Below are positions 1 to 64,000 of a stretch of DNA of 64,000 nucleotides, piece after piece. The position numbers were made by a program, and so were the translations under genes. The notes below the pieces were generated by a model. The model did not search any database and was not told the DNA's origin. It was given only the letters and a program-made list of their open reading frames with translations. The stretch is from contig NZ_JALBGD010000001.1 of the NCBI RefSeq assembly GCF_023507705.1, positions 124,001 to 188,000 of the forward strand, written 5' to 3'. Position 1 is the stretch's first letter. Each line of letters opens with the position of its first letter. Origin of the DNA: Stappia sp. WLB 29. GTDB taxonomy: Bacteria; Pseudomonadota; Alphaproteobacteria; Rhizobiales; Stappiaceae.

Positions 1-178
1 CGTCGCGCTGGATGAGTCCCAGCAGAACATCGACGTGATGACCTTCGCCTATCTGGCGCGGGCGGCGCTGCCGGGCAGCTTCGCCCATCCGCCGGCGACC
101 GTGGAGGACATGTATCGGCCCGACCTTGCGGCCCGCACCGATACGGGGCGGCTCGAGGTGTTGGGCCCGCTGCGTTGA
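1..178 (+). CDS. Alpha-2-macroglobulin family protein, C-terminal fragment
   Basis: The frame is open from base 2 and ends in TGA at 176-178, giving 58 residues. The tail VEDMYRPDLAARTDTGRLEV resembles the extreme C-terminus of large bacterial alpha-2-macroglobulins (YfhM type), which trap proteases in the periplasm. The next gene, 24 bp downstream on the same strand, is pbpC; this pair is a known conserved arrangement, thought to link defence of the periplasm with cell-wall repair. Only the end is in the window, so the signal peptide, bait region and any thioester motif cannot be checked. The assignment rests on the tail motif plus the neighbour. Confidence 0.7.
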   Translation, partial: VALDESQQNIDVMTFAYLARAALPGSFAHPPATVEDMYRPDLAARTDTGRLEVLGPLR

Positions 179-202
179 CGCCGTAACCGGAAGGGGCGGC
201 CT

Positions 203-2305
203 ATGGCACGGACAGGACGGGGCGGGCGCGTGCGATGGCTGGCGATCGGCCTTTCCTGCGCCGCCGCCCTGTGCCTTCTCGCCATCGGCACGACGTTGGC
301 CGTCCAGGTTTTCTCGTTGAAGCGGGAGGATTTGCCCGGAACTGTGGAGATGTCACGCTCGGTCAGCGACCGAAACGGGCGCCTGTTGCGCGCGTTCCAG
401 ACCAGCGACGACCGGTGGCGCATGCCGGTTTCTCCCGACGAGGTGGACCCGCTCTACCTATCGATGCTACTCGCCTATGAGGACAGGCGCTTTAACGACC
501 ATTACGGAGTCGATCCGCTGGCGATCCTGCGAGCAGGTGCTCAGCTTGTGTCCAACGGGCGGATCGTGTCGGGCGCCTCGACCCTTACCATGCAGACCGC
601 CCGGCTTCTGACAGAAGCGCCGACCCGCTCGCCCCTGTCGAAATGGCGCCAAATGGTGCTGGCGCTTGCGCTCGAACGCCATCTCGACAAACAGGAAATC
701 TTGTCGCTTTACCTCGCGCGCGCACCCTTCGGTGGCAACATCGAGGGCGTGCGAGCGGCAAGTCACGCCTGGTTCGGCAAGGAGCCGGCCCGGTTGACGC
801 CGGCCCAGGCGGCGCTTCTGGTGGCTCTGCCGCAATCGCCGGAGGGGCGTCGTCCCGACCGATTTCCTCAGGCTGCGCGCACAGCTCGGGACCGCGTCCT
901 GCTGGCGGCGATGGACGCGGGGCTGCTGTCCCCGGAAGATGTCACGGCAGCGAAACGCGAGGCAATTCCGGAGCGGCGCCGTCCCATTCCGATGCTTGCC
1001 CCGCATGCGACCCGTCAGGCACTCGCCCAAAGCGAGGCGACAGATCAGCGCCTCACCATCGAAGCGGACCTGCAGGCGCGGCTGGAGGCGATGGTGGCGG
1101 AGCGCGCCGGTCGGCTGGGCAGCCACGTCTCCGTTGCCCTAATCCTTGCCGACAATGCCAGCGGCGAGATCCTGGCGCGTGTCGGCTCTGCCGGCTTGCT
1201 GTCGCAGGCGCGCCGCGGCCATGTCGACATGAGCGGTGCTATCCGCTCTCCGGGCTCCACGTTGAAGCCGCTGATCTACGGGCTCGCCTTCGAGCAGGGC
1301 GTTGCCCATCCAAACAGCCTGATCGAGGATCGCCCGACGACGGTCGCAGGCTATAGCCCGACCAATTTCGATCTGTCGTTCCAGGGGACGGTTCGCGTTC
1401 GTGAGGCCTTGACCGCCTCACTCAACGTGCCGGCAGTGACGCTTCTGGATGCGGTTGGTGTGTCGCGCTTCATCTCGCGGCTGAAGCGGGCCGGTGCGAC
1501 GCCGCGCTTCCCGCAGGGCGAGGCGCCGGGTCTGGCCGCCGCTCTCGGCGGTTTCGGCATCTCGCTGCGCGAGCTTGTTGCCCTTTACGCAGGTATTGCG
1601 CGCGGTGGTGTCGCCGTCTCGCTGCACGAGAGCCTTGAAGCGGGCGTGGGGGAGGCCTTGCCCGACGAGGATCGCCGGTTCCTGTCGGAAATGGCCGCCT
1701 GGCGTATTTCCGATATCCTGTCCGAAGTGCCGCCTCCTGATACGGCGAATGGCGCCGGCATCGCCTACAAGACCGGCACGTCCTACGGCTATCGCGATGC
1801 CTGGGCCGTCGGGTTCGACGGACGCCACACCATCGGCGTCTGGGTCGGTCGTGCCGACGGGACGCCAGTTCCAGGGCTCACCGGCTACAAGTCTGCCGCA
1901 CCGTTTCTGTTCGACGCCTTCCAGCGGGTGGCTGCCCGCAGAATGCCGCTGCCGCAGCCTCCGAAGGACTTCGACCCCGTAGCCGATGCAGTGCCCGCGC
2001 CTTTGCACTATGCCCGCACCGCAACGCGGCCGGACGGCATGCACACGGAGACGGGGCCGGAGATTTTCTATCCTCCGAACGGCGCGACCGTCGATCTCGG
2101 CCTTGGAGAGGGCAGCGAGGCAGCGCTCGTCGTGAAGCTGCGGCGAGGCCGGGCGCCGTTCCTGTGGCTGGCGAATGGTGCGCCCGTTGCCAGCGGTCCT
2201 TTCGCAACCTCGCTTGTGTGGCAGCCAGACGGGCCGGGCGCCTCGACCATTTCGGTCATCGATGCGGATGGGAACTCCGCCCGCGTGACGCTGGATCTGA
2301 GGTAA
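203..2305 (+). CDS. pbpC: Penicillin-binding protein 1C
   Basis: Bifunctional class A penicillin-binding protein, 700 aa, polymerising and cross-linking peptidoglycan from the inner membrane. An N-terminal membrane anchor spans about residues 12-36. The glycosyltransferase domain has the catalytic Glu in EDRRF (E93) and the GASTLTMQ motif. The transpeptidase domain has S352-T-L-K355 as the S-x-x-K nucleophile motif and the K523-T-G triad, and a C-terminal PBP1C-type domain (about 600-700) follows. A GGAAGGGG Shine-Dalgarno precedes the ATG. It sits just after an alpha-2-macroglobulin gene, as in other proteobacteria. Length and motifs match PBP1C rather than PBP1A/1B. Confidence 0.93.
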   Translation: MARTGRGGRVRWLAIGLSCAAALCLLAIGTTLAVQVFSLKREDLPGTVEMSRSVSDRNGRLLRAFQTSDDRWRMPVSPDEVDPLYLSMLLAYEDRRFNDHYGVDPLAILRAGAQLVSNGRIVSGASTLTMQTARLLTEAPTRSPLSKWRQMVLALALERHLDKQEILSLYLARAPFGGNIEGVRAASHAWFGKEPARLTPAQAALLVALPQSPEGRRPDRFPQAARTARDRVLLAAMDAGLLSPEDVTAAKREAIPERRRPIPMLAPHATRQALAQSEATDQRLTIEADLQARLEAMVAERAGRLGSHVSVALILADNASGEILARVGSAGLLSQARRGHVDMSGAIRSPGSTLKPLIYGLAFEQGVAHPNSLIEDRPTTVAGYSPTNFDLSFQGTVRVREALTASLNVPAVTLLDAVGVSRFISRLKRAGATPRFPQGEAPGLAAALGGFGISLRELVALYAGIARGGVAVSLHESLEAGVGEALPDEDRRFLSEMAAWRISDILSEVPPPDTANGAGIAYKTGTSYGYRDAWAVGFDGRHTIGVWVGRADGTPVPGLTGYKSAAPFLFDAFQRVAARRMPLPQPPKDFDPVADAVPAPLHYARTATRPDGMHTETGPEIFYPPNGATVDLGLGEGSEAALVVKLRRGRAPFLWLANGAPVASGPFATSLVWQPDGPGASTISVIDADGNSARVTLDLR

Positions 2306-2321
2306 GAACAGGCCCGGCCGG

Positions 2322-3206
2322 TCAGCGCAGGCGCGACAAGAACCTGGCGATCACACCCTGGGTTTCCGCATCCCACAACAGCGGAGCATGGCCTTCATCG
2401 GCAATCGTGTGCCTTTCGAGCCTTGGACTGCGCTGCTTCATCTGCGAGAAGGTCTCGGCGCTGAGAATATCCGAATGCGCGCCGCGGATCGCCAGCATCG
2501 GCAGGCTGGCGATGGCATCGAAGACGGACCAGAGGTCTGGAAGTTCCGCGTCTTCGTCGAACGAACCGAGGGTGTTGGCGAGGCGGGCATCGTAGTCGAG
2601 CTGGATGCCGTCATCGGTCTCGACATAGAGCTGCCGGGCAATCTGCAGCCAGCCTTGTGCATCGACACGGGGAAACTGACCGCCGAGGCCCGCGCGGAGC
2701 CGCTCTGCCGCCTCCTGCCAGGTGTCGACGCGCATATGGTGGCCGATCTCGCCGGAGATCCTCTTCAATCCGCTGCGTTCGATCTCCGGTCCGATATCGT
2801 TGAGAACCAGGCCCGCAATGCGGTCCGGTGCCCGCCAGGCGAGAAGCATGCCGTGCAGGCCGCCGCGCGACGTGCCGACAACGGCAACGCGGGCAAGCGA
2901 GAGGACACCAAGGCCGGCGTCGATGTCCAGCCCCTCGCGCTCGATGGAGTAGCTCCGCCAGTCCGGATGGCGCCCGGAGCGGCCACGTCCGCGATAGTCC
3001 ATGGCGATGACGCGGTGACCGCACCCGGCGAGATAGCGGGCGAGCGGCGCAAAGTCGCGCGCATTGCGCGACAGGCCGGTCAGGCACAGAACGTCGATAG
3101 CGGTTTGGTGCTGCGGTTCCCAAAGCGTTGCGGATAGGTCGATGCCATCGTCCGAGCGCCATGCGCGGTAGCCCGGCTGCGTGCCTGTTGCTTCTGCTGT
3201 ATCCAT
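2322..3206 (-). CDS. Alpha/beta hydrolase
   Basis: Alpha/beta-fold hydrolase of about 294 aa. The nucleophile elbow is VVGTSRGG (Ser in G-T-S-R-G), the oxyanion region is in LCLTGLSRNARDF, and the distal acid and His lie in the C-terminal third (RGAHSD and DEGHAPLL). I start at ATG 3206 because GGCGGA lies just before it; an in-frame GTG at 3236 would add ten residues. It is convergent with pbpC, with only 16 bp between the stop codons. The substrate cannot be told from sequence; homologues are annotated as esterases or epoxide-hydrolase-like enzymes. Confidence 0.8.
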   Translation of the reverse strand: MDTAEATGTQPGYRAWRSDDGIDLSATLWEPQHQTAIDVLCLTGLSRNARDFAPLARYLAGCGHRVIAMDYRGRGRSGRHPDWRSYSIEREGLDIDAGLGVLSLARVAVVGTSRGGLHGMLLAWRAPDRIAGLVLNDIGPEIERSGLKRISGEIGHHMRVDTWQEAAERLRAGLGGQFPRVDAQGWLQIARQLYVETDDGIQLDYDARLANTLGSFDEDAELPDLWSVFDAIASLPMLAIRGAHSDILSAETFSQMKQRSPRLERHTIADEGHAPLLWDAETQGVIARFLSRLR

Positions 3207-3413
3207 TTCCGCCACCACGATTTTTCCAGGACCCACTCAGGTCGGAACGATCATAGGCATCGTCACGGAGCGGCGGAAAGTGCTTTGTCGGCGAAGTCCG
3301 TCGCGGATGCGGTGCGAACGCCGGGTCGATGTTGCGTCGGTCTCGTGTGACGACTATTGTGCGCCTCCCGGACGGTCGGTCCGGGCCAAACGCCACACTC
3401 CAAGAGGTCCAGC

Positions 3414-4292
3414 ATGTTCAAGGGATCCATCCCCGCACTCGTCACGCCGTTTCGCAATGGAGCGGTCGACGAGAAAGCGTTCCAGGAGTTTGTGGACTGG
3501 CAGATAAAAGAGGGCAGCCATGGTCTCGTCCCGGTGGGCACCACCGGCGAGAGCCCGACGCTGAGCCATGACGAGCACAAGCGCGTCATCGAACTGTGCA
3601 TCGAGGCCGCCGGCGGCCGCGTGCCGGTGATGGCGGGCGCAGGCTCCAACAACACCGTCGAGGCCATCGACTTCGCGACCCATGCCGAGAAGGCGGGTGC
3701 GGATGCGCTGCTGATCGTGACCCCCTATTACAACAAGCCGAACCAGCCCGGCCTGATCGCCCATTACCGGGCAATCGATGCTGCCGTTGACATCCCCATC
3801 TACATCTACAACATCCCCGGCCGGTCGGTGATCGACATGCAGCCGGAGACGATGGCGGAGTTGTTCGCGACGTCGCGCAACATCAAGGGCGTGAAGGACG
3901 CAACCGCGAACATGTCGCGCGCCAGCCGCCAGCGCGAGCTGTGCGGGCCGGACTTCGTCCAGCTGTCGGGCGAGGACATCACCGCGCTCGGCTTCAACGC
4001 CCATGGCGGCACGGGCTGCATCTCGGTCACGGCGAATGTTGCGCCGCGCCTGTGCTCCCAGTTCCAGGAAGCGACGCTGGCGGGCGATTTTGCCACCGCC
4101 CTGTCGATCCAGGACCGGCTGGCGCCGCTGCACAACGCGCTGTTCATCGAGCCGAACCCGACAGGTGCGAAATATGCCCTGTCGCTGCTGGGCAAGCTCG
4201 AGAACGAGCTGCGCCTGCCGTTGGTCCCGGTCTCCGAGTCCACCAAGACCGCGATCCGCGATGCGATGACGCATGCGGGTTTGCTCAACTGA
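3414..4292 (+). CDS. dapA: 4-hydroxy-tetrahydrodipicolinate synthase
   Basis: Condenses pyruvate with aspartate semialdehyde, the first committed step of lysine and diaminopimelate synthesis. 292 aa, the usual family length. The Schiff-base lysine is K161 in GVKDAT, the tyrosine of the catalytic triad is Y132 in [10 protein letters not shown], and the TTGE loop is near residue 45. The frame is open from 3357, but the family start [13 protein letters not shown] is at 3414, preceded by AGAGG. It is followed 45 bp downstream by smpB on the same strand. Confidence 0.96.
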
Positions 4293-4337
4293 CAAGGACG
4301 GCTTGCCGGGCGGCGTGATCCGCTGCCCGGCGCCGGT

Positions 4338-4823
4338 ATGACGATGGCCAGCAAGAGCGCCGCCGACAGCAATCGCAAGCTTATCGCCGACAACCGCAAG
4401 GCCCGGTTCAACTACGAGATCGAGGACACGCTGGAGGCGGGGATCGAGCTCAAGGGAACCGAGGTCAAGGCGCTGCGTGAAGGCAAGTCGATGATCGCCG
4501 AGTCCTACGCCAGCTTCGAGGGCGGGGAATTCTGGCTGATTAACTCCTACATTCCCGAATACCTGCAGGCGAACCGCTTCAACCACGAGCCGAGGCGCAA
4601 GCGGAAGCTCCTCCTTCACAAGCGGGAAATGGCGAGGCTTGCGCTTGCCGTCGACAAGGACGGCAAGACGATCGTGCCGTTGAAGCTCTATTTCAACGAG
4701 AAGGGGCGTGCGAAGGTCGAGCTTGCCCTGGCGCGCGGCAAGAAGCTGCACGACAAGCGCGAGACCGAGCGCAAGCGCGACTGGAACCGGGAGAAGGCGC
4801 GCCTGTTGAAAACTGCTGGATAA
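4338..4823 (+). CDS. smpB: SsrA-binding protein SmpB
   Basis: Small beta-barrel protein of 161 aa that binds tmRNA and brings it to stalled ribosomes. Family hallmarks are [20 protein letters not shown] near the start, [11 protein letters not shown], and the basic C-terminal tail [20 protein letters not shown], which occupies the mRNA channel. A second in-frame ATG at 4344 is an alternative start. It follows dapA closely, suggesting co-transcription; dapA-smpB adjacency is common in Hyphomicrobiales. A weak inverted repeat (4852-4859 with 4874-4881, 8 bp) lies in the convergent gap after the stop. Confidence 0.95.
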
Positions 4824-4910
4824 GCAGTGGATGGCGAAATCCGGATTCTTGGTTTGTTCCTGAAGTCCTGCGCGAACAAACTCTCTCAACGGATTCGCAA
4901 GTTTGAACAA

Positions 4911-5348
4911 TTATCCTTTCAGGATCGTGGCCAAAAGATTCCGTCTTTCCCCTTCTATCGGCACCGGCCGTCTTGTGGATCGATCCACCTGGACGTGCAC
5001 GAAACGCCCTTGTGCGCTGGCGGTTTCGCTCTCCTGCTCGAACAGCGCGATCTCGTAGGACACAGACGAGCCACCCAGCCGACTGACCCGGATGCCGGCA
5101 GTCACCGTGCCGGGAAAGGTCAGCTCGGCAAAATAGGCGCATTGCGTCTCGACGACGAGAAATACGGTCTCGGAGTGGCGCGGGTCGAGCACACCTTCCT
5201 CGATCAGCCAGCCGTTCACCGCTGTGTCGAAATAGCTCAGATACTCGACATTGTTGACGTGGCCGTAGATGTCGACGTCCATCCAGCGCGTGGGTATGGC
5301 TCGGAAAAGGCGGAAGTCGTCGCGGGTCAACGGTACGGTACGGGTCAT
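4911..5348 (-). CDS. Acyl-CoA thioesterase, 4HBT (hotdog) family
   Basis: 145-aa single hotdog domain. The active-site segment RWMDVDIYGHVNNVEYLSYF carries the catalytic Asp and the GHVNN helix start typical of the 4-hydroxybenzoyl-CoA thioesterase family; the later part (ETQCAYFAELTFPGTVTAG) fits the central sheet. It probably hydrolyses an acyl-CoA in the cytoplasm, with unknown specificity. It lies immediately downstream of parC on the same strand (20 bp after the parC stop), so it may be read through from it. Confidence 0.85.
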   Translation of the reverse strand: MTRTVPLTRDDFRLFRAIPTRWMDVDIYGHVNNVEYLSYFDTAVNGWLIEEGVLDPRHSETVFLVVETQCAYFAELTFPGTVTAGIRVSRLGGSSVSYEIALFEQESETASAQGRFVHVQVDRSTRRPVPIEGERRNLLATILKG

Positions 5349-5368
5349 TCGCGAGCGGCCCTCCGACC

Positions 5369-7618
5369 TTACAGTGTGCGGCGCCCGAACGTGTTCGTGC
5401 GCGGGAAACCGTTCGGCGGCAGACGTCCGGCTTGCGCCCTGTCGCCGCGCCAGTCCGTCAGCTCTTCCATCTTGCGGTTGAAGCTGCGCCCGGACGAGTC
5501 GACCCAGGAGAGGCCTTCCTCGGCCTTGAACACCGTCACGTCGGACACGCCGCCGTCACGGTAGCGCTGCAGCCGCACACCGCGCCCGCGTGACATCTCT
5601 GCAACCTGCGCCAGCGGGAAGACGAGCAGCTTCCTGTTGCGCCCGATGATCGCCACTTGGTCACCCTCGGCGGCAACGCAAAGCCGCGCTTCCACAGGCG
5701 TCGCGACGTTGAGGACCTGCTTGCCCTTGCGGGTGTTGGCGATGACGTCGGCCTCGTTGACCACGAAGCCGCGCGCTTCGTCCGAGACAACGAGAAGCTT
5801 GCGGTCGCCGCGATAGACGAAGACGTCGACGACGTCCTGGCCTTCCTCCATGTCGACCATCAGGCGGATGGGTTCGCCGTGACCGCGCCCGCCTGGCAGC
5901 TTGTCGGCACCAAGGGTGAAGAACTTGCCGCCGGTCGTGAAGACGAGGAGCTTGTCTGTGGTCTCCGCCAGGAGGTGCAGCTTGAGGCTGTCATCCTGCT
6001 TGAAGGACAGGGACGAAAGGTCGCTCTGATGCCCCTTGAGGGCGCGGATCCAGCCCTTCTGCGAGATGACGACGGTAATCGGCTCCTTCTCGATCATCGC
6101 CTGATGAATGTCGGTGAGATCGTGCTCGGGAGCATCGCCGAATGTCGTGCGGCGCTTGCCGAGCGGCGTCTCGGGGCCGTAGGCCTTGGCCATCTCCCCG
6201 ATCTGCTTGCCGATCTTCGTCCACAGGCGCGCCTCGGAGCCAAGAAGCGTCAGCAACTCGTCGCGTTCGGCGGTGAGCTTGTCGTGCTCCTTGCGGATCT
6301 CGATTTCCTCAAGCTTGCGTAGCGAGCGCAGCCGCATGTTGAGGATTGCTTCCGCCTGGACGTCGGTGAGCTTGAATGCGGCCTTCAGCGAGGCCTTGGC
6401 GTCATCCTCCTCGCGGATGATGCGGATCACCTCGTCGAGGTTGAGATAGGCGATCAGATAGCCGCCCAGCACCTCCAGCCGGTGCTCGATCTGCGCCAGC
6501 CGGTGCTGCGAACGGCGGACCAGAACGTCCTTGCGGTGGTCGAGCCATTCCTGCAGGGCCTGCTTGATCCCCATCACCATGGGAATGCGGCCGCCCGACA
6601 GGACGTTCATGTTGAGCGAGAAGCGGCTTTCCAGGTCGGTCAGCTTGAACAGCGACTCCATCAGCAGTGCCGCATCGACGTTCTTGCTGCGCGGGACCAG
6701 GACGAGGCGGACATCCTCGGCGGACTCGTCGCGCACGTCGTCAAGCAGTGGCAGCTTGCGGGCCTGCAGCAGTTCCGCGATCTTCTCGATCAGCCGCGAC
6801 TTCTGGACCTGATAGGGGATCTCGGTGACCACCACCTGCCATGTGCCGCGGCCGAGATCCTCGACCTCCCAGCGGGCGCGCACGCGAAAGCCGCCGCGGC
6901 CGGTCTCATAGGCCTCCAGGAACGCCGCATCGCTCTTGACCAGAATGCCGCCGGTCGGAAAATCCGGGCCCTGGATGAACTGCAGCAGGTCTTCGGTCGA
7001 GGCGCCGGGCGTCTTGATCAGATGCTGCGCGGCAGCGCAAAGCTCGCCGATATTGTGCGGCGGAATGGAGGTCGCCATGCCGACGGCAATGCCGGCCGCG
7101 CCATTGGCGAGCAGATTGGGGAACCCGCCCGGCAGGACGATAGGCTCCTTGTCGAGACCGTCATAGGTCTCGCGGAAGTCGACCGCGTCCTCGTCCAGCC
7201 CATCGAGGGTGCGCACGGCGATGTCGGTAAGGCGCGCTTCGGTGTAGCGCATGGCCGCGGCGCTATCGCCGTCGATATTGCCGAAGTTGCCCTGGCCGTC
7301 GACCATCGGGTAGCGGACGGCGAAATCCTGCGCCAGGCGGACGAGCGCGTCGTAGATCGCCTGGTCGCCATGCGGGTGATACTTACCCATGACGTCGCCG
7401 ACGACACGGGCGCACTTCTTGAAGCCCGCATTCGGATCGAGCTTGAGCAGCCGCATCGCGTAGAGGAGCCGGCGGTGGACCGGCTTCAGCCCGTCACGCA
7501 CATCCGGCAGCGCACGATGGGTGATGGTCGACAGCGCGTAGGAGAGGTAGCGCTCCTCGAGCGCCGAGCGAAGGTCGACAGGCTCGATGCCACCTGGCGG
7601 AATCAGGTCTTTTCCCAT
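5369..7618 (-). CDS. parC: DNA topoisomerase IV subunit A
   Basis: Breakage-reunion subunit of topoisomerase IV, 749 aa, which decatenates daughter chromosomes together with ParE (not in this window). The catalytic tyrosine is Y125 in [12 protein letters not shown]; the quinolone pocket is [15 protein letters not shown] (about 80-94), with Gln rather than Ser at the position equivalent to E. coli Ser80. The C-terminal half holds the beta-pinwheel repeats (for example [10 protein letters not shown] and [12 protein letters not shown]). It starts at an ATG with the expected N-terminus [10 protein letters not shown]. The order recO-parC on this strand is typical for the group. Confidence 0.95.
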
Positions 7619-7681
7619 GTTTCATTCGCTACAGGCATTCGCCGCCCGAAGCAATGCGCGAGGCGTCGCAGATGGCGGTTT

Positions 7682-8464
7682 TCAGCCGCTTTCGGCCTCC
7701 TGAAGGTGGCGCTTGATCGCGTCCACGAACCCATCGCGCGCCGGCGACATCTGTAGCAGGCGCGGGGCTAGCACATGCCGGTCGAGAAAGTAGCCGGTGA
7801 GGCGGAAGGCATCCTCCAGCGCCTGTCGGTCCGGAAGCCGTCCTGCAAGCTCGGAAGGCATGCCGCCCACGTGCGAGGGGGAGGCCTCTGGTGCAAGAAA
7901 CGACGGCAGGGGCAGCAGGCGAGGGGCGTAGGGAAGCCCGGCCTCGCGGCAAACCGCACGGCCGGATTTCGGCGACACATAGATCAGATCATCAATGCGT
8001 CCCGTCGCGGCGCATTCCGTCAGGTCCAGCCCGAAACCGAGTTCGGCAAGGACCTGCAGCTCGAAATGCACCATCAGTGCGCCGGCGACCAGCGGCTCGT
8101 GCAGATGGGCGATGATCGCCTCCAGCCCGTCATGCAGCTGCGGATGCGGATCGCGCTCGGGAAGGAAGTGCAGCAGGGCCGCAAGCGCCTGGATGCCATA
8201 AACGCCGGTCGAACTGGTCATCAACTGGGCAGCGCGCAGCTCCAGAGGCTCGATGGCGTAGAGGCCGAGGTGATCGTCGAGACGCGCCCGCCAGACGAGG
8301 CCGACGCGATTTCCCGGTTGCAGCGCCGCCTGCATGCGCCGGCTGCGCCCGCCGCGTACGAGGCCCAGATGCCGGCCGCGCTCGCGCGTCATCGCCTCGA
8401 GGATCAGGCTGCTCTCGCCGTGTTTCCTCGTCGCCAGGATGATGCCGTCAGCGCTCCATTCCAT
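7682..8464 (-). CDS. recO: DNA repair protein RecO
   Basis: 260-aa RecO: an N-terminal OB fold ([19 protein letters not shown], then [15 protein letters not shown]) and an all-helical C-terminal part. It works with RecF and RecR to load RecA on SSB-coated DNA. The [14 protein letters not shown] segment is a good family signature. It sits between era and parC on the minus strand, its usual location in alphaproteobacteria, with a 28-bp gap to era. Confidence 0.93.
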
Positions 8465-8492
8465 GGGTATGCGATCAGCTTTGCGAAAAGAA

Positions 8493-9446
8493 CTACCGGG
8501 GGAACTCCAGGCCCATTTCGCGGTAGCGCTCGGGATCGTCGGACCAGTTCTCGCGCACCTTGACGAAAAGGAACAGGTGAACCGGGCAGCCGGCGGCCTC
8601 GGCGATTTCGCCCCGTGCGGCCTGCGAGATCGCCTTGATGGTGCGCCCGCCCTGGCCGAGCACGATCATCTTCTGGCTGTCGCGCTCAACATAGATGGTC
8701 TGCTCGATGCGGACCGATCCGTCCTTGCGCTGCTGCCAGGACTCGGTTTCCACCGTCGACATGTAGGGCAGTTCCTGGTGCAGACGCAGGAACATCTTCT
8801 CGCGGGTGATCTCGGCCGCAAGCATCCGCATCGGCAGGTCCGACGCCTGGTCTTCCGGATAGAGCCAGGGACCCGGTGGCACGCGCTCGGCCAGGTCCTC
8901 CATCAGATCGTCGAGACCGGAGCCGTTGACGGCCGACACCATGAAGGTCTTGTCGAACTGGACGATCTGGTTTGCCTTCTGCGCCAGCTCGAGCAGCTTT
9001 TCGCGCCGGGTGACGTCGATCTTGTTGAGGATCAGCAGCTTCGGCAGCTTCACATCCGCAAGCCGCTCCAGGATGCTGGTGACCTGATCGTCGATGCCCT
9101 TGCGTGCGTCGATCAGCAGGGCAACGACATCCGCCTCGCGTGCGCCGCCCCAGGCCGTGTCGACCATGGCGCGCTCCAGCCGGCGTTTCGGGCGGAAGAT
9201 GCCCGGCGTGTCGACGAAGATCACCTGCGAGGCCTCGTGCATGGCGATGCCGCGCACGAGGGCGCGCGTGGTCTGGACCTTGTGGGTCACGATGGAGACC
9301 TTCACGCCGACAAGCGCGTTGAGCAGGGTCGACTTGCCGGCATTCGGTGCCCCGATCAGCGCGACGAAGCCGGCCCTGGTGGCCGTCTCGTTCGTCTCGG
9401 GGGGCATGCCGGTGCCCTCGGTCGGGGCCTGGTCGCTGGTGCTCAC
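8493..9446 (-). CDS. era: GTPase Era
   Basis: Ras-like GTPase that binds 16S rRNA during 30S assembly. G1 is [10 protein letters not shown]2 includes [12 protein letters not shown]3 is DTPGIF, G4 is LNKID, and the KH domain follows ([11 protein letters not shown]). I choose GTG at 9446 (317 aa) because it overlaps the rnc stop as GTGA, a typical coupling junction. An ATG at 9407 (304 aa, closer to the E. coli length) has GAGGG a short distance upstream and is a real alternative. Part of the lepB-rnc-era-recO-parC run. Confidence 0.95.
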
Positions 9447-10159
9447 TTGATATCCGTCTCCGTCCAAACGCCTTCCCGCAGGAGAGCCGTCTCTGCCGCC
9501 CGCTGTTCCGCGAGCCGTTTCGATCCGCCGGTGCCTGTCGCCGGCTGATATCCGTCGATCTCCACCTGCACGGTGAAGCTGGGCGCATGGTCCGGGCCAC
9601 TGCGCTCCGTCATGACATAGCGCGGAGCGGCCTTGCCGCGTCCCTGCGCCCATTCCTGCAGCATGGTCTTGGCATCGCGCAGCGGGCCGTTGTAGCCGGT
9701 CATGCGCGGCCCCCAGTGCCGCTCGATCAGAGTTTGCGCCGCCTCGAGCCCGCCGTCCAGATAAACGGCCGCAATCACCGCCTCGCAGACGTCGGCCAGG
9801 ATCGCCATCTTGCGCTTGCCGCCGGTCTGCGCCTCGCTTTCGCCGAGGCGGATGGCATCGCCGAGCTTCAGGTCCCTGGCGACTTCTGCGCAGGTTTCCT
9901 TGCGCACCAGCTGGTTCAGCCGCCGCGCCAACTCGCCTTCCTCGGCCTTGGGAAAGCTCTTGTGCAGCATCGTGGCGACGGCAAGGCCGAGTACCCGGTC
10001 GCCGAGGAATTCCAGCCGCTGATAGCTTGTGGCCGGTCCGCTGCGCGCCGTGGCGCTGCCGTGGGTGAGGGCACGCGACAGCAGGTCGCCGTCGCGAAAA
10101 TCGTGGCCGAGGCGCTTCTGCAACTGCGCCTCGGCCTTTTTCTGTACATCGGAGCTCAT
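9443..10159 (-). CDS. rnc: Ribonuclease III
   Basis: 238-aa double-strand-specific RNase that matures rRNA and processes structured mRNAs. The catalytic signature RLEFLGDRVL is at residues 48-57, with D54, and further metal ligands D123 and E126 lie in ADVCEAVIAA. A double-stranded RNA-binding domain fills the C-terminal third, with the GSKRLAEQRAAETAL helix. The stop overlaps the era start (GTGA); the start is 24 bp after the lepB stop. This suggests lepB-rnc-era are co-expressed. Confidence 0.96.
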   Translation of the reverse strand: MSSDVQKKAEAQLQKRLGHDFRDGDLLSRALTHGSATARSGPATSYQRLEFLGDRVLGLAVATMLHKSFPKAEEGELARRLNQLVRKETCAEVARDLKLGDAIRLGESEAQTGGKRKMAILADVCEAVIAAVYLDGGLEAAQTLIERHWGPRMTGYNGPLRDAKTMLQEWAQGRGKAAPRYVMTERSGPDHAPSFTVQVEIDGYQPATGTGGSKRLAEQRAAETALLREGVWTETDIK

Positions 10160-10183
10160 GTCGGTATCTCTAGGCCGCCCGCC

Positions 10184-10936
10184 TCAAAGCAGCTTGAACA
10201 GACGGCTGCCGCGCACGGTCCAGGGCCACTTCCAGACCATCCACGCGGAGGCGTCCTCGTCCACCGAGAAGAACAGCATCTCGGCGCGGCCGACGAAATT
10301 CTCGAACGGCACGTAGCCGACCGCGGACAGCACGCGGCTGTCGGTCGAATTGTCGCGGTTGTCGCCCATCATGAAATAGTGGCCCGGCGGCACCTTGTAG
10401 ACGCCCGTATTGTCCCAGGTTCCACGGGGCGTCAGGTCCAGCGTGTCATAGGAGACTCCGTTCGGCAGCGTCTCGCGGAAACGCGGCACGCGCCGGACAT
10501 TGCCGAACTGGTCCGTGGTGATGAAGTCGTCGATCTGGGTGCGCTCGACCGCCGTGCCGTTGATGTGCAGCACGCCGTCGATCATCTGGATTTCATCGCC
10601 CGGCAGGCCGATTACGCGTTTGATATAGTCGACGGACGTATCTTTCGGCAGCTTGAAGACAGCGACGTCGCCGCGCTCCGGCTCTGCTGCCCAGATGCGC
10701 CCCTCGATAGGAACAAGGCCGTAGGGGAACGAATACTGCGAATAGCCGTAGCTGTATTTCGATACAAACAGGTAATCGCCGACGAGCAGAGTGTCCATCA
10801 TCGATCCGGAGGGGATGTTGAACGGCTGGAATAGCAGCGTCCGCACCACGAGGGCCAGCAGCAGCGCCTGTACAAGCACCTTCACCGTCTCGTAGAGACC
10901 GCCTTCCTTGCTCTTGTTTTCCTCGGACACGCTCAT
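10184..10936 (-). CDS. lepB: Signal peptidase I
   Basis: Membrane serine protease that removes signal peptides at the periplasmic face, 250 aa. One membrane segment (about 17-37) precedes the catalytic box IPSGSMMDTL with Ser45; the general-base Lys is K106 in YIKRVIGLPGDE; box E is GDNRDNSTDSR. The frame is open to 10987, but ATG 10936 has AAGGA at ideal spacing and gives the normal N-terminus. Upstream lies a 227-bp gap before pdxJ where many alphaproteobacteria carry acpS. Confidence 0.95.
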   Translation of the reverse strand: MSVSEENKSKEGGLYETVKVLVQALLLALVVRTLLFQPFNIPSGSMMDTLLVGDYLFVSKYSYGYSQYSFPYGLVPIEGRIWAAEPERGDVAVFKLPKDTSVDYIKRVIGLPGDEIQMIDGVLHINGTAVERTQIDDFITTDQFGNVRRVPRFRETLPNGVSYDTLDLTPRGTWDNTGVYKVPPGHYFMMGDNRDNSTDSRVLSAVGYVPFENFVGRAEMLFFSVDEDASAWMVWKWPWTVRGSRLFKLL

Positions 10937-11163
10937 TTTTTCCTTCGTGACGGTCACTTTTCGAGGCCGGCCGGACGGTGGCAGCACTCGTGGGACACAA
11001 CCTCGCCCGAGTCGGGCTTCGACTGAAGACCGTCAAGGTTCGGGGGGAGGGGATTCCGCCTTGTCTTCAAGGCTTGTACCGGCTCGTCCGAAATGACGCA
11101 ATGCAAAGGCGTTCGCGTTGCGGGGCAAGGAGCGCGGTGCGAATATGCCGGTTTGCCGCCGGA
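10937..11163. other. pdxJ-lepB gap without acpS
   Basis: 227-bp stretch between pdxJ and lepB, both minus strand. No convincing coding frame on either strand; I checked the minus-strand translation for holo-ACP synthase motifs and saw none. A TTGACG hexamer and a short inverted repeat around CTTGAAGACAAGG are present. It probably carries the lepB promoter. Confidence 0.5.
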
Positions 11164-11913
11164 TCAGTCGCCCCTTGCACGATCCATCAGGCGGCGCATT
11201 TCCCGGATGGCAGCCTCCAGGCCGATGAAGATCGCCTCTCCGACCAGAAAATGGCCGATGTTGAGTTCGGCAAGCTCTGGGATGGCAGCGACGCCTTCCA
11301 CCGTATCGAAGGCGAGACCGTGGCCGGCGTGGACCTCAAGCCCGAGCGAGGCGCCGTAGCGCACAGCTTCGTTGATGCGGGCGAGTTCACGTAGAGAACC
11401 GTCTGTGTCGCCGTCATTGTGCAGATCGCAATAGCGTCCGGTATGCAGTTCGACGACCGGGGCCCCCAGAGCCACGGCCGCGTCGAGTTGCATCCTGTCC
11501 GCTTCGATGAACAGCGACACACGCGTGCCGTTGTCGGCCAGTGCAGCGACAATCGGTTTCAGGTGGTTGTGCTGGCCACGGGCATCCAGCCCGCCTTCCG
11601 TCGTGCGCTCCTCGCGCTTTTCCGGCACGATGCAGGCGGCGTGCGGGCGTGCTTCAAGCGCGATTTTCAGCATCTCCTCGGTCGCTGCCATCTCGAAGTT
11701 GAGCGGCAGGTCGATTTCGCGGCTGAGCCGCGCGATATCGTGGTCGGAGATGTGACGGCGATCTTCGCGTAGATGCGCGGTGATGCCGTCTGCACCCGCC
11801 TGGGCCGCAAGATGTGCAGCGCGAACAGGGTCGGGGAAGCGGCCGCCGCGGGCGTTGCGGATCGTTGCGACGTGATCGATATTGACGCCGAGACGCAGGC
11901 GCTTGGTGGTCAT
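11164..11913 (-). CDS. pdxJ: Pyridoxine 5'-phosphate synthase
   Basis: 249-aa TIM-barrel enzyme that joins 1-deoxyxylulose 5-phosphate and 3-amino-2-oxopropyl phosphate, the last ring-forming step of DXP-dependent vitamin B6 synthesis. Signature elements: [17 protein letters not shown] at the N-terminus, [34 protein letters not shown], and the phosphate site near [20 protein letters not shown] precedes the ATG. It heads the minus-strand run toward lepB. Confidence 0.96.
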
Positions 11914-12033
11914 GAGAAGCTCCCGGGAAGGTCGGCTCGCGAAGCCGGAGGAGGGCGTTGGAGCGTCACTATGTGACTTCGCCGCCCTGCCTTCAACGGT
12001 AAACCGCTGCGCGTCAGCAGCCAGGTTGCGGCC

Positions 12034-12627
12034 TCATGCGTCGACGTCGTGAGCCGCTCCCTTCACGGCTCCGGGAAGCTTGCGGGAGGAGAGTTTCAGG
12101 CGCCGCGTGCGCTGATAGGCGCGCACGCTGTAAAACACCAGAAAATAGAAAAAGGTCGCCGTGATCAGGCCAAGCGGCACGGCTCCCACAAGCATCGGCT
12201 TGATCAGTGGCAGGAGCGTGTCGAGCGATTTTTCCAGGAAGCCGCCATCAAGATGCTTGTCGAGGGCGCGATGGTCCAGTTCCTTCGCCTCGCCATAGAT
12301 GATCATCGACCCGACCTTGTAGGTCGAGGCCCAGATGAACGGGAAGGTCAGCGGATTGCCGACGACGGTGCCAAGTGCGGCGGCCACCATGTTGCCGCCG
12401 ACGATGAAGGCGATGACGAAACTAAGCAGGAAGTGCAGGCCGATGAACGGCGTGATCGAAGCGAAGGCGCCGGCAGCAAATCCCATGGCAATGGCGTGGG
12501 GGCTCGCGGTCAGCCGCAACACCCGCTTGGAGAAATAGCGGGCGGAGCGCGCGAAGCTGTGGCGCGGCCAGACGGCAACGCGCAGACGCTCGAGATGGGT
12601 CGGCTTGTCGCGACGTTTGAAAAGCAT
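12034..12627 (-). CDS. DUF2062 membrane protein
   Basis: 197-aa protein with a basic N-terminus and two or three hydrophobic segments (AIAMGFAAGAFASITPF, HFLLSFVIAFIVGGN, and VGAVPLGLITATFFYFLVFY). The GNPLTFPFIW motif is the hallmark of DUF2062. Function unknown; homologues commonly sit between rsh and pdxJ in this order. It begins 49 bp after the rsh stop, so it probably shares that transcript. Confidence 0.85.
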   Translation of the reverse strand: MLFKRRDKPTHLERLRVAVWPRHSFARSARYFSKRVLRLTASPHAIAMGFAAGAFASITPFIGLHFLLSFVIAFIVGGNMVAAALGTVVGNPLTFPFIWASTYKVGSMIIYGEAKELDHRALDKHLDGGFLEKSLDTLLPLIKPMLVGAVPLGLITATFFYFLVFYSVRAYQRTRRLKLSSRKLPGAVKGAAHDVDA

Positions 12628-12676
12628 GTCTGGTCTTCAAATCCTTCGTTGCGCCTGCCGGCAAGGGCGGATCAGG

Positions 12677-14890
12677 TCAACCGATCTCGCGCGTCACGCC
12701 GGACACATTCGCCTGCGTCCTGAGCTGATTCATGATGCGGTTCAGATGCTTCAAATCCCATACCTCAAGATCGATAAGGATTTCGTGAAAATCTGCCGCC
12801 CGCCTCAGCATTTTCAGATTGTCGATATTGCCACCCAGTTCCGCGATGGTCGCGGCAATGGTCGCGAGTGACCCAGGCTCGTTCAACGCCGAGACGTTGA
12901 TCCGGGCCGGGAAGCGCTCACGCCTGTCTCCAGCCATGTCCCAGCGAACATCCAGCCAGCGGTCGGTCTCGTCCTCGAAAGCCTGCAGCGCAGGCGACTG
13001 TATCGGATATATGGTGACGCCGACGCCCGGTGTAAGGATGCCGACAATGCGATCGCCGGGCACCGCGCCGCCATCGGGCGCGAAGGAAACGGGAAGATCT
13101 CCCGACAGGCCGCGAATGGGAAGCGGAATGGCCCCGTTGCGCGGTTCTTCTCCGTCCGGAATCCGGAACTTCATTCCGCTGCCGGATTCCAGGTCGAACC
13201 AGCCTGGCTCCCCCGCCTGAAGCTGGTTGGGCAGGCGGTCGTCCTGATAGTCCGGATGCAGCGTCGACACGATCTCATGGGCGCGGATTTCGCCGCGGCC
13301 TACCGCCGCAAGCAGGTCCGCAAGGCTGCCGTAGCCGAGCGAAGGCAATGCCCCCTCGAGCCGTTCCTCGCCGAAGGCGTGTCCGGCCCGGCGGAAGGCC
13401 CGCTCCAGGATATGCTGGCCGAGCGAGCCGTATTGCTGGCGAGCGTTCTCGCGTGTGGCGCGGCGGATGGCCGCGCGCGCCTTGCCGGTGACGGCGATCG
13501 TCTCCCAGGCCGGCGGCGGCGTCTGCGCCTGGCTGCGGATGATGTCGACTTCATCGCCGTTTCGCAGCTCGGTGACCAGCGGCATGATCTGGCCGTTGAC
13601 CTTAGCCCCGACGCAGGTGTTGCCGATATCCGTGTGAACGGCATAGGCGAAATCGATGGGCGTCGCACCGCGCGGCAGCGCGATCAACCGGCCCTTGGGC
13701 GTGAAGCAGAACACCTGGTCGTGGAAGAGCTCCAGCTTGGTGTTCTCGAGAAATTCTTCCGGCGTGTCGCCCTGCGACAGAAGCTCGATGGTACGGCGCA
13801 GCCACTCGTAGGCGCGGCTTTCGTCATTGAGCTTGTTGATGTTTCTGCCGCCGAGCTCGCCATCCTTGTAAAGCGCGTGTGCCGCAATGCCGTACTCGGC
13901 GACTCGGTCCATCGCCGTTGTTCGGATCTGCAGTTCCACGCGCTGGCGGCTCGGGCCGACGACCGTCGTATGGATCGAGCGATAGTCGTTCTGCTTGGGC
14001 GTGGACAGGTAGTCCTTGAACCGTCCCGGAACGGCCGGCCACGTCGTGTGCACAACACCGAGGACCCGGTAGCAGGCCTCGACGGTGCCGACCACGACGC
14101 GGAAGCCATAAATGTCGGAGAGCTGCTCGAAGGCGATCGACTTCGACTGCATCTTGCGGAAGATCGAGTAGGGGCGCTTCTCGCGTCCCTTGACAAGGGC
14201 CGCGATCCCGCGCTCTTCCAGCCGCGACATCAGGTCGTGCTCGATGTCCGTGATCAGGCTCTTGTTCTTCTCGCGCAGGGCCGTCAGCCGGTCGGTGATC
14301 GTCGAGAACGCATCCGGATTGAGGGTCCTGAATGCGATGTCCTCCAGTTCCTCGCGCATGTCGTGCATGCCCATACGCCCGGCAAGCGGGGCATAGATCT
14401 CCATCGTCTCTTCGGCGATCCGACCCCGCTTGTGCTCCGGCATATGATGGAGCGTGCGCATGTTGTGGAGACGGTCGGCCAGCTTGACGAGCAGCACACG
14501 CACGTCGTCGGCGATGGCGAGGAGCAGCTTGCGGAAGTTTTCCGCCTGCTTGGCCTTCTTGGAGGCGAGATCGAGGCGCTTGATCTTGGTCAGGCCGTCG
14601 ACGAGCTTGCCGATCTCGGGCCCGAACATGCGGTCGATCTCGTCGCGGGTCGCCGTCGTGTCCTCGATCGTGTCGTGGAGCAGGGCAACGGCGACGGTCG
14701 CGTCATCGAGCCGCAGATCGGTCAGGATCGCGGCCACCTCCAGGGGATGGGAAAAATAGGGATCACCCGAAGCGCGCTTCTGGCTGCCATGCTTCTGCAT
14801 GGCATAGACATAAGCCTTGTTGAGCAGCGCCTCGTCGGCGTTCGGATTGTACCGCTGGACCTTTTCGACCAGCTCGTATTGCCGCATCAT
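12677..14890 (-). CDS. rsh: Bifunctional (p)ppGpp synthetase/hydrolase
   Basis: 737-aa long RSH protein controlling the stringent response. The N-terminal hydrolase has the HD motif in LHDTIEDT (H72, D73) and H48 in FSHPLEVA. The synthetase includes FYGFRVVV-like IYGFRVVVGT and VELQIRTTAMDRVAEYGIAAH. A TGS domain (VFCFTPKGRLIALPRGATPI) and a C-terminal ACT domain (ARINVSALNEPGSLATIAAT) follow. Both active sites look intact, so it should make and degrade (p)ppGpp, as is usual for the single RSH of this group. rpoZ lies just upstream on the same strand. Confidence 0.96.
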   Translation of the reverse strand: MMRQYELVEKVQRYNPNADEALLNKAYVYAMQKHGSQKRASGDPYFSHPLEVAAILTDLRLDDATVAVALLHDTIEDTTATRDEIDRMFGPEIGKLVDGLTKIKRLDLASKKAKQAENFRKLLLAIADDVRVLLVKLADRLHNMRTLHHMPEHKRGRIAEETMEIYAPLAGRMGMHDMREELEDIAFRTLNPDAFSTITDRLTALREKNKSLITDIEHDLMSRLEERGIAALVKGREKRPYSIFRKMQSKSIAFEQLSDIYGFRVVVGTVEACYRVLGVVHTTWPAVPGRFKDYLSTPKQNDYRSIHTTVVGPSRQRVELQIRTTAMDRVAEYGIAAHALYKDGELGGRNINKLNDESRAYEWLRRTIELLSQGDTPEEFLENTKLELFHDQVFCFTPKGRLIALPRGATPIDFAYAVHTDIGNTCVGAKVNGQIMPLVTELRNGDEVDIIRSQAQTPPPAWETIAVTGKARAAIRRATRENARQQYGSLGQHILERAFRRAGHAFGEERLEGALPSLGYGSLADLLAAVGRGEIRAHEIVSTLHPDYQDDRLPNQLQAGEPGWFDLESGSGMKFRIPDGEEPRNGAIPLPIRGLSGDLPVSFAPDGGAVPGDRIVGILTPGVGVTIYPIQSPALQAFEDETDRWLDVRWDMAGDRRERFPARINVSALNEPGSLATIAATIAELGGNIDNLKMLRRAADFHEILIDLEVWDLKHLNRIMNQLRTQANVSGVTREIG

Positions 14891-15005
14891 TGCGGAAACG
14901 CCTCACACATCGGCGCGGCCGGCCGGCACCGCTCCCCCAGGGGGACGCCGCGACAGACGACCGCACGACGTCGTGCGGCGACCGGATGCCGCCGGACGTC
15001 TCCGT

Positions 15006-15413
15006 TCAGATATCGTCTTTGCGCTCCGGCGGAACAAGGCCTTCGAGACCGCGCAGCAGATCTTCCTCGGACATGCGATCGAACTCGACCGAGCTATCGT
15101 CGACTGCGTTGACTTCGGTGCCGCCCTGATTCTGGGAGGACGTGTTCGGAACCATCGGCACAGCATCGGCCTCCGGCTCGTCCACCTCCACATATTTCTG
15201 CAGCGAGTGGATCAGATCTTCCTTCAGATCCTCGGGGCTGACGGTCTGTTCGGCGACCTCGCGCAGCGCCACGACGGGATTCTTGTCGTTGTCGCGATCG
15301 ATGGTCAGCGGCGAACCGTTCGAGATCATCCGCGCCCGATGGCTCGCAAGCAGCACCAGTTCGAAGCGGTTCTCGACCTTGTCGATGCAGTCTTCGACTG
15401 TCACGCGCGCCAT
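15006..15413 (-). CDS. rpoZ: RNA polymerase omega subunit
   Basis: 135 aa; the core [20 protein letters not shown] and ASHRARMIS plus [14 protein letters not shown] is diagnostic. Omega assists folding of beta-prime and, in other proteobacteria, forms part of a (p)ppGpp site, fitting its place directly upstream of rsh. The extended acidic C-terminal tail after residue 75 is common in alphaproteobacteria. Upstream is a long structured divergent gap. Confidence 0.95.
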
Positions 15414-15550
15414 GGGTATGCTCCATCTAAACTGTTATCAGCAAGCGGCGATATGTACTGTGTTGCACCGCAAGACGCAAGCCTTGCGCGATGTCGCGCT
15501 ACAGTTTTGTTTTTTAATCACGTTTCTAATTTCGCCATGATTTTCTGTAG

Positions 15551-15801
15551 ACTCCTTCGGGAAAGCTGCCGAAGCTCAGTTGCCGTTGCGTGGTAAAATG
15601 GTGTAGGTGGAACTACTCAAAGGCGGTCGAGTATACCGCCCAAAGCAAAAACAGGGGGATGCTTGCAGGATTGCATCCCTCGGGCACGGAAACCGGATGG
15701 AAATCCGGCTTGCAGGTCGATCCGAAAACGGTGTGGAGTGTAGCCTTTTCTCCTGACGCGGTGGGCGAACCCGCGTCGAAAGGCAACTCTGGATATTTTT
15801 T
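15551..15801 (+). ncRNA. Candidate structured RNA/leader with tandem stem-loops
   Basis: The 452-bp divergent gap 15414-15865 has no credible gene but holds successive stem-loops on the plus strand: CTTCGG 15555-15560 with CCGAAG 15569-15574; GGCGGT 15622-15627 with ACCGCC 15635-15640; GGGATGC 15656-15662 with GCATCCC 15673-15679; CCGGAT 15693-15698 with ATCCGG 15703-15708 around a GGAA tetraloop. A long final hairpin spans 15736-15789 (GAGT/ACTC, GCCTTTTC/GAAAGGC, GACGCGG/CCGCGTC) and is followed by a T-run at 15796-15801, as in an intrinsic terminator. CTTGCAGG occurs twice (15662, 15709). The NYN gene starts 65 bp later, so this is either an independent small RNA of about 200 nt or a terminating leader. 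I could not match it to tmRNA, SRP RNA, RNase P RNA or a known riboswitch. Confidence 0.5.
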
Positions 15802-15865
15802 CCGGGAGCGTTTTCTTTCCGGGCCCGTAGATCGTCCTGCATTGCAACGAAAGGTATTCTACGAA

Positions 15866-16459
15866 ATGTTCGACCCGCGAGAGAAGGTGGCGTTGTTTAT
15901 CGATGGCGCGAATTTGTACTCCACCGCGCGTAGCATCGGATTTGATATCGATTACAAGATGCTTCTCCAGGAATTCCAGAAGACCGGATATCTCCTGAGG
16001 GCGTATTATTATACGGCATTGATTGAGGACCAGGAGTATTCGTCGATTCGTCCCTTGATCGATTGGCTAGATTACAATGGTTACAAGGTTGTGACCAAGC
16101 CTGTGAAGGAGTTTGTCGACTCGGCCGGGCGCCGCAAGATCAAAGGCAACATGGACATCGAGCTGGCTGTCGATGCCATGGAGATCGTCGAGCATGTCGA
16201 TCATATCGTGCTGTTCTCCGGTGACGGCGACTTCCGGCCTCTGGTCGAGGCGCTGCAGCGCAAGGGGCGCAAGGTAAGTGTCGTGTCCACCCTGCAGACC
16301 CAGCCGCCGATGATTGCCGACGATCTGCGGCGTCAGGCGGATCACTTCATCGATCTGGCAACGCTCACCAAGAAGGTCGGCCGCGATCCGGCGGAGCGCA
16401 CCCCGCGTCCGGCTCCGCGTCGCAACGACGTGGAAGAAGACGAAGACGACGATTATTGA
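15866..16459 (+). CDS. NYN domain protein (LabA/DUF88 family)
   Basis: 197-aa PIN-like NYN domain, a fold of metal-dependent ribonucleases. Acidic residues expected at the active site are visible: D13 in LFIDGANLY, D97 in GNMDIELAVD, and D120/D122 in FSGDGDFRPL. A strongly acidic tail (VEEDEDDD) ends the protein. The frame stays open up to 15590, but those residues fall in the structured region and look non-coding; MFDPREKVALFIDG is the natural start. A uracil-DNA glycosylase starts 7 bp after its stop, implying one transcript. Substrate RNA is unknown. Confidence 0.85.
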   Translation: MFDPREKVALFIDGANLYSTARSIGFDIDYKMLLQEFQKTGYLLRAYYYTALIEDQEYSSIRPLIDWLDYNGYKVVTKPVKEFVDSAGRRKIKGNMDIELAVDAMEIVEHVDHIVLFSGDGDFRPLVEALQRKGRKVSVVSTLQTQPPMIADDLRRQADHFIDLATLTKKVGRDPAERTPRPAPRRNDVEEDEDDDY

Positions 16460-16466
16460 GAGGCCG

Positions 16467-17123
16467 GTGAGCGTGCTTCATCTGCCCAACCCGGCAAGGG
16501 ATTGTCCCTTCTGTCCGCGGCTCGTGGCGTTTCGCGAGACGCACAGGGCGGCGCAACCGGACTGGTACAACGCGCCTGTGAGAACTTTCTCGGCGCCTGA
16601 TCCGCATCTGCTGATCGTCGGTCTGGCACCGGGGCTGAGAGGGGCGAACCGCACCGGGCGCCCCTTCACCGGCGATTACGCCGGAGACCTGCTTTACGAG
16701 ACGCTTGTCGATTTCGGCTTCGCGCGAGGGCGGTACGAGGCTCATCCGGATGACAGTCTCGAACTCGTTGATGCTGCCATCACCAATGCCGTGCGCTGCG
16801 TGCCGCCGGAGAACAAGCCGACAGGTCCCGAAATTCGGACCTGCCTGCCATTTCTGACGCAGACGATCGACGCGCTGCCGTCGCTGGTCGCGTTGGTGGC
16901 GCTCGGTCGCATCGCTCATGATGCAACGCTGTCGGCCTTGGGCATTCGGCGCGCGGCCCATGCCTTCGGGCACAACGTGCGGCACGAGCTGCGCCCAGGC
17001 CTTACGCTTTTCGACAGCTATCACTGCTCCCGCTACAACACGAATACGGGGAGGTTGACGCGAGAAATGTTCCGCGACGTCTTCACCGCCGTGCGCGCGC
17101 AGGTGGATGCCTGCGCATCCTGA
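16467..17123 (+). CDS. Uracil-DNA glycosylase, family 5 (UdgB type)
   Basis: 218-aa iron-sulfur uracil-DNA glycosylase. Cys residues in DCPFCPRL and in the later AVRCVPP and RTCLPF segments would hold the [4Fe-4S] cluster. Motif 1 GLAPGLRGANRTGRPFTGD and motif 2 DSYHCSRYNTNTGRLT match family 5 (GLAP...; SYH...N..TGRLT), active on uracil and deaminated bases. I start at GTG 16467, giving SVLHLPNPARDCPFC; the upstream open frame overlaps the NYN gene and is not protein-like. The short spacing to the NYN gene suggests translational coupling. Confidence 0.88.
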   Translation: MSVLHLPNPARDCPFCPRLVAFRETHRAAQPDWYNAPVRTFSAPDPHLLIVGLAPGLRGANRTGRPFTGDYAGDLLYETLVDFGFARGRYEAHPDDSLELVDAAITNAVRCVPPENKPTGPEIRTCLPFLTQTIDALPSLVALVALGRIAHDATLSALGIRRAAHAFGHNVRHELRPGLTLFDSYHCSRYNTNTGRLTREMFRDVFTAVRAQVDACAS

Positions 17124-17133
17124 CGGGTGCCGA

Positions 17134-17907
17134 TCAGTCCGCCGGGTCGGCTTCGGGAGAGGAGGGCGCGGGGAACCACCCTCGCGGCCCCAGATGGTCC
17201 TGCGGCTGGTAACGGGCCTTGTAGTCCATCTTGGGCGAGCCCTTCACCCAATAGCCGAGATACACGTAGGGAAGACCCAGCGCGCGCGCACGCTCGATAT
17301 GATCGAGAATGAGGTGGGTGCCGAGGCTGCGGCTTTGTGCTTCGGGGTCGAAGAAGGAATAGACCATCGACAGGCCATCGCTCAGCCGGTCGGTGAGGGC
17401 GACGGCGAGCAGCGGCCCGGTGCCCCTGCCGTTGAGAAACGTATCCGGCCCGCGCCGGCGATACTCCACCAGCATCGTCTCGACATGCGTATCCTCGATC
17501 ATCATCGCGTAATCGAGAACGGTCATGTCCGACATGCCGCCATTGGCATGCCTTGCATCCAGATAGCGGCGGAAGAGGTCGTATTGCTGCGACGAGGGGG
17601 CGGGCTCGCTGGTCGAGCCGACGAGGTCGGCGTTGCGCTTCCACAGACGGCGGAACGAGCGGGTCCAGCGGAAGTCGTCGACCCGGACCCGGATCGAGAT
17701 GCAGGCGCGGCAGTTCTCGCAGGCAGGACGGTAGGCAATGTTCTGGCTGCGCCGGAACCCGCCCTGCGTCAACACGTCGTTCAGCACCTGCGCCCGTGAT
17801 CCCACGAGATGCGTGAAGACCTTCCTCTCCTGCTTGCCGGGCAGGTAGGGACAGGGCGAGGGCGCCGTCAGGTAGAATTGCGGTGTGTCGGTCGGATGTC
17901 GCGTCAA
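17134..17907 (-). CDS. bpt: Aspartate/glutamate leucyltransferase
   Basis: 257-aa transferase that adds Leu from Leu-tRNA to N-terminal Asp or Glu, feeding the ClpS/ClpAP N-degron pathway. The N-terminal Cys-rich motif [16 protein letters not shown] and the GNAT-like C-terminal core ([29 protein letters not shown]) match Bpt/[16 protein letters not shown] is the family's C-terminal signature. Bpt is used in place of Aat in many alphaproteobacteria. Confidence 0.93.
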
Positions 17908-17932
17908 GTGCGTCCTTCCCGCTCAGCGCGTC

Positions 17933-19768
17933 TCAGAGCATCGAGAATCCATAATATATGGGCGCGACGAAAGTGAAAGTCAGCCATAGCAGCAAGGCGA
18001 GCGGCGTTCCCGCGACGATGAAGTCCGAAAAGCGGTAGTGGCCGGGGCCCATCACGATCAGGTTGGTCTGGTAGCCGATAGGTGTGGCGAACGAACAGTT
18101 CGCGGCGAAGATCACGCAGGTCACGAAGGCCTCGACGGGCATGCCGCTCTGGATCGCCATGTTGACCGCAATCGGCGTGAAGAGCACCGCCGTGGCGTTG
18201 TTCGACAGGACGTTGGTCAATAGCATCACCAGCAGGAAGAGGGAGGACAGCATCACCATCGGACGCTGCCCCTCTAGAACCATCACGAGGACGTCGGCGA
18301 TCATCTTGGCGCCTCCGGTGACCTCGAGCGCGGTGGCGGCGGCGATCGAGGCGCCGATAAGCATGAAAATGCGACTATCGACTGCGCGAAGCGCCTGGCG
18401 CACGTTGAGGCAGCCCGACAGCACCATGGCGAAGGTTGCGGCGATCGAGGCCGTGACGATCGGCACAACGCCGCTGGCGCTGGCCGCCACCATCAGGGCG
18501 AAGATGGCCAGTGCGCGCGGCGCCAGCCGGCGCGGCGGCAGCTCGGCCGCCGACCAGTCGAGCAGCAGGACGTCACGGTTCGTCCTCAGCCTCTGGATGT
18601 TGGTCGCGTGACCGGCGACCAGCAGTACGTCCCCAGGCTCCAGGCGGATTTCCGTCATCGCCATGCGCGGCATCCGCGAACGGCGCTGGACTCCCATCAC
18701 CACGCAATCCGTCTCGGTGTGAAACCCGCTCTGGGCGATGGTGCGTCCGGATAGCCGCGACGCGGGTGCCACCACCACCTCCGCCAGGGTGAGGGAGCGC
18801 TGCGGCAGCGATGCCTCGAGATCGGATGGTTCCTCGCTTTCGGTTGCCATCAGCGGACGGCGCTGGGACAGGGCAGTGGTCAGCGCGTGCCGGGTGGCCG
18901 CGACGATCACGGTGTCGCCGGGCATCAGGGTGACGTTCTCGAACGGCGGCAGGATCGGGCGCTCGCCACGCTGCACCAGCCGGACGGTCATGTCCTTGAG
19001 GGCGGGAAACAGGCCTGCGACGGAGGTGACGCCCTCCAGCGGATGGCCGGCAGTGATGGCGATCTGGGCAATGAACTGCTTGCCGGACGAGACCTGCATT
19101 TCCTCGGCCATCGACCGGCGGGGTTTCAGCAGGAACGGCATTACGAACAGTACATAGAGGATGCCGACGCCGGCGAGGATGACGCCGATCCCGGTAAAGC
19201 TGAAGAATCCGAGCCGGACATCGCTCGTGCGGGCTGCGACGTCGGCCACCAGAAGGTTGGTGGACGAGCCGATCAGTGTCGTCATGCCGCCGAGAATGGC
19301 GATGAATGACAGCGGCATCAGCAAGCGGCCGGCAGGCTTGCCCTGGGCTGCGGCAACGGCCGACAGGATCGGCAGGAACATCACCACGACGGGAGTGTTG
19401 TTCAGGAAGCCGCTGATTACCGCCACGGCGACCAGGATCGGCATGGCTGCCAACACCGGCCTTTTGCGGGTGGCGTCGACGATGATCTTTGCCGGCTTTT
19501 CCAGTGCATCCGTCTGGAACAGGCCCTGACCGACGATCAGCAGGCAGATGACGGTAACGAGGGCAGGGTTGGCGAAGCCTGACAGCAGCTCGGACGCACC
19601 GATCGTCACGGAGGCGTCAGCCGGCTGGAAAAAGGTGAAGATCAACAGAAAGGCGACGACGGAGCCGAGCGCAACGACTTCCAGCGCAAGGCGCTCCATC
19701 GCATACAGCACAACGGTGACCACGATCACCACGAAGGTCAGCAGCATCGCGGGATCGGCTGGCAGCAT
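17933..19768 (-). CDS. SLC13-type permease with two TrkA-C domains
   Basis: About 611 aa. Hydrophobic segments flank a central cytosolic region: roughly five or six membrane spans, two RCK/TrkA-C domains (AITAGHPLEGVTSVAGLFPA... and VVAPASRLSGRTIAQSGFHT..., each ending in a PGD-V motif), then further spans. NNTPVVVMFLPI and SNNATAVLFTPIAVNMA are the paired SNT-type motifs of the DASS/SLC13 carriers, which move dicarboxylates or sulfate with Na+. I start at ATG 19768; the open frame to 19822 would add an Arg-rich leader. Substrate unknown. Confidence 0.85.
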   Translation of the reverse strand: MLPADPAMLLTFVVIVVTVVLYAMERLALEVVALGSVVAFLLIFTFFQPADASVTIGASELLSGFANPALVTVICLLIVGQGLFQTDALEKPAKIIVDATRKRPVLAAMPILVAVAVISGFLNNTPVVVMFLPILSAVAAAQGKPAGRLLMPLSFIAILGGMTTLIGSSTNLLVADVAARTSDVRLGFFSFTGIGVILAGVGILYVLFVMPFLLKPRRSMAEEMQVSSGKQFIAQIAITAGHPLEGVTSVAGLFPALKDMTVRLVQRGERPILPPFENVTLMPGDTVIVAATRHALTTALSQRRPLMATESEEPSDLEASLPQRSLTLAEVVVAPASRLSGRTIAQSGFHTETDCVVMGVQRRSRMPRMAMTEIRLEPGDVLLVAGHATNIQRLRTNRDVLLLDWSAAELPPRRLAPRALAIFALMVAASASGVVPIVTASIAATFAMVLSGCLNVRQALRAVDSRIFMLIGASIAAATALEVTGGAKMIADVLVMVLEGQRPMVMLSSLFLLVMLLTNVLSNNATAVLFTPIAVNMAIQSGMPVEAFVTCVIFAANCSFATPIGYQTNLIVMGPGHYRFSDFIVAGTPLALLLWLTFTFVAPIYYGFSML

Positions 19769-19928
19769 GCGTCGGGCCCATCTCCTCGTTCGGGACGCAC
19801 GCGGGCGCGTGCGGCGCAGCACGCGCCATGTGCTTTTTTAACGGGCCGAGGGGCTTAAGCAAAGCGGCAAAGGGCTCATCCACCGCTCGCTGTCCGAAAT
19901 GGTTTTGCTTGCAGGCAGGAAATTCCGG

Positions 19929-20423
19929 TCAATCCGTTGCGCGTCCGCGGTTCATCACCGCGACTCCGAGGACGATATCGTGCAACAGACGCTTTTCTGC
20001 ATTGAAGAAGCTGACCAGAAGGATCAGCGGCGTCAGCAGGCTGACGGAGAACCAGAACAGCAGTGCGTGGATCGCGGCGATCAGGATATCCGGTCGCCGG
20101 CCGTCCAGCATCCGCATCGTCAATCCCATTGCCCGCATGCCGGGAGTGGCACTGTGCGGACCGCCGAGTGTGAAGCCGACATAGGCCAGCGCGACGCCGG
20201 GCCCCAGCGCCGGGAAAAGCAGCCAGCCGAGCCCGAACGTGAAGAGGCCGAGAAACAGCAGCAGCAGGCCGCCGGCAAGCGTCAGCGCGATGATCACCGC
20301 AGCATCGATCAGGAAGGCGATGATGCGATTGGTCCGCACGCTGTCGAACAGCCACGGGTCCAGTCCGCTCGCTCCACGTTCGTCGTTCATGTCATCGATG
20401 CCCTGTGCGTTGCGGTCCTGCAT
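19929..20423 (-). CDS. RDD family membrane protein
   Basis: 164 aa. The RDD-type motif is RTNRIIAFLIDAAVIIALT; two or three hydrophobic segments follow, then GGPHSATPGMRAMGLTMRML and a C-terminal segment near EKRLLHDIVLGVAVM. RDD proteins are inner-membrane proteins of mostly unknown role, some implicated in Na+(Li+)/H+ exchange. A second start (MNDERG) twelve residues in is possible. It lies between bpt/SLC13 and the threonine ammonia-lyase without clear operon links. Confidence 0.8.
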   Translation of the reverse strand: MQDRNAQGIDDMNDERGASGLDPWLFDSVRTNRIIAFLIDAAVIIALTLAGGLLLLFLGLFTFGLGWLLFPALGPGVALAYVGFTLGGPHSATPGMRAMGLTMRMLDGRRPDILIAAIHALLFWFSVSLLTPLILLVSFFNAEKRLLHDIVLGVAVMNRGRATD

Positions 20424-20509
20424 TGGCGGTCCGCTCCTTACTGACCTTGCAGGTGGTGACGATGGCCGTTCATGTCAAATGCCCCCGCTTTGGCGTGGCC
20501 AATGCCGCC

Positions 20510-21733
20510 TCAGATCCGCGATTCGCCCAGATCGAGCGGGCATACCGAGTGTCCGGCCTTTTCCAACGCGGAGAGGATACGGGCCGCATGCTCCGGGTCG
20601 TGCGTTTCCATGGTGACGTCGAGAGTGGTCCCCTTCGCCGGGACGTTCAGGAACAGGCGATGGTGCGAGACTTCCAGGATATTGCCGCCTAAGCGGCCGA
20701 TCAGCGTCGAGATCTCACCGAGAATGCCTGGCCTGTCGGCGGTGGTGATGCGGATCGACAAAAGCCGTCCTTCGCGTGCCAGTTCGCGCACCATGATGGA
20801 CGACAGCAGCCGGGGATCGATATTGCCGCCGCACAGGACAAGACCGACACGCTTGCCCTTGAAGCGCTCCGGATAGGCGAGAAGGCCGGCAAGGCCTGCA
20901 GCGCCCGCGCCCTCCGCCATGGTCTTTTGCCGCGTCAGGTAGGCGTTGACCGCGCGCTCCAATGTTGCCTCGTCGACGAGCAGAATGTCGTCTACCGTCT
21001 GGCGGACGATCTCCAGCGTCAGGCGGCCGACGTTCTTGACGGCGATGCCCTCGGCAAGCGTTGCGCCGCCGCAGGTCACAGCCTCCCCGCGCAATGCGCC
21101 GAGCATCGAGGGGTAAAGCGCCGCCTCCACGCCGACGACCTCGATGCCCGGCTTCCGCGCTTTCGCCGCGACGGCCATGCCGGAGATCAGCCCGCCGCCG
21201 CCGACCGGAACGACGAGGCAGTCGAGATCCGGCTGGTCCTCCAGCATTTCGAGCGCGATCGTTCCCTGACCGGAAATGATCGCCGGGTCGTCGTAGGGGT
21301 GAACCCAGACGAGGCCTTCCTCGTCGGCGATGCGCTCCGCCTCGGCTTGTGCATCGGCCAGAACCTCGCCGGCAAGCACCACGCGTGCGCCATAGCCGCG
21401 CGTTGCGGCGACCTTCACGAAGGGGGTCGGCTCCGGCATGACGATGGTCGCCGGGATGCCAAGCCGGGCGGCGTGATAGGCGACGGCCTGGGCATGGTTG
21501 CCGGCCGACATGGCGATGACGCCGCGCTTGCGTTCGCTCGGTGAGAGCGACGACAGCTTCACCAGCGCGCCGCGCTCCTTGAACGCATTGGTGACCTGCA
21601 GGTTCTCGTATTTGACGAAGACGTCCGCCCCGGTGAGCAGCGACAGTTTCGGCGCCGGCAGGCACGGGGTCCGCATCACGGCCCCCTGGATGAGCCTTGC
21701 AGCCTGGGTGATCGTCTCGAGGGATACCTGCAT
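20510..21733 (-). CDS. Threonine ammonia-lyase with ACT domain
   Basis: PLP enzyme of about 407 aa converting threonine to 2-oxobutyrate. The Schiff-base Lys is in NAFKERGALVKL; the glycine loop VPVGGGGLISG binds the phosphate; a single C-terminal ACT domain (LLSIRITTADRPGILGEIST) gives likely feedback or effector control. This layout (catalytic core plus one ACT-like domain of about 80 aa) is that of the catabolic or single-ACT form, not the double-domain biosynthetic IlvA. I choose ATG 21733; a GTG at 21769 would add 12 residues. It starts 42 bp after the LysE exporter stop. Confidence 0.9.
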   Translation of the reverse strand: MQVSLETITQAARLIQGAVMRTPCLPAPKLSLLTGADVFVKYENLQVTNAFKERGALVKLSSLSPSERKRGVIAMSAGNHAQAVAYHAARLGIPATIVMPEPTPFVKVAATRGYGARVVLAGEVLADAQAEAERIADEEGLVWVHPYDDPAIISGQGTIALEMLEDQPDLDCLVVPVGGGGLISGMAVAAKARKPGIEVVGVEAALYPSMLGALRGEAVTCGGATLAEGIAVKNVGRLTLEIVRQTVDDILLVDEATLERAVNAYLTRQKTMAEGAGAAGLAGLLAYPERFKGKRVGLVLCGGNIDPRLLSSIMVRELAREGRLLSIRITTADRPGILGEISTLIGRLGGNILEVSHHRLFLNVPAKGTTLDVTMETHDPEHAARILSALEKAGHSVCPLDLGESRI

Positions 21734-21775
21734 CTGGAGGGCCTGAAGCTGCGGAAAAGGTCCGCCCACCTGCCA

Positions 21776-22396
21776 TCAAGCAGGGATCATTTGCAAGCTC
21801 AGGATAGTGGAGCCGACCATCAGGCCTGCCAGTGCGATCCGCAAGGCGTTGAGCAACCGCGTACCTCCGGCATTGCTGCGCAGCCAGCTTCCCGCCAGCA
21901 GCCAGAGGCCGTTCAGGAAACCACCGAGGCACAGGAAGGTCAGCGACAGGACCAGCGCATCCGCGAAATAGCGTTCCGCAGAAACGAACTGGCTGATGCC
22001 GGCGATCTGCATGGCATAGGCTTTCGGATTCAGCGGATGCACCCAGAACCCGCGGCCATAGCCGGGTATGCGGTCGGCCTTGACGCCACCGCGCACCGGA
22101 CTGCGGACGATCACCCAGGCGAGATAGAGGATGTAACACAGGCAGAGGATGCGAAGCACCTCGAAGACCTGCGGTGCACTCTTCAGCAGGGCGAAAAGAC
22201 CGGCAACATTCAGCCAGTAGATCACCTGGAAGCCCGACATCGTGCCCAGCATGAACGGCAGGGCGGGGCGCGCGCCGAAGGAGATGCCGTTCGCCATCAG
22301 CGACATGTTCGCAGGACCGGGCGAGCCGACCATCGCGCAGACGAAGAGCGCAAGCAGCCCGAACTGGGCGAGGGGCATCAGGAGATCGGAAGACAT
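21776..22396 (-). CDS. LysE family amino-acid exporter
   Basis: 206-aa membrane protein with about six hydrophobic spans. The LysE/RhtB signature is SPGPANMSLMANGISFGARPA near the N-terminus, and NPKAYAMQIAG is typical of the second half. Such proteins export amino acids or their analogues by proton antiport. It diverges from a MocR-type regulator across a 99-bp gap rich in short palindromes, which makes control by that regulator likely. The threonine ammonia-lyase follows, so the cargo may be threonine- or homoserine-like; this is inference. Confidence 0.87.
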   Translation of the reverse strand: MSSDLLMPLAQFGLLALFVCAMVGSPGPANMSLMANGISFGARPALPFMLGTMSGFQVIYWLNVAGLFALLKSAPQVFEVLRILCLCYILYLAWVIVRSPVRGGVKADRIPGYGRGFWVHPLNPKAYAMQIAGISQFVSAERYFADALVLSLTFLCLGGFLNGLWLLAGSWLRSNAGGTRLLNALRIALAGLMVGSTILSLQMIPA

Positions 22397-22453
22397 CTGG
22401 CAGCGACTTCATGAGGGCGACCGGCGGTCGCGGATTGTGTTTCGCCGGCAGAT

Positions 22454-22502
22454 TTGTCTTGAAACAACTTCTGATACAATCGTAACATTGTTCTTGTGAC
22501 AA
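22454..22502. promoter_or_regulatory. Candidate MocR operator region
   Basis: In the divergent gap between the exporter and the MocR gene, three related inverted repeats overlap: TTGT 22454-22457 with ACAA 22464-22467 (6-bp spacer), ACAAT 22476-22480 with ATTGT 22487-22491 (6-bp spacer), and TTGT 22488-22491 with ACAA 22499-22502. The region is AT-rich compared with its surroundings. Repeated half-sites at fixed spacing suggest the binding site of the divergently encoded regulator. Confidence 0.5.
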
Positions 22503-23890
22503 TATTGCCTGATATCTCCGTCGGTCTCGATCAGCCGGTCACGGTCCGTTCGCTGGAAGCGCATCTGCGGTCCTGCGTCGAGCGAGGCCTCCTTGCGGCT
22601 GGCGACCGTCTGCCGCCGATTCGCGAGGCCGCCTGGAAACTCGGCTGCGCGCCGGGAACCGTTGCGCGCGCCTATCGGGCGCTGGAACTTGCCGGCCTTG
22701 CACATGGAGAGGTGGGGCGAGGAACCTTCATCGCTTCCGGCGACCGCAAGCTCGCCTTTCCTCAAGCAGCGACCAGGACGACGCAGCATGTGACCGATCT
22801 GGCCGTGAACAGCTTTCTCATCGAGGATGCCTCGAGCCTTGTCGGGACCGCGCTGGCTGCGGTGCAGTCGGACCTGGCGGCCGGGGATCTGCCGCTCGCC
22901 TATCTCGCGACCGGTGAGGACGAAGAGATCAGGGCCATCGCCGCGCGCTTTCTCGGCCGGCAGGGCAGAGAACTGGATGCCGACGAGATCGTGGTGACGG
23001 CCGGCGCCCAGGCGGCGATCGCCTCCACCTTTCTGGCTCTGACCGAAAACGGCGGCGGCATCGCCTGCGATGCGCTCACCTATCCGGGCGTGATCAGCGC
23101 CGCGAGCGTGGCGCGAGCGCGGCTTCATCCGGTGCGCATGGATGAGGAGGGCATGGATCCGGAGGCGTTCGAGGCCTTGTGCCGGCGTGCCAAGATCGCC
23201 TGCGTCTTCCTCATGCCTTCGACGCAGAATCCGACCGGGCGCCGGATGTCCGCACGGCGCTGCGCGCAACTGGCCGAAGTCGCTGCCCGCCACGGCGTGG
23301 TGGTGGTCGAGGACCGTATCTACGATTTTCTGGCGGACGAGAGCACGGACACCGGGATCTCGGGATTTCTGCCCGAAAGCACGGTGTTGGTCACGGGCCT
23401 TTCCAAATGCGTGGCGCCGATCCTGCGCGTCGGGTTTGTTGCTGCGCCGAAGCCGCTCGCCCGCCAAATCCTCGCGGTGGAGAACGCGCTCAGCCTGATG
23501 GTCTCGCCGCTGCTAACACGGGTTGCCGTGCACATCCTTTCAGATAGCGGGTTCGAGGCCCGGTTGGCGCGGATACGCCGTGGCATCGCTGAGCGCGCAA
23601 CAATCGCGCACGAGCTCTTCCCGCAGCTGAAGCCGGAGGCGTTGCAGGGCGGTCTTGCATGGCTGGAGCTTGCGGGTGGGTGGTCTGCCGACGCCTTCTC
23701 GGCGGAAGCTGAGGCTCTCGGCGTGCGAGTGGCGCCGGCGCGTTTCTTCGCGGTCGAGCCGCGCGGCGCACCGGAGGCGGTGCGCCTGTGCCTTGGAAGC
23801 GTGGCGCAGGATGACGTCTGCCGGCGGGCGCTGGAGGATCTTGCGAGCCTCATGGCGCGCCCGCCGCGCGGGCCTCAGATTCTACCTTGA
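22496..23890 (+). CDS. MocR-family regulator (GntR HTH + aminotransferase fold)
   Basis: 464 aa. An N-terminal GntR winged helix (RSLEAHLRSCVERGLLAAGDRLPPIREAAWKLG, then GTVARAYRALELAGL) is joined to a fold-type I aminotransferase domain. The PLP lysine is in VLVTGLSKCVAPILRVGF and the aspartate region is GVVVVEDRIYDFLADE. MocR proteins use PLP or an amino-acid aldimine as a signal. It starts at GTG 22496. The divergent LysE exporter is the probable target. One Cys next to the PLP Lys (SKC) differs from the common SKT/SKS. Confidence 0.9.
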   Translation: MTILPDISVGLDQPVTVRSLEAHLRSCVERGLLAAGDRLPPIREAAWKLGCAPGTVARAYRALELAGLAHGEVGRGTFIASGDRKLAFPQAATRTTQHVTDLAVNSFLIEDASSLVGTALAAVQSDLAAGDLPLAYLATGEDEEIRAIAARFLGRQGRELDADEIVVTAGAQAAIASTFLALTENGGGIACDALTYPGVISAASVARARLHPVRMDEEGMDPEAFEALCRRAKIACVFLMPSTQNPTGRRMSARRCAQLAEVAARHGVVVVEDRIYDFLADESTDTGISGFLPESTVLVTGLSKCVAPILRVGFVAAPKPLARQILAVENALSLMVSPLLTRVAVHILSDSGFEARLARIRRGIAERATIAHELFPQLKPEALQGGLAWLELAGGWSADAFSAEAEALGVRVAPARFFAVEPRGAPEAVRLCLGSVAQDDVCRRALEDLASLMARPPRGPQILP

Positions 23891-23917
23891 GGCGCTTGGT
23901 GCCGGGGCGCAGCCGGG

Positions 23918-26295
<2,378 letters not shown>

Positions 26296-26379
26296 CGGGG
26301 CGAGCGTATTGCTACGCGAAATTTTCCTTCGCCGTTTGGAATGAGACGAGAGTTCTGGCGAATTTGTTGAGGATACTTG

Positions 26380-27441
26380 ATGAGCGAACCCGAGATCCTG
26401 TTTGAGCGGATCGGCCGTGCCGGTGTTGTCACCCTGAACCGTCCCAAGGCGCTCAATGCGCTGACGCACGGAATGGTTCTGGAGATGATCGACCAGCTGG
26501 AACGTTGGGCGACTGAGGACGCAATCGGCCATGTGATCGTGCGCGGCGCGGGCGACCGCGCCTTCTGCGCCGGCGGCGACATCCGCAAGATCTACGACCA
26601 GGGCATGTCGGGCGATCCGACGCGGGCTCAGTTCTTCGGCGACGAGTATCGCCTCAACGTGCGCGTGAAGCGCTTTCCCAAGCCCTATGTCGCGTTGATC
26701 GACGGGATCGTCATGGGCGGCGGCGTGGGCGTATCCGTCCACGGCAGCCACCGCGTCGGCACCGAGCGTACCACCTTCGCCATGCCCGAGACCGGCATCG
26801 GCTTCTTTCCCGATGTCGGCGGCTCCTGGTTCCTGCCGCGCATGCCGCAAGAGACCGGGATGATGGCGGCCCTTTCCGCAGGTAGGTTCAAGCAGGCGGA
26901 CGCCCTGTGGGCCGGCATCCTGACCCATGGCATCGCCGCCGGCGACATGGAAGCACTGACCCGAGACCTGACCGAAACCGACGATATCGACGGAACGATT
27001 GCCCGCTACGCAGCACGCCACAATGTCGGGGAGGCGCCGCTCGCCGCGCGTGCACCCATCATCGCCGACATTTTTGGCCGCAGTTCCGTCGCCGAAATCC
27101 TGTCGGCTCTGGACGAGCATGCGGCACGCGCGGGCGATCCGGATGCGGGATGGGCCGGCGATCTTGCGGCCGTAATTCGGTCCAAGTCGCCGACCAGCGT
27201 GATGCTTGCGTTCCAGCAGCTCCGCCGCGGCGCGGCGCTCGACTTCGAAGACTGCATGCGCCTCGAATACCGCATCGTCTGCCACATTCTCCAGGGCGCC
27301 GACTTCTACGAGGGCGTGCGTGCGGTCATCGTCGACAAGGACAACGCGCCGAAGTGGTCGCCGGCCGAACTGGCCGATGTGACCGAAGCGGACATCCTGG
27401 CGCATTTCGAGATGCCCGTCGGCGGCGATCTCGATGTGTGA
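26380..27441 (+). CDS. 3-hydroxyisobutyryl-CoA hydrolase
   Basis: 353-aa crotonase-fold protein. GDRAFCAGGDIRKIYDQG and VMGGGVGVSVHGSHRVGTE form the oxyanion hole and CoA site; TTFAMPETGIGFFPDVGG is the HIBCH-type signature, and the length and long C-terminal region (ECH_2) separate it from simple enoyl-CoA hydratases. It releases free 3-hydroxyisobutyrate in valine breakdown. I use ATG 26380, preceded by GAGGA; a TTG sits one codon earlier. It lies between the acyl-CoA dehydrogenase and mmsB. Confidence 0.92.
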   Translation: MSEPEILFERIGRAGVVTLNRPKALNALTHGMVLEMIDQLERWATEDAIGHVIVRGAGDRAFCAGGDIRKIYDQGMSGDPTRAQFFGDEYRLNVRVKRFPKPYVALIDGIVMGGGVGVSVHGSHRVGTERTTFAMPETGIGFFPDVGGSWFLPRMPQETGMMAALSAGRFKQADALWAGILTHGIAAGDMEALTRDLTETDDIDGTIARYAARHNVGEAPLAARAPIIADIFGRSSVAEILSALDEHAARAGDPDAGWAGDLAAVIRSKSPTSVMLAFQQLRRGAALDFEDCMRLEYRIVCHILQGADFYEGVRAVIVDKDNAPKWSPAELADVTEADILAHFEMPVGGDLDV

Positions 27442-27493
27442 CGTGATCTGCCCAGCCCGTTAGGGCGTCCGGGCGGAACAGAAGGACTTGTCC

Positions 27494-27904
27494 ATGACCA
27501 CGCTGTTTCTGGATTATCTGAAGCACAGGCCGGCCTGGTCCGTGACGCTTGTCTGGTATCTGCGCGCCATTGCCGTCCTGCTGATCTTCAGCGGACTGAT
27601 TCACTGGGCGCGTATCGTCGGCTTCTCGCCGTGGCGTGGCCAGTGGTTCTGGGAAATGCCCGTCGAATGGCAGGCGGCGACGGTTTTCTTCGGCGTTCTC
27701 GATCTGGTTGCGGCCATCGGCCTTTGGCTCACCGTGTCCTGGGGCACGGTAATGTGGCTGACCAGAGCGCTCACCCAGGTGGTGATGCACACGCTCTTCG
27801 CGGACATCTTCGGACGGCGTCCGTACGAGATCGCCTTTTATCTGACGACCATCGCGATCTACCTCATCCTGCTCTACCTCAGTGAAAGAGAGCAGCGACG
27901 CTGA
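27494..27904 (+). CDS. Small four-span membrane protein (DUF6163-like)
   Basis: 136-aa integral membrane protein with about four hydrophobic spans (WYLRAIAVLLIFSGLIHWARI, ATVFFGVLDLVAAIGLWLTV, TVMWLTRALTQVVMHTLFAD, IAFYLTTIAIYLILLYL). It looks like the DUF6163 group found in Hyphomicrobiales. ATG 27494 has GAAGGAC upstream. It is inserted inside the valine-degradation cluster, 52 bp after the hydrolase and 123 bp before mmsB. Function unknown; location suggests expression with the pathway. Confidence 0.75.
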   Translation: MTTLFLDYLKHRPAWSVTLVWYLRAIAVLLIFSGLIHWARIVGFSPWRGQWFWEMPVEWQAATVFFGVLDLVAAIGLWLTVSWGTVMWLTRALTQVVMHTLFADIFGRRPYEIAFYLTTIAIYLILLYLSEREQRR

Positions 27905-28027
27905 TCGCGCAAGGCTGCGAACCGGGGCAGGGAGGCCGGCCCCGGTTCGCCTGAACTGACACGCTCGCGCGACGTCGCGGGCGGGAGTGATAGTGCCGCC
28001 GTCGGGGCGGAAAAGGGAGAAGTGCTT

Positions 28028-28924
28028 ATGGCAAAGGTCGGGTTTATCGGGCTTGGGAACATGGGCGGTCCGATGGCTGCCAATCTGGTCAAGGCAGGGC
28101 ACGACGTGCGCGGCCTCGACCTGTCGGCGGAGGCCAAGGCGCGCCTCGTGGAGGCGGGCGGCAAGACGGCGGACAATCTCGCCGAGGTGGCGTCCGACGT
28201 CGACGTGATCGTGTCGATGCTTCCGGCCGGCGCACATGTGCGCAAGGTCTATACGGGCGAAGATGGCATCCTGTCGCATGCCCGCCCCGGAACGCTGCTT
28301 ATCGACAGCTCGACCATCGACGTGGAGAGCGCACGCGCGGTTGCGGCGGCCGCTGAAAAGGCCGGCATGCCCATGGTCGACGCGCCGGTCTCCGGCGGTG
28401 TCGGCGGCGCTGCGGCCGGTACGCTGACCTTCATGGTCGGCGGTCCGGATGCCGCCTTCGAGGCGGCGCGTCCCTATCTGGACGTGATGGGCAAGACGAT
28501 CGTTCATGCGGGCGGTGCCGGCACCGGCCAGGCGGCGAAGATCTGCAACAACATGCTGCTGGGCATTTCGATGATCGGCACGTGCGAAGCGTTCGTCCTT
28601 GCCGAGCGCCTCGGTCTCGACGCGCAGAAGCTGTTCGACATTTCCTCCACCGCCTCGGGCCAGTGCTGGTCGTTGACGACCTATTGCCCGGTGCCGGGTC
28701 CGGTGCCGACATCCCCGGCCAACCGCGATTATCAGCCGGGCTTTGCGGCAGCGATGATGCTCAAGGACCTAAAGCTCGCTCAGGAAGCCGCGCATGCCAG
28801 CGGCGCATCCACGCCGCTCGGTGCCGAGGCGGCAGCCCTTTACAATCTTTTCTGCAATGGCGGCGATGCCGATACGGACTTTTCCGGCATCGTCCGGTTC
28901 CTGCGCGGCAAGACGGGCGCCTGA
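28028..28924 (+). CDS. mmsB: 3-hydroxyisobutyrate dehydrogenase
   Basis: 298 aa; oxidises 3-hydroxyisobutyrate to methylmalonate semialdehyde with NAD+. The N-terminal Rossmann motif GFIGLGNMGGPMAANL, the substrate motif DAPVSGGVGGA (about 118-128), and the catalytic Lys171 in QAAKICNNMLLG are all present; SPANRDYQPGFAAAMMLKDL is typical of this family. ATG 28028 follows GGGAGAAG; a GTG two codons earlier is less likely. It completes the valine module begun at 25156; the semialdehyde dehydrogenase (mmsA) is not in the window. Confidence 0.94.
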   Translation: MAKVGFIGLGNMGGPMAANLVKAGHDVRGLDLSAEAKARLVEAGGKTADNLAEVASDVDVIVSMLPAGAHVRKVYTGEDGILSHARPGTLLIDSSTIDVESARAVAAAAEKAGMPMVDAPVSGGVGGAAAGTLTFMVGGPDAAFEAARPYLDVMGKTIVHAGGAGTGQAAKICNNMLLGISMIGTCEAFVLAERLGLDAQKLFDISSTASGQCWSLTTYCPVPGPVPTSPANRDYQPGFAAAMMLKDLKLAQEAAHASGASTPLGAEAAALYNLFCNGGDADTDFSGIVRFLRGKTGA

Positions 28925-28957
28925 ACCGTCCATAGGCTGGACACCAACGACGGTAGG

Positions 28958-28985
28958 GGCGCGAAGCGGGAGACCGTTTCGCGCC
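28958..28985 (+). terminator. Stem-loop after mmsB
   Basis: GGCGCGAAGCGG (28958-28969) pairs with CCGTTTCGCGCC (28974-28985), a 12-bp stem with one G-U pair closed by a GAGA tetraloop. Only a short T-rich stretch follows, so it may be a 3' stabilising hairpin or a weak terminator for the valine cluster. Confidence 0.6.
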
Positions 28986-29085
28986 TTGCTCGCTTGAGTT
29001 GCCCCTGAAAATCCTGATGTTCGCTGGAAAATATCATTAACAGACTGTATTTCGTTGCGCCCTGCATCGCATTTGCGCGTTAACC

Positions 29086-29107
29086 GGAGATTTAGTCTCC
29101 TTTTTAA
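29086..29107 (+). terminator. Short hairpin plus T-run upstream of ldtR
   Basis: GGAGA (29086-29090) and TCTCC (29096-29100) form a 5-bp stem, directly followed by five T. It lies 80-100 bp before ldtR in an AT-rich gap of 263 bp, so it may be a weak terminator for upstream transcription or an attenuator in the ldtR leader. Confidence 0.4.
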
Positions 29108-29131
29108 GCGGATTTTAGAGACCCTCCCGTA

Positions 29132-29152
29132 TTGTCTGTCTCAAGGTGACAA
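29132..29152. promoter_or_regulatory. Possible MarR-type operator before ldtR
   Basis: TTGTC (29132-29136) and GACAA (29148-29152) form an inverted repeat with an 11-bp spacer, 35 bp before the ldtR start. MarR-family regulators usually bind short palindromes over their own promoters, so autoregulation is plausible. Not confirmed by a known LdtR consensus. Confidence 0.35.
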
Positions 29153-29187
29153 AAACGCACCGCTAACAATACATGAGGCGCAAACAA

Positions 29188-29700
29188 ATGATGACCGCAA
29201 AAAAGGCAGTCGACGTCACGTTGCAGGCTGAAGAGAGCGATGACATCAAGCCGCACTACCTGGAAGCTTTGACGCTTGTCGAGCGTCTGCATCGGCGACT
29301 GCTCGATGTGATCAAGGATGAGTTCGACCGCGAAGGGCGCGCAGACGTGAACAGCGTGCAGGCGCTGCTGCTGTTCAACATCGGCGACGCGGAACTGACC
29401 GCCGGTGAACTGCGGACCCGTGGCTACTATCTCGGCTCGAACGTGTCCTACAACCTCAAGAAGCTCGTCGACATGGGCTTCATCCACCACCAACGCTCCC
29501 GCACCGACCGCCGTTCGGTCCGTGTCAGCCTGACGGAGAAGGGTAAGGACGTTGCCGGGAAGGTGAGCGCCCTGTACGAGCGGCACATGCTGTCGGTCGA
29601 GCAGGTCGGCGAGATCGGTCCCGACGACTTTAAGGTCCTGAACCGTTCGTTGCGCCGCCTGGAGCGTTTCTGGACCGACCAGATCCTGTATCGTCTCTGA
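29188..29700 (+). CDS. ldtR: MarR-family regulator LdtR
   Basis: About 170 aa winged-helix regulator. The HTH region is ADVNSVQALLLFNIGDAELTAGELRT and YYLGSNVSYNLKKLVDMGFI; the wing is SRTDRRSVRVSLTEKG. YLGSNVSYNLKKLV is characteristic of the LdtR group, which in Liberibacter and Sinorhizobium controls an L,D-transpeptidase and osmotic tolerance. The next gene here is such a transpeptidase. Start options are ATG 29173, 29188 or 29191; the last two have GAGG upstream. Confidence 0.88.
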   Translation: MMTAKKAVDVTLQAEESDDIKPHYLEALTLVERLHRRLLDVIKDEFDREGRADVNSVQALLLFNIGDAELTAGELRTRGYYLGSNVSYNLKKLVDMGFIHHQRSRTDRRSVRVSLTEKGKDVAGKVSALYERHMLSVEQVGEIGPDDFKVLNRSLRRLERFWTDQILYRL

Positions 29701-30000
29701 TTGCCGGACATTTTCCGGCCAGTCCTCATCGAAGCCGCTTCGCGCAGATTGTGCGAGGCGGCTTCGGCGCATGTGGCGGCCGGTTTACGCTTTTTCGCGC
29801 CGCGACATGAATGCGCCATATTGGGATGGCTTAGGAACCATTGCATCATCCGATGCGGATGTAGTGTGGTCCGGGCAGAGTTCTTGCCGCGTCGGGCCGG
29901 GGCGGGTCTCCTTTGTCGACGGTTGTGGGCATTTGTTAATGCTGGCGGCGTATCCCTGACGAGACCTTTCTGAGCTTGACCTGGGACTGGAGTCGATACG
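29701..30000. other. Gap between ldtR and the L,D-transpeptidase
   Basis: 300 bp without a credible gene. It begins with GCCGG/CCGGC (29703-29707 and 29715-29719) right after the ldtR stop, followed by a stronger hairpin at 29731-29765. The second half should hold the transpeptidase promoter and possibly an LdtR site; I could not pick a convincing one. Confidence 0.5.
29731..29765 (+). terminator. Hairpin downstream of ldtR
   Basis: GAAGCCGC (29731-29738) pairs perfectly with GCGGCTTC (29758-29765), and the intervening bases contain further complementarity (CGCGCA with TGCG). No T-run follows, so termination strength is uncertain. Confidence 0.5.
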
Positions 30001-31320
30001 GTGGGATTTGCAGCAACCGACCTTTTCGATGGGCGCCTTCTTGGCCTGCGGGCCGGCGCGCGGGGCGCCGCATTGGCACTGACAGGCGTTTTCGCCTCCG
30101 TCGCGATGGGGGGGGATGCGCTGGCGCAGCCGGCCCCCGTGCAGATGAGGATCGAGCAACAGAGCGTCGAATGGAACGACCAGTTCGATACGACGATGCG
30201 CAGCCTGCAGGCGGTCGAATCCTCGTTTCCGACCCTGTCTCCCGACACGGCGACGTATGTAGAGACGGCGATCCAGCGCTACTCGATGATCGTTCAGCAG
30301 GGGGGCTGGCAGCCGGTGACCAGCGGCCGAAAGGCGATGCGGCTGGGTATGCGTGACGAGCACGTCCTGTCGCTGCGCCGCCGCCTCATGGTTTCAGGTG
30401 ATCTCGAGCAGACCGCGGGTCTCTCCGACACATTCGACTCTTACGTCGATGCGGCTGTGCGGCGCTTCCAGCTGCGCCATGGCCTGACGCCGGATGGCGT
30501 GGTCGGCCAGAGCACTCTGGTAGCGATGAATGTTTCGGCCGACGTGCGGCTGGGCCAGTTGGAGACCAATCTGGTGCGCTTGCGCTCCATGTCCGGTTTT
30601 TTGGGCGACCGCTACGTGATGGTCAACATTCCGGCGGCTGAGATCGAGGCGGTGGAGAACGGCCGCGTGCGTTCGCGCCACACTGCGGTCGTCGGTAAGA
30701 TCGACCGCCAGACGCCGATTCTCAACTCGTCGATCTACGAGCTCAACTTCAATCCGTACTGGACGGTTCCGGTCTCGATCATCCGAAAGGACCTGATTCC
30801 GAAGATGAACGAGGATCCGGCTTACCTCGAGAAGAATCGCATCCGGATTTTCGACTGGAAGGGCAACGAGCTCGCCTGGCAGCAGATCAACTGGAACACC
30901 GACGAGGCGACTCAGTATCAGTTCCGCCAGGAGCCGGGCGAGATCAATTCGCTGGGGTCGGTGCGCATCAATTTCCACAACTCGCATCAGGTCTATTTGC
31001 ACGATACGCCGTCCAAGTCGCTCTTCGGCTCCGACTATCGCTTCCATTCGTCCGGTTGCGTGCGCGTGCAGAACGTTCGCGAACTAATCACCTGGCTGCT
31101 CGAGAGCACGACCTCCGACTGGAGCCGCGCCCGGGTCGACGAGACGATCCGGTCCGGCGCGCGTGAAGATGTGAAGCTCGGCACCAAGATCCCGATCTAC
31201 ATGTCCTACGTAACCGCATGGGCGACCGCCGAAGGCGTGATCCACTTCCGTGAGGACATCTACAATCGCGACGGCGTTCTCATGAGCGAGGCCGCGGTCG
31301 GAAGCGCTTCCCTGCAGTGA
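30001..31320 (+). CDS. L,D-transpeptidase (YkuD family)
   Basis: 439 aa, starting at GTG 30001. A hydrophobic segment ending near DALAQPAP (about residue 43) looks like a cleavable signal peptide. A peptidoglycan-binding repeat (AVRRFQLRHGLTPDGVVGQSTL) lies near 150-180. The YkuD catalytic domain ends in YRFHSSGCVRVQNVREL with the nucleophilic Cys and preceding His. It would make 3-3 cross-links or attach proteins to peptidoglycan in the periplasm. The adjacent ldtR is the expected regulator. Confidence 0.92.
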   Translation: MGFAATDLFDGRLLGLRAGARGAALALTGVFASVAMGGDALAQPAPVQMRIEQQSVEWNDQFDTTMRSLQAVESSFPTLSPDTATYVETAIQRYSMIVQQGGWQPVTSGRKAMRLGMRDEHVLSLRRRLMVSGDLEQTAGLSDTFDSYVDAAVRRFQLRHGLTPDGVVGQSTLVAMNVSADVRLGQLETNLVRLRSMSGFLGDRYVMVNIPAAEIEAVENGRVRSRHTAVVGKIDRQTPILNSSIYELNFNPYWTVPVSIIRKDLIPKMNEDPAYLEKNRIRIFDWKGNELAWQQINWNTDEATQYQFRQEPGEINSLGSVRINFHNSHQVYLHDTPSKSLFGSDYRFHSSGCVRVQNVRELITWLLESTTSDWSRARVDETIRSGAREDVKLGTKIPIYMSYVTAWATAEGVIHFREDIYNRDGVLMSEAAVGSASLQ

Positions 31321-31417
31321 TCGACAGGCTGTCGCATCCGGACAAGGACGGGTCGCCCCGGGGCGGTCTCGTCCGGCCGGAGCGCGGCAGTCTTGCTCGT
31401 GTTGGACGGATGATGTC

Positions 31418-31621
31418 GTGACCGTTGGAAGGCAGCCGAAAGGCGAGGTCTATTTCGAGTTCTACCCCGTCGGCCGGCAGGTCAAGGTGACTGCGATCGA
31501 TGCCACGACCGGTATCGAGGTCGTCGTGATCGGTCCTGTTCAGGCCTCGCAGGCCGACCTACAGCAACTTGCCCTGCGGAAGCTTATGAGGCGCCTTGCC
31601 GAAGGGGCGCCCGCCCGCTGA
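31418..31621 (+). CDS. Small conserved protein upstream of glyA
   Basis: 67 aa from GTG 31418, with GGACGGA about 7 bp upstream. The sequence (GEVYFEFYPVGRQVKVTAID... then a Leu/Arg-rich helix QLALRKLMRRLAEG) looks like a real small folded protein: a beta-hairpin with a C-terminal helix. It resembles short uncharacterised proteins found beside glyA or the transpeptidase in Hyphomicrobiales (possibly DUF6898). No function can be assigned. Confidence 0.65.
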   Translation: MTVGRQPKGEVYFEFYPVGRQVKVTAIDATTGIEVVVIGPVQASQADLQQLALRKLMRRLAEGAPAR

Positions 31622-31631
31622 TCCCGCTGCA

Positions 31632-31682
31632 GGGAACTGAGCCGGCGAGATGTCGCGGCCCGGGCAATGGGCCTTGGTTCCC
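31632..31682 (+). other. Branched hairpin before glyA
   Basis: GGGAAC (31632-31637) pairs with GTTCCC (31677-31682) and encloses a second stem-loop (31641-31659; GCCG/CGGC and CGA/TCG around GATG) and a small CCC/GGG stem. It starts ten bases after the preceding stop and ends 120 bp before glyA. It could be a terminator of the small gene or a structured glyA leader. Confidence 0.4.
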
Positions 31683-31802
31683 GCGAGTGGCTGTGCTATC
31701 TGGCGTGACCTTTTGGTCTGGCCGATCCGGCATTGTTCCGACGGTACCAATGGTCGCCATGCGCGATTGATCTCACTTCAGGACTGCTAGAGGGGACCGA
31801 CG

Positions 31803-33119
<1,317 letters not shown>

Positions 33120-33125
33120 TTGCAG

Positions 33126-33150
33126 GCCGGTGCGTGGGATGCGCACCGGC
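33126..33150 (+). terminator. Hairpin after glyA
   Basis: GCCGGTGCG (33126-33134) and CGCACCGGC (33142-33150) make a perfect 9-bp stem with a 7-nt loop, starting seven bases after the glyA stop. No T-run follows, so it may mark the 3' end by a different route or stabilise the message. Confidence 0.55.
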
Positions 33151-33151
33151 A

Positions 33152-33189
33152 ACCAGTCTTGTGGGCCGCCGCGAAGGCGGCTTACTGGT
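33152..33189 (+). promoter_or_regulatory. Composite hairpin in the nrdR leader
   Basis: An outer stem ACCAGT (33152-33157) with ACTGGT (33184-33189) encloses GCCGCC (33165-33170) with GGCGGC (33176-33181) around a GCGAA loop. It ends 16 bp before the nrdR ATG, just before a GGAG ribosome-binding site, so it could influence translation. Confidence 0.4.
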
Positions 33190-33205
33190 CCGGAGCCCAA
33201 AGCGC

Positions 33206-33682
33206 ATGAAGTGCCCCTATTGCGGTTGTGACGATACCCAGGTGAAGGACTCGCGTCCCACGGAGGACAACACCGCAATCCGCCGTCGCCGGATCTGCAC
33301 CGCCTGTGGCGGTCGCTTCACCACCTTCGAACGCGTCCAGCTGCGCGAGTTGACCGTGATCAAGCGCAGCGGTCGCCGCGTGCCGTTCGATCGCGACAAG
33401 CTGATGCAGTCGGTCCGTATCGCCACCCGCAAGCGCCCCGTCGAACCGGAGCGTCTGGAGCGGATGGTGAGCGGCATCGTGCGCCAACTTGAGAGCTCGG
33501 GCGAGAGCGATATCAAGGCGAGCGACATCGGCAACCTGGTCATGGAAGGGTTGAAGGTGATCGACGACGTCGCCTATGTGCGCTTCGCCTCCGTCTACAA
33601 GAATTTCCGGGAAGCCAAGGACTTCGAGGCCCTTCTCGACGAGATGAGTGGGCCCGACGCTGCGGCCTTCGACGAGACCTGA
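33206..33682 (+). CDS. nrdR: Transcriptional repressor NrdR
   Basis: 158-aa zinc-ribbon/ATP-cone repressor of ribonucleotide reductase genes. The Cys4 zinc ribbon is MKCPYCG...[15 protein letters not shown]; the ATP-cone spans roughly residues 49-139 ([21 protein letters not shown]). The proper start is ATG 33206, the usual MKCPYCG N-terminus. The next gene, ribD, starts 19 bp after its stop; the nrdR-ribD order is conserved widely in proteobacteria. Confidence 0.96.
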
Positions 33683-33701
33683 CCCTCGGACATCCCTGAC
33701 A

Positions 33702-34826
33702 ATGCCGGACAGCTGGCACGATGATCGTTTCATGGCCGCCGCCGCATCCTATGCGCGGCGTGCGCTCGGCCGTGTATGGCCCAACCCCGCAGTCGGCGCT
33801 CTGATCGTGCGCGATGACGGCGATGGCCCGGTCGTGGTCGGCCGCGGCTACACCCGCCCGCCCGGCGGACCGCATGCGGAAGTCGTCGCCCTCGCTCAGG
33901 CGGGTGAAGCTGCGCGCGGCGCCACCTGCTATGTCACCCTTGAGCCCTGTTCCCACCAGGGGCGCACTGGTCCGTGCTGCGTCGCGTTGGCCCAGGCCGG
34001 TATTCGCCGGGTCGTGATCGGGTTGCTCGACCCCAACCCGCGCGTTTCGGGCCGCGGTGTGGCGATGCTGGAGGCCGCCGGCGTCGAGGTACGTTCCGGT
34101 GTACGCGAGGAACTTTGCAGCGCTCTGCATGCTGGCCATGTCAGCCGCCTGACGCGCGGTCGCCCGCTTGTGGTTCTCAAGCTTGCCGTCTCGCGCGATG
34201 GGTTCATCGGCCGTCGCGGGGCGGGGCAGATCGCCATCACCGGCGAGGATGTTTTCCGGCGTGTCCATATCCTGCGTGCTGAGTGCGACGGAATTCTCGT
34301 CGGCATCGGCACGGCGCTCGCCGACGATCCTTCGCTCAATTGCCGTTTGCCCGGGCTTTCGCACCGGTCTCCGGTGCGCATCATTCTCGATACGAATGCC
34401 CGGCTCCCGCTGGACAGCAAGCTGGTCCAGACCGCCGGCGAGATTCCGCTCTGGCTGCTTGTCGCCGCCGATGCCGATCCCGATAAGGTAGAAGCGCTGA
34501 CGGTTGCCGGCTGCACCGTGATCCGCCTGGCGCGGGCGAAGGGCGAGCCGATCGATCCGCGCACGGCCGTCCGGGCTCTGGGGCAGCGCGGCATTACCAA
34601 GCTGATGGTCGAGGGCGGTTCGACGGTGGCGCGCGCCTTCCTGGACACGGACCTTGCCGACGAGGTGATCATCTCGCAAAGCAGCCTCGTGATCGGGCAA
34701 GGGGGCATCCTGCCCTTCGGTTCGCGTGGTACGGATATGGTCACCGCCAGCGTCAGGTTCCGCAATGTCGGCACCCGGCGGGTCGGTGCCGACACGATGA
34801 CCCATTTTGTCCGCGAAAGGAGCTAA
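33702..34826 (+). CDS. ribD: Bifunctional deaminase/reductase RibD
   Basis: 374 aa. The N-terminal deaminase domain binds zinc through H58-A-E60 and PCSHQGRTGPCC (C83, C92). The C-terminal reductase domain begins near residue 155 (RPLVVLKLAVSRDGFI) and includes ITKLMVEGGSTVARAFL. It performs the second and third steps of riboflavin synthesis. I start at ATG 33702 (MPDSWHDDRFM). The ribE start follows 1 bp after the stop codon. Confidence 0.95.
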   Translation: MPDSWHDDRFMAAAASYARRALGRVWPNPAVGALIVRDDGDGPVVVGRGYTRPPGGPHAEVVALAQAGEAARGATCYVTLEPCSHQGRTGPCCVALAQAGIRRVVIGLLDPNPRVSGRGVAMLEAAGVEVRSGVREELCSALHAGHVSRLTRGRPLVVLKLAVSRDGFIGRRGAGQIAITGEDVFRRVHILRAECDGILVGIGTALADDPSLNCRLPGLSHRSPVRIILDTNARLPLDSKLVQTAGEIPLWLLVAADADPDKVEALTVAGCTVIRLARAKGEPIDPRTAVRALGQRGITKLMVEGGSTVARAFLDTDLADEVIISQSSLVIGQGGILPFGSRGTDMVTASVRFRNVGTRRVGADTMTHFVRERS

Positions 34827-34827
34827 C

Positions 34828-35430
34828 ATGTTCACCGGTATCGTCACGGACATGGGACGCATTGCCTCGGTCGAGGCCATTCCGGCGGGTTTGCGTACGC
34901 GCATCCTCACCGCCTACGATCCCGACGGCATCGACATCGGCGCATCGATTGCCTGTGACGGTGTCTGCCATACGGTTACGGCCAGGGGCAGGGATGGCAG
35001 CGACAACTGGTTCGAGATCGAGTCGGCGGCCGAGACCTTGCGCCTGACGACCGTCGGCGGCTGGAAGGCGGGAGATCGCGTCAATCTGGAGCGCTCGCTG
35101 AAGATGGGCGACGAGCTTGGCGGTCACATCGTCCAGGGACATGTGGACGGCACGGCAGAGATCCTGGAGCGCATCGACCATCCGGACTCGGTGTTCTTCC
35201 GCTTCCGCGCCCCGGCAGAGTGCGCTCCGTTCATCGCCAGGAAGGGCGGCATCGCCCTGCACGGCACGTCGCTGACGGTCAACGAGGTGGACGGCGACAC
35301 GTTCACGGTGTTTCTCATTCCGCACACCCTGGCTGTGACGACCTGGGGAGACCGCAAGGCCGGCGACAGCATCAACCTCGAAGTCGACATGATGGCGCGA
35401 TACGCAGCGCGTCTTGCAGAGTACCGGTGA
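34828..35430 (+). CDS. ribE: Riboflavin synthase, alpha subunit
   Basis: 200 aa with the two tandem lumazine-binding domains of this enzyme: MFTGIVTDMGRIASVE...ACDGVCHTVTA and LGGHIVQGHVDGTAEI...ALHGTSLTVNEVD. It dismutates two 6,7-dimethyl-8-ribityllumazine molecules into riboflavin. AAAGGAG lies just before the ATG, overlapping the end of ribD, so the pair is translationally linked. Confidence 0.95.
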   Translation: MFTGIVTDMGRIASVEAIPAGLRTRILTAYDPDGIDIGASIACDGVCHTVTARGRDGSDNWFEIESAAETLRLTTVGGWKAGDRVNLERSLKMGDELGGHIVQGHVDGTAEILERIDHPDSVFFRFRAPAECAPFIARKGGIALHGTSLTVNEVDGDTFTVFLIPHTLAVTTWGDRKAGDSINLEVDMMARYAARLAEYR

Positions 35431-35540
35431 CGCTCCCCACCGGGCGGAGACATCGCGTCAGATGCCCGCTAGCGGCATGGCGGGTTTGACAATCCGCGCT
35501 GGACAAAACCGGCCCGGCATGGTTCCTACCGGCACCTTGT

Positions 35541-35557
35541 TGCCGGCTCCTCCGGCA
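35541..35557 (+). other. Hairpin in the ribE-ribH gap
   Basis: TGCCGG (35541-35546) and CCGGCA (35552-35557) form a 6-bp stem around CTCCT. The 203-bp gap also contains CCCGC/GCGGG pairing near 35464-35482. I looked for the FMN-riboswitch core and did not find it. Confidence 0.35.
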
Positions 35558-35633
35558 GTGCAGCCGGTCCGTTCTGACGTCTCTTGCGCGCCCGGCTCCC
35601 GGCTTGCCATGACATGAAAGCGAAGAGAGCGAC

Positions 35634-36080
35634 ATGACGACCCCTCGCATCTTGATCATCGACGCCCGCTTCTACGACGATATCGCCGACGCTCTGGTCG
35701 CTGGCGCCATGGATGTCCTCGAAGGGCAGGGCGCCGACGTCACCCGCGTGTCCGTCCCCGGCGTCCTGGAGATTCCAGCTGCCCTTGCCATGGCACTGGC
35801 TGCCATGGAGGCGGGCACTGCGGACTATGACGGTTTCGTGCTCCTTGGCTGCGTGATCCGCGGCGAGACCTCGCACTACGACATCGTCGCCAACGAGTCG
35901 GCCCGTGCAGTGATGGAGCTCACCATCGACGCGGCGTTGCCGCTCGGCAACGGCATCCTGACGGTCGAGAACGGCGAGCAAGCCTGGGCCCGCGCCGACC
36001 CGGCGAAGAAGAACAAGGGCGCCGCCGCGGCACAGGCCGCCCTCGACATGATCGCGGTCAGGGACCGTTTCGGAATCTGA
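35634..36080 (+). CDS. ribH: 6,7-dimethyl-8-ribityllumazine synthase
   Basis: 148-aa subunit of the lumazine synthase shell, condensing the pyrimidine and 3,4-dihydroxybutanone phosphate. [12 protein letters not shown] and [21 protein letters not shown] (with the catalytic His) are diagnostic; [16 protein letters not shown] is the C-terminal signature. It starts only 203 bp after ribE and ends two bases before nusB, the classical ribH-nusB pairing. Confidence 0.96.
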
Positions 36081-36082
36081 CA

Positions 36083-36610
36083 ATGACTGAAGACAACGAA
36101 GCCAGGACAGAGCCGGCCGTCCGCCCCGCCAACAAGCGCGGCGCGGCGCGCCTGTCTGCTGTCCAGGCGCTGTACCAGATGGATGTCGGCGGCTCGAGCC
36201 TTGCCGACGTGCTGGCCGAGTTCGAGGCGTTCCGCCTGGGGGCGGAGCTCGACGGCGAGCAATACCGCGAAGCGGATGCGTCGTGGTTCCGCGATCTCGT
36301 CAAGGGCGTGGTCGCGGAGCAGCGCTATCTGGATCCGGTGATCCATCGCTCGCTGGTCGCCGGTTGGCCACTCCGCCGCATCGATACGACGCTGCGGGCG
36401 ATCCTTCGGGCCGGCGCGTTCGAGCTGATGCGTCGCAAGGACGTTCCGGCCCGTGTGGTGATCAGCGAGTACATTGATGTTGCCCGCGCCTTCTACGAGG
36501 CGGAAGAGCCGCGCATGGTGAACGGCGTGCTCGACAAGCTGGCGCGCGAGTTCCGCAGCAGCGAGTTCGACGACCCGGCCAAGTCGGAGCAGGCGGGAGA
36601 CGGCGCCTGA
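36083..36610 (+). CDS. nusB: Transcription antitermination protein NusB
   Basis: 175-aa all-helical protein that binds boxA RNA with NusE (S10) in rRNA antitermination. [18 protein letters not shown] at the N-terminus and the second half ([34 protein letters not shown]) are the family signature. It begins two bases after the ribH stop, so the two are coupled. A strong terminator follows at 36646. Confidence 0.95.
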
Positions 36611-36645
36611 GTCCCTCCCTTGCGTCCTTGCTGATGAATTGAAGC

Positions 36646-36676
36646 AGCCACGGCGATCCGCTGTGGCTTTTTCTTT
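36646..36676 (+). terminator. Rho-independent terminator after nusB
   Basis: AGCCAC (36646-36651) pairs with GTGGCT (36663-36668); an inner GCG/CGC stem surrounds ATC. Five T follow immediately, then CTTT. This ends the nrdR-rib-nusB transcript. Confidence 0.85.
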
Positions 36677-36926
36677 GATTTTCGGCGGGATTTTCCCTTA
36701 CGGAAGAGACTTTCCTGACCTGAGCTTTTGCCGTTGTTTCCGCAGCGTAAGTCTTGTTGTCGCGACCTGACAGAATGGCCATTGCCGGAAGCTGCAGGCA
36801 GCGCGACCCGTTCAGACACGGTGGAAACTCGTCCTTGACGGGACGCACAGGACAGATACCGTTCTTCCCGCAGGACCGCATAACAATCAAGGAAAGGTCC
36901 TTCCGCGTCCTTCATTGGGGGGAAGA
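36677..36926. other. hppA upstream region
   Basis: About 250 bp without a credible gene between the nusB terminator and hppA. It contains a TTGACG hexamer near 36836 without a good -10 at 17 bp, and a small repeat GGAA/TTCC near 36892-36905. It should contain the hppA promoter and a long leader. Confidence 0.4.
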
Positions 36927-39062
36927 ATGCTCGAGCTCGTAATAGTAATTTTGTGTGGCCTGCTGTCCATTGCCTACGGCGTATGGGCCATTCAGTCTGT
37001 CATGGCAGCCGATGCGGGCAATGCCCGCATGCAGGAAATCGCCGGCGCGATCCAGGAAGGCGCGCAGGCTTACCTCAACCGTCAGTACACGACCATTGCC
37101 ATCGCCGGCGTGGTCATCTTCGCACTGGTTGTCTGGTTGCTCGGCAGCTTGGTCGCCATTGGCTTTGCCATCGGTGCGATCTTGTCGGCGGCCGCGGGCT
37201 ATATCGGCATGCACGTCTCGGTGCGCGCCAACGTCCGCACCGCCCAGGCCGCCAGCACGTCACTGGCTGCCGGTCTCGAGATCGCCTTCAAGGCGGGGGC
37301 TGTTACGGGAATGCTCGTCGCGGGCCTCGCGCTGCTGGGCGTTGCCGTGTATTTCACCATCCTCACTGAGATCCTCAACTACGATGCGCAGAGCCGCACC
37401 GTCATCGATGCACTGGTCGCCCTCGGCTTCGGCGCCTCCCTGATCTCCATCTTTGCCCGCCTCGGCGGCGGCATCTTCACCAAGGGTGCGGATGTGGGCG
37501 GCGATCTCGTCGGCAAGGTCGAGGCCGGTATTCCGGAGGACGATCCGCGCAACCCGGCGACCATCGCCGACAATGTCGGCGACAATGTCGGCGACTGCGC
37601 CGGCATGGCGGCCGATCTGTTCGAGACCTACGCGGTGACCGTCGTCGCCACGATGGTTCTTGCCTCGATCTTCTTCACCGGAGCCGCAGCACTCGAGCTG
37701 ATGCTCCTGCCGCTGGTGATCGGCGGTGCCTGTGTGGTCACGTCCATCATCGGCACGTTCTTTGTCAAGCTCGGCAGCAACAACTCGATCATGGGCGCCC
37801 TGTATAAGGGCTTCGTCGCCACCGCTCTCCTGTCGGCTGTGGCACTGTTCGCCATCGTGTTCTTCTGGCTGGGCTTTTCCACCGAGTACACCACTTCGGG
37901 GGGGCTGACCTTCTCCGGCCGGCACCTATTCTACTGCGGCCTTCTCGGCTTGGTGGTCACGGGCCTGATCATCTGGGTGACGGAATACTACACCGGAACC
38001 GACTATCGTCCGGTGCGTTCGATTGCCCAGGCCTCCGTTACGGGACACGGCACCAACGTGATCCAGGGCCTCGCCATCTCGCTCGAAGCCACCGCACTGC
38101 CCGCTATCATTATCATTGCGGGCATTCTCGGCGCGTTCAATCTTGCCGGCCTGTTCGGCATCGCCATCGCGGTGACGACGATGCTGGCGCTTGCCGGCAT
38201 GGTGGTTGCGCTCGATGCCTTCGGCCCGGTGACCGACAATGCCGGCGGCATTGCGGAGATGGCCGGCCTGCCCCAGGAAGTGCGTGTGACCACCGACGCA
38301 CTCGACGCAGTCGGAAACACCACCAAGGCCGTCACCAAGGGCTATGCGATCGGCTCTGCCGGTCTTGGTGCGCTGGTGCTCTTTGCCGCCTATACCGAGG
38401 ACCTGAAGTACTTCGCGGCCAACGCGGCGCCCGGGTCCTATTTCGACGGGGTCGTGGTGGATTTCTCCCTGTCCAACCCCTACGTGGTGGTCGGTTTGCT
38501 CTTCGGCGGTCTGCTTCCCTACCTCTTCGGCGGCATTTCGATGACCGCTGTCGGTCGCGCCGCCGGCGCGGTCGTCGAGGAGGTGCGCAGGCAGTTCCGC
38601 GAGAAGCCGGGCATCATGGAAGGCACGGAGAAGCCGGATTACGGCCGCGCCGTCGACATGCTGACCAAGGCGGCGATCCGCGAGATGATCATCCCGTCGA
38701 TGATGCCGGTCCTGTCCCCGATCGTGGTGTTCTTCGTGATCACCGCCATTGCGGGCAAGTCGCAGGGCTTTGCCGCCGTCGGCGCGATGCTGCTCGGCGT
38801 CATCGTCACCGGTCTCTTCGTCGCCATCTCCATGACCGCCGGCGGCGGGGCGTGGGACAACGCCAAGAAGTCCTTCGAGGACGGCTTTGTCGACAAGGAC
38901 GGCGTCAAGCACATGAAGGGCTCGGAGGCGCACAAGGCCTCGGTCACCGGCGACACGGTCGGCGATCCCTACAAGGACACTGCCGGTCCGGCAATCAACC
39001 CGATGATCAAGATCACCAACATCATCGCGTTGCTGCTGCTGGCAGTGCTGGCCCACGGCTGA
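36927..39062 (+). CDS. hppA: K+-independent proton-translocating pyrophosphatase
   Basis: 711-aa inner-membrane H+-PPase with about 16 spans, coupling pyrophosphate hydrolysis to proton export. The active-site segment [20 protein letters not shown] and the [19 protein letters not shown] motif bind Mg-PPi. In [17 protein letters not shown] a Lys follows GNTT; this marks the K+-independent class, where the K+-dependent type has Ala. GGGGGGAAG precedes ATG 36927. It stands alone, followed by two hairpins. Confidence 0.96.
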
Positions 39063-39070
39063 CGTTGCGG

Positions 39071-39097
39071 CCTGGGTACCGTCAGACGGTATCCAGG
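39071..39097 (+). other. Hairpin immediately after hppA
   Basis: CCTGGGTACCGT (39071-39082) pairs with ACGGTATCCAGG (39086-39097), 12 bp including one G-U pair, with a 3-nt CAG loop. It has no T-run and sits before the real terminator. Confidence 0.6.
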
Positions 39098-39120
39098 CAC
39101 GCTCATCAGCGAGAATGCAA

Positions 39121-39153
39121 AACGCCCGCAGCCTTGACTGCGGGCGTTTTTTT
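39121..39153 (+). terminator. Rho-independent terminator of hppA
   Basis: AACGCCCGCA (39121-39130) and TGCGGGCGTT (39139-39148) form a perfect 10-bp stem with an 8-nt loop, then a run of seven T. The A-run on the other side would also serve the convergent bamE gene. Confidence 0.92.
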
Positions 39154-39191
39154 GCTCCCGGCAGGATCAGGGACCGCTCGGTCCCCAGCTG

Positions 39192-39629
39192 CTACAGGTT
39201 GAGGCTCGGGTTCTGGGCGCCGCGCAGGATCTGCGACAGGAAGCCGTAGTCGGCGCCGCCGGTGCGGGTCTTGCGGCTGAGGATGTCGACGACCTTGCCG
39301 TCTTCCAGGCTGTAATAGGCCGTGTCGCGCACGAAGCCTTCCTCATCGAAATAGATGGCGACGACGCGCTGCTCGACCGTTTCGGGCATCAGGAACGCGG
39401 TCGTCTCCTTGACCTGCGAGATGTAGTAATAGGCTTCGCCGTCGAGCCGAGAGGAGGTCGAGGGAGAGCCGAGCAACAGCTCCACCTGTTCGCGACTCGA
39501 TCCCACCTGGATGTCGCGCACCCGCTCGGGCCGGATGACATGGCCGTGATTGATGGTGGTGGTGAAGCAACCGGCCAGCGGCAGCGCCAGGACGCTCACC
39601 AGCAATGCTCCGCGAATCCATGTCTTCAT
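39192..39629 (-). CDS. bamE: Outer-membrane assembly lipoprotein BamE/SmpA
   Basis: 145-aa lipoprotein. The signal peptide ends in the lipobox LPLAGC (Cys21). The SmpA/OmlA fold motif is VQVGSSREQVELLLGSPSTSS followed by a beta-rich segment (EAYYYISQVKETTAFL). It is the small subunit of the BAM complex that inserts outer-membrane proteins. I start at ATG 39629 (MKTWIRGALL); the frame continues upstream without signal features. It diverges from the CBP3-like gene. Confidence 0.88.
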   Translation of the reverse strand: MKTWIRGALLVSVLALPLAGCFTTTINHGHVIRPERVRDIQVGSSREQVELLLGSPSTSSRLDGEAYYYISQVKETTAFLMPETVEQRVVAIYFDEEGFVRDTAYYSLEDGKVVDILSRKTRTGGADYGFLSQILRGAQNPSLNL

Positions 39630-39720
39630 GTGAAGCGTATCCTGTTGCTTTCTGGCGGCTGTCCCGGCCGGAAGGCAGCCGCGTGCCGTTTTTGTCGCTC
39701 CGCGCATCCTTGGCAAAGTC

Positions 39721-39736
39721 CCTAACCTGCGTTAGG
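39721..39736. promoter_or_regulatory. Perfect inverted repeat in the bamE/CBP3 divergent promoter
   Basis: CCTAAC (39721-39726), CTGC, GTTAGG (39731-39736): a perfect 6-bp inverted repeat with a 4-nt loop, 34 bp before the chaperone start and 91 bp from the bamE start. It could be an operator or a small cruciform. Confidence 0.35.
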
Positions 39737-39770
39737 CCACTTGGCAACCTTCGTCCAAGCGAGGCAACAC

Positions 39771-40310
39771 ATGGTCTTCGGTCTCTTTCGCCGGCGTCAG
39801 CGTCCGGAAGTGCTCGCCGCTTACACCTCGATCGTGGCACAGGCGCGGCAGCCGTGGCTCTACGCACGGTACAATGTGCCCGATACCATCGACGGCCGTT
39901 TCGAGATGGTGATGCTGCACACGATTCTCGTGCTCAATCGCCTCAGGGGCGAGGGAGAGGTCGCGTCCGACTTTTCCCAGCGGCTTTTCGACACGTTTTT
40001 TGCCGACATGGATGGGTCGCTTCGCGAGATGGGCGTTGGCGATCTGGGCGTGCCCAAGAAGGTCAAGAAAATGGCCGAGGCCTTCTACGGGCGTGCTGCC
40101 GCCCTTGCCGAAGCGCTGGCTGCCGATGGCCTGCAGGATCTCGAGAGCCTCGTGAACCGCAATCTATTCGCCGATGCCCACGATGCGGTGGCCGCGCATG
40201 CCATTGCCCGCTACCTGCGCGGTGCTGCGGACGGGCTTTCGAACCAGGATGCCCCGGCTATTATCGCAAACGGGCCGGTCTGGCCTGACGAGCCGACGGA
40301 TATCGGCTGA
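39771..40310 (+). CDS. CBP3-like ubiquinol-cytochrome c chaperone
   Basis: 179 aa, CBP3 (ubiquinol_cyt_C_chap) family. Motifs: VFGLFRRRQRPEV, YNVPDTIDGRFEMVMLHTILVLNRL, and DLGVPKKVKKMAEAFYGR, matching the eukaryotic assembly factor for cytochrome b of complex III. ATG 39771 has GCGAGG upstream. The next gene is a YceD/DUF177 protein, the usual neighbour in alphaproteobacteria. Confidence 0.88.
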   Translation: MVFGLFRRRQRPEVLAAYTSIVAQARQPWLYARYNVPDTIDGRFEMVMLHTILVLNRLRGEGEVASDFSQRLFDTFFADMDGSLREMGVGDLGVPKKVKKMAEAFYGRAAALAEALAADGLQDLESLVNRNLFADAHDAVAAHAIARYLRGAADGLSNQDAPAIIANGPVWPDEPTDIG

Positions 40311-40334
40311 AGCAGGAGGCAGACAGAGACAGCT

Positions 40335-40892
40335 ATGACCCTATCAGATTTTCCATTTTCGCATCCGCAGGACGTCCAGCACTTGACCGCGAAGCCGCTC
40401 GCCATAGAGTTGCGCCCGGACAAGGCGGGCCTGCAGCGCATGGCCAAGGCCTATTCGCTGGTCGCGCTCACCGACGTTATCGCCCGGTTCGAGCTTCGCA
40501 GATGGAGACGCGAAGGCGTCGCCGTGGAAGGGAACCTGAAGGCGCGTGCCAGCCAGACCTGCGTCATCACTCTGGCGCCGGTGGAGCAGGTGATCGACGA
40601 GCGTTTCTCTCTGCGCTTTGATCCGGATGCGCAAGCCCTCGCGGGTGTCGCCGACGACGGCGAGATCGATGTGGATGCCTTCGCCGAGGATCCGCCGGAC
40701 CTGCTGGAGAGCAGCAGGATCGACCTGGGGGCGATCCTGTGCGAGCAGCTGGCACTCGCGCTCGATCCGTTTCCACGTGCCCCGGGCGCCGAACTGCCGG
40801 ACGGCTTCGGGGACGACGCTGGAGAAGAAGCCGACGACAAGCCGCCGTCGCCCTTCGCCGTTCTGGAGCGGTTTCACAAGCGCGACGAGTAA
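40335..40892 (+). CDS. YceD (DUF177) family protein
   Basis: 185 aa. The domain is recognised by RASQTCVITLAPVEQVIDERFSLRF and the later DLGAILCEQLALALDPFPRAPG motif. YceD-type proteins are linked to 23S rRNA accumulation and ribosome assembly, and in many bacteria lie beside rpmF and plsX. Here plsX follows 318 bp later without rpmF. Two Cys residues (TC and LC) are spaced in a family-typical way. Exact role uncertain. Confidence 0.85.
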   Translation: MTLSDFPFSHPQDVQHLTAKPLAIELRPDKAGLQRMAKAYSLVALTDVIARFELRRWRREGVAVEGNLKARASQTCVITLAPVEQVIDERFSLRFDPDAQALAGVADDGEIDVDAFAEDPPDLLESSRIDLGAILCEQLALALDPFPRAPGAELPDGFGDDAGEEADDKPPSPFAVLERFHKRDE

Positions 40893-41210
40893 GCTGGGCC
40901 ATCCAGCCATCGGGACGGATTGCCAGAAAGCTGTTGTCTCGCCGTTGTAAACGGGTATGTTCCCAACGCTTCAAATGATGGGGGTGGGCTGAGCGTTGCT
41001 TGTCGACCGCACCACCAGCACACTCCATCAGTGAGGTGCGGGACCTTGTGAGACGACCCGAAGGGCGGCACAGGCGACAGAAGAATACGACGGCGGAACG
41101 GTCGTCCCGGCCCTTTGTGAAGGATCGGAAATTCGGGACAGCAGTGCCGATCGGCAGTGTTCCTCGCTCGGGTAAACGAGACGCGGGCGCCGATCCAGAA
41201 GACACGGACA
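40893..41210. other. YceD-plsX gap, no rpmF
   Basis: 318 bp with no convincing gene on either strand; rpmF (ribosomal L32), often in this slot in other proteobacteria, is absent. It contains a perfect 12-bp palindrome TGCCGATCGGCA at 41145-41156, 54 bp before the plsX start. A plsX promoter and possible operator are the likely content. Confidence 0.5.
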
Positions 41211-42272
41211 ATGGCTCAAACGGTTCGAATCTCGCTGGATGCAATGGGCGGCGACAGGGGGGCGGAAGTCGTCGTACCCGGCGCAGCCCTGGCGCTTGAG
41301 CGGCGCCCCGACATCAGCTTCTCCATTTATGGCAACTCGGACATCGTGGCGCCGCTGCTGCAGGCGCGTCCGCGTCTGCGCGAGGCGTCGACCCTGCATC
41401 ATTGCGAGGTCTCGGTCGCCATGGACGCCAAGCCAAGTCAGGCCCTGCGCCAGGGGCGCTGGAAGTCGAGCATGTGGCGCTCCATCGAGGCGGTGAAGAC
41501 CGGCCATGCGGATGTCGCCGTCTCCGCCGGTAATACCGGCGCGCTGATGGCCATGTCGAAGTTCTGCCTGCGCACGATGGCGAATATCGAGCGGCCTGCC
41601 ATTGCCGCCATCTGGCCGACCATGCGTGGCGAGTCCATCGTTCTCGACGTTGGCGCGACCATCGGTGCCGATGCCCAGCAACTGATCGATTTCGCGCTGC
41701 TCGGCGGCGCCATGGCGCGTATTCTCTTTTCGATCGAGCGTCCGACCGTCGGTCTGTTGAATATCGGCGTCGAGGAGGTCAAGGGTCTGGAAGAGGTGCG
41801 CACGGCCGGACGTCTCCTGCGAGAGGCCAACCTGCGTTCGCTCACCTATGCCGGTTTCGTCGAGGGCGACGATCTCGGCAAAGGCGTCGTCGACGTGGTG
41901 GTGACGGAAGGCTTTGCCGGCAATATCGCGCTGAAGACGGCAGAAGGAACTGCCCGTCAGATCGGCAGCTACCTGCGCGCCGCGATGAACCGGACCTGGC
42001 GCGCAAAATTGGGCTACCTGCTTGCCAAGGACGCGTTCGACCGTCTTCGTGAGAAGATGGACCCGGGCAAGGTCAATGGCGGCGTGTTTCTCGGCCTGAA
42101 CGGTATTGTCATCAAGAGCCATGGCGGGACCGATGCGGAAGGCTTTGCAGCCGCTGTCGAACTGGCTTACGACATGGCCCGTAACGACCTGATGAACAAG
42201 ATTTCTCAGGATCTGAAGAATTACCATCGCGGCCGGTTCGAGCCGCGGGACGGATCGGAAGGTGATAAGTGA
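41211..42272 (+). CDS. plsX: Phosphate acyltransferase PlsX
   Basis: 353 aa; makes acyl-phosphate from acyl-ACP, feeding PlsY in phospholipid synthesis. Family markers: [19 protein letters not shown] at the N-terminus, [14 protein letters not shown], and [17 protein letters not shown] start at ATG 41211; the open frame extends upstream without similarity. The stop overlaps the fabH GTG start (GTGA). Confidence 0.96.
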
Positions 42273-43246
42273 CAGTGAAGCGATCCATCGTTCTGGGAAC
42301 TGGCAGCTATCTTCCTGCGCGCAGGCTCACCAACGACGATCTGGCCAAGATGGTGGATACTTCGGACGAGTGGATTGTGCAGCGAACAGGCATTCATGCG
42401 CGCCATATCGCCGCCAAAGGCGAATTCACCTCCGATCTCGCTGTTGCTGCCGCACGCAAGGCGCTTGAGGCGGCCGGGTGCAAACCGACCGACATTGATC
42501 TCATTATCCTCGCGACCGCAACGCCCGACAACACCTTTCCCGCAACGGCCGTGACCGTTCAGCACAAGCTCGGCATTTCCGGCGGGTTTGCGTTCGACGT
42601 CCATGCGGTGTGCTCGGGCTTCGTATATGCACTGGCCACTGCCGATGCCTATCTGCGCGCAGGTATGGCCCGGCGGGCGCTGGTGATCGGCGCGGAGACC
42701 TTCTCGCGAATTCTCGACTGGGAGGACCGTACGACCTGCGTTCTGTTCGGCGACGGTGCCGGTGCCATTGTTCTGGAAACCGCCGAAGGCGAGGGGACCA
42801 CGTCGGACCGCGGCGTGCTGACCTCGCATCTGCGATCCGATGGCGCGCACAGGGACAAGCTGTATGTGGACGGCGGGCCGTCCTCCACCCAGACCGTCGG
42901 CCACCTGCGTATGCAGGGCAAGGAAGTCTTCCGTCATGCGGTCTCGATGATCACCGACGTGGTCGAGGCGGCCTTCGAGGCGACCGGCACGGACGCCGAG
43001 GCGCTCGACTGGTTCATCCCACATCAGGCCAACCGCCGCATCATCGACGCGAGCGCCAAGAAGCTCGGCATCGATCCGGAAAAGGTCGTCGTGACCCTTG
43101 AGGATCACGGAAACACGTCGGCGGCCTCGATCCCGCTTGCACTGGATCAGGCTGTGCGCGACGAACGCATCAAGCGCGGCGACCTGATCATGCTCGAGGC
43201 GATGGGCGGAGGCTTCACCTGGGGGGCGTCGCTGCTGCGCTGGTAG
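42269..43246 (+). CDS. fabH: Beta-ketoacyl-ACP synthase III
   Basis: 325 aa; starts fatty-acid synthesis by condensing acetyl-CoA with malonyl-ACP. The catalytic Cys is C115 in [11 protein letters not shown]; His is in [11 protein letters not shown] and Asn in [14 protein letters not shown]. The GTG start at 42269 overlaps the plsX stop by four bases, so translation is coupled. plsX-fabH-ihfA-merR is a conserved order in Hyphomicrobiales. Confidence 0.96.
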
Positions 43247-43303
43247 CCTGCGCAAAGGCTTGAGCCCTGTGAACTTTTTGCGAACTGCAGCCCCGGCAGA
43301 CTG

Positions 43304-43332
43304 TTGACCGCCTGCGCGCGAGCCAATAGGCT
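43304..43332 (+). promoter_or_regulatory. Candidate promoter of ihfA
   Basis: TTGACC at 43304-43309, a 17-bp spacer, and TAGGCT at 43327-43332 fit a sigma-70 type promoter, 86 bp before the ihfA start, in the 171-bp gap after fabH. Confidence 0.5.
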
Positions 43333-43417
43333 GCTATCCGGGTTCGGTGGGCCCTGAAGGGTCAAAGAAAACAATCCCTGACACCGTCGAGCCACGAGGT
43401 TCGGCCAAGGAGGGACT

Positions 43418-43738
43418 ATGAGCGGCAGGACAGTAACGCGCGCCGATCTTTGTGAGGCGGTTTACCAGAAAGTGGGCCTTTCCAGATCGGAATCCTCGGA
43501 GCTCGTCGAAAAGGTCCTGTCGGAAATCGCAGACTGCCTCGTAGCAGGGGAGTCGGTGAAGCTTTCCTCCTTCGGATCATTCGTCGTCCGGTCCAAGGGC
43601 GAGCGCATCGGCAGGAACCCGAAGACCGGTGAGGAGGTGCCGATCCTCCCCCGCCGGGTCATGGTGTTCAAGCCATCGAACGTGCTCAAGAAGCGCATCA
43701 ACGAGACCATGATGGGAGCGTCCGAAAACGGCGACTGA
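43418..43738 (+). CDS. ihfA: Integration host factor alpha subunit
   Basis: 106-aa HU/IHF-type DNA-bending protein. [21 protein letters not shown] at the N-terminus, [28 protein letters not shown] in the beta-arm region (with the intercalating Pro), and the longer alpha-subunit form identify it as IhfA rather than HU. AAGGAGGG lies just before the ATG. The MerR gene follows within 30 bp. Confidence 0.94.
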
Positions 43739-43765
43739 GACAGCGCCAAAGGACGATGAAGCACC

Positions 43766-44443
43766 ATTTCAGCGACGGTCGAAAAAAGCCCCGACGCCTT
43801 TCGCACGATCAGCGAGGTCGCAGATGATCTCGATCTGCCTCAGCACGTCTTGCGTTTCTGGGAAACCCGTTTCTCCCAGATCCGCCCGCTCAAGCGCGGC
43901 GGCGGTAGACGGTATTACCGGCCGGATGATATCGATCTGCTGCGCGGCATCCGCCATCTTCTCTACGGCGAGGGGTACACGATCAAGGGCGTGCAGCGGA
44001 TCCTGAAAGAGCAGGGGCCGCGCTTCGTCATGCAGGTCTGGCGCGAGGACGGTATTGCGCTGGCCGCGCTCGCCGCACAGCAGGTGGCCGACGACGACGC
44101 CGACGCCGCAATGCCAACGCGTGCTGCGCCGACCGCCCGGCGACAGATCGAGGCCTCGGACGCCTCGCCTCGCCAGGCCGAGCCGCAGGCACGCCACAAG
44201 GCGGAGCCGCAATTTTCCGCGGATGAGGATGACACGGAGCCGTTGCCGCGGGGCATCATCGCCGATAGCGCCGCCTCCGCAGACATGCCGCAGGCCCGCG
44301 CCGGCCTTCGGCTTATGGAGCGTCTTTTGGGCGATAGGGGCGAGAGCCTGTCGGGCAACCTCTCAAAGGATGACATCCGCCGGCTTCAGGCGACTCTCTT
44401 CGAGCTGCTGGAGTGCAAGAGAATCCTCGATCAGGCGCGGTAG
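43766..44443 (+). CDS. MerR-family regulator, start codon uncertain
   Basis: MerR-type winged helix: [47 protein letters not shown] and the wing helix [16 protein letters not shown], then a low-complexity linker and a C-terminal helix. The frame closes upstream at TGA 43757-43759, and no ATG, GTG or TTG occurs before the HTH; the first TTG (43850) is inside it. I draw the start at ATT 43766 ([11 protein letters not shown]...), about 225 aa, as a rare start. Alternatively ATG 43756, after AAAGGA, would enter this frame if one A of the run at 43781-43786 were absent or skipped. Partner of ihfA in a conserved order; targets unknown. Confidence 0.75.
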
Positions 44444-44467
44444 CGTTCGACTGTCGTGCGGCTGCGC

Positions 44468-45100
44468 TTATTGTACTGGCGGAGCGATCTCCAGTTTCAC
44501 CGCTGCATACCAGTCGGCGAAGGCGCGTATGTCCTCGTCGGTGAGATCCTCCGCAATCGTCGACATGACCTCATGCTTGCGCTTGCCGAGCCGGAAGGCT
44601 TTCAACTGCGTGTCGATATAGATCGCGCTTTCTCCCGCAAGGTTCGGCACATCGTCCATCTGTCCGATGCCCGTTTCCCCATGACAGGCGCTGCACTGCG
44701 CCGGCGCTGCATTCGCCGAGATGCCGGGCGGCAGGGTGGCGCTGGCCTGATGCGATCCATACCAGGCGGCAAGGTCGGCAATCGCCGTATCGTCCAGTGA
44801 CTTGGCCACGACGCTCATCATTTCGTGCACGCGCTGGCCATCCCTGAAGGCTTTTAGTTGCGCACGCAGATAGGTCGGAGGCTCTCCGCCGATATGCGGC
44901 GCGATCGGGATGCGCGCCATCCCGTCGAGGCCATGGCAGGTCCGGCACATGCCGGCACGTTTGCGCCCCGCAGCCGGATCGCCCTTGACGGTTTCGGCAA
45001 GGGCAGGGGAGGAGCCGAGCACCCGGGCGGGAACTATCCCGCCCAGGCCCGGGCCTGCGAGAAGCGCTGCACAGGCCAGCGCCATCGCCGATCGTCTCAT
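44468..45100 (-). CDS. Periplasmic diheme cytochrome c
   Basis: 210 aa with an N-terminal signal peptide (about 1-35) and two class I c-type heme sites, MCRTCHG (C52, C55, H56) and CSACHG (C136, C139, H140), each in an independent domain. The two halves are alike (HEMMSVVAKSLDDTAIADLAAWY and HEVMSTIAEDLTDEDIRAFADWY), so it arose by duplication. It starts two bases after the sorbosone-dehydrogenase-like gene, suggesting it takes electrons from that module. Confidence 0.88.
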   Translation of the reverse strand: MRRSAMALACAALLAGPGLGGIVPARVLGSSPALAETVKGDPAAGRKRAGMCRTCHGLDGMARIPIAPHIGGEPPTYLRAQLKAFRDGQRVHEMMSVVAKSLDDTAIADLAAWYGSHQASATLPPGISANAAPAQCSACHGETGIGQMDDVPNLAGESAIYIDTQLKAFRLGKRKHEVMSTIAEDLTDEDIRAFADWYAAVKLEIAPPVQ

Positions 45101-45102
45101 TC

Positions 45103-46356
45103 TCAGTTCCCCTCGTAGGAGATGCGATAGAGGGCTCCGGCGAGGTCGTCGGAGACCAGGATCGAACCGTCCCGCAGCTGTGCGACATCGACGGGTCGGC
45201 CGAGATACTCGCCGTTCTCGTCGATCCAGCCTTCGGCGAAGGCTTCGGTGGTGGCGTTGCCCTCTCCGTCGACGAAGGTCACCATCACGCGGGCGCCGAC
45301 CGGTTCCGTCCGGTTCCACGACCCGTGCTGGGCGGAGAAGATCGCGTTCTTGTACTTCTCCGGGAACTGCCGGCCCGTATAGAAGGCCATTCCGAGATCT
45401 GCTGCGTGAGCCACGGTTTCGACCGCCGGCATCACCACCTCGACGGGCACTTCCTGCCCGGCATATTCGGTGGTGCGCACACTGCCGCCGCCGTACCAGG
45501 GGTGCCCGAAATGCTGGCCCGCCGCGGTCTGGCGATTGATCTCGCCCGGCGGGATATCGTCGCCCATGCCGTCCACCTGATTATCGGTGAACCACAATTC
45601 GCCGGTCTCGGGGTGGAAGTCATGGCCGACGGAATTGCGGATACCGTAGGTGTAGACCTCGCGCCCCGTGCCGTCGGTGTTGATGCGGATCATGCCGCCG
45701 ATGCCGTGCTCGTTGTAGAGATCCAGCTTCTCCGCCGGTGCCACGTTGAACGGTTGGCCGAGCGAGATGTATAGCTTGCCGTCGGGGCCGATCTTGCACA
45801 CGCGCGCCGTGTGATTGTAGCTCTCCTCCGTTGCTGGCACGAGGTCGCCCTGCTTGACGACGTTGAAGGCGGCAACGTCGGGGCTCTCGTAGAAGAATTC
45901 GGCCGCCGGATAGACCAGGACGCGGTTCTGCTCGGCGATATAGAGGAAGCCGTCCTTCGAGAAGCAGGGGCCATTCGGGATCGCGAATTTCAGCGAGGGA
46001 GCGAAGTCCTTCACCTCGTCCGCAACGCGATCCTTGTTGCGGTCGGTCACGGCCCAGACCTTGTCCTTGCGTGTGCCGACGAAGGTGACGATGCCCTGCG
46101 GCCCGACGGCCATGTGGCGGGCATCGGGAACCACGGCGTAGAGATCGATCTTGAACCCGGCCGGCAGCTTGATGCGTTTCAGCGTCTCGCGGATGCCATC
46201 GGCATAGGCGCCGCTTTGCTCCACAAATGTGAATTCCGTGGTGCCGGTGCTCTGGAAATTCGACAGTTTCTCAAGGTTGTCCGGCACCGGCGCTTGCGCG
46301 GCGGCGAGGGATGTCGCGGCCAGCAGGCCGATGCTTGCAAGCAGAAAGGTCTTCAT
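45103..46356 (-). CDS. Sorbosone dehydrogenase-like PQQ-type beta-propeller
   Basis: 417-aa secreted protein (signal peptide to about residue 22). Repeated blades fit the soluble-aldose-dehydrogenase/sorbosone-dehydrogenase superfamily: LPAGFKIDLYAVVPDARHMAVGP, YNHTARVCKIGPDGKLYISLG, and TYGIRNSVGHDFHPETGELWFTDN. Members oxidise sugars or aldehydes with PQQ. ATG 46356 is preceded by a near-perfect GGAGGAA. It is upstream of the cytochrome c in one operon. Whether PQQ is bound cannot be told. Confidence 0.85.
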   Translation of the reverse strand: MKTFLLASIGLLAATSLAAAQAPVPDNLEKLSNFQSTGTTEFTFVEQSGAYADGIRETLKRIKLPAGFKIDLYAVVPDARHMAVGPQGIVTFVGTRKDKVWAVTDRNKDRVADEVKDFAPSLKFAIPNGPCFSKDGFLYIAEQNRVLVYPAAEFFYESPDVAAFNVVKQGDLVPATEESYNHTARVCKIGPDGKLYISLGQPFNVAPAEKLDLYNEHGIGGMIRINTDGTGREVYTYGIRNSVGHDFHPETGELWFTDNQVDGMGDDIPPGEINRQTAAGQHFGHPWYGGGSVRTTEYAGQEVPVEVVMPAVETVAHAADLGMAFYTGRQFPEKYKNAIFSAQHGSWNRTEPVGARVMVTFVDGEGNATTEAFAEGWIDENGEYLGRPVDVAQLRDGSILVSDDLAGALYRISYEGN

Positions 46357-46432
46357 CGTTTCCTCCGGAATGAGCGACCGCCTCCACGGCCGCTGGTTCG
46401 GGATCTTCGTCCCGATTGGTGCCCACAAAGAT

Positions 46433-46474
46433 CCCGGATGCGGCTCTCCTTGAGGACGGAGAGCCGCATCCGGG
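46433..46474 (-). repeat. Perfect 17-bp inverted repeat in the gene leader
   Basis: CCCGGATGCGGCTCTCC (46433-46449) and GGAGAGCCGCATCCGGG (46458-46474) are exactly complementary, with an 8-nt loop. It lies 77 bp upstream of the sorbosone-dehydrogenase-like start and just downstream of an AT-rich promoter-like stretch, so it would form near the 5' end of that mRNA. On the minus strand it is followed by ATCTTTG, giving a weak resemblance to an attenuator. Confidence 0.85.
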
Positions 46475-46489
46475 CAGGTGAGCGGGGGG

Positions 46490-46521
46490 ATATAAAATCA
46501 TACATATGACAAATATTGCAA
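46490..46521 (-). promoter_or_regulatory. AT-rich promoter-like stretch
   Basis: On the minus strand TTGCAA (46516-46521) and an AT-rich -10 region (46490-46498, reading TTTTATAT) stand out in a GC-rich region. This fits a promoter for the sorbosone-dehydrogenase-like/cytochrome c pair. Spacing of 18-20 bp is on the long side. Confidence 0.4.
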
Positions 46522-46527
46522 TTATTC

Positions 46528-46565
46528 CGGGAGGCGGCCAGAAACGCACGTCTTGCCGCCTCCCG
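46528..46565 (-). terminator. Hairpin after the GMC oxidoreductase gene
   Basis: CGGGAGGCGGC (46528-46538) and GCCGCCTCCCG (46555-46565) form an 11-bp perfect stem, 18 bp after the GMC stop on the minus strand. The following minus-strand bases (GAATAATTG) lack a T-run, so termination may be partial. Confidence 0.6.
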
Positions 46566-46582
46566 AAGCATGGGGGCAAGAG

Positions 46583-48154
46583 CTAGAGCACGCCGCGCGA
46601 CATCTCCGAGGCGATATGGTCCGCCTGCCGGATCGCCAGCGCCACGATCGTCAGCGTCGGGTTTTCCGCGGCACCCGTGGTGAACTGGCTGCCGTCCGAT
46701 ACATAAAGGTTCGGCACGTCATGGGCCCGGCCCCAGCGGTTGACCACGCCATCCCTCGGGTTTTCCGACATGCGGTTGGTACCGAGGTTGTGGGTGGAGG
46801 GATAGGGTGGCGTCGGGAAGGTGCGCGTTGCGCCGACCGCCTCGTAGATCGCGATGCCCTGCTTGTAGGCATGGTTGCGCATCGCGATGTCGTTTGGGTG
46901 GTCGGTGAAATGCACGTTCGGCGCCGGTAGTCCGTACTGGTCCTTGATGTCGTGGTTCAGGGTGATCCGGTTGGTCTCCTGGGGCATATCCTCGCCGACG
47001 ATCCACAGGCCGGCCATGTTCTCGTACGAGTCCAGCGCCGTGGTGAACTCGCGGCCCCATGCGCCGGGGTCGAGGAACGCCGCCATGAACGGCAGCCCCA
47101 GGGACAGGGTCTCCAACTCGTAGCCGCCCACGAATCCCCGCGAGGGATCGTGACGTGCTTCGTCCTGTACGATGCCGGCCATCGTCGTGCCTCGCCACAT
47201 GCGGACCGGCTTGTCGAACACCGCATAGACCGATCCGGTCATGTGACGCATGTAGTTGCGTCCCACTTGGCCGGAAGAGTTGGCGAGCCCGTCCGGGAAC
47301 AGGTTGGAAGCGGAGTTGAGCAGTAGGCGGGGGCTCTCGATCGAGTTGCCCGCCACGCAGACGACGCGCGCCTTTTGCAGGTGCTGGCTGCCGTCCTTGT
47401 CGGCGTAAAGCACGCCCGTCACCTTGCCGGCCGCATCATGCTCGATGCGCAGCACATGCGCGCGTTCGCGCACCTCCAGGTTTCCGGTCGCCTCGCCGCG
47501 AGGGATGTCCGTATACGCGGCGGACCACTTGGCGCCCCACTTGCATCCCTGGAAGCAGAAGCCGGTCTGCTGGCAGGCATAGCGGTCGTCGCGCTCGGCC
47601 GAGTTGATGGCCATGCGTCCGGTATGGACTTCCTTGTAGCCAAGCTGCCGAGCGCCGGCCTCGAGCACCTTGAAGTTGTTGTTGCCCGGCAGGCCTTCGC
47701 GTCCGCCTGTGCGCGTGACGCCGAGCTTTTCCTCCGCCTTCTCGTACCAGGGTTCCATTTCGGCGAGATCGATCGGCCAGTCCAGGAGGTTGGCGCCCTG
47801 CACGTTGCCGTAGGTGGTGCGGGTCTTGAACTCGTGCGGCTGGAACCGCAGCGAGGCACCTGCCCAGTGGGTGGTGGTGCCGCCGACCGCCTTGACGATC
47901 CAGGCCGGCAGTCCGGAAAAGTCCTTGGCCACGCGCCAATCACCGGAGGTCGAGCGCGGATCGAGCCAGGCCAGTTGCCCGAAGCTCTCCCACTCGTCGT
48001 TGATGTAGTCTTCCGGCAGGTAGCGCCCGCCGGCTTCCAGTGCCACAACGCTGACGCCCTTCTGGGCCAGTTCGTTGGCCAGGACACCGCCGCCGGCGCC
48101 TGTCCCGATGACCACGACGACGCTGTCGTCGTTCAAGTCGAATGGTGCGGCCAT
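46583..48154 (-). CDS. GMC-family oxidoreductase
   Basis: 523-aa FAD enzyme of the glucose-methanol-choline family. The FAD-binding motif is VVIGTGAGGGVLANELAQKG (about 14-33) with E at the end of the second strand (ALEAGG). The C-terminal catalytic region has the His in PYPSTHNLGTNRM and the Asn in TGAAENPTLTIVALAIR. There is no signal peptide; the adjacent small subunit carries a Tat signal, as in gluconate and fructose dehydrogenases where the large subunit is exported as a passenger. It probably oxidises a sugar or alcohol and hands electrons to a cytochrome c. Confidence 0.9.
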   Translation of the reverse strand: MAAPFDLNDDSVVVVIGTGAGGGVLANELAQKGVSVVALEAGGRYLPEDYINDEWESFGQLAWLDPRSTSGDWRVAKDFSGLPAWIVKAVGGTTTHWAGASLRFQPHEFKTRTTYGNVQGANLLDWPIDLAEMEPWYEKAEEKLGVTRTGGREGLPGNNNFKVLEAGARQLGYKEVHTGRMAINSAERDDRYACQQTGFCFQGCKWGAKWSAAYTDIPRGEATGNLEVRERAHVLRIEHDAAGKVTGVLYADKDGSQHLQKARVVCVAGNSIESPRLLLNSASNLFPDGLANSSGQVGRNYMRHMTGSVYAVFDKPVRMWRGTTMAGIVQDEARHDPSRGFVGGYELETLSLGLPFMAAFLDPGAWGREFTTALDSYENMAGLWIVGEDMPQETNRITLNHDIKDQYGLPAPNVHFTDHPNDIAMRNHAYKQGIAIYEAVGATRTFPTPPYPSTHNLGTNRMSENPRDGVVNRWGRAHDVPNLYVSDGSQFTTGAAENPTLTIVALAIRQADHIASEMSRGVL

Positions 48155-48168
48155 GACAGTCTCCTCCC

Positions 48169-48693
48169 TCAGAGCCAGTTGATGTCGTCGAAGCCCCGGT
48201 CGATGTAACCGCCCAGCGAGTAGCTCTCTCCCTCGTATCCGAACAGCGGCCAGACGGCCTTCTGGTTGTAGAGCCCGGTCACGAGCCCGCCGCGCACGGC
48301 CTGGAAGAAGGCGCTGTCTTCCATCCCCCGGAGCAGGTCGACGCGCTCGCGTTCCCAGCCGATTGCGAGGTAACCGGCATGCCCCTTGCCCTGGGCGGCC
48401 GCGTCGAGCGCGGCGACGCCTGCCTCGACCATCGCTGCCTTCTCCGCAGTGTCGTATCCCTTGACCGCGACAACGTAGTGCTCATCGGGAATGCGGTCGT
48501 GCGGATAGATGTCGCGCGCCATCTGCACGAGCGTCGCCAGGGTCTGTGGCTTCAGATGGGCGACCTCCATTGCCCATGCCGCATTGCTGGCGGCGAAGAA
48601 GCCTGGTCCGATGACGAACGCCGCGCTTGCTGCCGCGCTGCGCGCCAGCAATTGCCGTCTGGTCATGTTCCTATGGGTCAGTGTTTCGGTCAT
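48169..48693 (-). CDS. Gluconate 2-dehydrogenase subunit 3-like, Tat-exported
   Basis: 174 aa. The N-terminus MTRRQLLARSAAASAAFVIG is a twin-arginine signal followed by a hydrophobic stretch ending near AWAMEV. The rest matches the gluconate 2-dehydrogenase subunit 3 family (LATLVQMARDIYPHDRIPDEHYV and GLYNQKAVWPLFGYEGESYSLGGY). Such subunits bind and export a GMC large subunit. The GMC gene starts 14 bp after its stop, supporting a heterodimer. Confidence 0.87.
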   Translation of the reverse strand: MTETLTHRNMTRRQLLARSAAASAAFVIGPGFFAASNAAWAMEVAHLKPQTLATLVQMARDIYPHDRIPDEHYVVAVKGYDTAEKAAMVEAGVAALDAAAQGKGHAGYLAIGWERERVDLLRGMEDSAFFQAVRGGLVTGLYNQKAVWPLFGYEGESYSLGGYIDRGFDDINWL

Positions 48694-48723
48694 TTTTCCT
48701 CCCTCCCGAAACGGTTGCCCCGT

Positions 48724-49119
48724 TCAGCGGTAGCGGCCGTGGCGCTGCAGCACCTCGATCTGGTAGCCGTCCGGATCCTGAACGAAGAAGAAACGGGCCA
48801 GCAGCGCGCCGTCGCGGTTGAACTCCACGATCTTGCGCGGAGCGAGCCCCGCCTGTTCGAAGCGGGCGTGTTCCGCATCGAGGTCGTCGACACAGAAGGC
48901 GAGGTGCCCATAGCCGTTCCCGAGGTCGTAAGGCTCGGTGCGTCCCTTGTTGACCGTCAGCTCGACCTCGAAATCCGCGTCGTCGTTTCTGAGATAGATG
49001 AGAGTGAAGTCGTCGAACTCGAACCGGTCGGCAATGTCGAGCCCGAAAGCGGTTCTGTAAAAGCCAGTGGAACGAGCTTCATCGATCACGCGGATCATCG
49101 CGTGTATGCATTTCGCCAC
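48724..49119 (-). CDS. Glyoxalase I-like (VOC) protein
   Basis: 131 aa, close in sequence layout to glyoxalase I. All four expected metal ligands are seen: His in KCIHAMIRV, Glu in DFEVELTVNKG, His in NGYGHLAFCVD, and Glu in DPDGYQIEVLQ. It probably isomerises the methylglyoxal-glutathione hemithioacetal. It is upstream of the Tat/GMC genes on the same strand, where a role in clearing reactive aldehydes from sugar oxidation would make sense; this is inference. Confidence 0.8.
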   Translation of the reverse strand: MAKCIHAMIRVIDEARSTGFYRTAFGLDIADRFEFDDFTLIYLRNDDADFEVELTVNKGRTEPYDLGNGYGHLAFCVDDLDAEHARFEQAGLAPRKIVEFNRDGALLARFFFVQDPDGYQIEVLQRHGRYR

Positions 49120-49287
49120 GAGTGTTCTCCCGGATCAGTCCTGACGGCAGTGCCGGCAGGTTTCTTCAATCGGACTGCTCAGGCCGCAAGACCGCGGCCA
49201 GAAGGCTGGTGCCCAGTTCTTCCGATGGAGAAAGGATGCGTCCGGGATTCACTTCGCGGGTAGTAAAGTTTTACTACAGGCGATTTT

Positions 49288-49578
49288 TTACTCTGCCGCC
49301 TCCAGATGCAGCTGGGGCAAGGTCTGCCGAAGCCGCACAAGGCAGGCACAGCGCAGCAGGGAGGTGAAGTTGCGCGTTTCGCCGCGCAGTTCCAGCACCT
49401 CGGAATGAAGCTTCGAGATGAAGGCCGGCGTGCTGACGCCCTCGCTCTGCGCGATCTCGTCAATGATTTCCCAGAACGATCGTTCGAGCCGGATGCTGGT
49501 GCTTTGGCCGTTGAGTCGCAGGCGCCGGGTTTCGGGCTCGTAGTCGCCGGGATCCTGTCCGGCAAAGAGATGGCACAT
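49288..49578 (-). CDS. Ribbon-helix-helix domain protein
   Basis: 96 aa. STSIRLERSFWEIIDEIAQSEGVSTPAFISKLHSEVLE is a ribbon-helix-helix pattern (beta strand, then two helices) as in small DNA-binding proteins; the C-terminal part is helical. GGGAGGA precedes ATG 49578. It may be a local repressor for the genes downstream on the minus strand (48724, 48169, 46583), but no operator was identified. Confidence 0.75.
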   Translation of the reverse strand: MCHLFAGQDPGDYEPETRRLRLNGQSTSIRLERSFWEIIDEIAQSEGVSTPAFISKLHSEVLELRGETRNFTSLLRCACLVRLRQTLPQLHLEAAE

Positions 49579-49714
49579 GTGCAGTCCTCCCACATGACGG
49601 CCGGACTTGAGTGTTCCCGGTCCTTGGCAGGCATGGTAGCGCCGTTCGCGTCTTGCACAAGTAGACCTCAGGACAAGCTGTGCGCCGGCTTGATGGACTA
49701 CGTACGATATCTCG

Positions 49715-50587
49715 TTAGTGGATCGGCCCGTCCGTGGGAAGATCGAGGTCGTCGCGCTCGGGGCGGGTGATTTCCGCACCGAGCAGATAAGAGAAGGCCG
49801 TCACCCCCGTCAGGTCGCTTGCGACCTCGCAGCGGAACACCAAGTCGTACCAGCGGCTGCGCCCCTGGATGGCGGCCCCTTTGGCTTCTAGCTCGCGTCC
49901 GGACAGCGTTGCCTCTTCGCGCGCTTCGGCGATCGCGTATTCGAATCGCAGCTTGGGGTGTTCCCGCCGCAACTGCTCGACGGCTTCGTAGGTGCACAGC
50001 TGGAAGATCCGCTCCTCGGGATCGGCAAGGGCTAGGTCGGCCAGCGAGGCGCGGCCGAGAGCAGTCTCCCGAAGCCGCGAGGTGTAGAGCGTGCGTGCCG
50101 CGACCATTGCACGCTCGCGTGAAGGAGCCTCAGTCAGCCGGTCAGTCGCCTTGCCGGACGGGCTGGCTGGCACGCGGGGCTCGGACAAGGTCTCGGCGCG
50201 AGCCGCCTGCTCTGGCTGAGCACGGGGCGACCCAGGGGCGCGAGCAGATGGTTCGTTGATGGAAGCATCCGTTTGGGGCAGGGGCTCTTGCGGCACTTCG
50301 GGCGCGCGCTGCTGTGGCAAAGGGCGCGTGTTTGGCGAGACAAGGACGACCTCCATTGCCTCGTCGCCGGCAACGCCATAGGGCTCCGGCGGATCGGCGA
50401 AGAGGATCAGAATAAGCGCAGCTGCAACGTGAAGCGCCAGCGATAGTGCTAGGCTGACCGGATGCCAGCCGCTGTCCGGTGAGCTGTCCGCGTCCGCAAG
50501 AGCGCTCGCCGGGAGAGCTTCGGCCCCGTCCGTCCGGCCGCGGAGCGGCCCTGAATTGTCGGGAGGTCCTGGAAAATTTGGCTTCAC
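49715..50587 (-). CDS. DUF930 domain protein
   Basis: 290 aa. One hydrophobic segment (about 43-63, VSLALSLALHVAAALILILFA) follows a short cytoplasmic leader, as in TonB-like proteins, then a Pro/Gln-rich linker, and a C-terminal DUF930 domain (about 165-280: ERIFQLCTYEAVEQLRREHP, DLVFRCEVASDLTGVTAFSYLLG). Function unknown; likely anchored in the inner membrane with its domain in the periplasm. It lies beside the ribbon-helix-helix gene on the same strand. Confidence 0.78.
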   Translation of the reverse strand: MKPNFPGPPDNSGPLRGRTDGAEALPASALADADSSPDSGWHPVSLALSLALHVAAALILILFADPPEPYGVAGDEAMEVVLVSPNTRPLPQQRAPEVPQEPLPQTDASINEPSARAPGSPRAQPEQAARAETLSEPRVPASPSGKATDRLTEAPSRERAMVAARTLYTSRLRETALGRASLADLALADPEERIFQLCTYEAVEQLRREHPKLRFEYAIAEAREEATLSGRELEAKGAAIQGRSRWYDLVFRCEVASDLTGVTAFSYLLGAEITRPERDDLDLPTDGPIH

Positions 50588-50652
50588 ACCGCGCGCTCGC
50601 CAGGGTCCCGGTCGCTGCAGGCATGTCGTGCAATCGGCTGGATTGCAAAAAA

Positions 50653-50729
50653 TGGTCGGGCAGGCCGGATTTGAACCGACGACCCCTTCACCCCCAGTGA
50701 AGTGCGCTACCAGGCTGCGCTACTGCCCG
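50653..50729 (-). tRNA. tRNA-Pro (GGG anticodon)
   Basis: Minus-strand cloverleaf: acceptor CGGGCAG/CTGCCCG (7 bp), anticodon stem CTTCA/TGAAG with loop CTGGGGG, giving anticodon GGG for Pro CCC/CCU codons, T-loop GGTTCGAATCC, discriminator A, and an encoded CCA end (50653-50655). 77 nt long. No integrase is adjacent. Confidence 0.93.
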
Positions 50730-50801
50730 ACTGCCCGCTGTCGCGAGCCCGTTCTCTCTATCCGCTTCGCAAGACGCGCGCAAGCGCTTAAGGCCACGCA
50801 C

Positions 50802-52070
50802 TCATCGCTGATGCGCGACCCTGGCGCCGGTTGTGGAGAGACGCCGACTGGCCGAGCTTCTCCAGGCATATTCGCAGGCGATAAGTCCCCAGGCGAGGCC
50901 GTAGAGCAAGTAGAGGTGACGCCAGCGGTCGGTGTCGATGATCGCCGACATCAACATGTGGCCGAGCAGGACGACGAACACGCATTGGGCCGCCCAGGTC
51001 CAGGGCCGCCGTTGAAAAACCAGCGGAAACAGACGGATGGTGGTGAAGACGACAAGCGACAGATAGGCGACGCCGCCGAGCCAGCCATAGGTGGTGAAGG
51101 CCTTCAGATAGGTGTTGTGCTCGTCTTCCGGAAAGAAATTGCGGAACTGCAGAGGCCCGAGACCGAAGGGATTGTCGAGCACCATCTGAAAGCCGAGAGA
51201 GTAGCGCGCGAAGCGGCCGAGGCGCGCGGTGTCGTAGTCCTGCACCAGCTTCGCGCGCTGCAGGAGCATGCCGGAGATCGAATCCACCGACAGCGCGACG
51301 GCGATCATCGCAAGGAGTGCAAGAGTGCCTGCGATACCGAACAGGATGAGCCGGCTGCGTTCGCCGCGATCCTGCGTCATGCAGAACAGGATGGCGTAGA
51401 GCCCGGCTCCGGAAAACGCGGCGAGGCCCCAGGCTGCGCGCGAAAAGCTGAGCAGGATGCCGAAGCTGAGCACCGCAAGGATGGTAATGGCGATGAGTGC
51501 GCGACCAAGCGGGCGAGTCAGGACCGCATGCAGGGCGACGGCCCAGGGCAGCACCAGAAAGGGGCCGAAGACGTTCGGGTCCTGGAAGGTGCCCTTGGCA
51601 CGGCCGTACAGCGTGAAGAGGCTCGAGGGCAGCACACCGAAATAACCGCCGATGCCGAGAATGGCGACGATCACAGCACTCGCCGTATAGGCGTTGGCGA
51701 TGGTCACGAGGCGCGTGGGATCGCTGGCGGTGACAGCTGCGAAAAACACGGCGGTAAGCGCCAGAAAGCCGGTCACGGCGATGTACATGATCGCTTCGCC
51801 GAAATCGTCCGACATCAGCGTCGCCATCAGTCCGCCGCAGATGAACAAAACGATCAGCAGAAGGAGCGGGCCGACGGCCGGGGAGAATCTCGGACTGGCG
51901 AGCAACCACCCGGAGAGCACCACCACCATCGCCAGCTCATACGGCGCCGGCTCGCGAAGCACGAAGCCGCCGAGAAACGTCACCACCCACAGCGCGATCG
52001 TGCCGATGACGCGCGCGTCGATGCGCAGGCCCGCGCCGCCGGCAAGACCGGTATGGGCGGCCGTGCTCAA
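50802..52070 (-). CDS. O-antigen ligase/Wzy-type polymerase
   Basis: 422 aa with about 11-12 hydrophobic spans. The O-antigen ligase/polymerase signature lies in DNPFGLGPLQFRNFFPEDEHNTYLKAFTTYGWLGG, a long periplasmic loop with HNTY. It starts with TTG at 52070 overlapping the stop of the upstream gene (TTGA). In the setting of a priming transferase, glycosyltransferase and Wza/Wzc-like genes it is most likely the polymerase of an exopolysaccharide repeat. Confidence 0.85.
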   Translation of the reverse strand: MSTAAHTGLAGGAGLRIDARVIGTIALWVVTFLGGFVLREPAPYELAMVVVLSGWLLASPRFSPAVGPLLLLIVLFICGGLMATLMSDDFGEAIMYIAVTGFLALTAVFFAAVTASDPTRLVTIANAYTASAVIVAILGIGGYFGVLPSSLFTLYGRAKGTFQDPNVFGPFLVLPWAVALHAVLTRPLGRALIAITILAVLSFGILLSFSRAAWGLAAFSGAGLYAILFCMTQDRGERSRLILFGIAGTLALLAMIAVALSVDSISGMLLQRAKLVQDYDTARLGRFARYSLGFQMVLDNPFGLGPLQFRNFFPEDEHNTYLKAFTTYGWLGGVAYLSLVVFTTIRLFPLVFQRRPWTWAAQCVFVVLLGHMLMSAIIDTDRWRHLYLLYGLAWGLIACEYAWRSSASRRLSTTGARVAHQR

Positions 52071-53623
52071 TAGGCGTTCTCCGACTTGAACAGGGCGAGG
52101 GGCGTGGCCAGCAGAATTTTGATATCGAACAGGATCGACCAGTTCTCGATGTAGTAGACGTCGTACTCGACGCGCTTCTGGATCTTCTCAGGCGTGTCCA
52201 CTTCGCCGCGCCAGCCGTTGATCTGGGCCCAGCCGGTCACGCCCGGCTTGACCTTGTGGCGGGCGAAGTAGCCGTCGACCACCTCGTCCCAGAGTTTCTC
52301 GTTGGTGTGGGCGTTGACTGCATGCGGACGCGGCCCCACAAGCGACAGATCGCCCTTCAGCACGTTGAAGAGTTGAGGCAGTTCGTCGAGCGACGAACGA
52401 CGGATGAATCGGCCGACACGGGTGACACGCGGGTCGTTGCGTGTCACGACCTTTTTGGCCGTCGGATCCGCCATCTCGTGATACATCGAACGGAACTTGA
52501 GGACCTCGATCACCTCGTTGTTGAAGCCGTAGCGCTTCTGGCGGAAAAGGGCGGGTCCTTTGCTTTCGAGCTTCACTGCAAGCGCGGTCGCGATCATCAC
52601 CGGCGACAGCAGCACGATCATCAGGCTGGCGACAGCCAGATCGAAGGCGCGCTTGGCGATGCTGTCCCAATCGGCCAGCGGCTTGTGCACCACATCGACG
52701 ATCGGCACAGTGCCGATGAAGGACGAAGCACGATCACGGAAGGTGAGCTTGTCGGTATGGGCCGACAGGCGGATATCCACCGGCAGCACCCACAAGGTCT
52801 TCAGGAACTCGAGCAGCCGCTTTTCGGCCCGCAGCGGGATCGTCACGATCAGCATGTCGATGCGCGCGATACGGGCGAATTCGACAAGGTCGCTGACGGT
52901 GCCGAGCTTCGGATAGCCGGCGACAATCTCGGGCGAGCGGTCGCCCTTGCGGTCGTCGAACAGGCCGCAGATGCGGATGTCGTTGTTGGGCTGGCGTTCG
53001 ATCTCGTGAATGAAGTCTGCCGCCACCTGACCGCCGCCCACGATCACCGCACGGCGCTCCAGCCTGCCCTCCCGCGTCCATTTGCGCACGAAGATCGTGA
53101 CCAGCGTGCGGGTCGTCAGCAGCGTTGCGAGGCCAAACCCGTACCAGATGATCAGCAGATCTCCCGGCAACCCGCGCATGACATTGCCGAACGTCTTGGC
53201 CATGAACAGAGTGACGAACACCAGCGTCCAGGCGATGGTGATACGTGCCGCCTGCGCGACCGTGTTGCGCATCAAGGGTATCTGGTAGCAGTCCGAAGCT
53301 TGGAAGAAGGCCGAGGCCAGCAACAGCGCAGTGCCCACCGGCAGCAGCGCCGTCGAAGACGCCAGCGGTATGCCTCCGGAATGCATGGAGGCGAAGCCGA
53401 AAGCTGTCACGATGGCAAGGTCGGCAAGGCGCACGGTGCCGCCAAGCACGCTCGGCGAGACGACCGAGGTCTGCAGGCCGTTGGCGATTTTGATAGCCAG
53501 CGGCGACAGCTTGCTGTTGTTGTGCTGCGCAGCGTTTTCAGCCTCCATCTCGGCGCTGCTGGGCATGACGCTGTGCAGCAGTTGTGCTGTGTGGTGCGGC
53601 GGCACGTCCTTTGCCTCCTTCAT
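52067..53623 (-). CDS. Priming glycosyl-1-phosphate transferase (WcaJ/PssA type)
   Basis: Up to 518 aa polyisoprenyl-phosphate hexose-1-phosphate transferase, with several N-terminal spans, a CoA-binding-like middle domain (RRAVIVGGGQVAADFIHEIE), and the C-terminal catalytic domain (KRAFDLAVASLMIVLLSPVM, ESKGPALFRQKRYGFN, RRSSLDELPQLFNVLKGDLS, VGPRPHA). It puts the first sugar on undecaprenyl phosphate. The ATG at 53623 overlaps the upstream stop (ATGA), but AAGGAGG lies just inside it, 8 bp before a GTG at 53605, which may be the true start. Confidence 0.9.
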   Translation of the reverse strand: MKEAKDVPPHHTAQLLHSVMPSSAEMEAENAAQHNNSKLSPLAIKIANGLQTSVVSPSVLGGTVRLADLAIVTAFGFASMHSGGIPLASSTALLPVGTALLLASAFFQASDCYQIPLMRNTVAQAARITIAWTLVFVTLFMAKTFGNVMRGLPGDLLIIWYGFGLATLLTTRTLVTIFVRKWTREGRLERRAVIVGGGQVAADFIHEIERQPNNDIRICGLFDDRKGDRSPEIVAGYPKLGTVSDLVEFARIARIDMLIVTIPLRAEKRLLEFLKTLWVLPVDIRLSAHTDKLTFRDRASSFIGTVPIVDVVHKPLADWDSIAKRAFDLAVASLMIVLLSPVMIATALAVKLESKGPALFRQKRYGFNNEVIEVLKFRSMYHEMADPTAKKVVTRNDPRVTRVGRFIRRSSLDELPQLFNVLKGDLSLVGPRPHAVNAHTNEKLWDEVVDGYFARHKVKPGVTGWAQINGWRGEVDTPEKIQKRVEYDVYYIENWSILFDIKILLATPLALFKSENAY

Positions 53624-54858
53624 TCATGCCTGCCCGGCGAGCCGGCTTCCCGGTTCGCCAAAGCGCTGGCGGAAACCAGCGTCGGCGCCTCCGGGCTCCG
53701 CCCAGCCTTGTCTGGCCGCTTCACGCCTCGGGTCTCCAGATAGAGCGAGGTGATGCGGTCGTTCATCAGTTCGACATTGAAGGTTTCCGAAAGGCACTTG
53801 CGCTGCCCCTCCGCCCGTCGGCGCATGGCGTCCGGATCGCTGAAGGCCGCCGCCATGGCGGCGGCCAATTCTTCGGCATTGCCCGGCGTCACCAGCTTAT
53901 CGGAAAACCGTCCGAAGATCTCGGGAATGCCTCCCACTCGCGTTGCGATCAGAGGCACTTTCGCAGCCACCGTTTCCAGGACGATATACGGCATGGCTTC
54001 GGCGCGGGAAGGTACCACGACGCAGCGTGTCTTGCGGAAGGCGTCACGCGCGGGCATGGCTCCGAGGAAAGTGACGCGCTGCTCCAGAGCGAATTCGCGC
54101 ACCATCGCCTCGTAACGTGGGCGATCCTCGCCTTCGCCGACGATATATGCGCGTGCGGTCATTCCGTAGGTTCTTTCCAGCTGTGCCAGCGCCTGAATGA
54201 AAAGATCCGGACCCTTCAGGTCTCTGAGCATGCCGATGAACATGAAGTCGGCCGCATTCGGCTGGGGCGGCACTTCGGAGAATTCTTCCGGTGCCAGTCC
54301 GTTATAGACGACGCGCGCGGCAACCTTCGGCTGCGCGACTTTCGATTCGTATGCGGAATATTCGTAATCGGATACGAAGATGAGACCGTCAGTGAAACGC
54401 TCCTGCAGCCGTTCCAGCACGAAATAGATGCGCCCTTCGAGTCGCTGCGGATCGTAATGAAGGCTGCCGCCGTGCGGGCAATAGATTCGCGTGACCTTTC
54501 GTCCGCGCAGCCGCAGCAGAGTTCCGATCGAACGCGCAAATACCCCGCCTTTGGCGCCGTGGCCGTGCAGGACATCCGGCTGCAGGTCGCGCACATGACG
54601 GAAGAGAGAGAGGGCGGCCCCAATGTCTGCGGGTGTAACATGCCGGCGCATCGGGAAGCGTGCGATGCCGAGCGCCAGCTGCGGTGCGAGGCGTGCAATG
54701 GCTTCTGCTTCGAAGGTGCCGCCGGTCGAGGCGTCACAGATTACCCCGACCTGATGCCCGGCGCGGGTCTGGGCCAGCGCCAGGTCCGAGATATGACGAA
54801 AGATGCCGCCGATCGGGGCGCGAACGATGTGAACGATGCGCAAGGGCGCGGCGGTCAT
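53620..54858 (-). CDS. Glycosyltransferase family 4
   Basis: 412-aa GT-B enzyme. RIVHIVRAPIGGIFRHISDLALAQTRAGHQVGVI is the N-terminal Rossmann part; FMFIGMLRDLKGPDLFIQALAQL starts the C-terminal half, and EAMPYIVLE is the E-x7-E nucleotide-sugar motif. The stop overlaps the priming-transferase start. It would add a sugar to the lipid-linked repeat; sugar specificity is unknown. It is the only clear glycosyltransferase in the cluster here. Confidence 0.9.
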   Translation of the reverse strand: MTAAPLRIVHIVRAPIGGIFRHISDLALAQTRAGHQVGVICDASTGGTFEAEAIARLAPQLALGIARFPMRRHVTPADIGAALSLFRHVRDLQPDVLHGHGAKGGVFARSIGTLLRLRGRKVTRIYCPHGGSLHYDPQRLEGRIYFVLERLQERFTDGLIFVSDYEYSAYESKVAQPKVAARVVYNGLAPEEFSEVPPQPNAADFMFIGMLRDLKGPDLFIQALAQLERTYGMTARAYIVGEGEDRPRYEAMVREFALEQRVTFLGAMPARDAFRKTRCVVVPSRAEAMPYIVLETVAAKVPLIATRVGGIPEIFGRFSDKLVTPGNAEELAAAMAAAFSDPDAMRRRAEGQRKCLSETFNVELMNDRITSLYLETRGVKRPDKAGRSPEAPTLVSASALANREAGSPGRHE

Positions 54859-54983
54859 CTGGAAACTCCCTGGCTCAACGCTTCAGCATGCCTGGATTAT
54901 CTTCCAGGTCACGCTCGAAGAACGTTAGCAGACAGGGATGAGTCGCTGGTTAATCCGCCGGCCGGGAGAAAGCCGTGGGATGA

Positions 54984-55541
54984 TTAGAAGAATCGCTCCC
55001 GAACGTAGATCGTATCGCCCGGCCGAACGGGGTCGGTGATCGGGACGCGGCCGCTGATCACTTCGCCGTTGATCTGGCGCGTGATGTCGACCGAGTTCTG
55101 CTGCCCGCGAGGCGTGAAGCCGCCGGCGGTTGCGATTGCGTTCTGGGCCGTCATGCCCGCCACGTACGGATATTGTCCGGCATTCGCGACCTCGCCCATG
55201 ACGAAAACGGGACGGTAGGTCGCAACCTCCACGGAAACGTCCGGGTCGCGCAAATATCCGTTTTTCAAGCGGTTCGTGATCTGCGCTTCGAGTTCGCGGA
55301 CCGTCAGGCCGCGCGCCGCGACGCTGCCGATGAGCGGCATCGCGATATAACCGGCCTGATCCACCGTATAGGTGTTGTTGAGGTCCTGCTGGCCGAAGAC
55401 GATGACTCTCAGCACATCGCTGGAATCGAGGCGATACGGCTTTGTGAGGATGTCGTGGAATGCCGTGGGAGGCTGGCGGTATCCGCTGCAGGCGGCGACC
55501 GTCAGAGCCAGGCAGAGGACGGCGATGAGGCGCGTGAACAT
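54984..55541 (-). CDS. Polysaccharide export lipoprotein (Wza-like, short)
   Basis: 185 aa with a lipobox (LTVAACSG, Cys18) and the polysaccharide-export plus SLBB domains: YRLDSSDVLRVIVFGQQDL, IAMPLIGSVAARGLTVRELEAQI, VFVMGEVANAGQYPYVAGMTA. It is much shorter than E. coli Wza and lacks the C-terminal outer-membrane helix, as usual for rhizobial ExoF-like proteins. CAGGAG precedes ATG 55541. It diverges from the Wzc-like gene. Confidence 0.88.
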   Translation of the reverse strand: MFTRLIAVLCLALTVAACSGYRQPPTAFHDILTKPYRLDSSDVLRVIVFGQQDLNNTYTVDQAGYIAMPLIGSVAARGLTVRELEAQITNRLKNGYLRDPDVSVEVATYRPVFVMGEVANAGQYPYVAGMTAQNAIATAGGFTPRGQQNSVDITRQINGEVISGRVPITDPVRPGDTIYVRERFF

Positions 55542-55711
55542 TCCGATCTCCTGAAGCGATTGCCCCATTCTTTTCCGCAACGTGGTTAACTTGCGGTGAA
55601 TCCCGGCGGTGTCGGTATCGTCTTGCAGGTTCACGATATCGATCGGAGGTTAACTCTCCGCTTACCATGAATCGTCATCATCCTCGCAGATACCCTTCCG
55701 GAGTAGCGAGC

Positions 55712-57922
55712 ATGAATCAGCCGCACGCACCTGACGCCCGCCCGCCCGGCGTCGACGAGCGCGTCGAGATCGACCTTTCGGCGATCCTTTCGGCACTGCG
55801 TCGTTCTCTGCGCTGGATCGTGCCGCTCGTGGCTGCGGTGGTGATCCTCACCTTTCTCATTCTCCAGTTTGTTCCTGCGCGCTATCGCGCCGAATCGAAG
55901 GTGCTGATCGAGACTTCGAACATCGTCTATCCCGGCGACGTGCGCGGCGCGGAAGAGGAAAGGGCGCTGCTCGACACCGAGGGTGTCGCCAGCCAGGTCG
56001 AGCTGCTGCAGTCTCGAGACCTAATGCGACGCGTCGCCCAGCGACTGGATCTTGCCAGCGTTGCGGAGTTCGAGGCCGGCTCCAGCAGCCTGGTCCGCGA
56101 CATGTTCGTGGCGCTCGGTCTCATGCGTGACACGGGCAGCAACACCCGCGAGGAGCGGGTGCTTAAGGTCTTCTACGACAATCTCGAGGTTTTCCGCGTC
56201 GACGGCTCGCGTGTCATCTCCGTTCGCTACGTCTCCCGCGATCCGGAGCTCGCTGCCCGGATCGCAAATGCGGTTGTCGAGGAATATCTGGACCTGCAGT
56301 CGTCGGTGAAGCGCGAGACGACCGACATTGCGGCCGCCTCTCTGGAGCCGCAGATCGAGCGGCTGCGCGAGGAGGTTCAGGCGGCCCAGAAGCGCGTGGA
56401 GGAGTTCCGGTCGCAGAACGATCTCCTGCTCGGTGCCGACAACCAGACGCTCGACCGCCAGCAACTCGGCGAGATCGGCACCCAGCTGTCCGACGCGCGT
56501 GCTGCCCAGTCGCAGGCCGAGGCGCGGGCCAAACTGATCCGCAGCCAGCTTGCCGGCGGCGGCTCGCTCGACGGAATGCAGGATGTGCTGAATTCGCAGC
56601 TCATTCAGCGCCTGCGCGAGCGTCAGGTGGAGCTACAGGCCCGCATCGCCGAACTGTCGACGACGCTGCTACCCAACCACCCGCAGATTCGTGCGCTGCG
56701 ATCGCAGCTCGACGATTTCGAGCGCCAGATCCGCCAGGAGGCGGGGCGTGTGGCTGCCGGCCTGGAAAACGAGGCCGGCATTCAGCAGGAGCGGGTCGCC
56801 TCTCTGCAGGCGACCCTGGAACAGCTGAAGACACGCGCAGCCCAGTCCAATGACGACCAGGTGCGGCTGCGGGATCTGGAGCGGGAAGCGGCGGTCAAGA
56901 CGACCCAGTTGGACCAGTTGATGACCCGCTATCGCGAAGCAGATACGCGGCGCAATGCCACGGCCATCGGCGCCGATGCTCGTGTTATCTCCCGCGCCAC
57001 GGTGCCGGTGGAGCCGTTCTCCCCCAAGGTGCCGCAGACGGTCGCCATCGCTGCATTCGTAGCGCTCATGCTTTCCGCCATTGCCGTCATTCTCGGCGTG
57101 TTCGTCTCTGGCCGGGCATTCGTCACCCGCGTCATAGAACCGGGCGAAGGCACCGGTTCGCCATATGCAGGGGCCGACACACAGGCGGCAGCCCGGACTG
57201 GTGCCGTGCCGGCATACGGGGCCGGTGCCTCGACCTTCTCCTATGGCTGGTCTGCTCCTGCTTCGGTACAGCCGGCCGCCGCAGCCTCGGCAGAGGGCGA
57301 CGTCGATGAGGCACCGCAGGAAGCCGTCGGGGCGCCAGCCGTGTCAGGGCTGGACGGCCCTGTCGCGCCTGTTTCCTCCGCGCGTCCGCGCCGTGTCGCC
57401 GTGCTCAGCGTCGATAGCGACGAGATCTCGCAGAGCGTCACTTTCCGTCTGGTCCGCACAGCGGCAGAGGAGGGCGTGATGCCGCTGTTTCTCGAGGTAC
57501 GACCCGATCTCGCCGACCCGGAGGCCGTTCCCGGCTTTGCCGAACTGCTCGACGGCACGGCCTCCTTTGCCGGCGTCATCTACCGCGACGCGGCGTCTCG
57601 CGCTCACGTGATCGAGGCCGGGCGTCGTGCGATCGATGACGAACTTGCGCAGAACGAGCGGTTCGAGATGCTGATGGAAGCGATCGACCACACCTATGAC
57701 CAGGTGTTCTTCGATCTCGGCCTGATCGACGATTCCCTCATCAGCGCCCAGATCCTGGCCATGGCAGACCAGGTCGTGGTGGCGTCGGGTGGAGCGCCTG
57801 CCGATCCGGAGATGGAAGATGCCATGCGGATGCTCGAAGACCAGACCGGCGCGCCGGTGATCGTCGAGACGGTGAGCGACGGGACCAGGGCGAGGGCAGG
57901 ACGGACCGACATGGCCGCCTGA
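55712..57922 (+). CDS. Wzc-like polysaccharide co-polymerase with decayed kinase domain
   Basis: 736 aa. An N-terminal Wzz domain has the first span near residues 34-56, a long coiled-coil periplasmic part (about 200-420, for example EVQAAQKRVEEFRSQ), and the second span near 442-466. The C-terminal domain (about 558-736) aligns with BY-kinases, but the Walker A region reads VLSVDSDEISQSVTF with no GKS/GKT, and no Tyr-rich tail follows. It probably controls chain length without autokinase activity. ATG 55712 follows CCGGAG; the frame is open from 55667. Confidence 0.85.
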   Translation: MNQPHAPDARPPGVDERVEIDLSAILSALRRSLRWIVPLVAAVVILTFLILQFVPARYRAESKVLIETSNIVYPGDVRGAEEERALLDTEGVASQVELLQSRDLMRRVAQRLDLASVAEFEAGSSSLVRDMFVALGLMRDTGSNTREERVLKVFYDNLEVFRVDGSRVISVRYVSRDPELAARIANAVVEEYLDLQSSVKRETTDIAAASLEPQIERLREEVQAAQKRVEEFRSQNDLLLGADNQTLDRQQLGEIGTQLSDARAAQSQAEARAKLIRSQLAGGGSLDGMQDVLNSQLIQRLRERQVELQARIAELSTTLLPNHPQIRALRSQLDDFERQIRQEAGRVAAGLENEAGIQQERVASLQATLEQLKTRAAQSNDDQVRLRDLEREAAVKTTQLDQLMTRYREADTRRNATAIGADARVISRATVPVEPFSPKVPQTVAIAAFVALMLSAIAVILGVFVSGRAFVTRVIEPGEGTGSPYAGADTQAAARTGAVPAYGAGASTFSYGWSAPASVQPAAAASAEGDVDEAPQEAVGAPAVSGLDGPVAPVSSARPRRVAVLSVDSDEISQSVTFRLVRTAAEEGVMPLFLEVRPDLADPEAVPGFAELLDGTASFAGVIYRDAASRAHVIEAGRRAIDDELAQNERFEMLMEAIDHTYDQVFFDLGLIDDSLISAQILAMADQVVVASGGAPADPEMEDAMRMLEDQTGAPVIVETVSDGTRARAGRTDMAA

Positions 57923-57951
57923 CCCTTCCGAAGGAAAGCTGACCTGAAACG

Positions 57952-57983
57952 AAAAGGCCAGGCGAAATGCCTGGCCTTTTTTT
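57952..57983 (+). terminator. Rho-independent terminator after the Wzc-like gene
   Basis: AAAAGGCCAGGC (57952-57963) pairs with GCCTGGCCTTTT (57969-57980) around GAAAT, and the T-run extends to 57983. It lies in the convergent gap and could serve both strands. Confidence 0.92.
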
Positions 57984-58006
57984 ATTGGGCAATCGCTTGG
58001 GGCTGC

Positions 58007-59233
58007 TCAGCCCTTCAGCTTGCGCATGGCGCGAACCACCTGCCAGAGCGCCGGCGTGTTGCGGATCCGGCGCTTGAGATTTCGCACCTGCTTGATCCCG
58101 CGCTGAGCAAGGTGCCCCTTGAGCGTCACGGGAATCTCGACATCCATCAGCACTTCTTTGTCGGCCCAGGCCGTCTTGTAGCGCTCCGCGCCAAGGCCGA
58201 AGTCGAACGTATGGGCACTAAGCCGGCAAGCATCCGCAATCACATGATTGAGCAGGATATCGCCGGGGCTGCAGACCGCGACGTCCTCGTCGATGCTGTT
58301 GGTGTAGGCGTGGTAGCGGCCGTATTGCACACCGCAAAGGTAGGTCGCGCGGATCCGCCCTCCCGCTTCCAGCGCGTGGATGGTGACGTGCTCCGAGTGA
58401 TCGCGGATCGCCCCCTTCAACTGGTCGGCAAGAAAGCCGCGTACATCCGCCGGCTCGAACACGTTGGGAATGCCCTGCGAGGCCTGCCGCGCGCTGCGCT
58501 GCGTCACGAGCGTGTCAAGGAAATGCATGGCCGTTTCCTCGTCCGCCGCCTTGCGCCAGACGAGACCGCCGAGTTCTGCGAGCTTCTTTTCCTTCACTCG
58601 CAGCTTCTTGCGGGCGCTGGCGCTGCGGCGTTGCTTATAGAGGGCGTCGAAATCAGGCCCGAGCGCAAATGCGTGGACCGCGTTCAGGCTTTCTGTGGCG
58701 TGACGGTCGATCAGCGGATGCACACGCTCGTCCATGGCTGCCGGAACATATTTGAGGTCGAAAAGGTCGATCCGGTGTTCCCGCCCGATGCGCAGCAAGG
58801 CCTTGCGCAAGCTCGTGCCATGGATGCCGGCGAACACGTCCCGCCGCCAAAGGCCGCTGTTCTGGTTGCCGTGAAAGTCACCCAGGAACCGGCCGAGCCG
58901 CAGCGCGCCGCCGCATGCCTTCATCACGGCAAGGGGCAGTAAAAACGCGGGTTCGCCGTCGATTTCTCCAACGACGATGACCGCCTCGATACCACGGGGC
59001 CGTCCTACATGTTCGTACCAGGAAGCGAGCCACTCGTAGCTGGTGAACAGCGTGCCGAAGGCGTTTTCCTCCAGATGGCGCCAGGCACAAGCTGCGTCCG
59101 CCGGATCTCGATGCGTATGCACGGCGAATTCGCCATTTTCGAGCATGGCATCCAGCCTCATCGCTTCAATGTCCATCGTATCCCAGTCACCAGACTGGAA
59201 CAATCCGATCGACCTGATCATTGCGTTCCCCAT
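58007..59233 (-). CDS. GNAT/FemAB-like acyltransferase
   Basis: About 408 aa, with an acyltransferase fold of the CelD/BcsL and FemAB type (GNAT_6): NAFGTLFTSYEWLASWYEHVG, PLAVMKACGGALRLGRFLGD, the basic helix RSASARKKLRVKEKKL, and RATYLCGVQYGRYHAYTNSI. Such proteins are frequent in polysaccharide loci and may acylate the glycan or a lipid-linked intermediate. Start uncertain: the frame is open to 59296, and ATG 59233 is chosen for its upstream GGCGG. It diverges from the deacetylase gene. Confidence 0.78.
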   Translation of the reverse strand: MGNAMIRSIGLFQSGDWDTMDIEAMRLDAMLENGEFAVHTHRDPADAACAWRHLEENAFGTLFTSYEWLASWYEHVGRPRGIEAVIVVGEIDGEPAFLLPLAVMKACGGALRLGRFLGDFHGNQNSGLWRRDVFAGIHGTSLRKALLRIGREHRIDLFDLKYVPAAMDERVHPLIDRHATESLNAVHAFALGPDFDALYKQRRSASARKKLRVKEKKLAELGGLVWRKAADEETAMHFLDTLVTQRSARQASQGIPNVFEPADVRGFLADQLKGAIRDHSEHVTIHALEAGGRIRATYLCGVQYGRYHAYTNSIDEDVAVCSPGDILLNHVIADACRLSAHTFDFGLGAERYKTAWADKEVLMDVEIPVTLKGHLAQRGIKQVRNLKRRIRNTPALWQVVRAMRKLKG

Positions 59234-59319
59234 CCGCCATGTTCTCGTCGTTGTTGACTTGATTGCCACTTGTTCGATTACCGCTCTGACTAGCAAGGAG
59301 TTCTAAAGAAAACGTCGAT

Positions 59320-60456
59320 ATGCTCCCGCCAGTTGAAAAATCGGTGAGTGTTCGCCGGAAGGGGCGTTTGGCGAAGATGGATCTGCGGCGTCACCTGCTG
59401 GCTGGAGGCTGCAAGCTCCTGCACTGGAGCGGGGTGGGCCGTCTTTTGTCGCCATTGACCGGCGGTCGAGGCGTCATCTTCACTCTGCATAGCGTGCGGC
59501 CGGCAGAGGCGCCGAGGGGCTTTGCTCCCAACGCCCATCTCACTGTGACGCCCGAATTCCTTGATCGCACGATACGGCAGATCCGCGCGTCCGGACTGGA
59601 AATCGTCTCGCTGGAAACGGCCGTGGCGCGCATGCGCGAGCCGGATTACGACGGCAAACGCTTCGCTGCGCTGACGTTCGATGACGGGTATCGCGACAAT
59701 CTCATCCACGCCTTGCCGGTGCTGAAACGCCATTCGGCACCCTTCACCATCTTCGTGACGTCCGGGTTTGCCGATCGCAGTTCGGAGATCTGGTGGGAAG
59801 CGCTGGAAAGGATCGTCGCGACCGCGGATGAGGTGGAGGTTCCGGTCGGCGCCAGCATGCGCCGCTTTCCTGCCCGTACCGACGCGGACAAGGAGAAGGT
59901 CTTCTGCCATCTTCTGCACTGGTTTACCCGGGATCTCGGCGAGGATTCGCAGCGTCTCGAGTTGCGCCGGCTGGCAACCATCCACGGGATCGACCTGCCT
60001 GGTCTTGCCGAAGAACTGATCCTGAGTTGGGACGAATTGCGCGCAATGCTGCGCGATCCGCTGTTTTCGGTCGGGGCGCACACTCATGATCACTATGCAC
60101 TGGCGCGCCTGACGCGCGACCGTATGCGACGGGATGTCGCCAAAGGGCTGGAGCGGTTGGAGCAGGAACTCGGTGTTCGGCCCTGCGTCTTCGCCTATCC
60201 ATATGGCTACGAGGCGGCCGTCAACGTGCAGTCGATGGAAGTGATCCGCGAACTTGGCTTTTCTGCCGCCGTCACGACGCGTCCAGGGGTCCTGTCATCC
60301 GGCCTGGAGCCGATGGCGCTGCCGCGCATCTCGCTGAACGGCTATTTCCAGAACGAGGCGATTGTCTCGCAGTACCTCACTGGCGCGCCGTTTCCCGTTT
60401 ACAACGCGGCGCGCCGCCTGCGAGATACGATCAATCCGCATCCTGCCTGCGGCTGA
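59320..60456 (+). CDS. Polysaccharide deacetylase (NodB fold)
   Basis: 378-aa carbohydrate esterase family 4 protein. The first motif is LTFDDGYRDN (D121, D122); the second is GAHTHDHYALA (His pair for the metal); AYPYGYEA is the later conserved segment. It would remove acetyl or other acyl groups from an N-acetyl sugar in the exopolysaccharide. ATG 59377 (MDLRRHLLAGG) is an alternative start. It faces the GNAT gene in a divergent arrangement with TTGACT at 59254. Confidence 0.87.
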   Translation: MLPPVEKSVSVRRKGRLAKMDLRRHLLAGGCKLLHWSGVGRLLSPLTGGRGVIFTLHSVRPAEAPRGFAPNAHLTVTPEFLDRTIRQIRASGLEIVSLETAVARMREPDYDGKRFAALTFDDGYRDNLIHALPVLKRHSAPFTIFVTSGFADRSSEIWWEALERIVATADEVEVPVGASMRRFPARTDADKEKVFCHLLHWFTRDLGEDSQRLELRRLATIHGIDLPGLAEELILSWDELRAMLRDPLFSVGAHTHDHYALARLTRDRMRRDVAKGLERLEQELGVRPCVFAYPYGYEAAVNVQSMEVIRELGFSAAVTTRPGVLSSGLEPMALPRISLNGYFQNEAIVSQYLTGAPFPVYNAARRLRDTINPHPACG

Positions 60457-60661
60457 TCCGGAAACCGTGCTCCATCCACCAGATGATGGCGCCTGCCGGG
60501 ATGGTCCAGGCGATGCCTGCGATGCCGAAATACAGCATCTGCACCAAGCGGGACGACTGCTGCAAGGTCATGTCGCCGATGACCATCGCCGTAAAGGCGT
60601 AGGAGATCACGAAGATGACCAGCACCAACATGCCGATGAATTTGCGCAGCGGATTTCGCAT
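60431..60661 (-). CDS. DUF2842 membrane protein
   Basis: 76 aa, two hydrophobic spans (RKFIGMLVLVIFVISYAFTAMVI and YFGIAGIAWTIPAGAIIWWME). It matches DUF2842, a small alphaproteobacterial family regularly found beside ctaA. GGAGACGAG precedes ATG 60661. It overlaps the end of the convergent deacetylase gene by 26 bp. Function unknown; possible link to cytochrome oxidase assembly from its location. Confidence 0.8.
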   Translation of the reverse strand: MRNPLRKFIGMLVLVIFVISYAFTAMVIGDMTLQQSSRLVQMLYFGIAGIAWTIPAGAIIWWMEHGFRISRRQDAD

Positions 60662-60870
60662 CTCGTCTCCGGATCGGTAGGGGCAGGGCATCCGGCCCGC
60701 TGACTGTAGCTGAGCAACTGGAACCGGCCCTTGCCAGGGTCGCATGTGTGCATGTGTCACAGCGCCCCCGCTCGTCAAGTCCTTGTCTTCCGATGCAGGT
60801 GCCTATAACCCCGCTCAGGCTTGCGGCACACTCCGTGCCGCTTTCACCTATCACGGCACGGTAACTCCCC

Positions 60871-61974
60871 ATGTCCGACACGACGGCAGCCTCGCTCTCC
60901 GCTCGGCTGGATGACGCCACCGCTCGCATCGCGTCCGACCGCAAGGCGATCCGCCTGTGGCTCTACGCCATCTGCGTCCTGATCTTCGCCATGATCGTCG
61001 TCGGCGGCGCAACGCGGCTGACCGACAGCGGCCTTTCCATCACCGAGTGGAAACCGATCCACGGCGTCATCCCTCCACTTTCCGTTGCGGAGTGGGAGGA
61101 GGAACTGGAAAAATACCGCCAGATCCCCGAATACCAGCTCATCAACAAGGGCATGTCGCTGGAGGAGTTCAAGTTCATCTTCTGGTGGGAGTGGGGACAC
61201 CGCCTGCTAGGCCGCATCATCGGTCTTGCCTTCTTTGTTCCGCTTGTATGGTTCTGGTGGCGCGGGCGGATCGAAAAGTGGCTGCTGCCCTGGCTCGTCG
61301 GCGGGTTCGTGCTCGGCGGCATGCAGGGCGTCGTCGGCTGGTGGATGGTCGTGTCCGGTCTAGCCGAGCGGGTTGATGTCAGCCAGTACCGGCTCGCAAC
61401 CCATCTGACGCTCGCCTGCCTGATCTTCATCTACCTCTTCGCCCTGGCGCGCCATCTCGCGCTGATCCCGGCGAAACGGACCTCGGCGAGCCCGCAAACC
61501 TCGCGACCATTCTCGGGGACGGCGAAACTTCTGCTCGCCCTGCTGGTACTGCAGATCTTCCTGGGAGGGCTGGTCGCGGGTCTCAAGGCGGGCCTGTCTT
61601 TCAACACATGGCCGTTGATGGACGGGGAGTTCATCCCGTCCGGGCTGTGGACCATGGCGCCGGCCTGGATCAATCACTTCGAGAACGTTCTGACGGTCCA
61701 GTTCCAGCACCGTATGACTGCCTATCTGATCGTCGGCTTTGCGCTGTGGGCGATGTGGGCGGTCTATCGGCGCGAGGCCGCGCGCCATCTGCGCGGAGCC
61801 GCCCATGCCGTGGTCGCTGTTCTCTTCGTGCAGATGGTGATCGGCATCGGCACGCTGCTCGGCCACGTGCCATTCTGGCTGGCGCTCTCCCATCAGGGCT
61901 TCATCGTCATTGTGATGATGGCGATCGTGGAGTTCTGGGCGCGGGCGCGCTTTGCCGAGCCCGTTCGCGCCTGA
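60871..61974 (+). CDS. ctaA: Heme A synthase (COX15/CtaA)
   Basis: 367-aa membrane enzyme with eight spans, oxidising the C8 methyl of heme O to give heme A for aa3 oxidase. VGGATRLTDSGLSITEWKPI and EFKFIFWWEWGHRLLGR carry the first conserved His pair; later His residues lie in FQHRMTAYL and LSHQGFIVI. COX15 type 2 (long, alphaproteobacterial/mitochondrial) by length. Confidence 0.95.
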   Translation: MSDTTAASLSARLDDATARIASDRKAIRLWLYAICVLIFAMIVVGGATRLTDSGLSITEWKPIHGVIPPLSVAEWEEELEKYRQIPEYQLINKGMSLEEFKFIFWWEWGHRLLGRIIGLAFFVPLVWFWWRGRIEKWLLPWLVGGFVLGGMQGVVGWWMVVSGLAERVDVSQYRLATHLTLACLIFIYLFALARHLALIPAKRTSASPQTSRPFSGTAKLLLALLVLQIFLGGLVAGLKAGLSFNTWPLMDGEFIPSGLWTMAPAWINHFENVLTVQFQHRMTAYLIVGFALWAMWAVYRREAARHLRGAAHAVVAVLFVQMVIGIGTLLGHVPFWLALSHQGFIVIVMMAIVEFWARARFAEPVRA

Positions 61975-61995
61975 CGTACATCACGATGAAACAAA

Positions 61996-62020
61996 AAAGC
62001 CGGGCAATTCGCCCGGCTTT
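61996..62020. terminator. Bidirectional terminator between ctaA and metY
   Basis: AAAGCCGGGC (61996-62005) and GCCCGGCTTT (62011-62020) form a 10-bp stem with an AATTC loop; an A-run precedes and T-rich bases follow, so it can end both convergent transcripts. Confidence 0.9.
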
Positions 62021-62045
62021 CTCGTTTCCAGGGAACGCTGTTCGA

Positions 62046-63329
62046 TCAGACCGAGGCCAGAGCCTGGTCGAGGTCGGCGATGATGTCTTCCGCGTCCTCC
62101 AGGCCGATCGACAGGCGCACCACGTCCGGACCTGCGCCGGCCGCCGTCTTCTGCTCGTCGGTGAGCTGGCGGTGGGTGGTGGAGGCTGGGTGGATGATCA
62201 GCGAACGCGTGTCGCCGATATTGGCGAGATGCGACAGGATCTGGCAGTTCGAGACGAGCGCAACGCCGGCGTCATAGCCGCCTTTTACGCCGAAGGTGAA
62301 GACCGCGCCCGCACCCTTCGGCATGTATTTCTGCTGCTTGGCGTGGTTCGCATCACCCGGAAGGCCAGCATAGGACACCCACGCCACCTTATCGTGACCG
62401 GCCAGGTGCTGTGCCACCTTTAACGCGTTGTCGCTGTGGCGCTGCATGCGCAGCGGCAGCGTTTCGATGCCGGTCAGGATCATGAACGAATTCATCGGCG
62501 AGATCGCCGGGCCGAGGTCGCGCAGGCCCAGCACGCGGCAAGCGATGGCGAAGGCGAAGTTGCCGAAGGTCTCGTGCAGCACCATGCCGGAATATTCCGG
62601 GCGCGGCTTCGACAGCATCGGATAGCGGTCGGTCGATGACCAGTCGTAGCTGCCTCCGTCGACGATGACGCCGCCCATCGAATTGCCGTGCCCGCCCATG
62701 AATTTGGTCAGCGAGTGCAGCACAATGTCTGCGCCGTGCTCGATCGGACGGCACAGATATGGGGTGGCCAGGGTGTTGTCGACGACCAGCGGGACATTAT
62801 GGGCCTTGGCGACCTTCGAGATCGCCTCGAGATCGACCACGACACCGCCCGGATTCGCCAGGCTCTCAACAAAGATCGCACGGGTGCGGTCGTCGATCAG
62901 CGCGGCGAAGCTTTCCGGATCCTGCGCGTCGGCCCACTTCACTTCCCAGCCGAAGCTCTTGAACGAATGGTTGAGCTGGTTGATCGAGCCGCCATAGAGT
63001 TTGTTGGCGGCGACGATGTTGTCGCCCGGCGTCATCATCGTGTGGAAGGTGAGAAGCTGCGCCGAGTGGCCGGACGCCACGGCAAGCGCTGCGGTGCCGC
63101 CTTCCAGGGCCGCAACGCGCTCTTCGAGCACCGCGGTCGTCGGGTTGGTGATGCGGGTATAGATGTTGCCGAAGGCCTGCAGCCCGAACAGCGATGCCGC
63201 GTGATCGACGTCGTCGAAGACGAAGGACGTGGTCTGGTAGATCGGCGTCACCCGAGCGCCGGTGGACGGATCGGGCTGCGCGCCGGCATGGATGGCCAGC
63301 GTCGAAAAACCGGGAATGCGGTCGCTCAT
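62046..63329 (-). CDS. metY: O-acetylhomoserine aminocarboxypropyltransferase
   Basis: 427-aa PLP enzyme of the Cys/Met metabolism family, forming homocysteine from O-acetylhomoserine and sulfide. The PLP lysine is K209 in [35 protein letters not shown] and [15 protein letters not shown] are MetY signatures. A strong AGGAGGAG site precedes the ATG. Upstream is a small membrane-protein gene; no SAM-II riboswitch was found in the gap. Confidence 0.93.
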
Positions 63330-63436
63330 GAACTCCTCCTGGACTGCAAATCGGCGGCATACTGGCCGATGCCCGCAGGCAGGTCAAAGGAAAGCGATTT
63401 CAATTCAGGTGTCTGGGGGAAACGGTCTTGTCGAAA

Positions 63437-63458
63437 GAAGCGCGCAGCGTCGCGCTTC
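63437..63458 (-). terminator. Hairpin at the end of the small membrane-protein gene
   Basis: GAAGCGCG (63437-63444) pairs with CGCGCTTC (63451-63458), overlapping the stop of the small gene on the minus strand; TTTC follows on that strand. Confidence 0.6.
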
Positions 63459-63654
63459 AGTCGCCGTCGCAGCCGCTTGTGTCGCTGTCGAAGACACCGG
63501 TGTCATGGGTTGCACGGGAGAAGCGCTCGCTGCCATAATTACCCTCTCGCTTGCCGTGGGCGATCATGACGAGCGCGGCGGCCACGAGCACTGCGATCGC
63601 CGCAAGGACGGCAAGATTGTAGGGAGAAGCAAGCGGATCGAGCAGCGTTTCCAT
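63457..63654 (-). CDS. Small single-span membrane protein
   Basis: 65 aa with one hydrophobic span (about 12-33, YNLAVLAAIAVLVAAALVMIA) and a hydrophilic, Asp-rich tail. It has its own ATG and ends in a hairpin, so it looks like a real short gene between metY and the CoA-binding protein. No homology recognised. Confidence 0.5.
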   Translation of the reverse strand: METLLDPLASPYNLAVLAAIAVLVAAALVMIAHGKREGNYGSERFSRATHDTGVFDSDTSGCDGD

Positions 63655-63704
63655 CCGCTGATCCTATCCAGGGACAGGAGACATTTCCTGGATCGCCCGT
63701 CCCT

Positions 63705-64000
63705 TCAACCCTTCCGCAATCCGCGGTGCTGGAAGCCGCCTTTCAGCGCCGGGCGCTTGGCCGAAAGCGTGCGCGAGTTGACGCCCGTCCAGCCGATTTC
63801 GCCCGACAGGCGGCCGTATTCGATCTTCGGGCAGCGGTTCATGACGACGCGCACGCCGGCGGCCTCTGCGAGCCGGGCCGCTTCGTCGTTCCTCACCGAA
63901 AGCTGCATCCAGACGACCTTGGGAAGCGGGGAAAGCTGCAGCGCCTCCTGCGTCACCGCGAGCGCGGCGTCCGAATTACGGAAGATATCGACCATGTCGA
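63705..64000 (-). CDS. CoA-binding domain protein, partial
   Basis: C-terminal 98 residues of a YccU/CoA_binding Rossmann protein, running off the window end. DMVDIFRNSDAALAVTQEAL, KVVWMQLSVRNDEAARLAEAAGVRVVMNRCPKIEYGRL match the small CoA-binding proteins. The C-terminal extension (GWTGVNSRTLSAKRP) is typical of the alphaproteobacterial form. The start is outside the window; the ATG at 63995 is internal. Confidence 0.85.
   Translation of the reverse strand, partial: DMVDIFRNSDAALAVTQEALQLSPLPKVVWMQLSVRNDEAARLAEAAGVRVVMNRCPKIEYGRLSGEIGWTGVNSRTLSAKRPALKGGFQHRGLRKG

Follow-up and report, generated by a model that had tools for sequence, protein, structure and literature searches.

The region from 15607 to 15865 on the plus strand of the window (the window being the whole stretch of 64,000 nucleotides from Stappia sp. 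WLB 29 that was analysed) is very probably a cis-acting structured leader of the mRNA for an NYN-domain protein. Comparison with related genomes indicates that this 5' leader, which was modelled as R2 and is supported by covariation and by covariance-model matches, carries a conserved RNA structure, in which paired mutations appear to preserve the shape despite rapid change of the letters. The fold, its likely strand and its position next to the NYN gene are all shown by the same sequence comparisons. The leader is most likely a cis-acting element of post-transcriptional control, and it probably controls the amount of the NYN enzyme that is made.

The rpoZ/NYN locus and the genomes compared

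As the sequence-only reading had stated, the gap between the divergent rpoZ and NYN genes is 452 bases long, based on the open reading frames of the window and their domain matches. The rpoZ gene (15006..15413, minus strand; identified by both Pfam and NCBIfam rpoZ) is a divergent neighbour that lies outside the element, and the NYN gene (15866..16459, plus strand) matches Pfam NYN with an E value of 3.5e-42. Based on this domain and on its invariant aspartates, the product of the latter gene is predicted to be a ribonuclease: Asp 13, 97, 120 and 122 are present in 110 of 110 sequences (the window's copy counted), and we take these residues to be catalytic and the protein to be a nuclease of the DUF88/LabA type. 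Its closest solved structure is 2QIP, an entry of unknown function, and no function for this protein was found in the open-licence literature. A match to the protein was obtained in 100 of the 101 genomes sampled from the order, one of these being weak. A longer NYN frame running through the leader, which is open in the window, was considered and rejected, as 10 of the 14 genomes of the genus have in-frame stops 6-30 codons ahead of the ATG. Directly 3' of NYN and on the same strand lies a gene of the uracil-DNA glycosylase superfamily (16470-17120), which scores below the NCBIfam cut-offs for family 4; due to this arrangement, the leader may control both NYN and this downstream gene.

For comparison, the upstream regions of NYN were collected from the 101 sampled genomes and from 80 named contigs, 15 of the 80 named loci serving as controls. 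The family around the genus Stappia is taken to include Roseibium (g2), Pannonibacter, Pseudovibrio and a second genus (g7) containing Stappia albiluteola.

Parts of the leader

A promoter-like box, TTGCCG ... GTGTAG, occupies 15580..15606 of the plus strand and is the putative promoter of the leader. All 14 genomes of the genus carry its conserved form, TTGC..GTGTA, 282-297 bases upstream of the ATG, and it is also present in 3 of 3 genomes of g7 and in 19 of 20 from Roseibium (in this count, as in the folding test described below, the Roseibium set consists of 19 g2 genomes and L101). The sigma-70 scan reported no site at this box. All of the tandem inverted repeats named in the sequence-only reading exist, but the first of these stems (15555-15574) is upstream of the promoter-like box and outside the RNA; in L010 and L011 it is weakened, and L013 lacks it.

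Within the leader, all parts of which are on the plus strand, hairpin H1 (15622..15640, GGCGGT/ACCGCC) shows changes on both sides in 2 of its 6 pairs in alignment A1 and in 5 of 6 in A6 (the alignments are described in the next section). For hairpin H2 (15656..15679, GGGATGC/GCATCCC), which holds the first CTTGCAGG box in its loop, the corresponding numbers are 1 of 7 and 5 of 7 pairs. Hairpin H3 (15693..15708, CCGGAT/ATCCGG) is the GNRA-capped stem that had been noticed earlier; it is invariant in A1, shows both-sided changes in 2 of 6 pairs in A6, and its GGAA loop is kept in L009-L013 only. A short stretch between H2 and H3, viz. GGGCACG, is invariant in most of the genus. The composite hairpin H6 was likewise correctly located at 15736..15789, but it consists of 17 Watson-Crick pairs rather than about 19, and both-sided changes are found in 2 of these 17 pairs in A1 and in 14 in A6. 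The repeated box described beside two of the stems is present as GCTTGCAGG at 15661-15669 and 15708-15716.

H6 is enclosed by a long-range helix, P4, which was missed in the sequence-only reading. The 5' strand of P4 (15711..15731, viz. 15711-15716, 15718-15722 and 15728-15731) corresponds to the second CTTGCAGG box and its 3' strand is at 15825..15841 (viz. 15825-15828, 15830-15834 and 15836-15841). In the window P4 has 15 pairs with internal loops, of which one is changed on both sides and five on one side in A1, and 10 are changed on both sides in A6; in L015 it has 20 pairs ahead of the inner helices. Duplex prediction found the pairing corresponding to P4 in the genus and in g7. Further, when leaders were folded singly, 19 of 21 (i.e. 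all except L013 and L038) formed at least 6 long-range pairs with the 3' side at most 50 bases before the ATG, the pairs differing from P4 in some of these 19. The Shine-Dalgarno sequence GAAAGG (15849..15854, plus strand, as read from the sequence) is located 7 nt past P4, and its mean predicted unpaired probability is 0.61 in the 14 genomes of the genus, 0.55 in 20 Roseibium and 0.28 in 3 genomes of g7. Since it is outside P4 and is predicted to be rather open, P4 does not appear simply to hide the Shine-Dalgarno sequence.

Two observations concern the loops of these hairpins. The tip hairpin inside P4 (15759-15773 in the window; A4 columns 183-200) has similar loops in the two genera, viz. 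GGGCGAA in Stappia and GCGGGAA in Roseibium, and this loop is a candidate contact site. The loop of H2 (15664-15669) repeats the TGCAGG of P4 and could alternatively pair with CCTGCA at 15836-15841; competition between the H2 loop and P4 for this CCTGCA is a possible switch, and the TGCAGG copy in the H2 loop is invariant in the six A1 genomes only.

Covariation and the strand of the RNA

In plain MAFFT alignments of the whole genus RNAalifold gave no useful fold and, due to this, clade-wise alignments were used. A1-A3 are plain MAFFT alignments, and A4-A6 were each fitted to their own model; the structures for A2 and A3 were drawn from a fold allowing G-U pairs. In A1, which covers six congeners, 6 of 51 pairs have changed on both sides, compared to 2.0 in the shuffled and 0-2 in the slid controls, with 1 of 500 shuffles being as high. 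In A3, based on eleven Roseibium, this is the case for 13 of 21 pairs, compared to 5.9 (shuffled, 0 of 500 as high) and 4-7 (slid). No excess covariation was seen in A2, from four further congeners, where 3 of 57 pairs changed vs 2.6 in shuffled alignments and 284 of 500 shuffles were as high. Among the model-fitted alignments, A6 (14 genomes of the genus and one of g7) gave 36 of 51 pairs, with 19.6 for shuffled and 6-13 for slid controls, and an alignment of 20 Roseibium genomes outside the model building (19 distinct rows) gave 11 of 21, with 6.5 and 2-8, respectively. Compensatory changes in relatives, on which the sequence-only reading had staked its structure, are thus seen in both the Stappia and the Roseibium alignments.

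The pairing of P4 was further examined by strand exchange, in which the binding of each genome's own partner strands is compared with that of strands permuted between genomes; 11 of the 17 Stappia and g7 genomes and 21 of the 25 controls entered this test. A genome's own P4 strands pair more strongly than swapped ones in Stappia with g7 (175 of 100000 permutations as low as the mean), in Roseibium A (4 of 100000) and in Roseibium B (5 of 20000); for Stappia with g7, the own partner is nevertheless the best in only 2 of 11 rows. The test was negative in Pseudovibrio (17910 of 20000), Pannonibacter (10137 of 20000), g5 (20000 of 20000) and the order control (7508 of 20000).

Cells with G-U outnumber those with A-C in A1 (17:2), A2 (30:3), A3 (25:5), A5 (48:11) and A6 (58:17), which points to the NYN strand. 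The cleanest strand evidence comes from A1, because its structure was drawn from the Watson-Crick pairs of the window. An RNA on the NYN (plus) strand is favoured by these sequence counts.

Folding strength compared with shuffled sequences

The sequence-only reading emphasized an unusual amount of structure. The single sequence of the window folds only marginally more strongly than chance and does not decide the question; the structure is shown to be real by comparison with relatives only. For 15545-15805, the plus strand has a z of -1.62, with 11 of 200 shuffles folding equally well, and the minus strand, with a z of -2.20 and 6 of 200 shuffles, does slightly better than the plus strand against its own shuffles. 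Long-range pairing in the window alone is also not exceptional, 12 of 60 shuffles being as high.

In the comparison across genomes, the last 250 bases before the ATG were folded against 60 shuffles each. Mean z values were -2.29 (the window's genus, 14 genomes), -2.21 (g7, 3), -1.61 (Roseibium, 20), -1.37 (Pseudovibrio, 16), -0.85 (Pannonibacter, 5), -0.12 (g5, 3) and -3.25 (g3, a single genome). No folding excess was seen in the order control of 25 other NYN loci (mean z -0.22), which leaves out 19 others (L080-L098), because in most of these the match started within the coding sequence, leaving the start codon unplaced; for two of the control loci used, L077 and L079, the assigned start is two and four codons late. 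Among the Pseudovibrio loci, the sequence of L054 is 2 nt short. The long-range pairing near the ATG, observed vs shuffled, was 17.1 vs 7.5 in the genus, 17.8 vs 6.9 in g7, 12.1 vs 7.2 in Roseibium, 10.3 vs 7.5 in Pseudovibrio and 5.6 vs 7.1 in the order; in L013 it was below the shuffled mean.

Distribution of the leader in related genomes

By DNA search the gap was recovered from 8 of 61 genomes, which all belong to the window's genus (its own genome included), two of them by 53 bases only. Two covariance models were built, viz. R2 from the six congeners and R1 from the eleven Roseibium. R2 matches 13 of the 14 genomes of the genus with E values of 8e-85 to 0.0015, always ending one base before the NYN start, and the fourteenth (L018) is matched at E 1e-9 when its locus alone is searched. 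On 17 loci, 15 match R2 at E <=0.1 (L025 only at 0.051), and L026 and L028 give none. Three Roseibium genomes have short weak matches to R2 (E 0.17 to 0.95), and across 150 genomes spread over the order its two matches are both in the window's genus. For R1, 31 of the 45 g2 genomes give a match below E 1e-19, one in each, three of these 31 having a second weak match (E 0.0105 to 0.897); in Roseibium genomes outside the model building, NYN is directly 3' of 20 of 20 R1 matches. In the window's genus none of the 14 genomes is matched by R1, which gives two weak matches (E 5e-4 and 0.006) across 150 genomes of the order. Overall, the leader gives one strong match per genome and none across genera. 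The genome-wide searches with R1 and R2 used strict filters, and among the candidates scored there are no further copies at this level of sensitivity. The reading of the Stappia and Roseibium leaders as one element would rest on the shared order of their parts.

Other arrangements are seen upstream of NYN in further genera. In ten of the 16 Pseudovibrio (viz. L031, L041, L042, L044, L045, L052, L054, L055, L057 and L064) there is a long near-identical stretch in the last 380 bases before NYN, which is without P4-type pairing and contrasts with the fast-changing leaders of Stappia and Roseibium; this stretch may be another RNA or a DNA element. In Sinorhizobium and Ensifer (L108, L110, L118 and L125) the rpoZ/NYN gap is wider, 463-471 bases, and the last 200 bases before NYN share a palindrome-like TACATTA..TAATGTA.

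Proposed function and alternative explanations

Given the single-sequence z of only -1.62, the stems might be taken for palindromes that arose by chance in a G+C-rich gap, but in view of the covariation in two genera, the strand-exchange test and the flat controls this is highly improbable. The sequence-only reading also proposed an independent small RNA, about 200 nt long and ending near 15800 at the composite hairpin with its T-run. Such an RNA could have its own promoter-like box, and besides the T6 run of the window (15796..15801, plus strand) 11 of the 14 genomes of the genus have a stretch with 5 T in 6 that lies 53-75 bases upstream of the ATG. However, the T-run does not directly follow H6, as had been stated, but is six bases away from it; it is not conserved at this place, as only 4 of 14 genomes (L009-L012) have it next to the hairpin and elsewhere its position is different, and in L015 the T-rich stretch sits inside a helix. 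H6 with the T-run was rejected as an intrinsic terminator on these grounds, and the terminator scan did not report H6, giving instead another site (1 found vs 0.6 expected). Further, P4 extends past the T-run, which makes termination there unlikely, and as P4 covaries and needs sequence beyond the T-run, the conserved fold reaching through P4 to the Shine-Dalgarno sequence, a small RNA of this kind is very unlikely.

Two other explanations retain a leader of the NYN mRNA and differ in what acts on it. If the leader senses a small molecule, temperature or another RNA-binding protein, thereby switching NYN translation, then its conservation beside the ribosome site and the invariance of GGGCACG would be accounted for; nevertheless, it has one strong match per genome, at one gene, and changes fast in sequence between genera with no shared core found by the model of either genus, and we regard sensing as rather unlikely. 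A leader serving one gene, with a kept shape and drifting letters, would also be better explained by a protein or nuclease that recognizes it than by a metabolite riboswitch. Alternatively, RNase III or another general nuclease could process the stacked rod of P4 and H6 and thereby determine how long the NYN mRNA lasts, with no feedback from NYN. Long imperfect duplexes occur in several genomes, such as the 20 pairs of L015, and E. coli RNase III is reported to cut the rnc and pnp leaders (works cited in PMC3997798), but the paired length varies much and in the window P4 has 15 pairs interrupted by internal loops; this explanation is unlikely.

The single most likely mechanism, which we propose tentatively and at less than even chances, is feedback by the encoded NYN nuclease. 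Transcription would start shortly after 15606, and a leader of about 250 nt would be transcribed through into the NYN gene. This leader would fold into H1-H3 and then the long P4 around H6, ending 7 nt upstream of the Shine-Dalgarno sequence, and it would act in cis on its own mRNA via stability or translation: when abundant, the NYN nuclease would bind or cut the leader and its own message would be lost. In favour of such feedback, the gene encodes a predicted nuclease, and control of a nuclease gene by its own leader is known for rne (PMC3997798). Against it, NYN also occurs widely beyond the two genera, where a leader of this kind is lacking, A2 lacks excess covariation, R1 and R2 do not find each other's genus, and the Shine-Dalgarno sequence is predicted to be mostly open. 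It is possible, if somewhat unlikely, that the NYN nuclease has its native RNA target in this leader and that the pair form a self-limiting circuit; if so, this would be the first cognate RNA for an NYN enzyme common in the order, with the Stappia and Roseibium versions having diverged while keeping their shape. The covarying leader provides a concrete RNA to be tested as an NYN substrate and a handle on NYN regulation, and it shows how far a regulatory RNA can drift within one bacterial family, with its pairing kept, beyond the reach of Rfam.

Comparison with known systems

In agreement with the sequence-only reading, the gap matches no known RNA family. With Rfam at gathering scores the whole window gave only one tRNA, located elsewhere, with rne5 and rne-II not being matched, and 15400-15900 gave no match up to E 10; ARAGORN reported one tRNA and no tmRNA in the window. 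Nothing on an NYN leader was found in the open-licence literature. Among the systems compared below, we take the RNase E 5' UTR element to be Rfam RF00040.

The structured intergenic RNAs described in PMC1273637, including that of serC, which folds close to the ribosome site, are of the same class as the NYN leader; unlike these, the NYN leader is without an Rfam match, and NYN and rpoZ are named 0 times in the available part of that source. The rnc (rncO) and pnp leaders of E. coli, which according to works cited in PMC3997798 are cut by RNase III, are similar in being double-stranded leaders near the ribosome site of a nuclease gene. However, RNase III is the agent in those cases, and the NYN leader has no sequence relation shown to them. 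The closest parallels are the structured 5' UTR of E. coli rne, which mediates feedback by RNase E as described in the cited part of PMC3997798, and the rne-II motif of Pseudomonadales (RF01756), as given in the cited part of PMC2864571. The NYN leader differs from both in the fold of the enzyme, in its sequence and structure and in the lack of an Rfam match, and feedback would apply to it by analogy; similar to both, it is a structured cis leader at a gene for a predicted ribonuclease. The NYN leader is a new RNA family, of a kind that is already known, viz. the structured leader of a nuclease gene.
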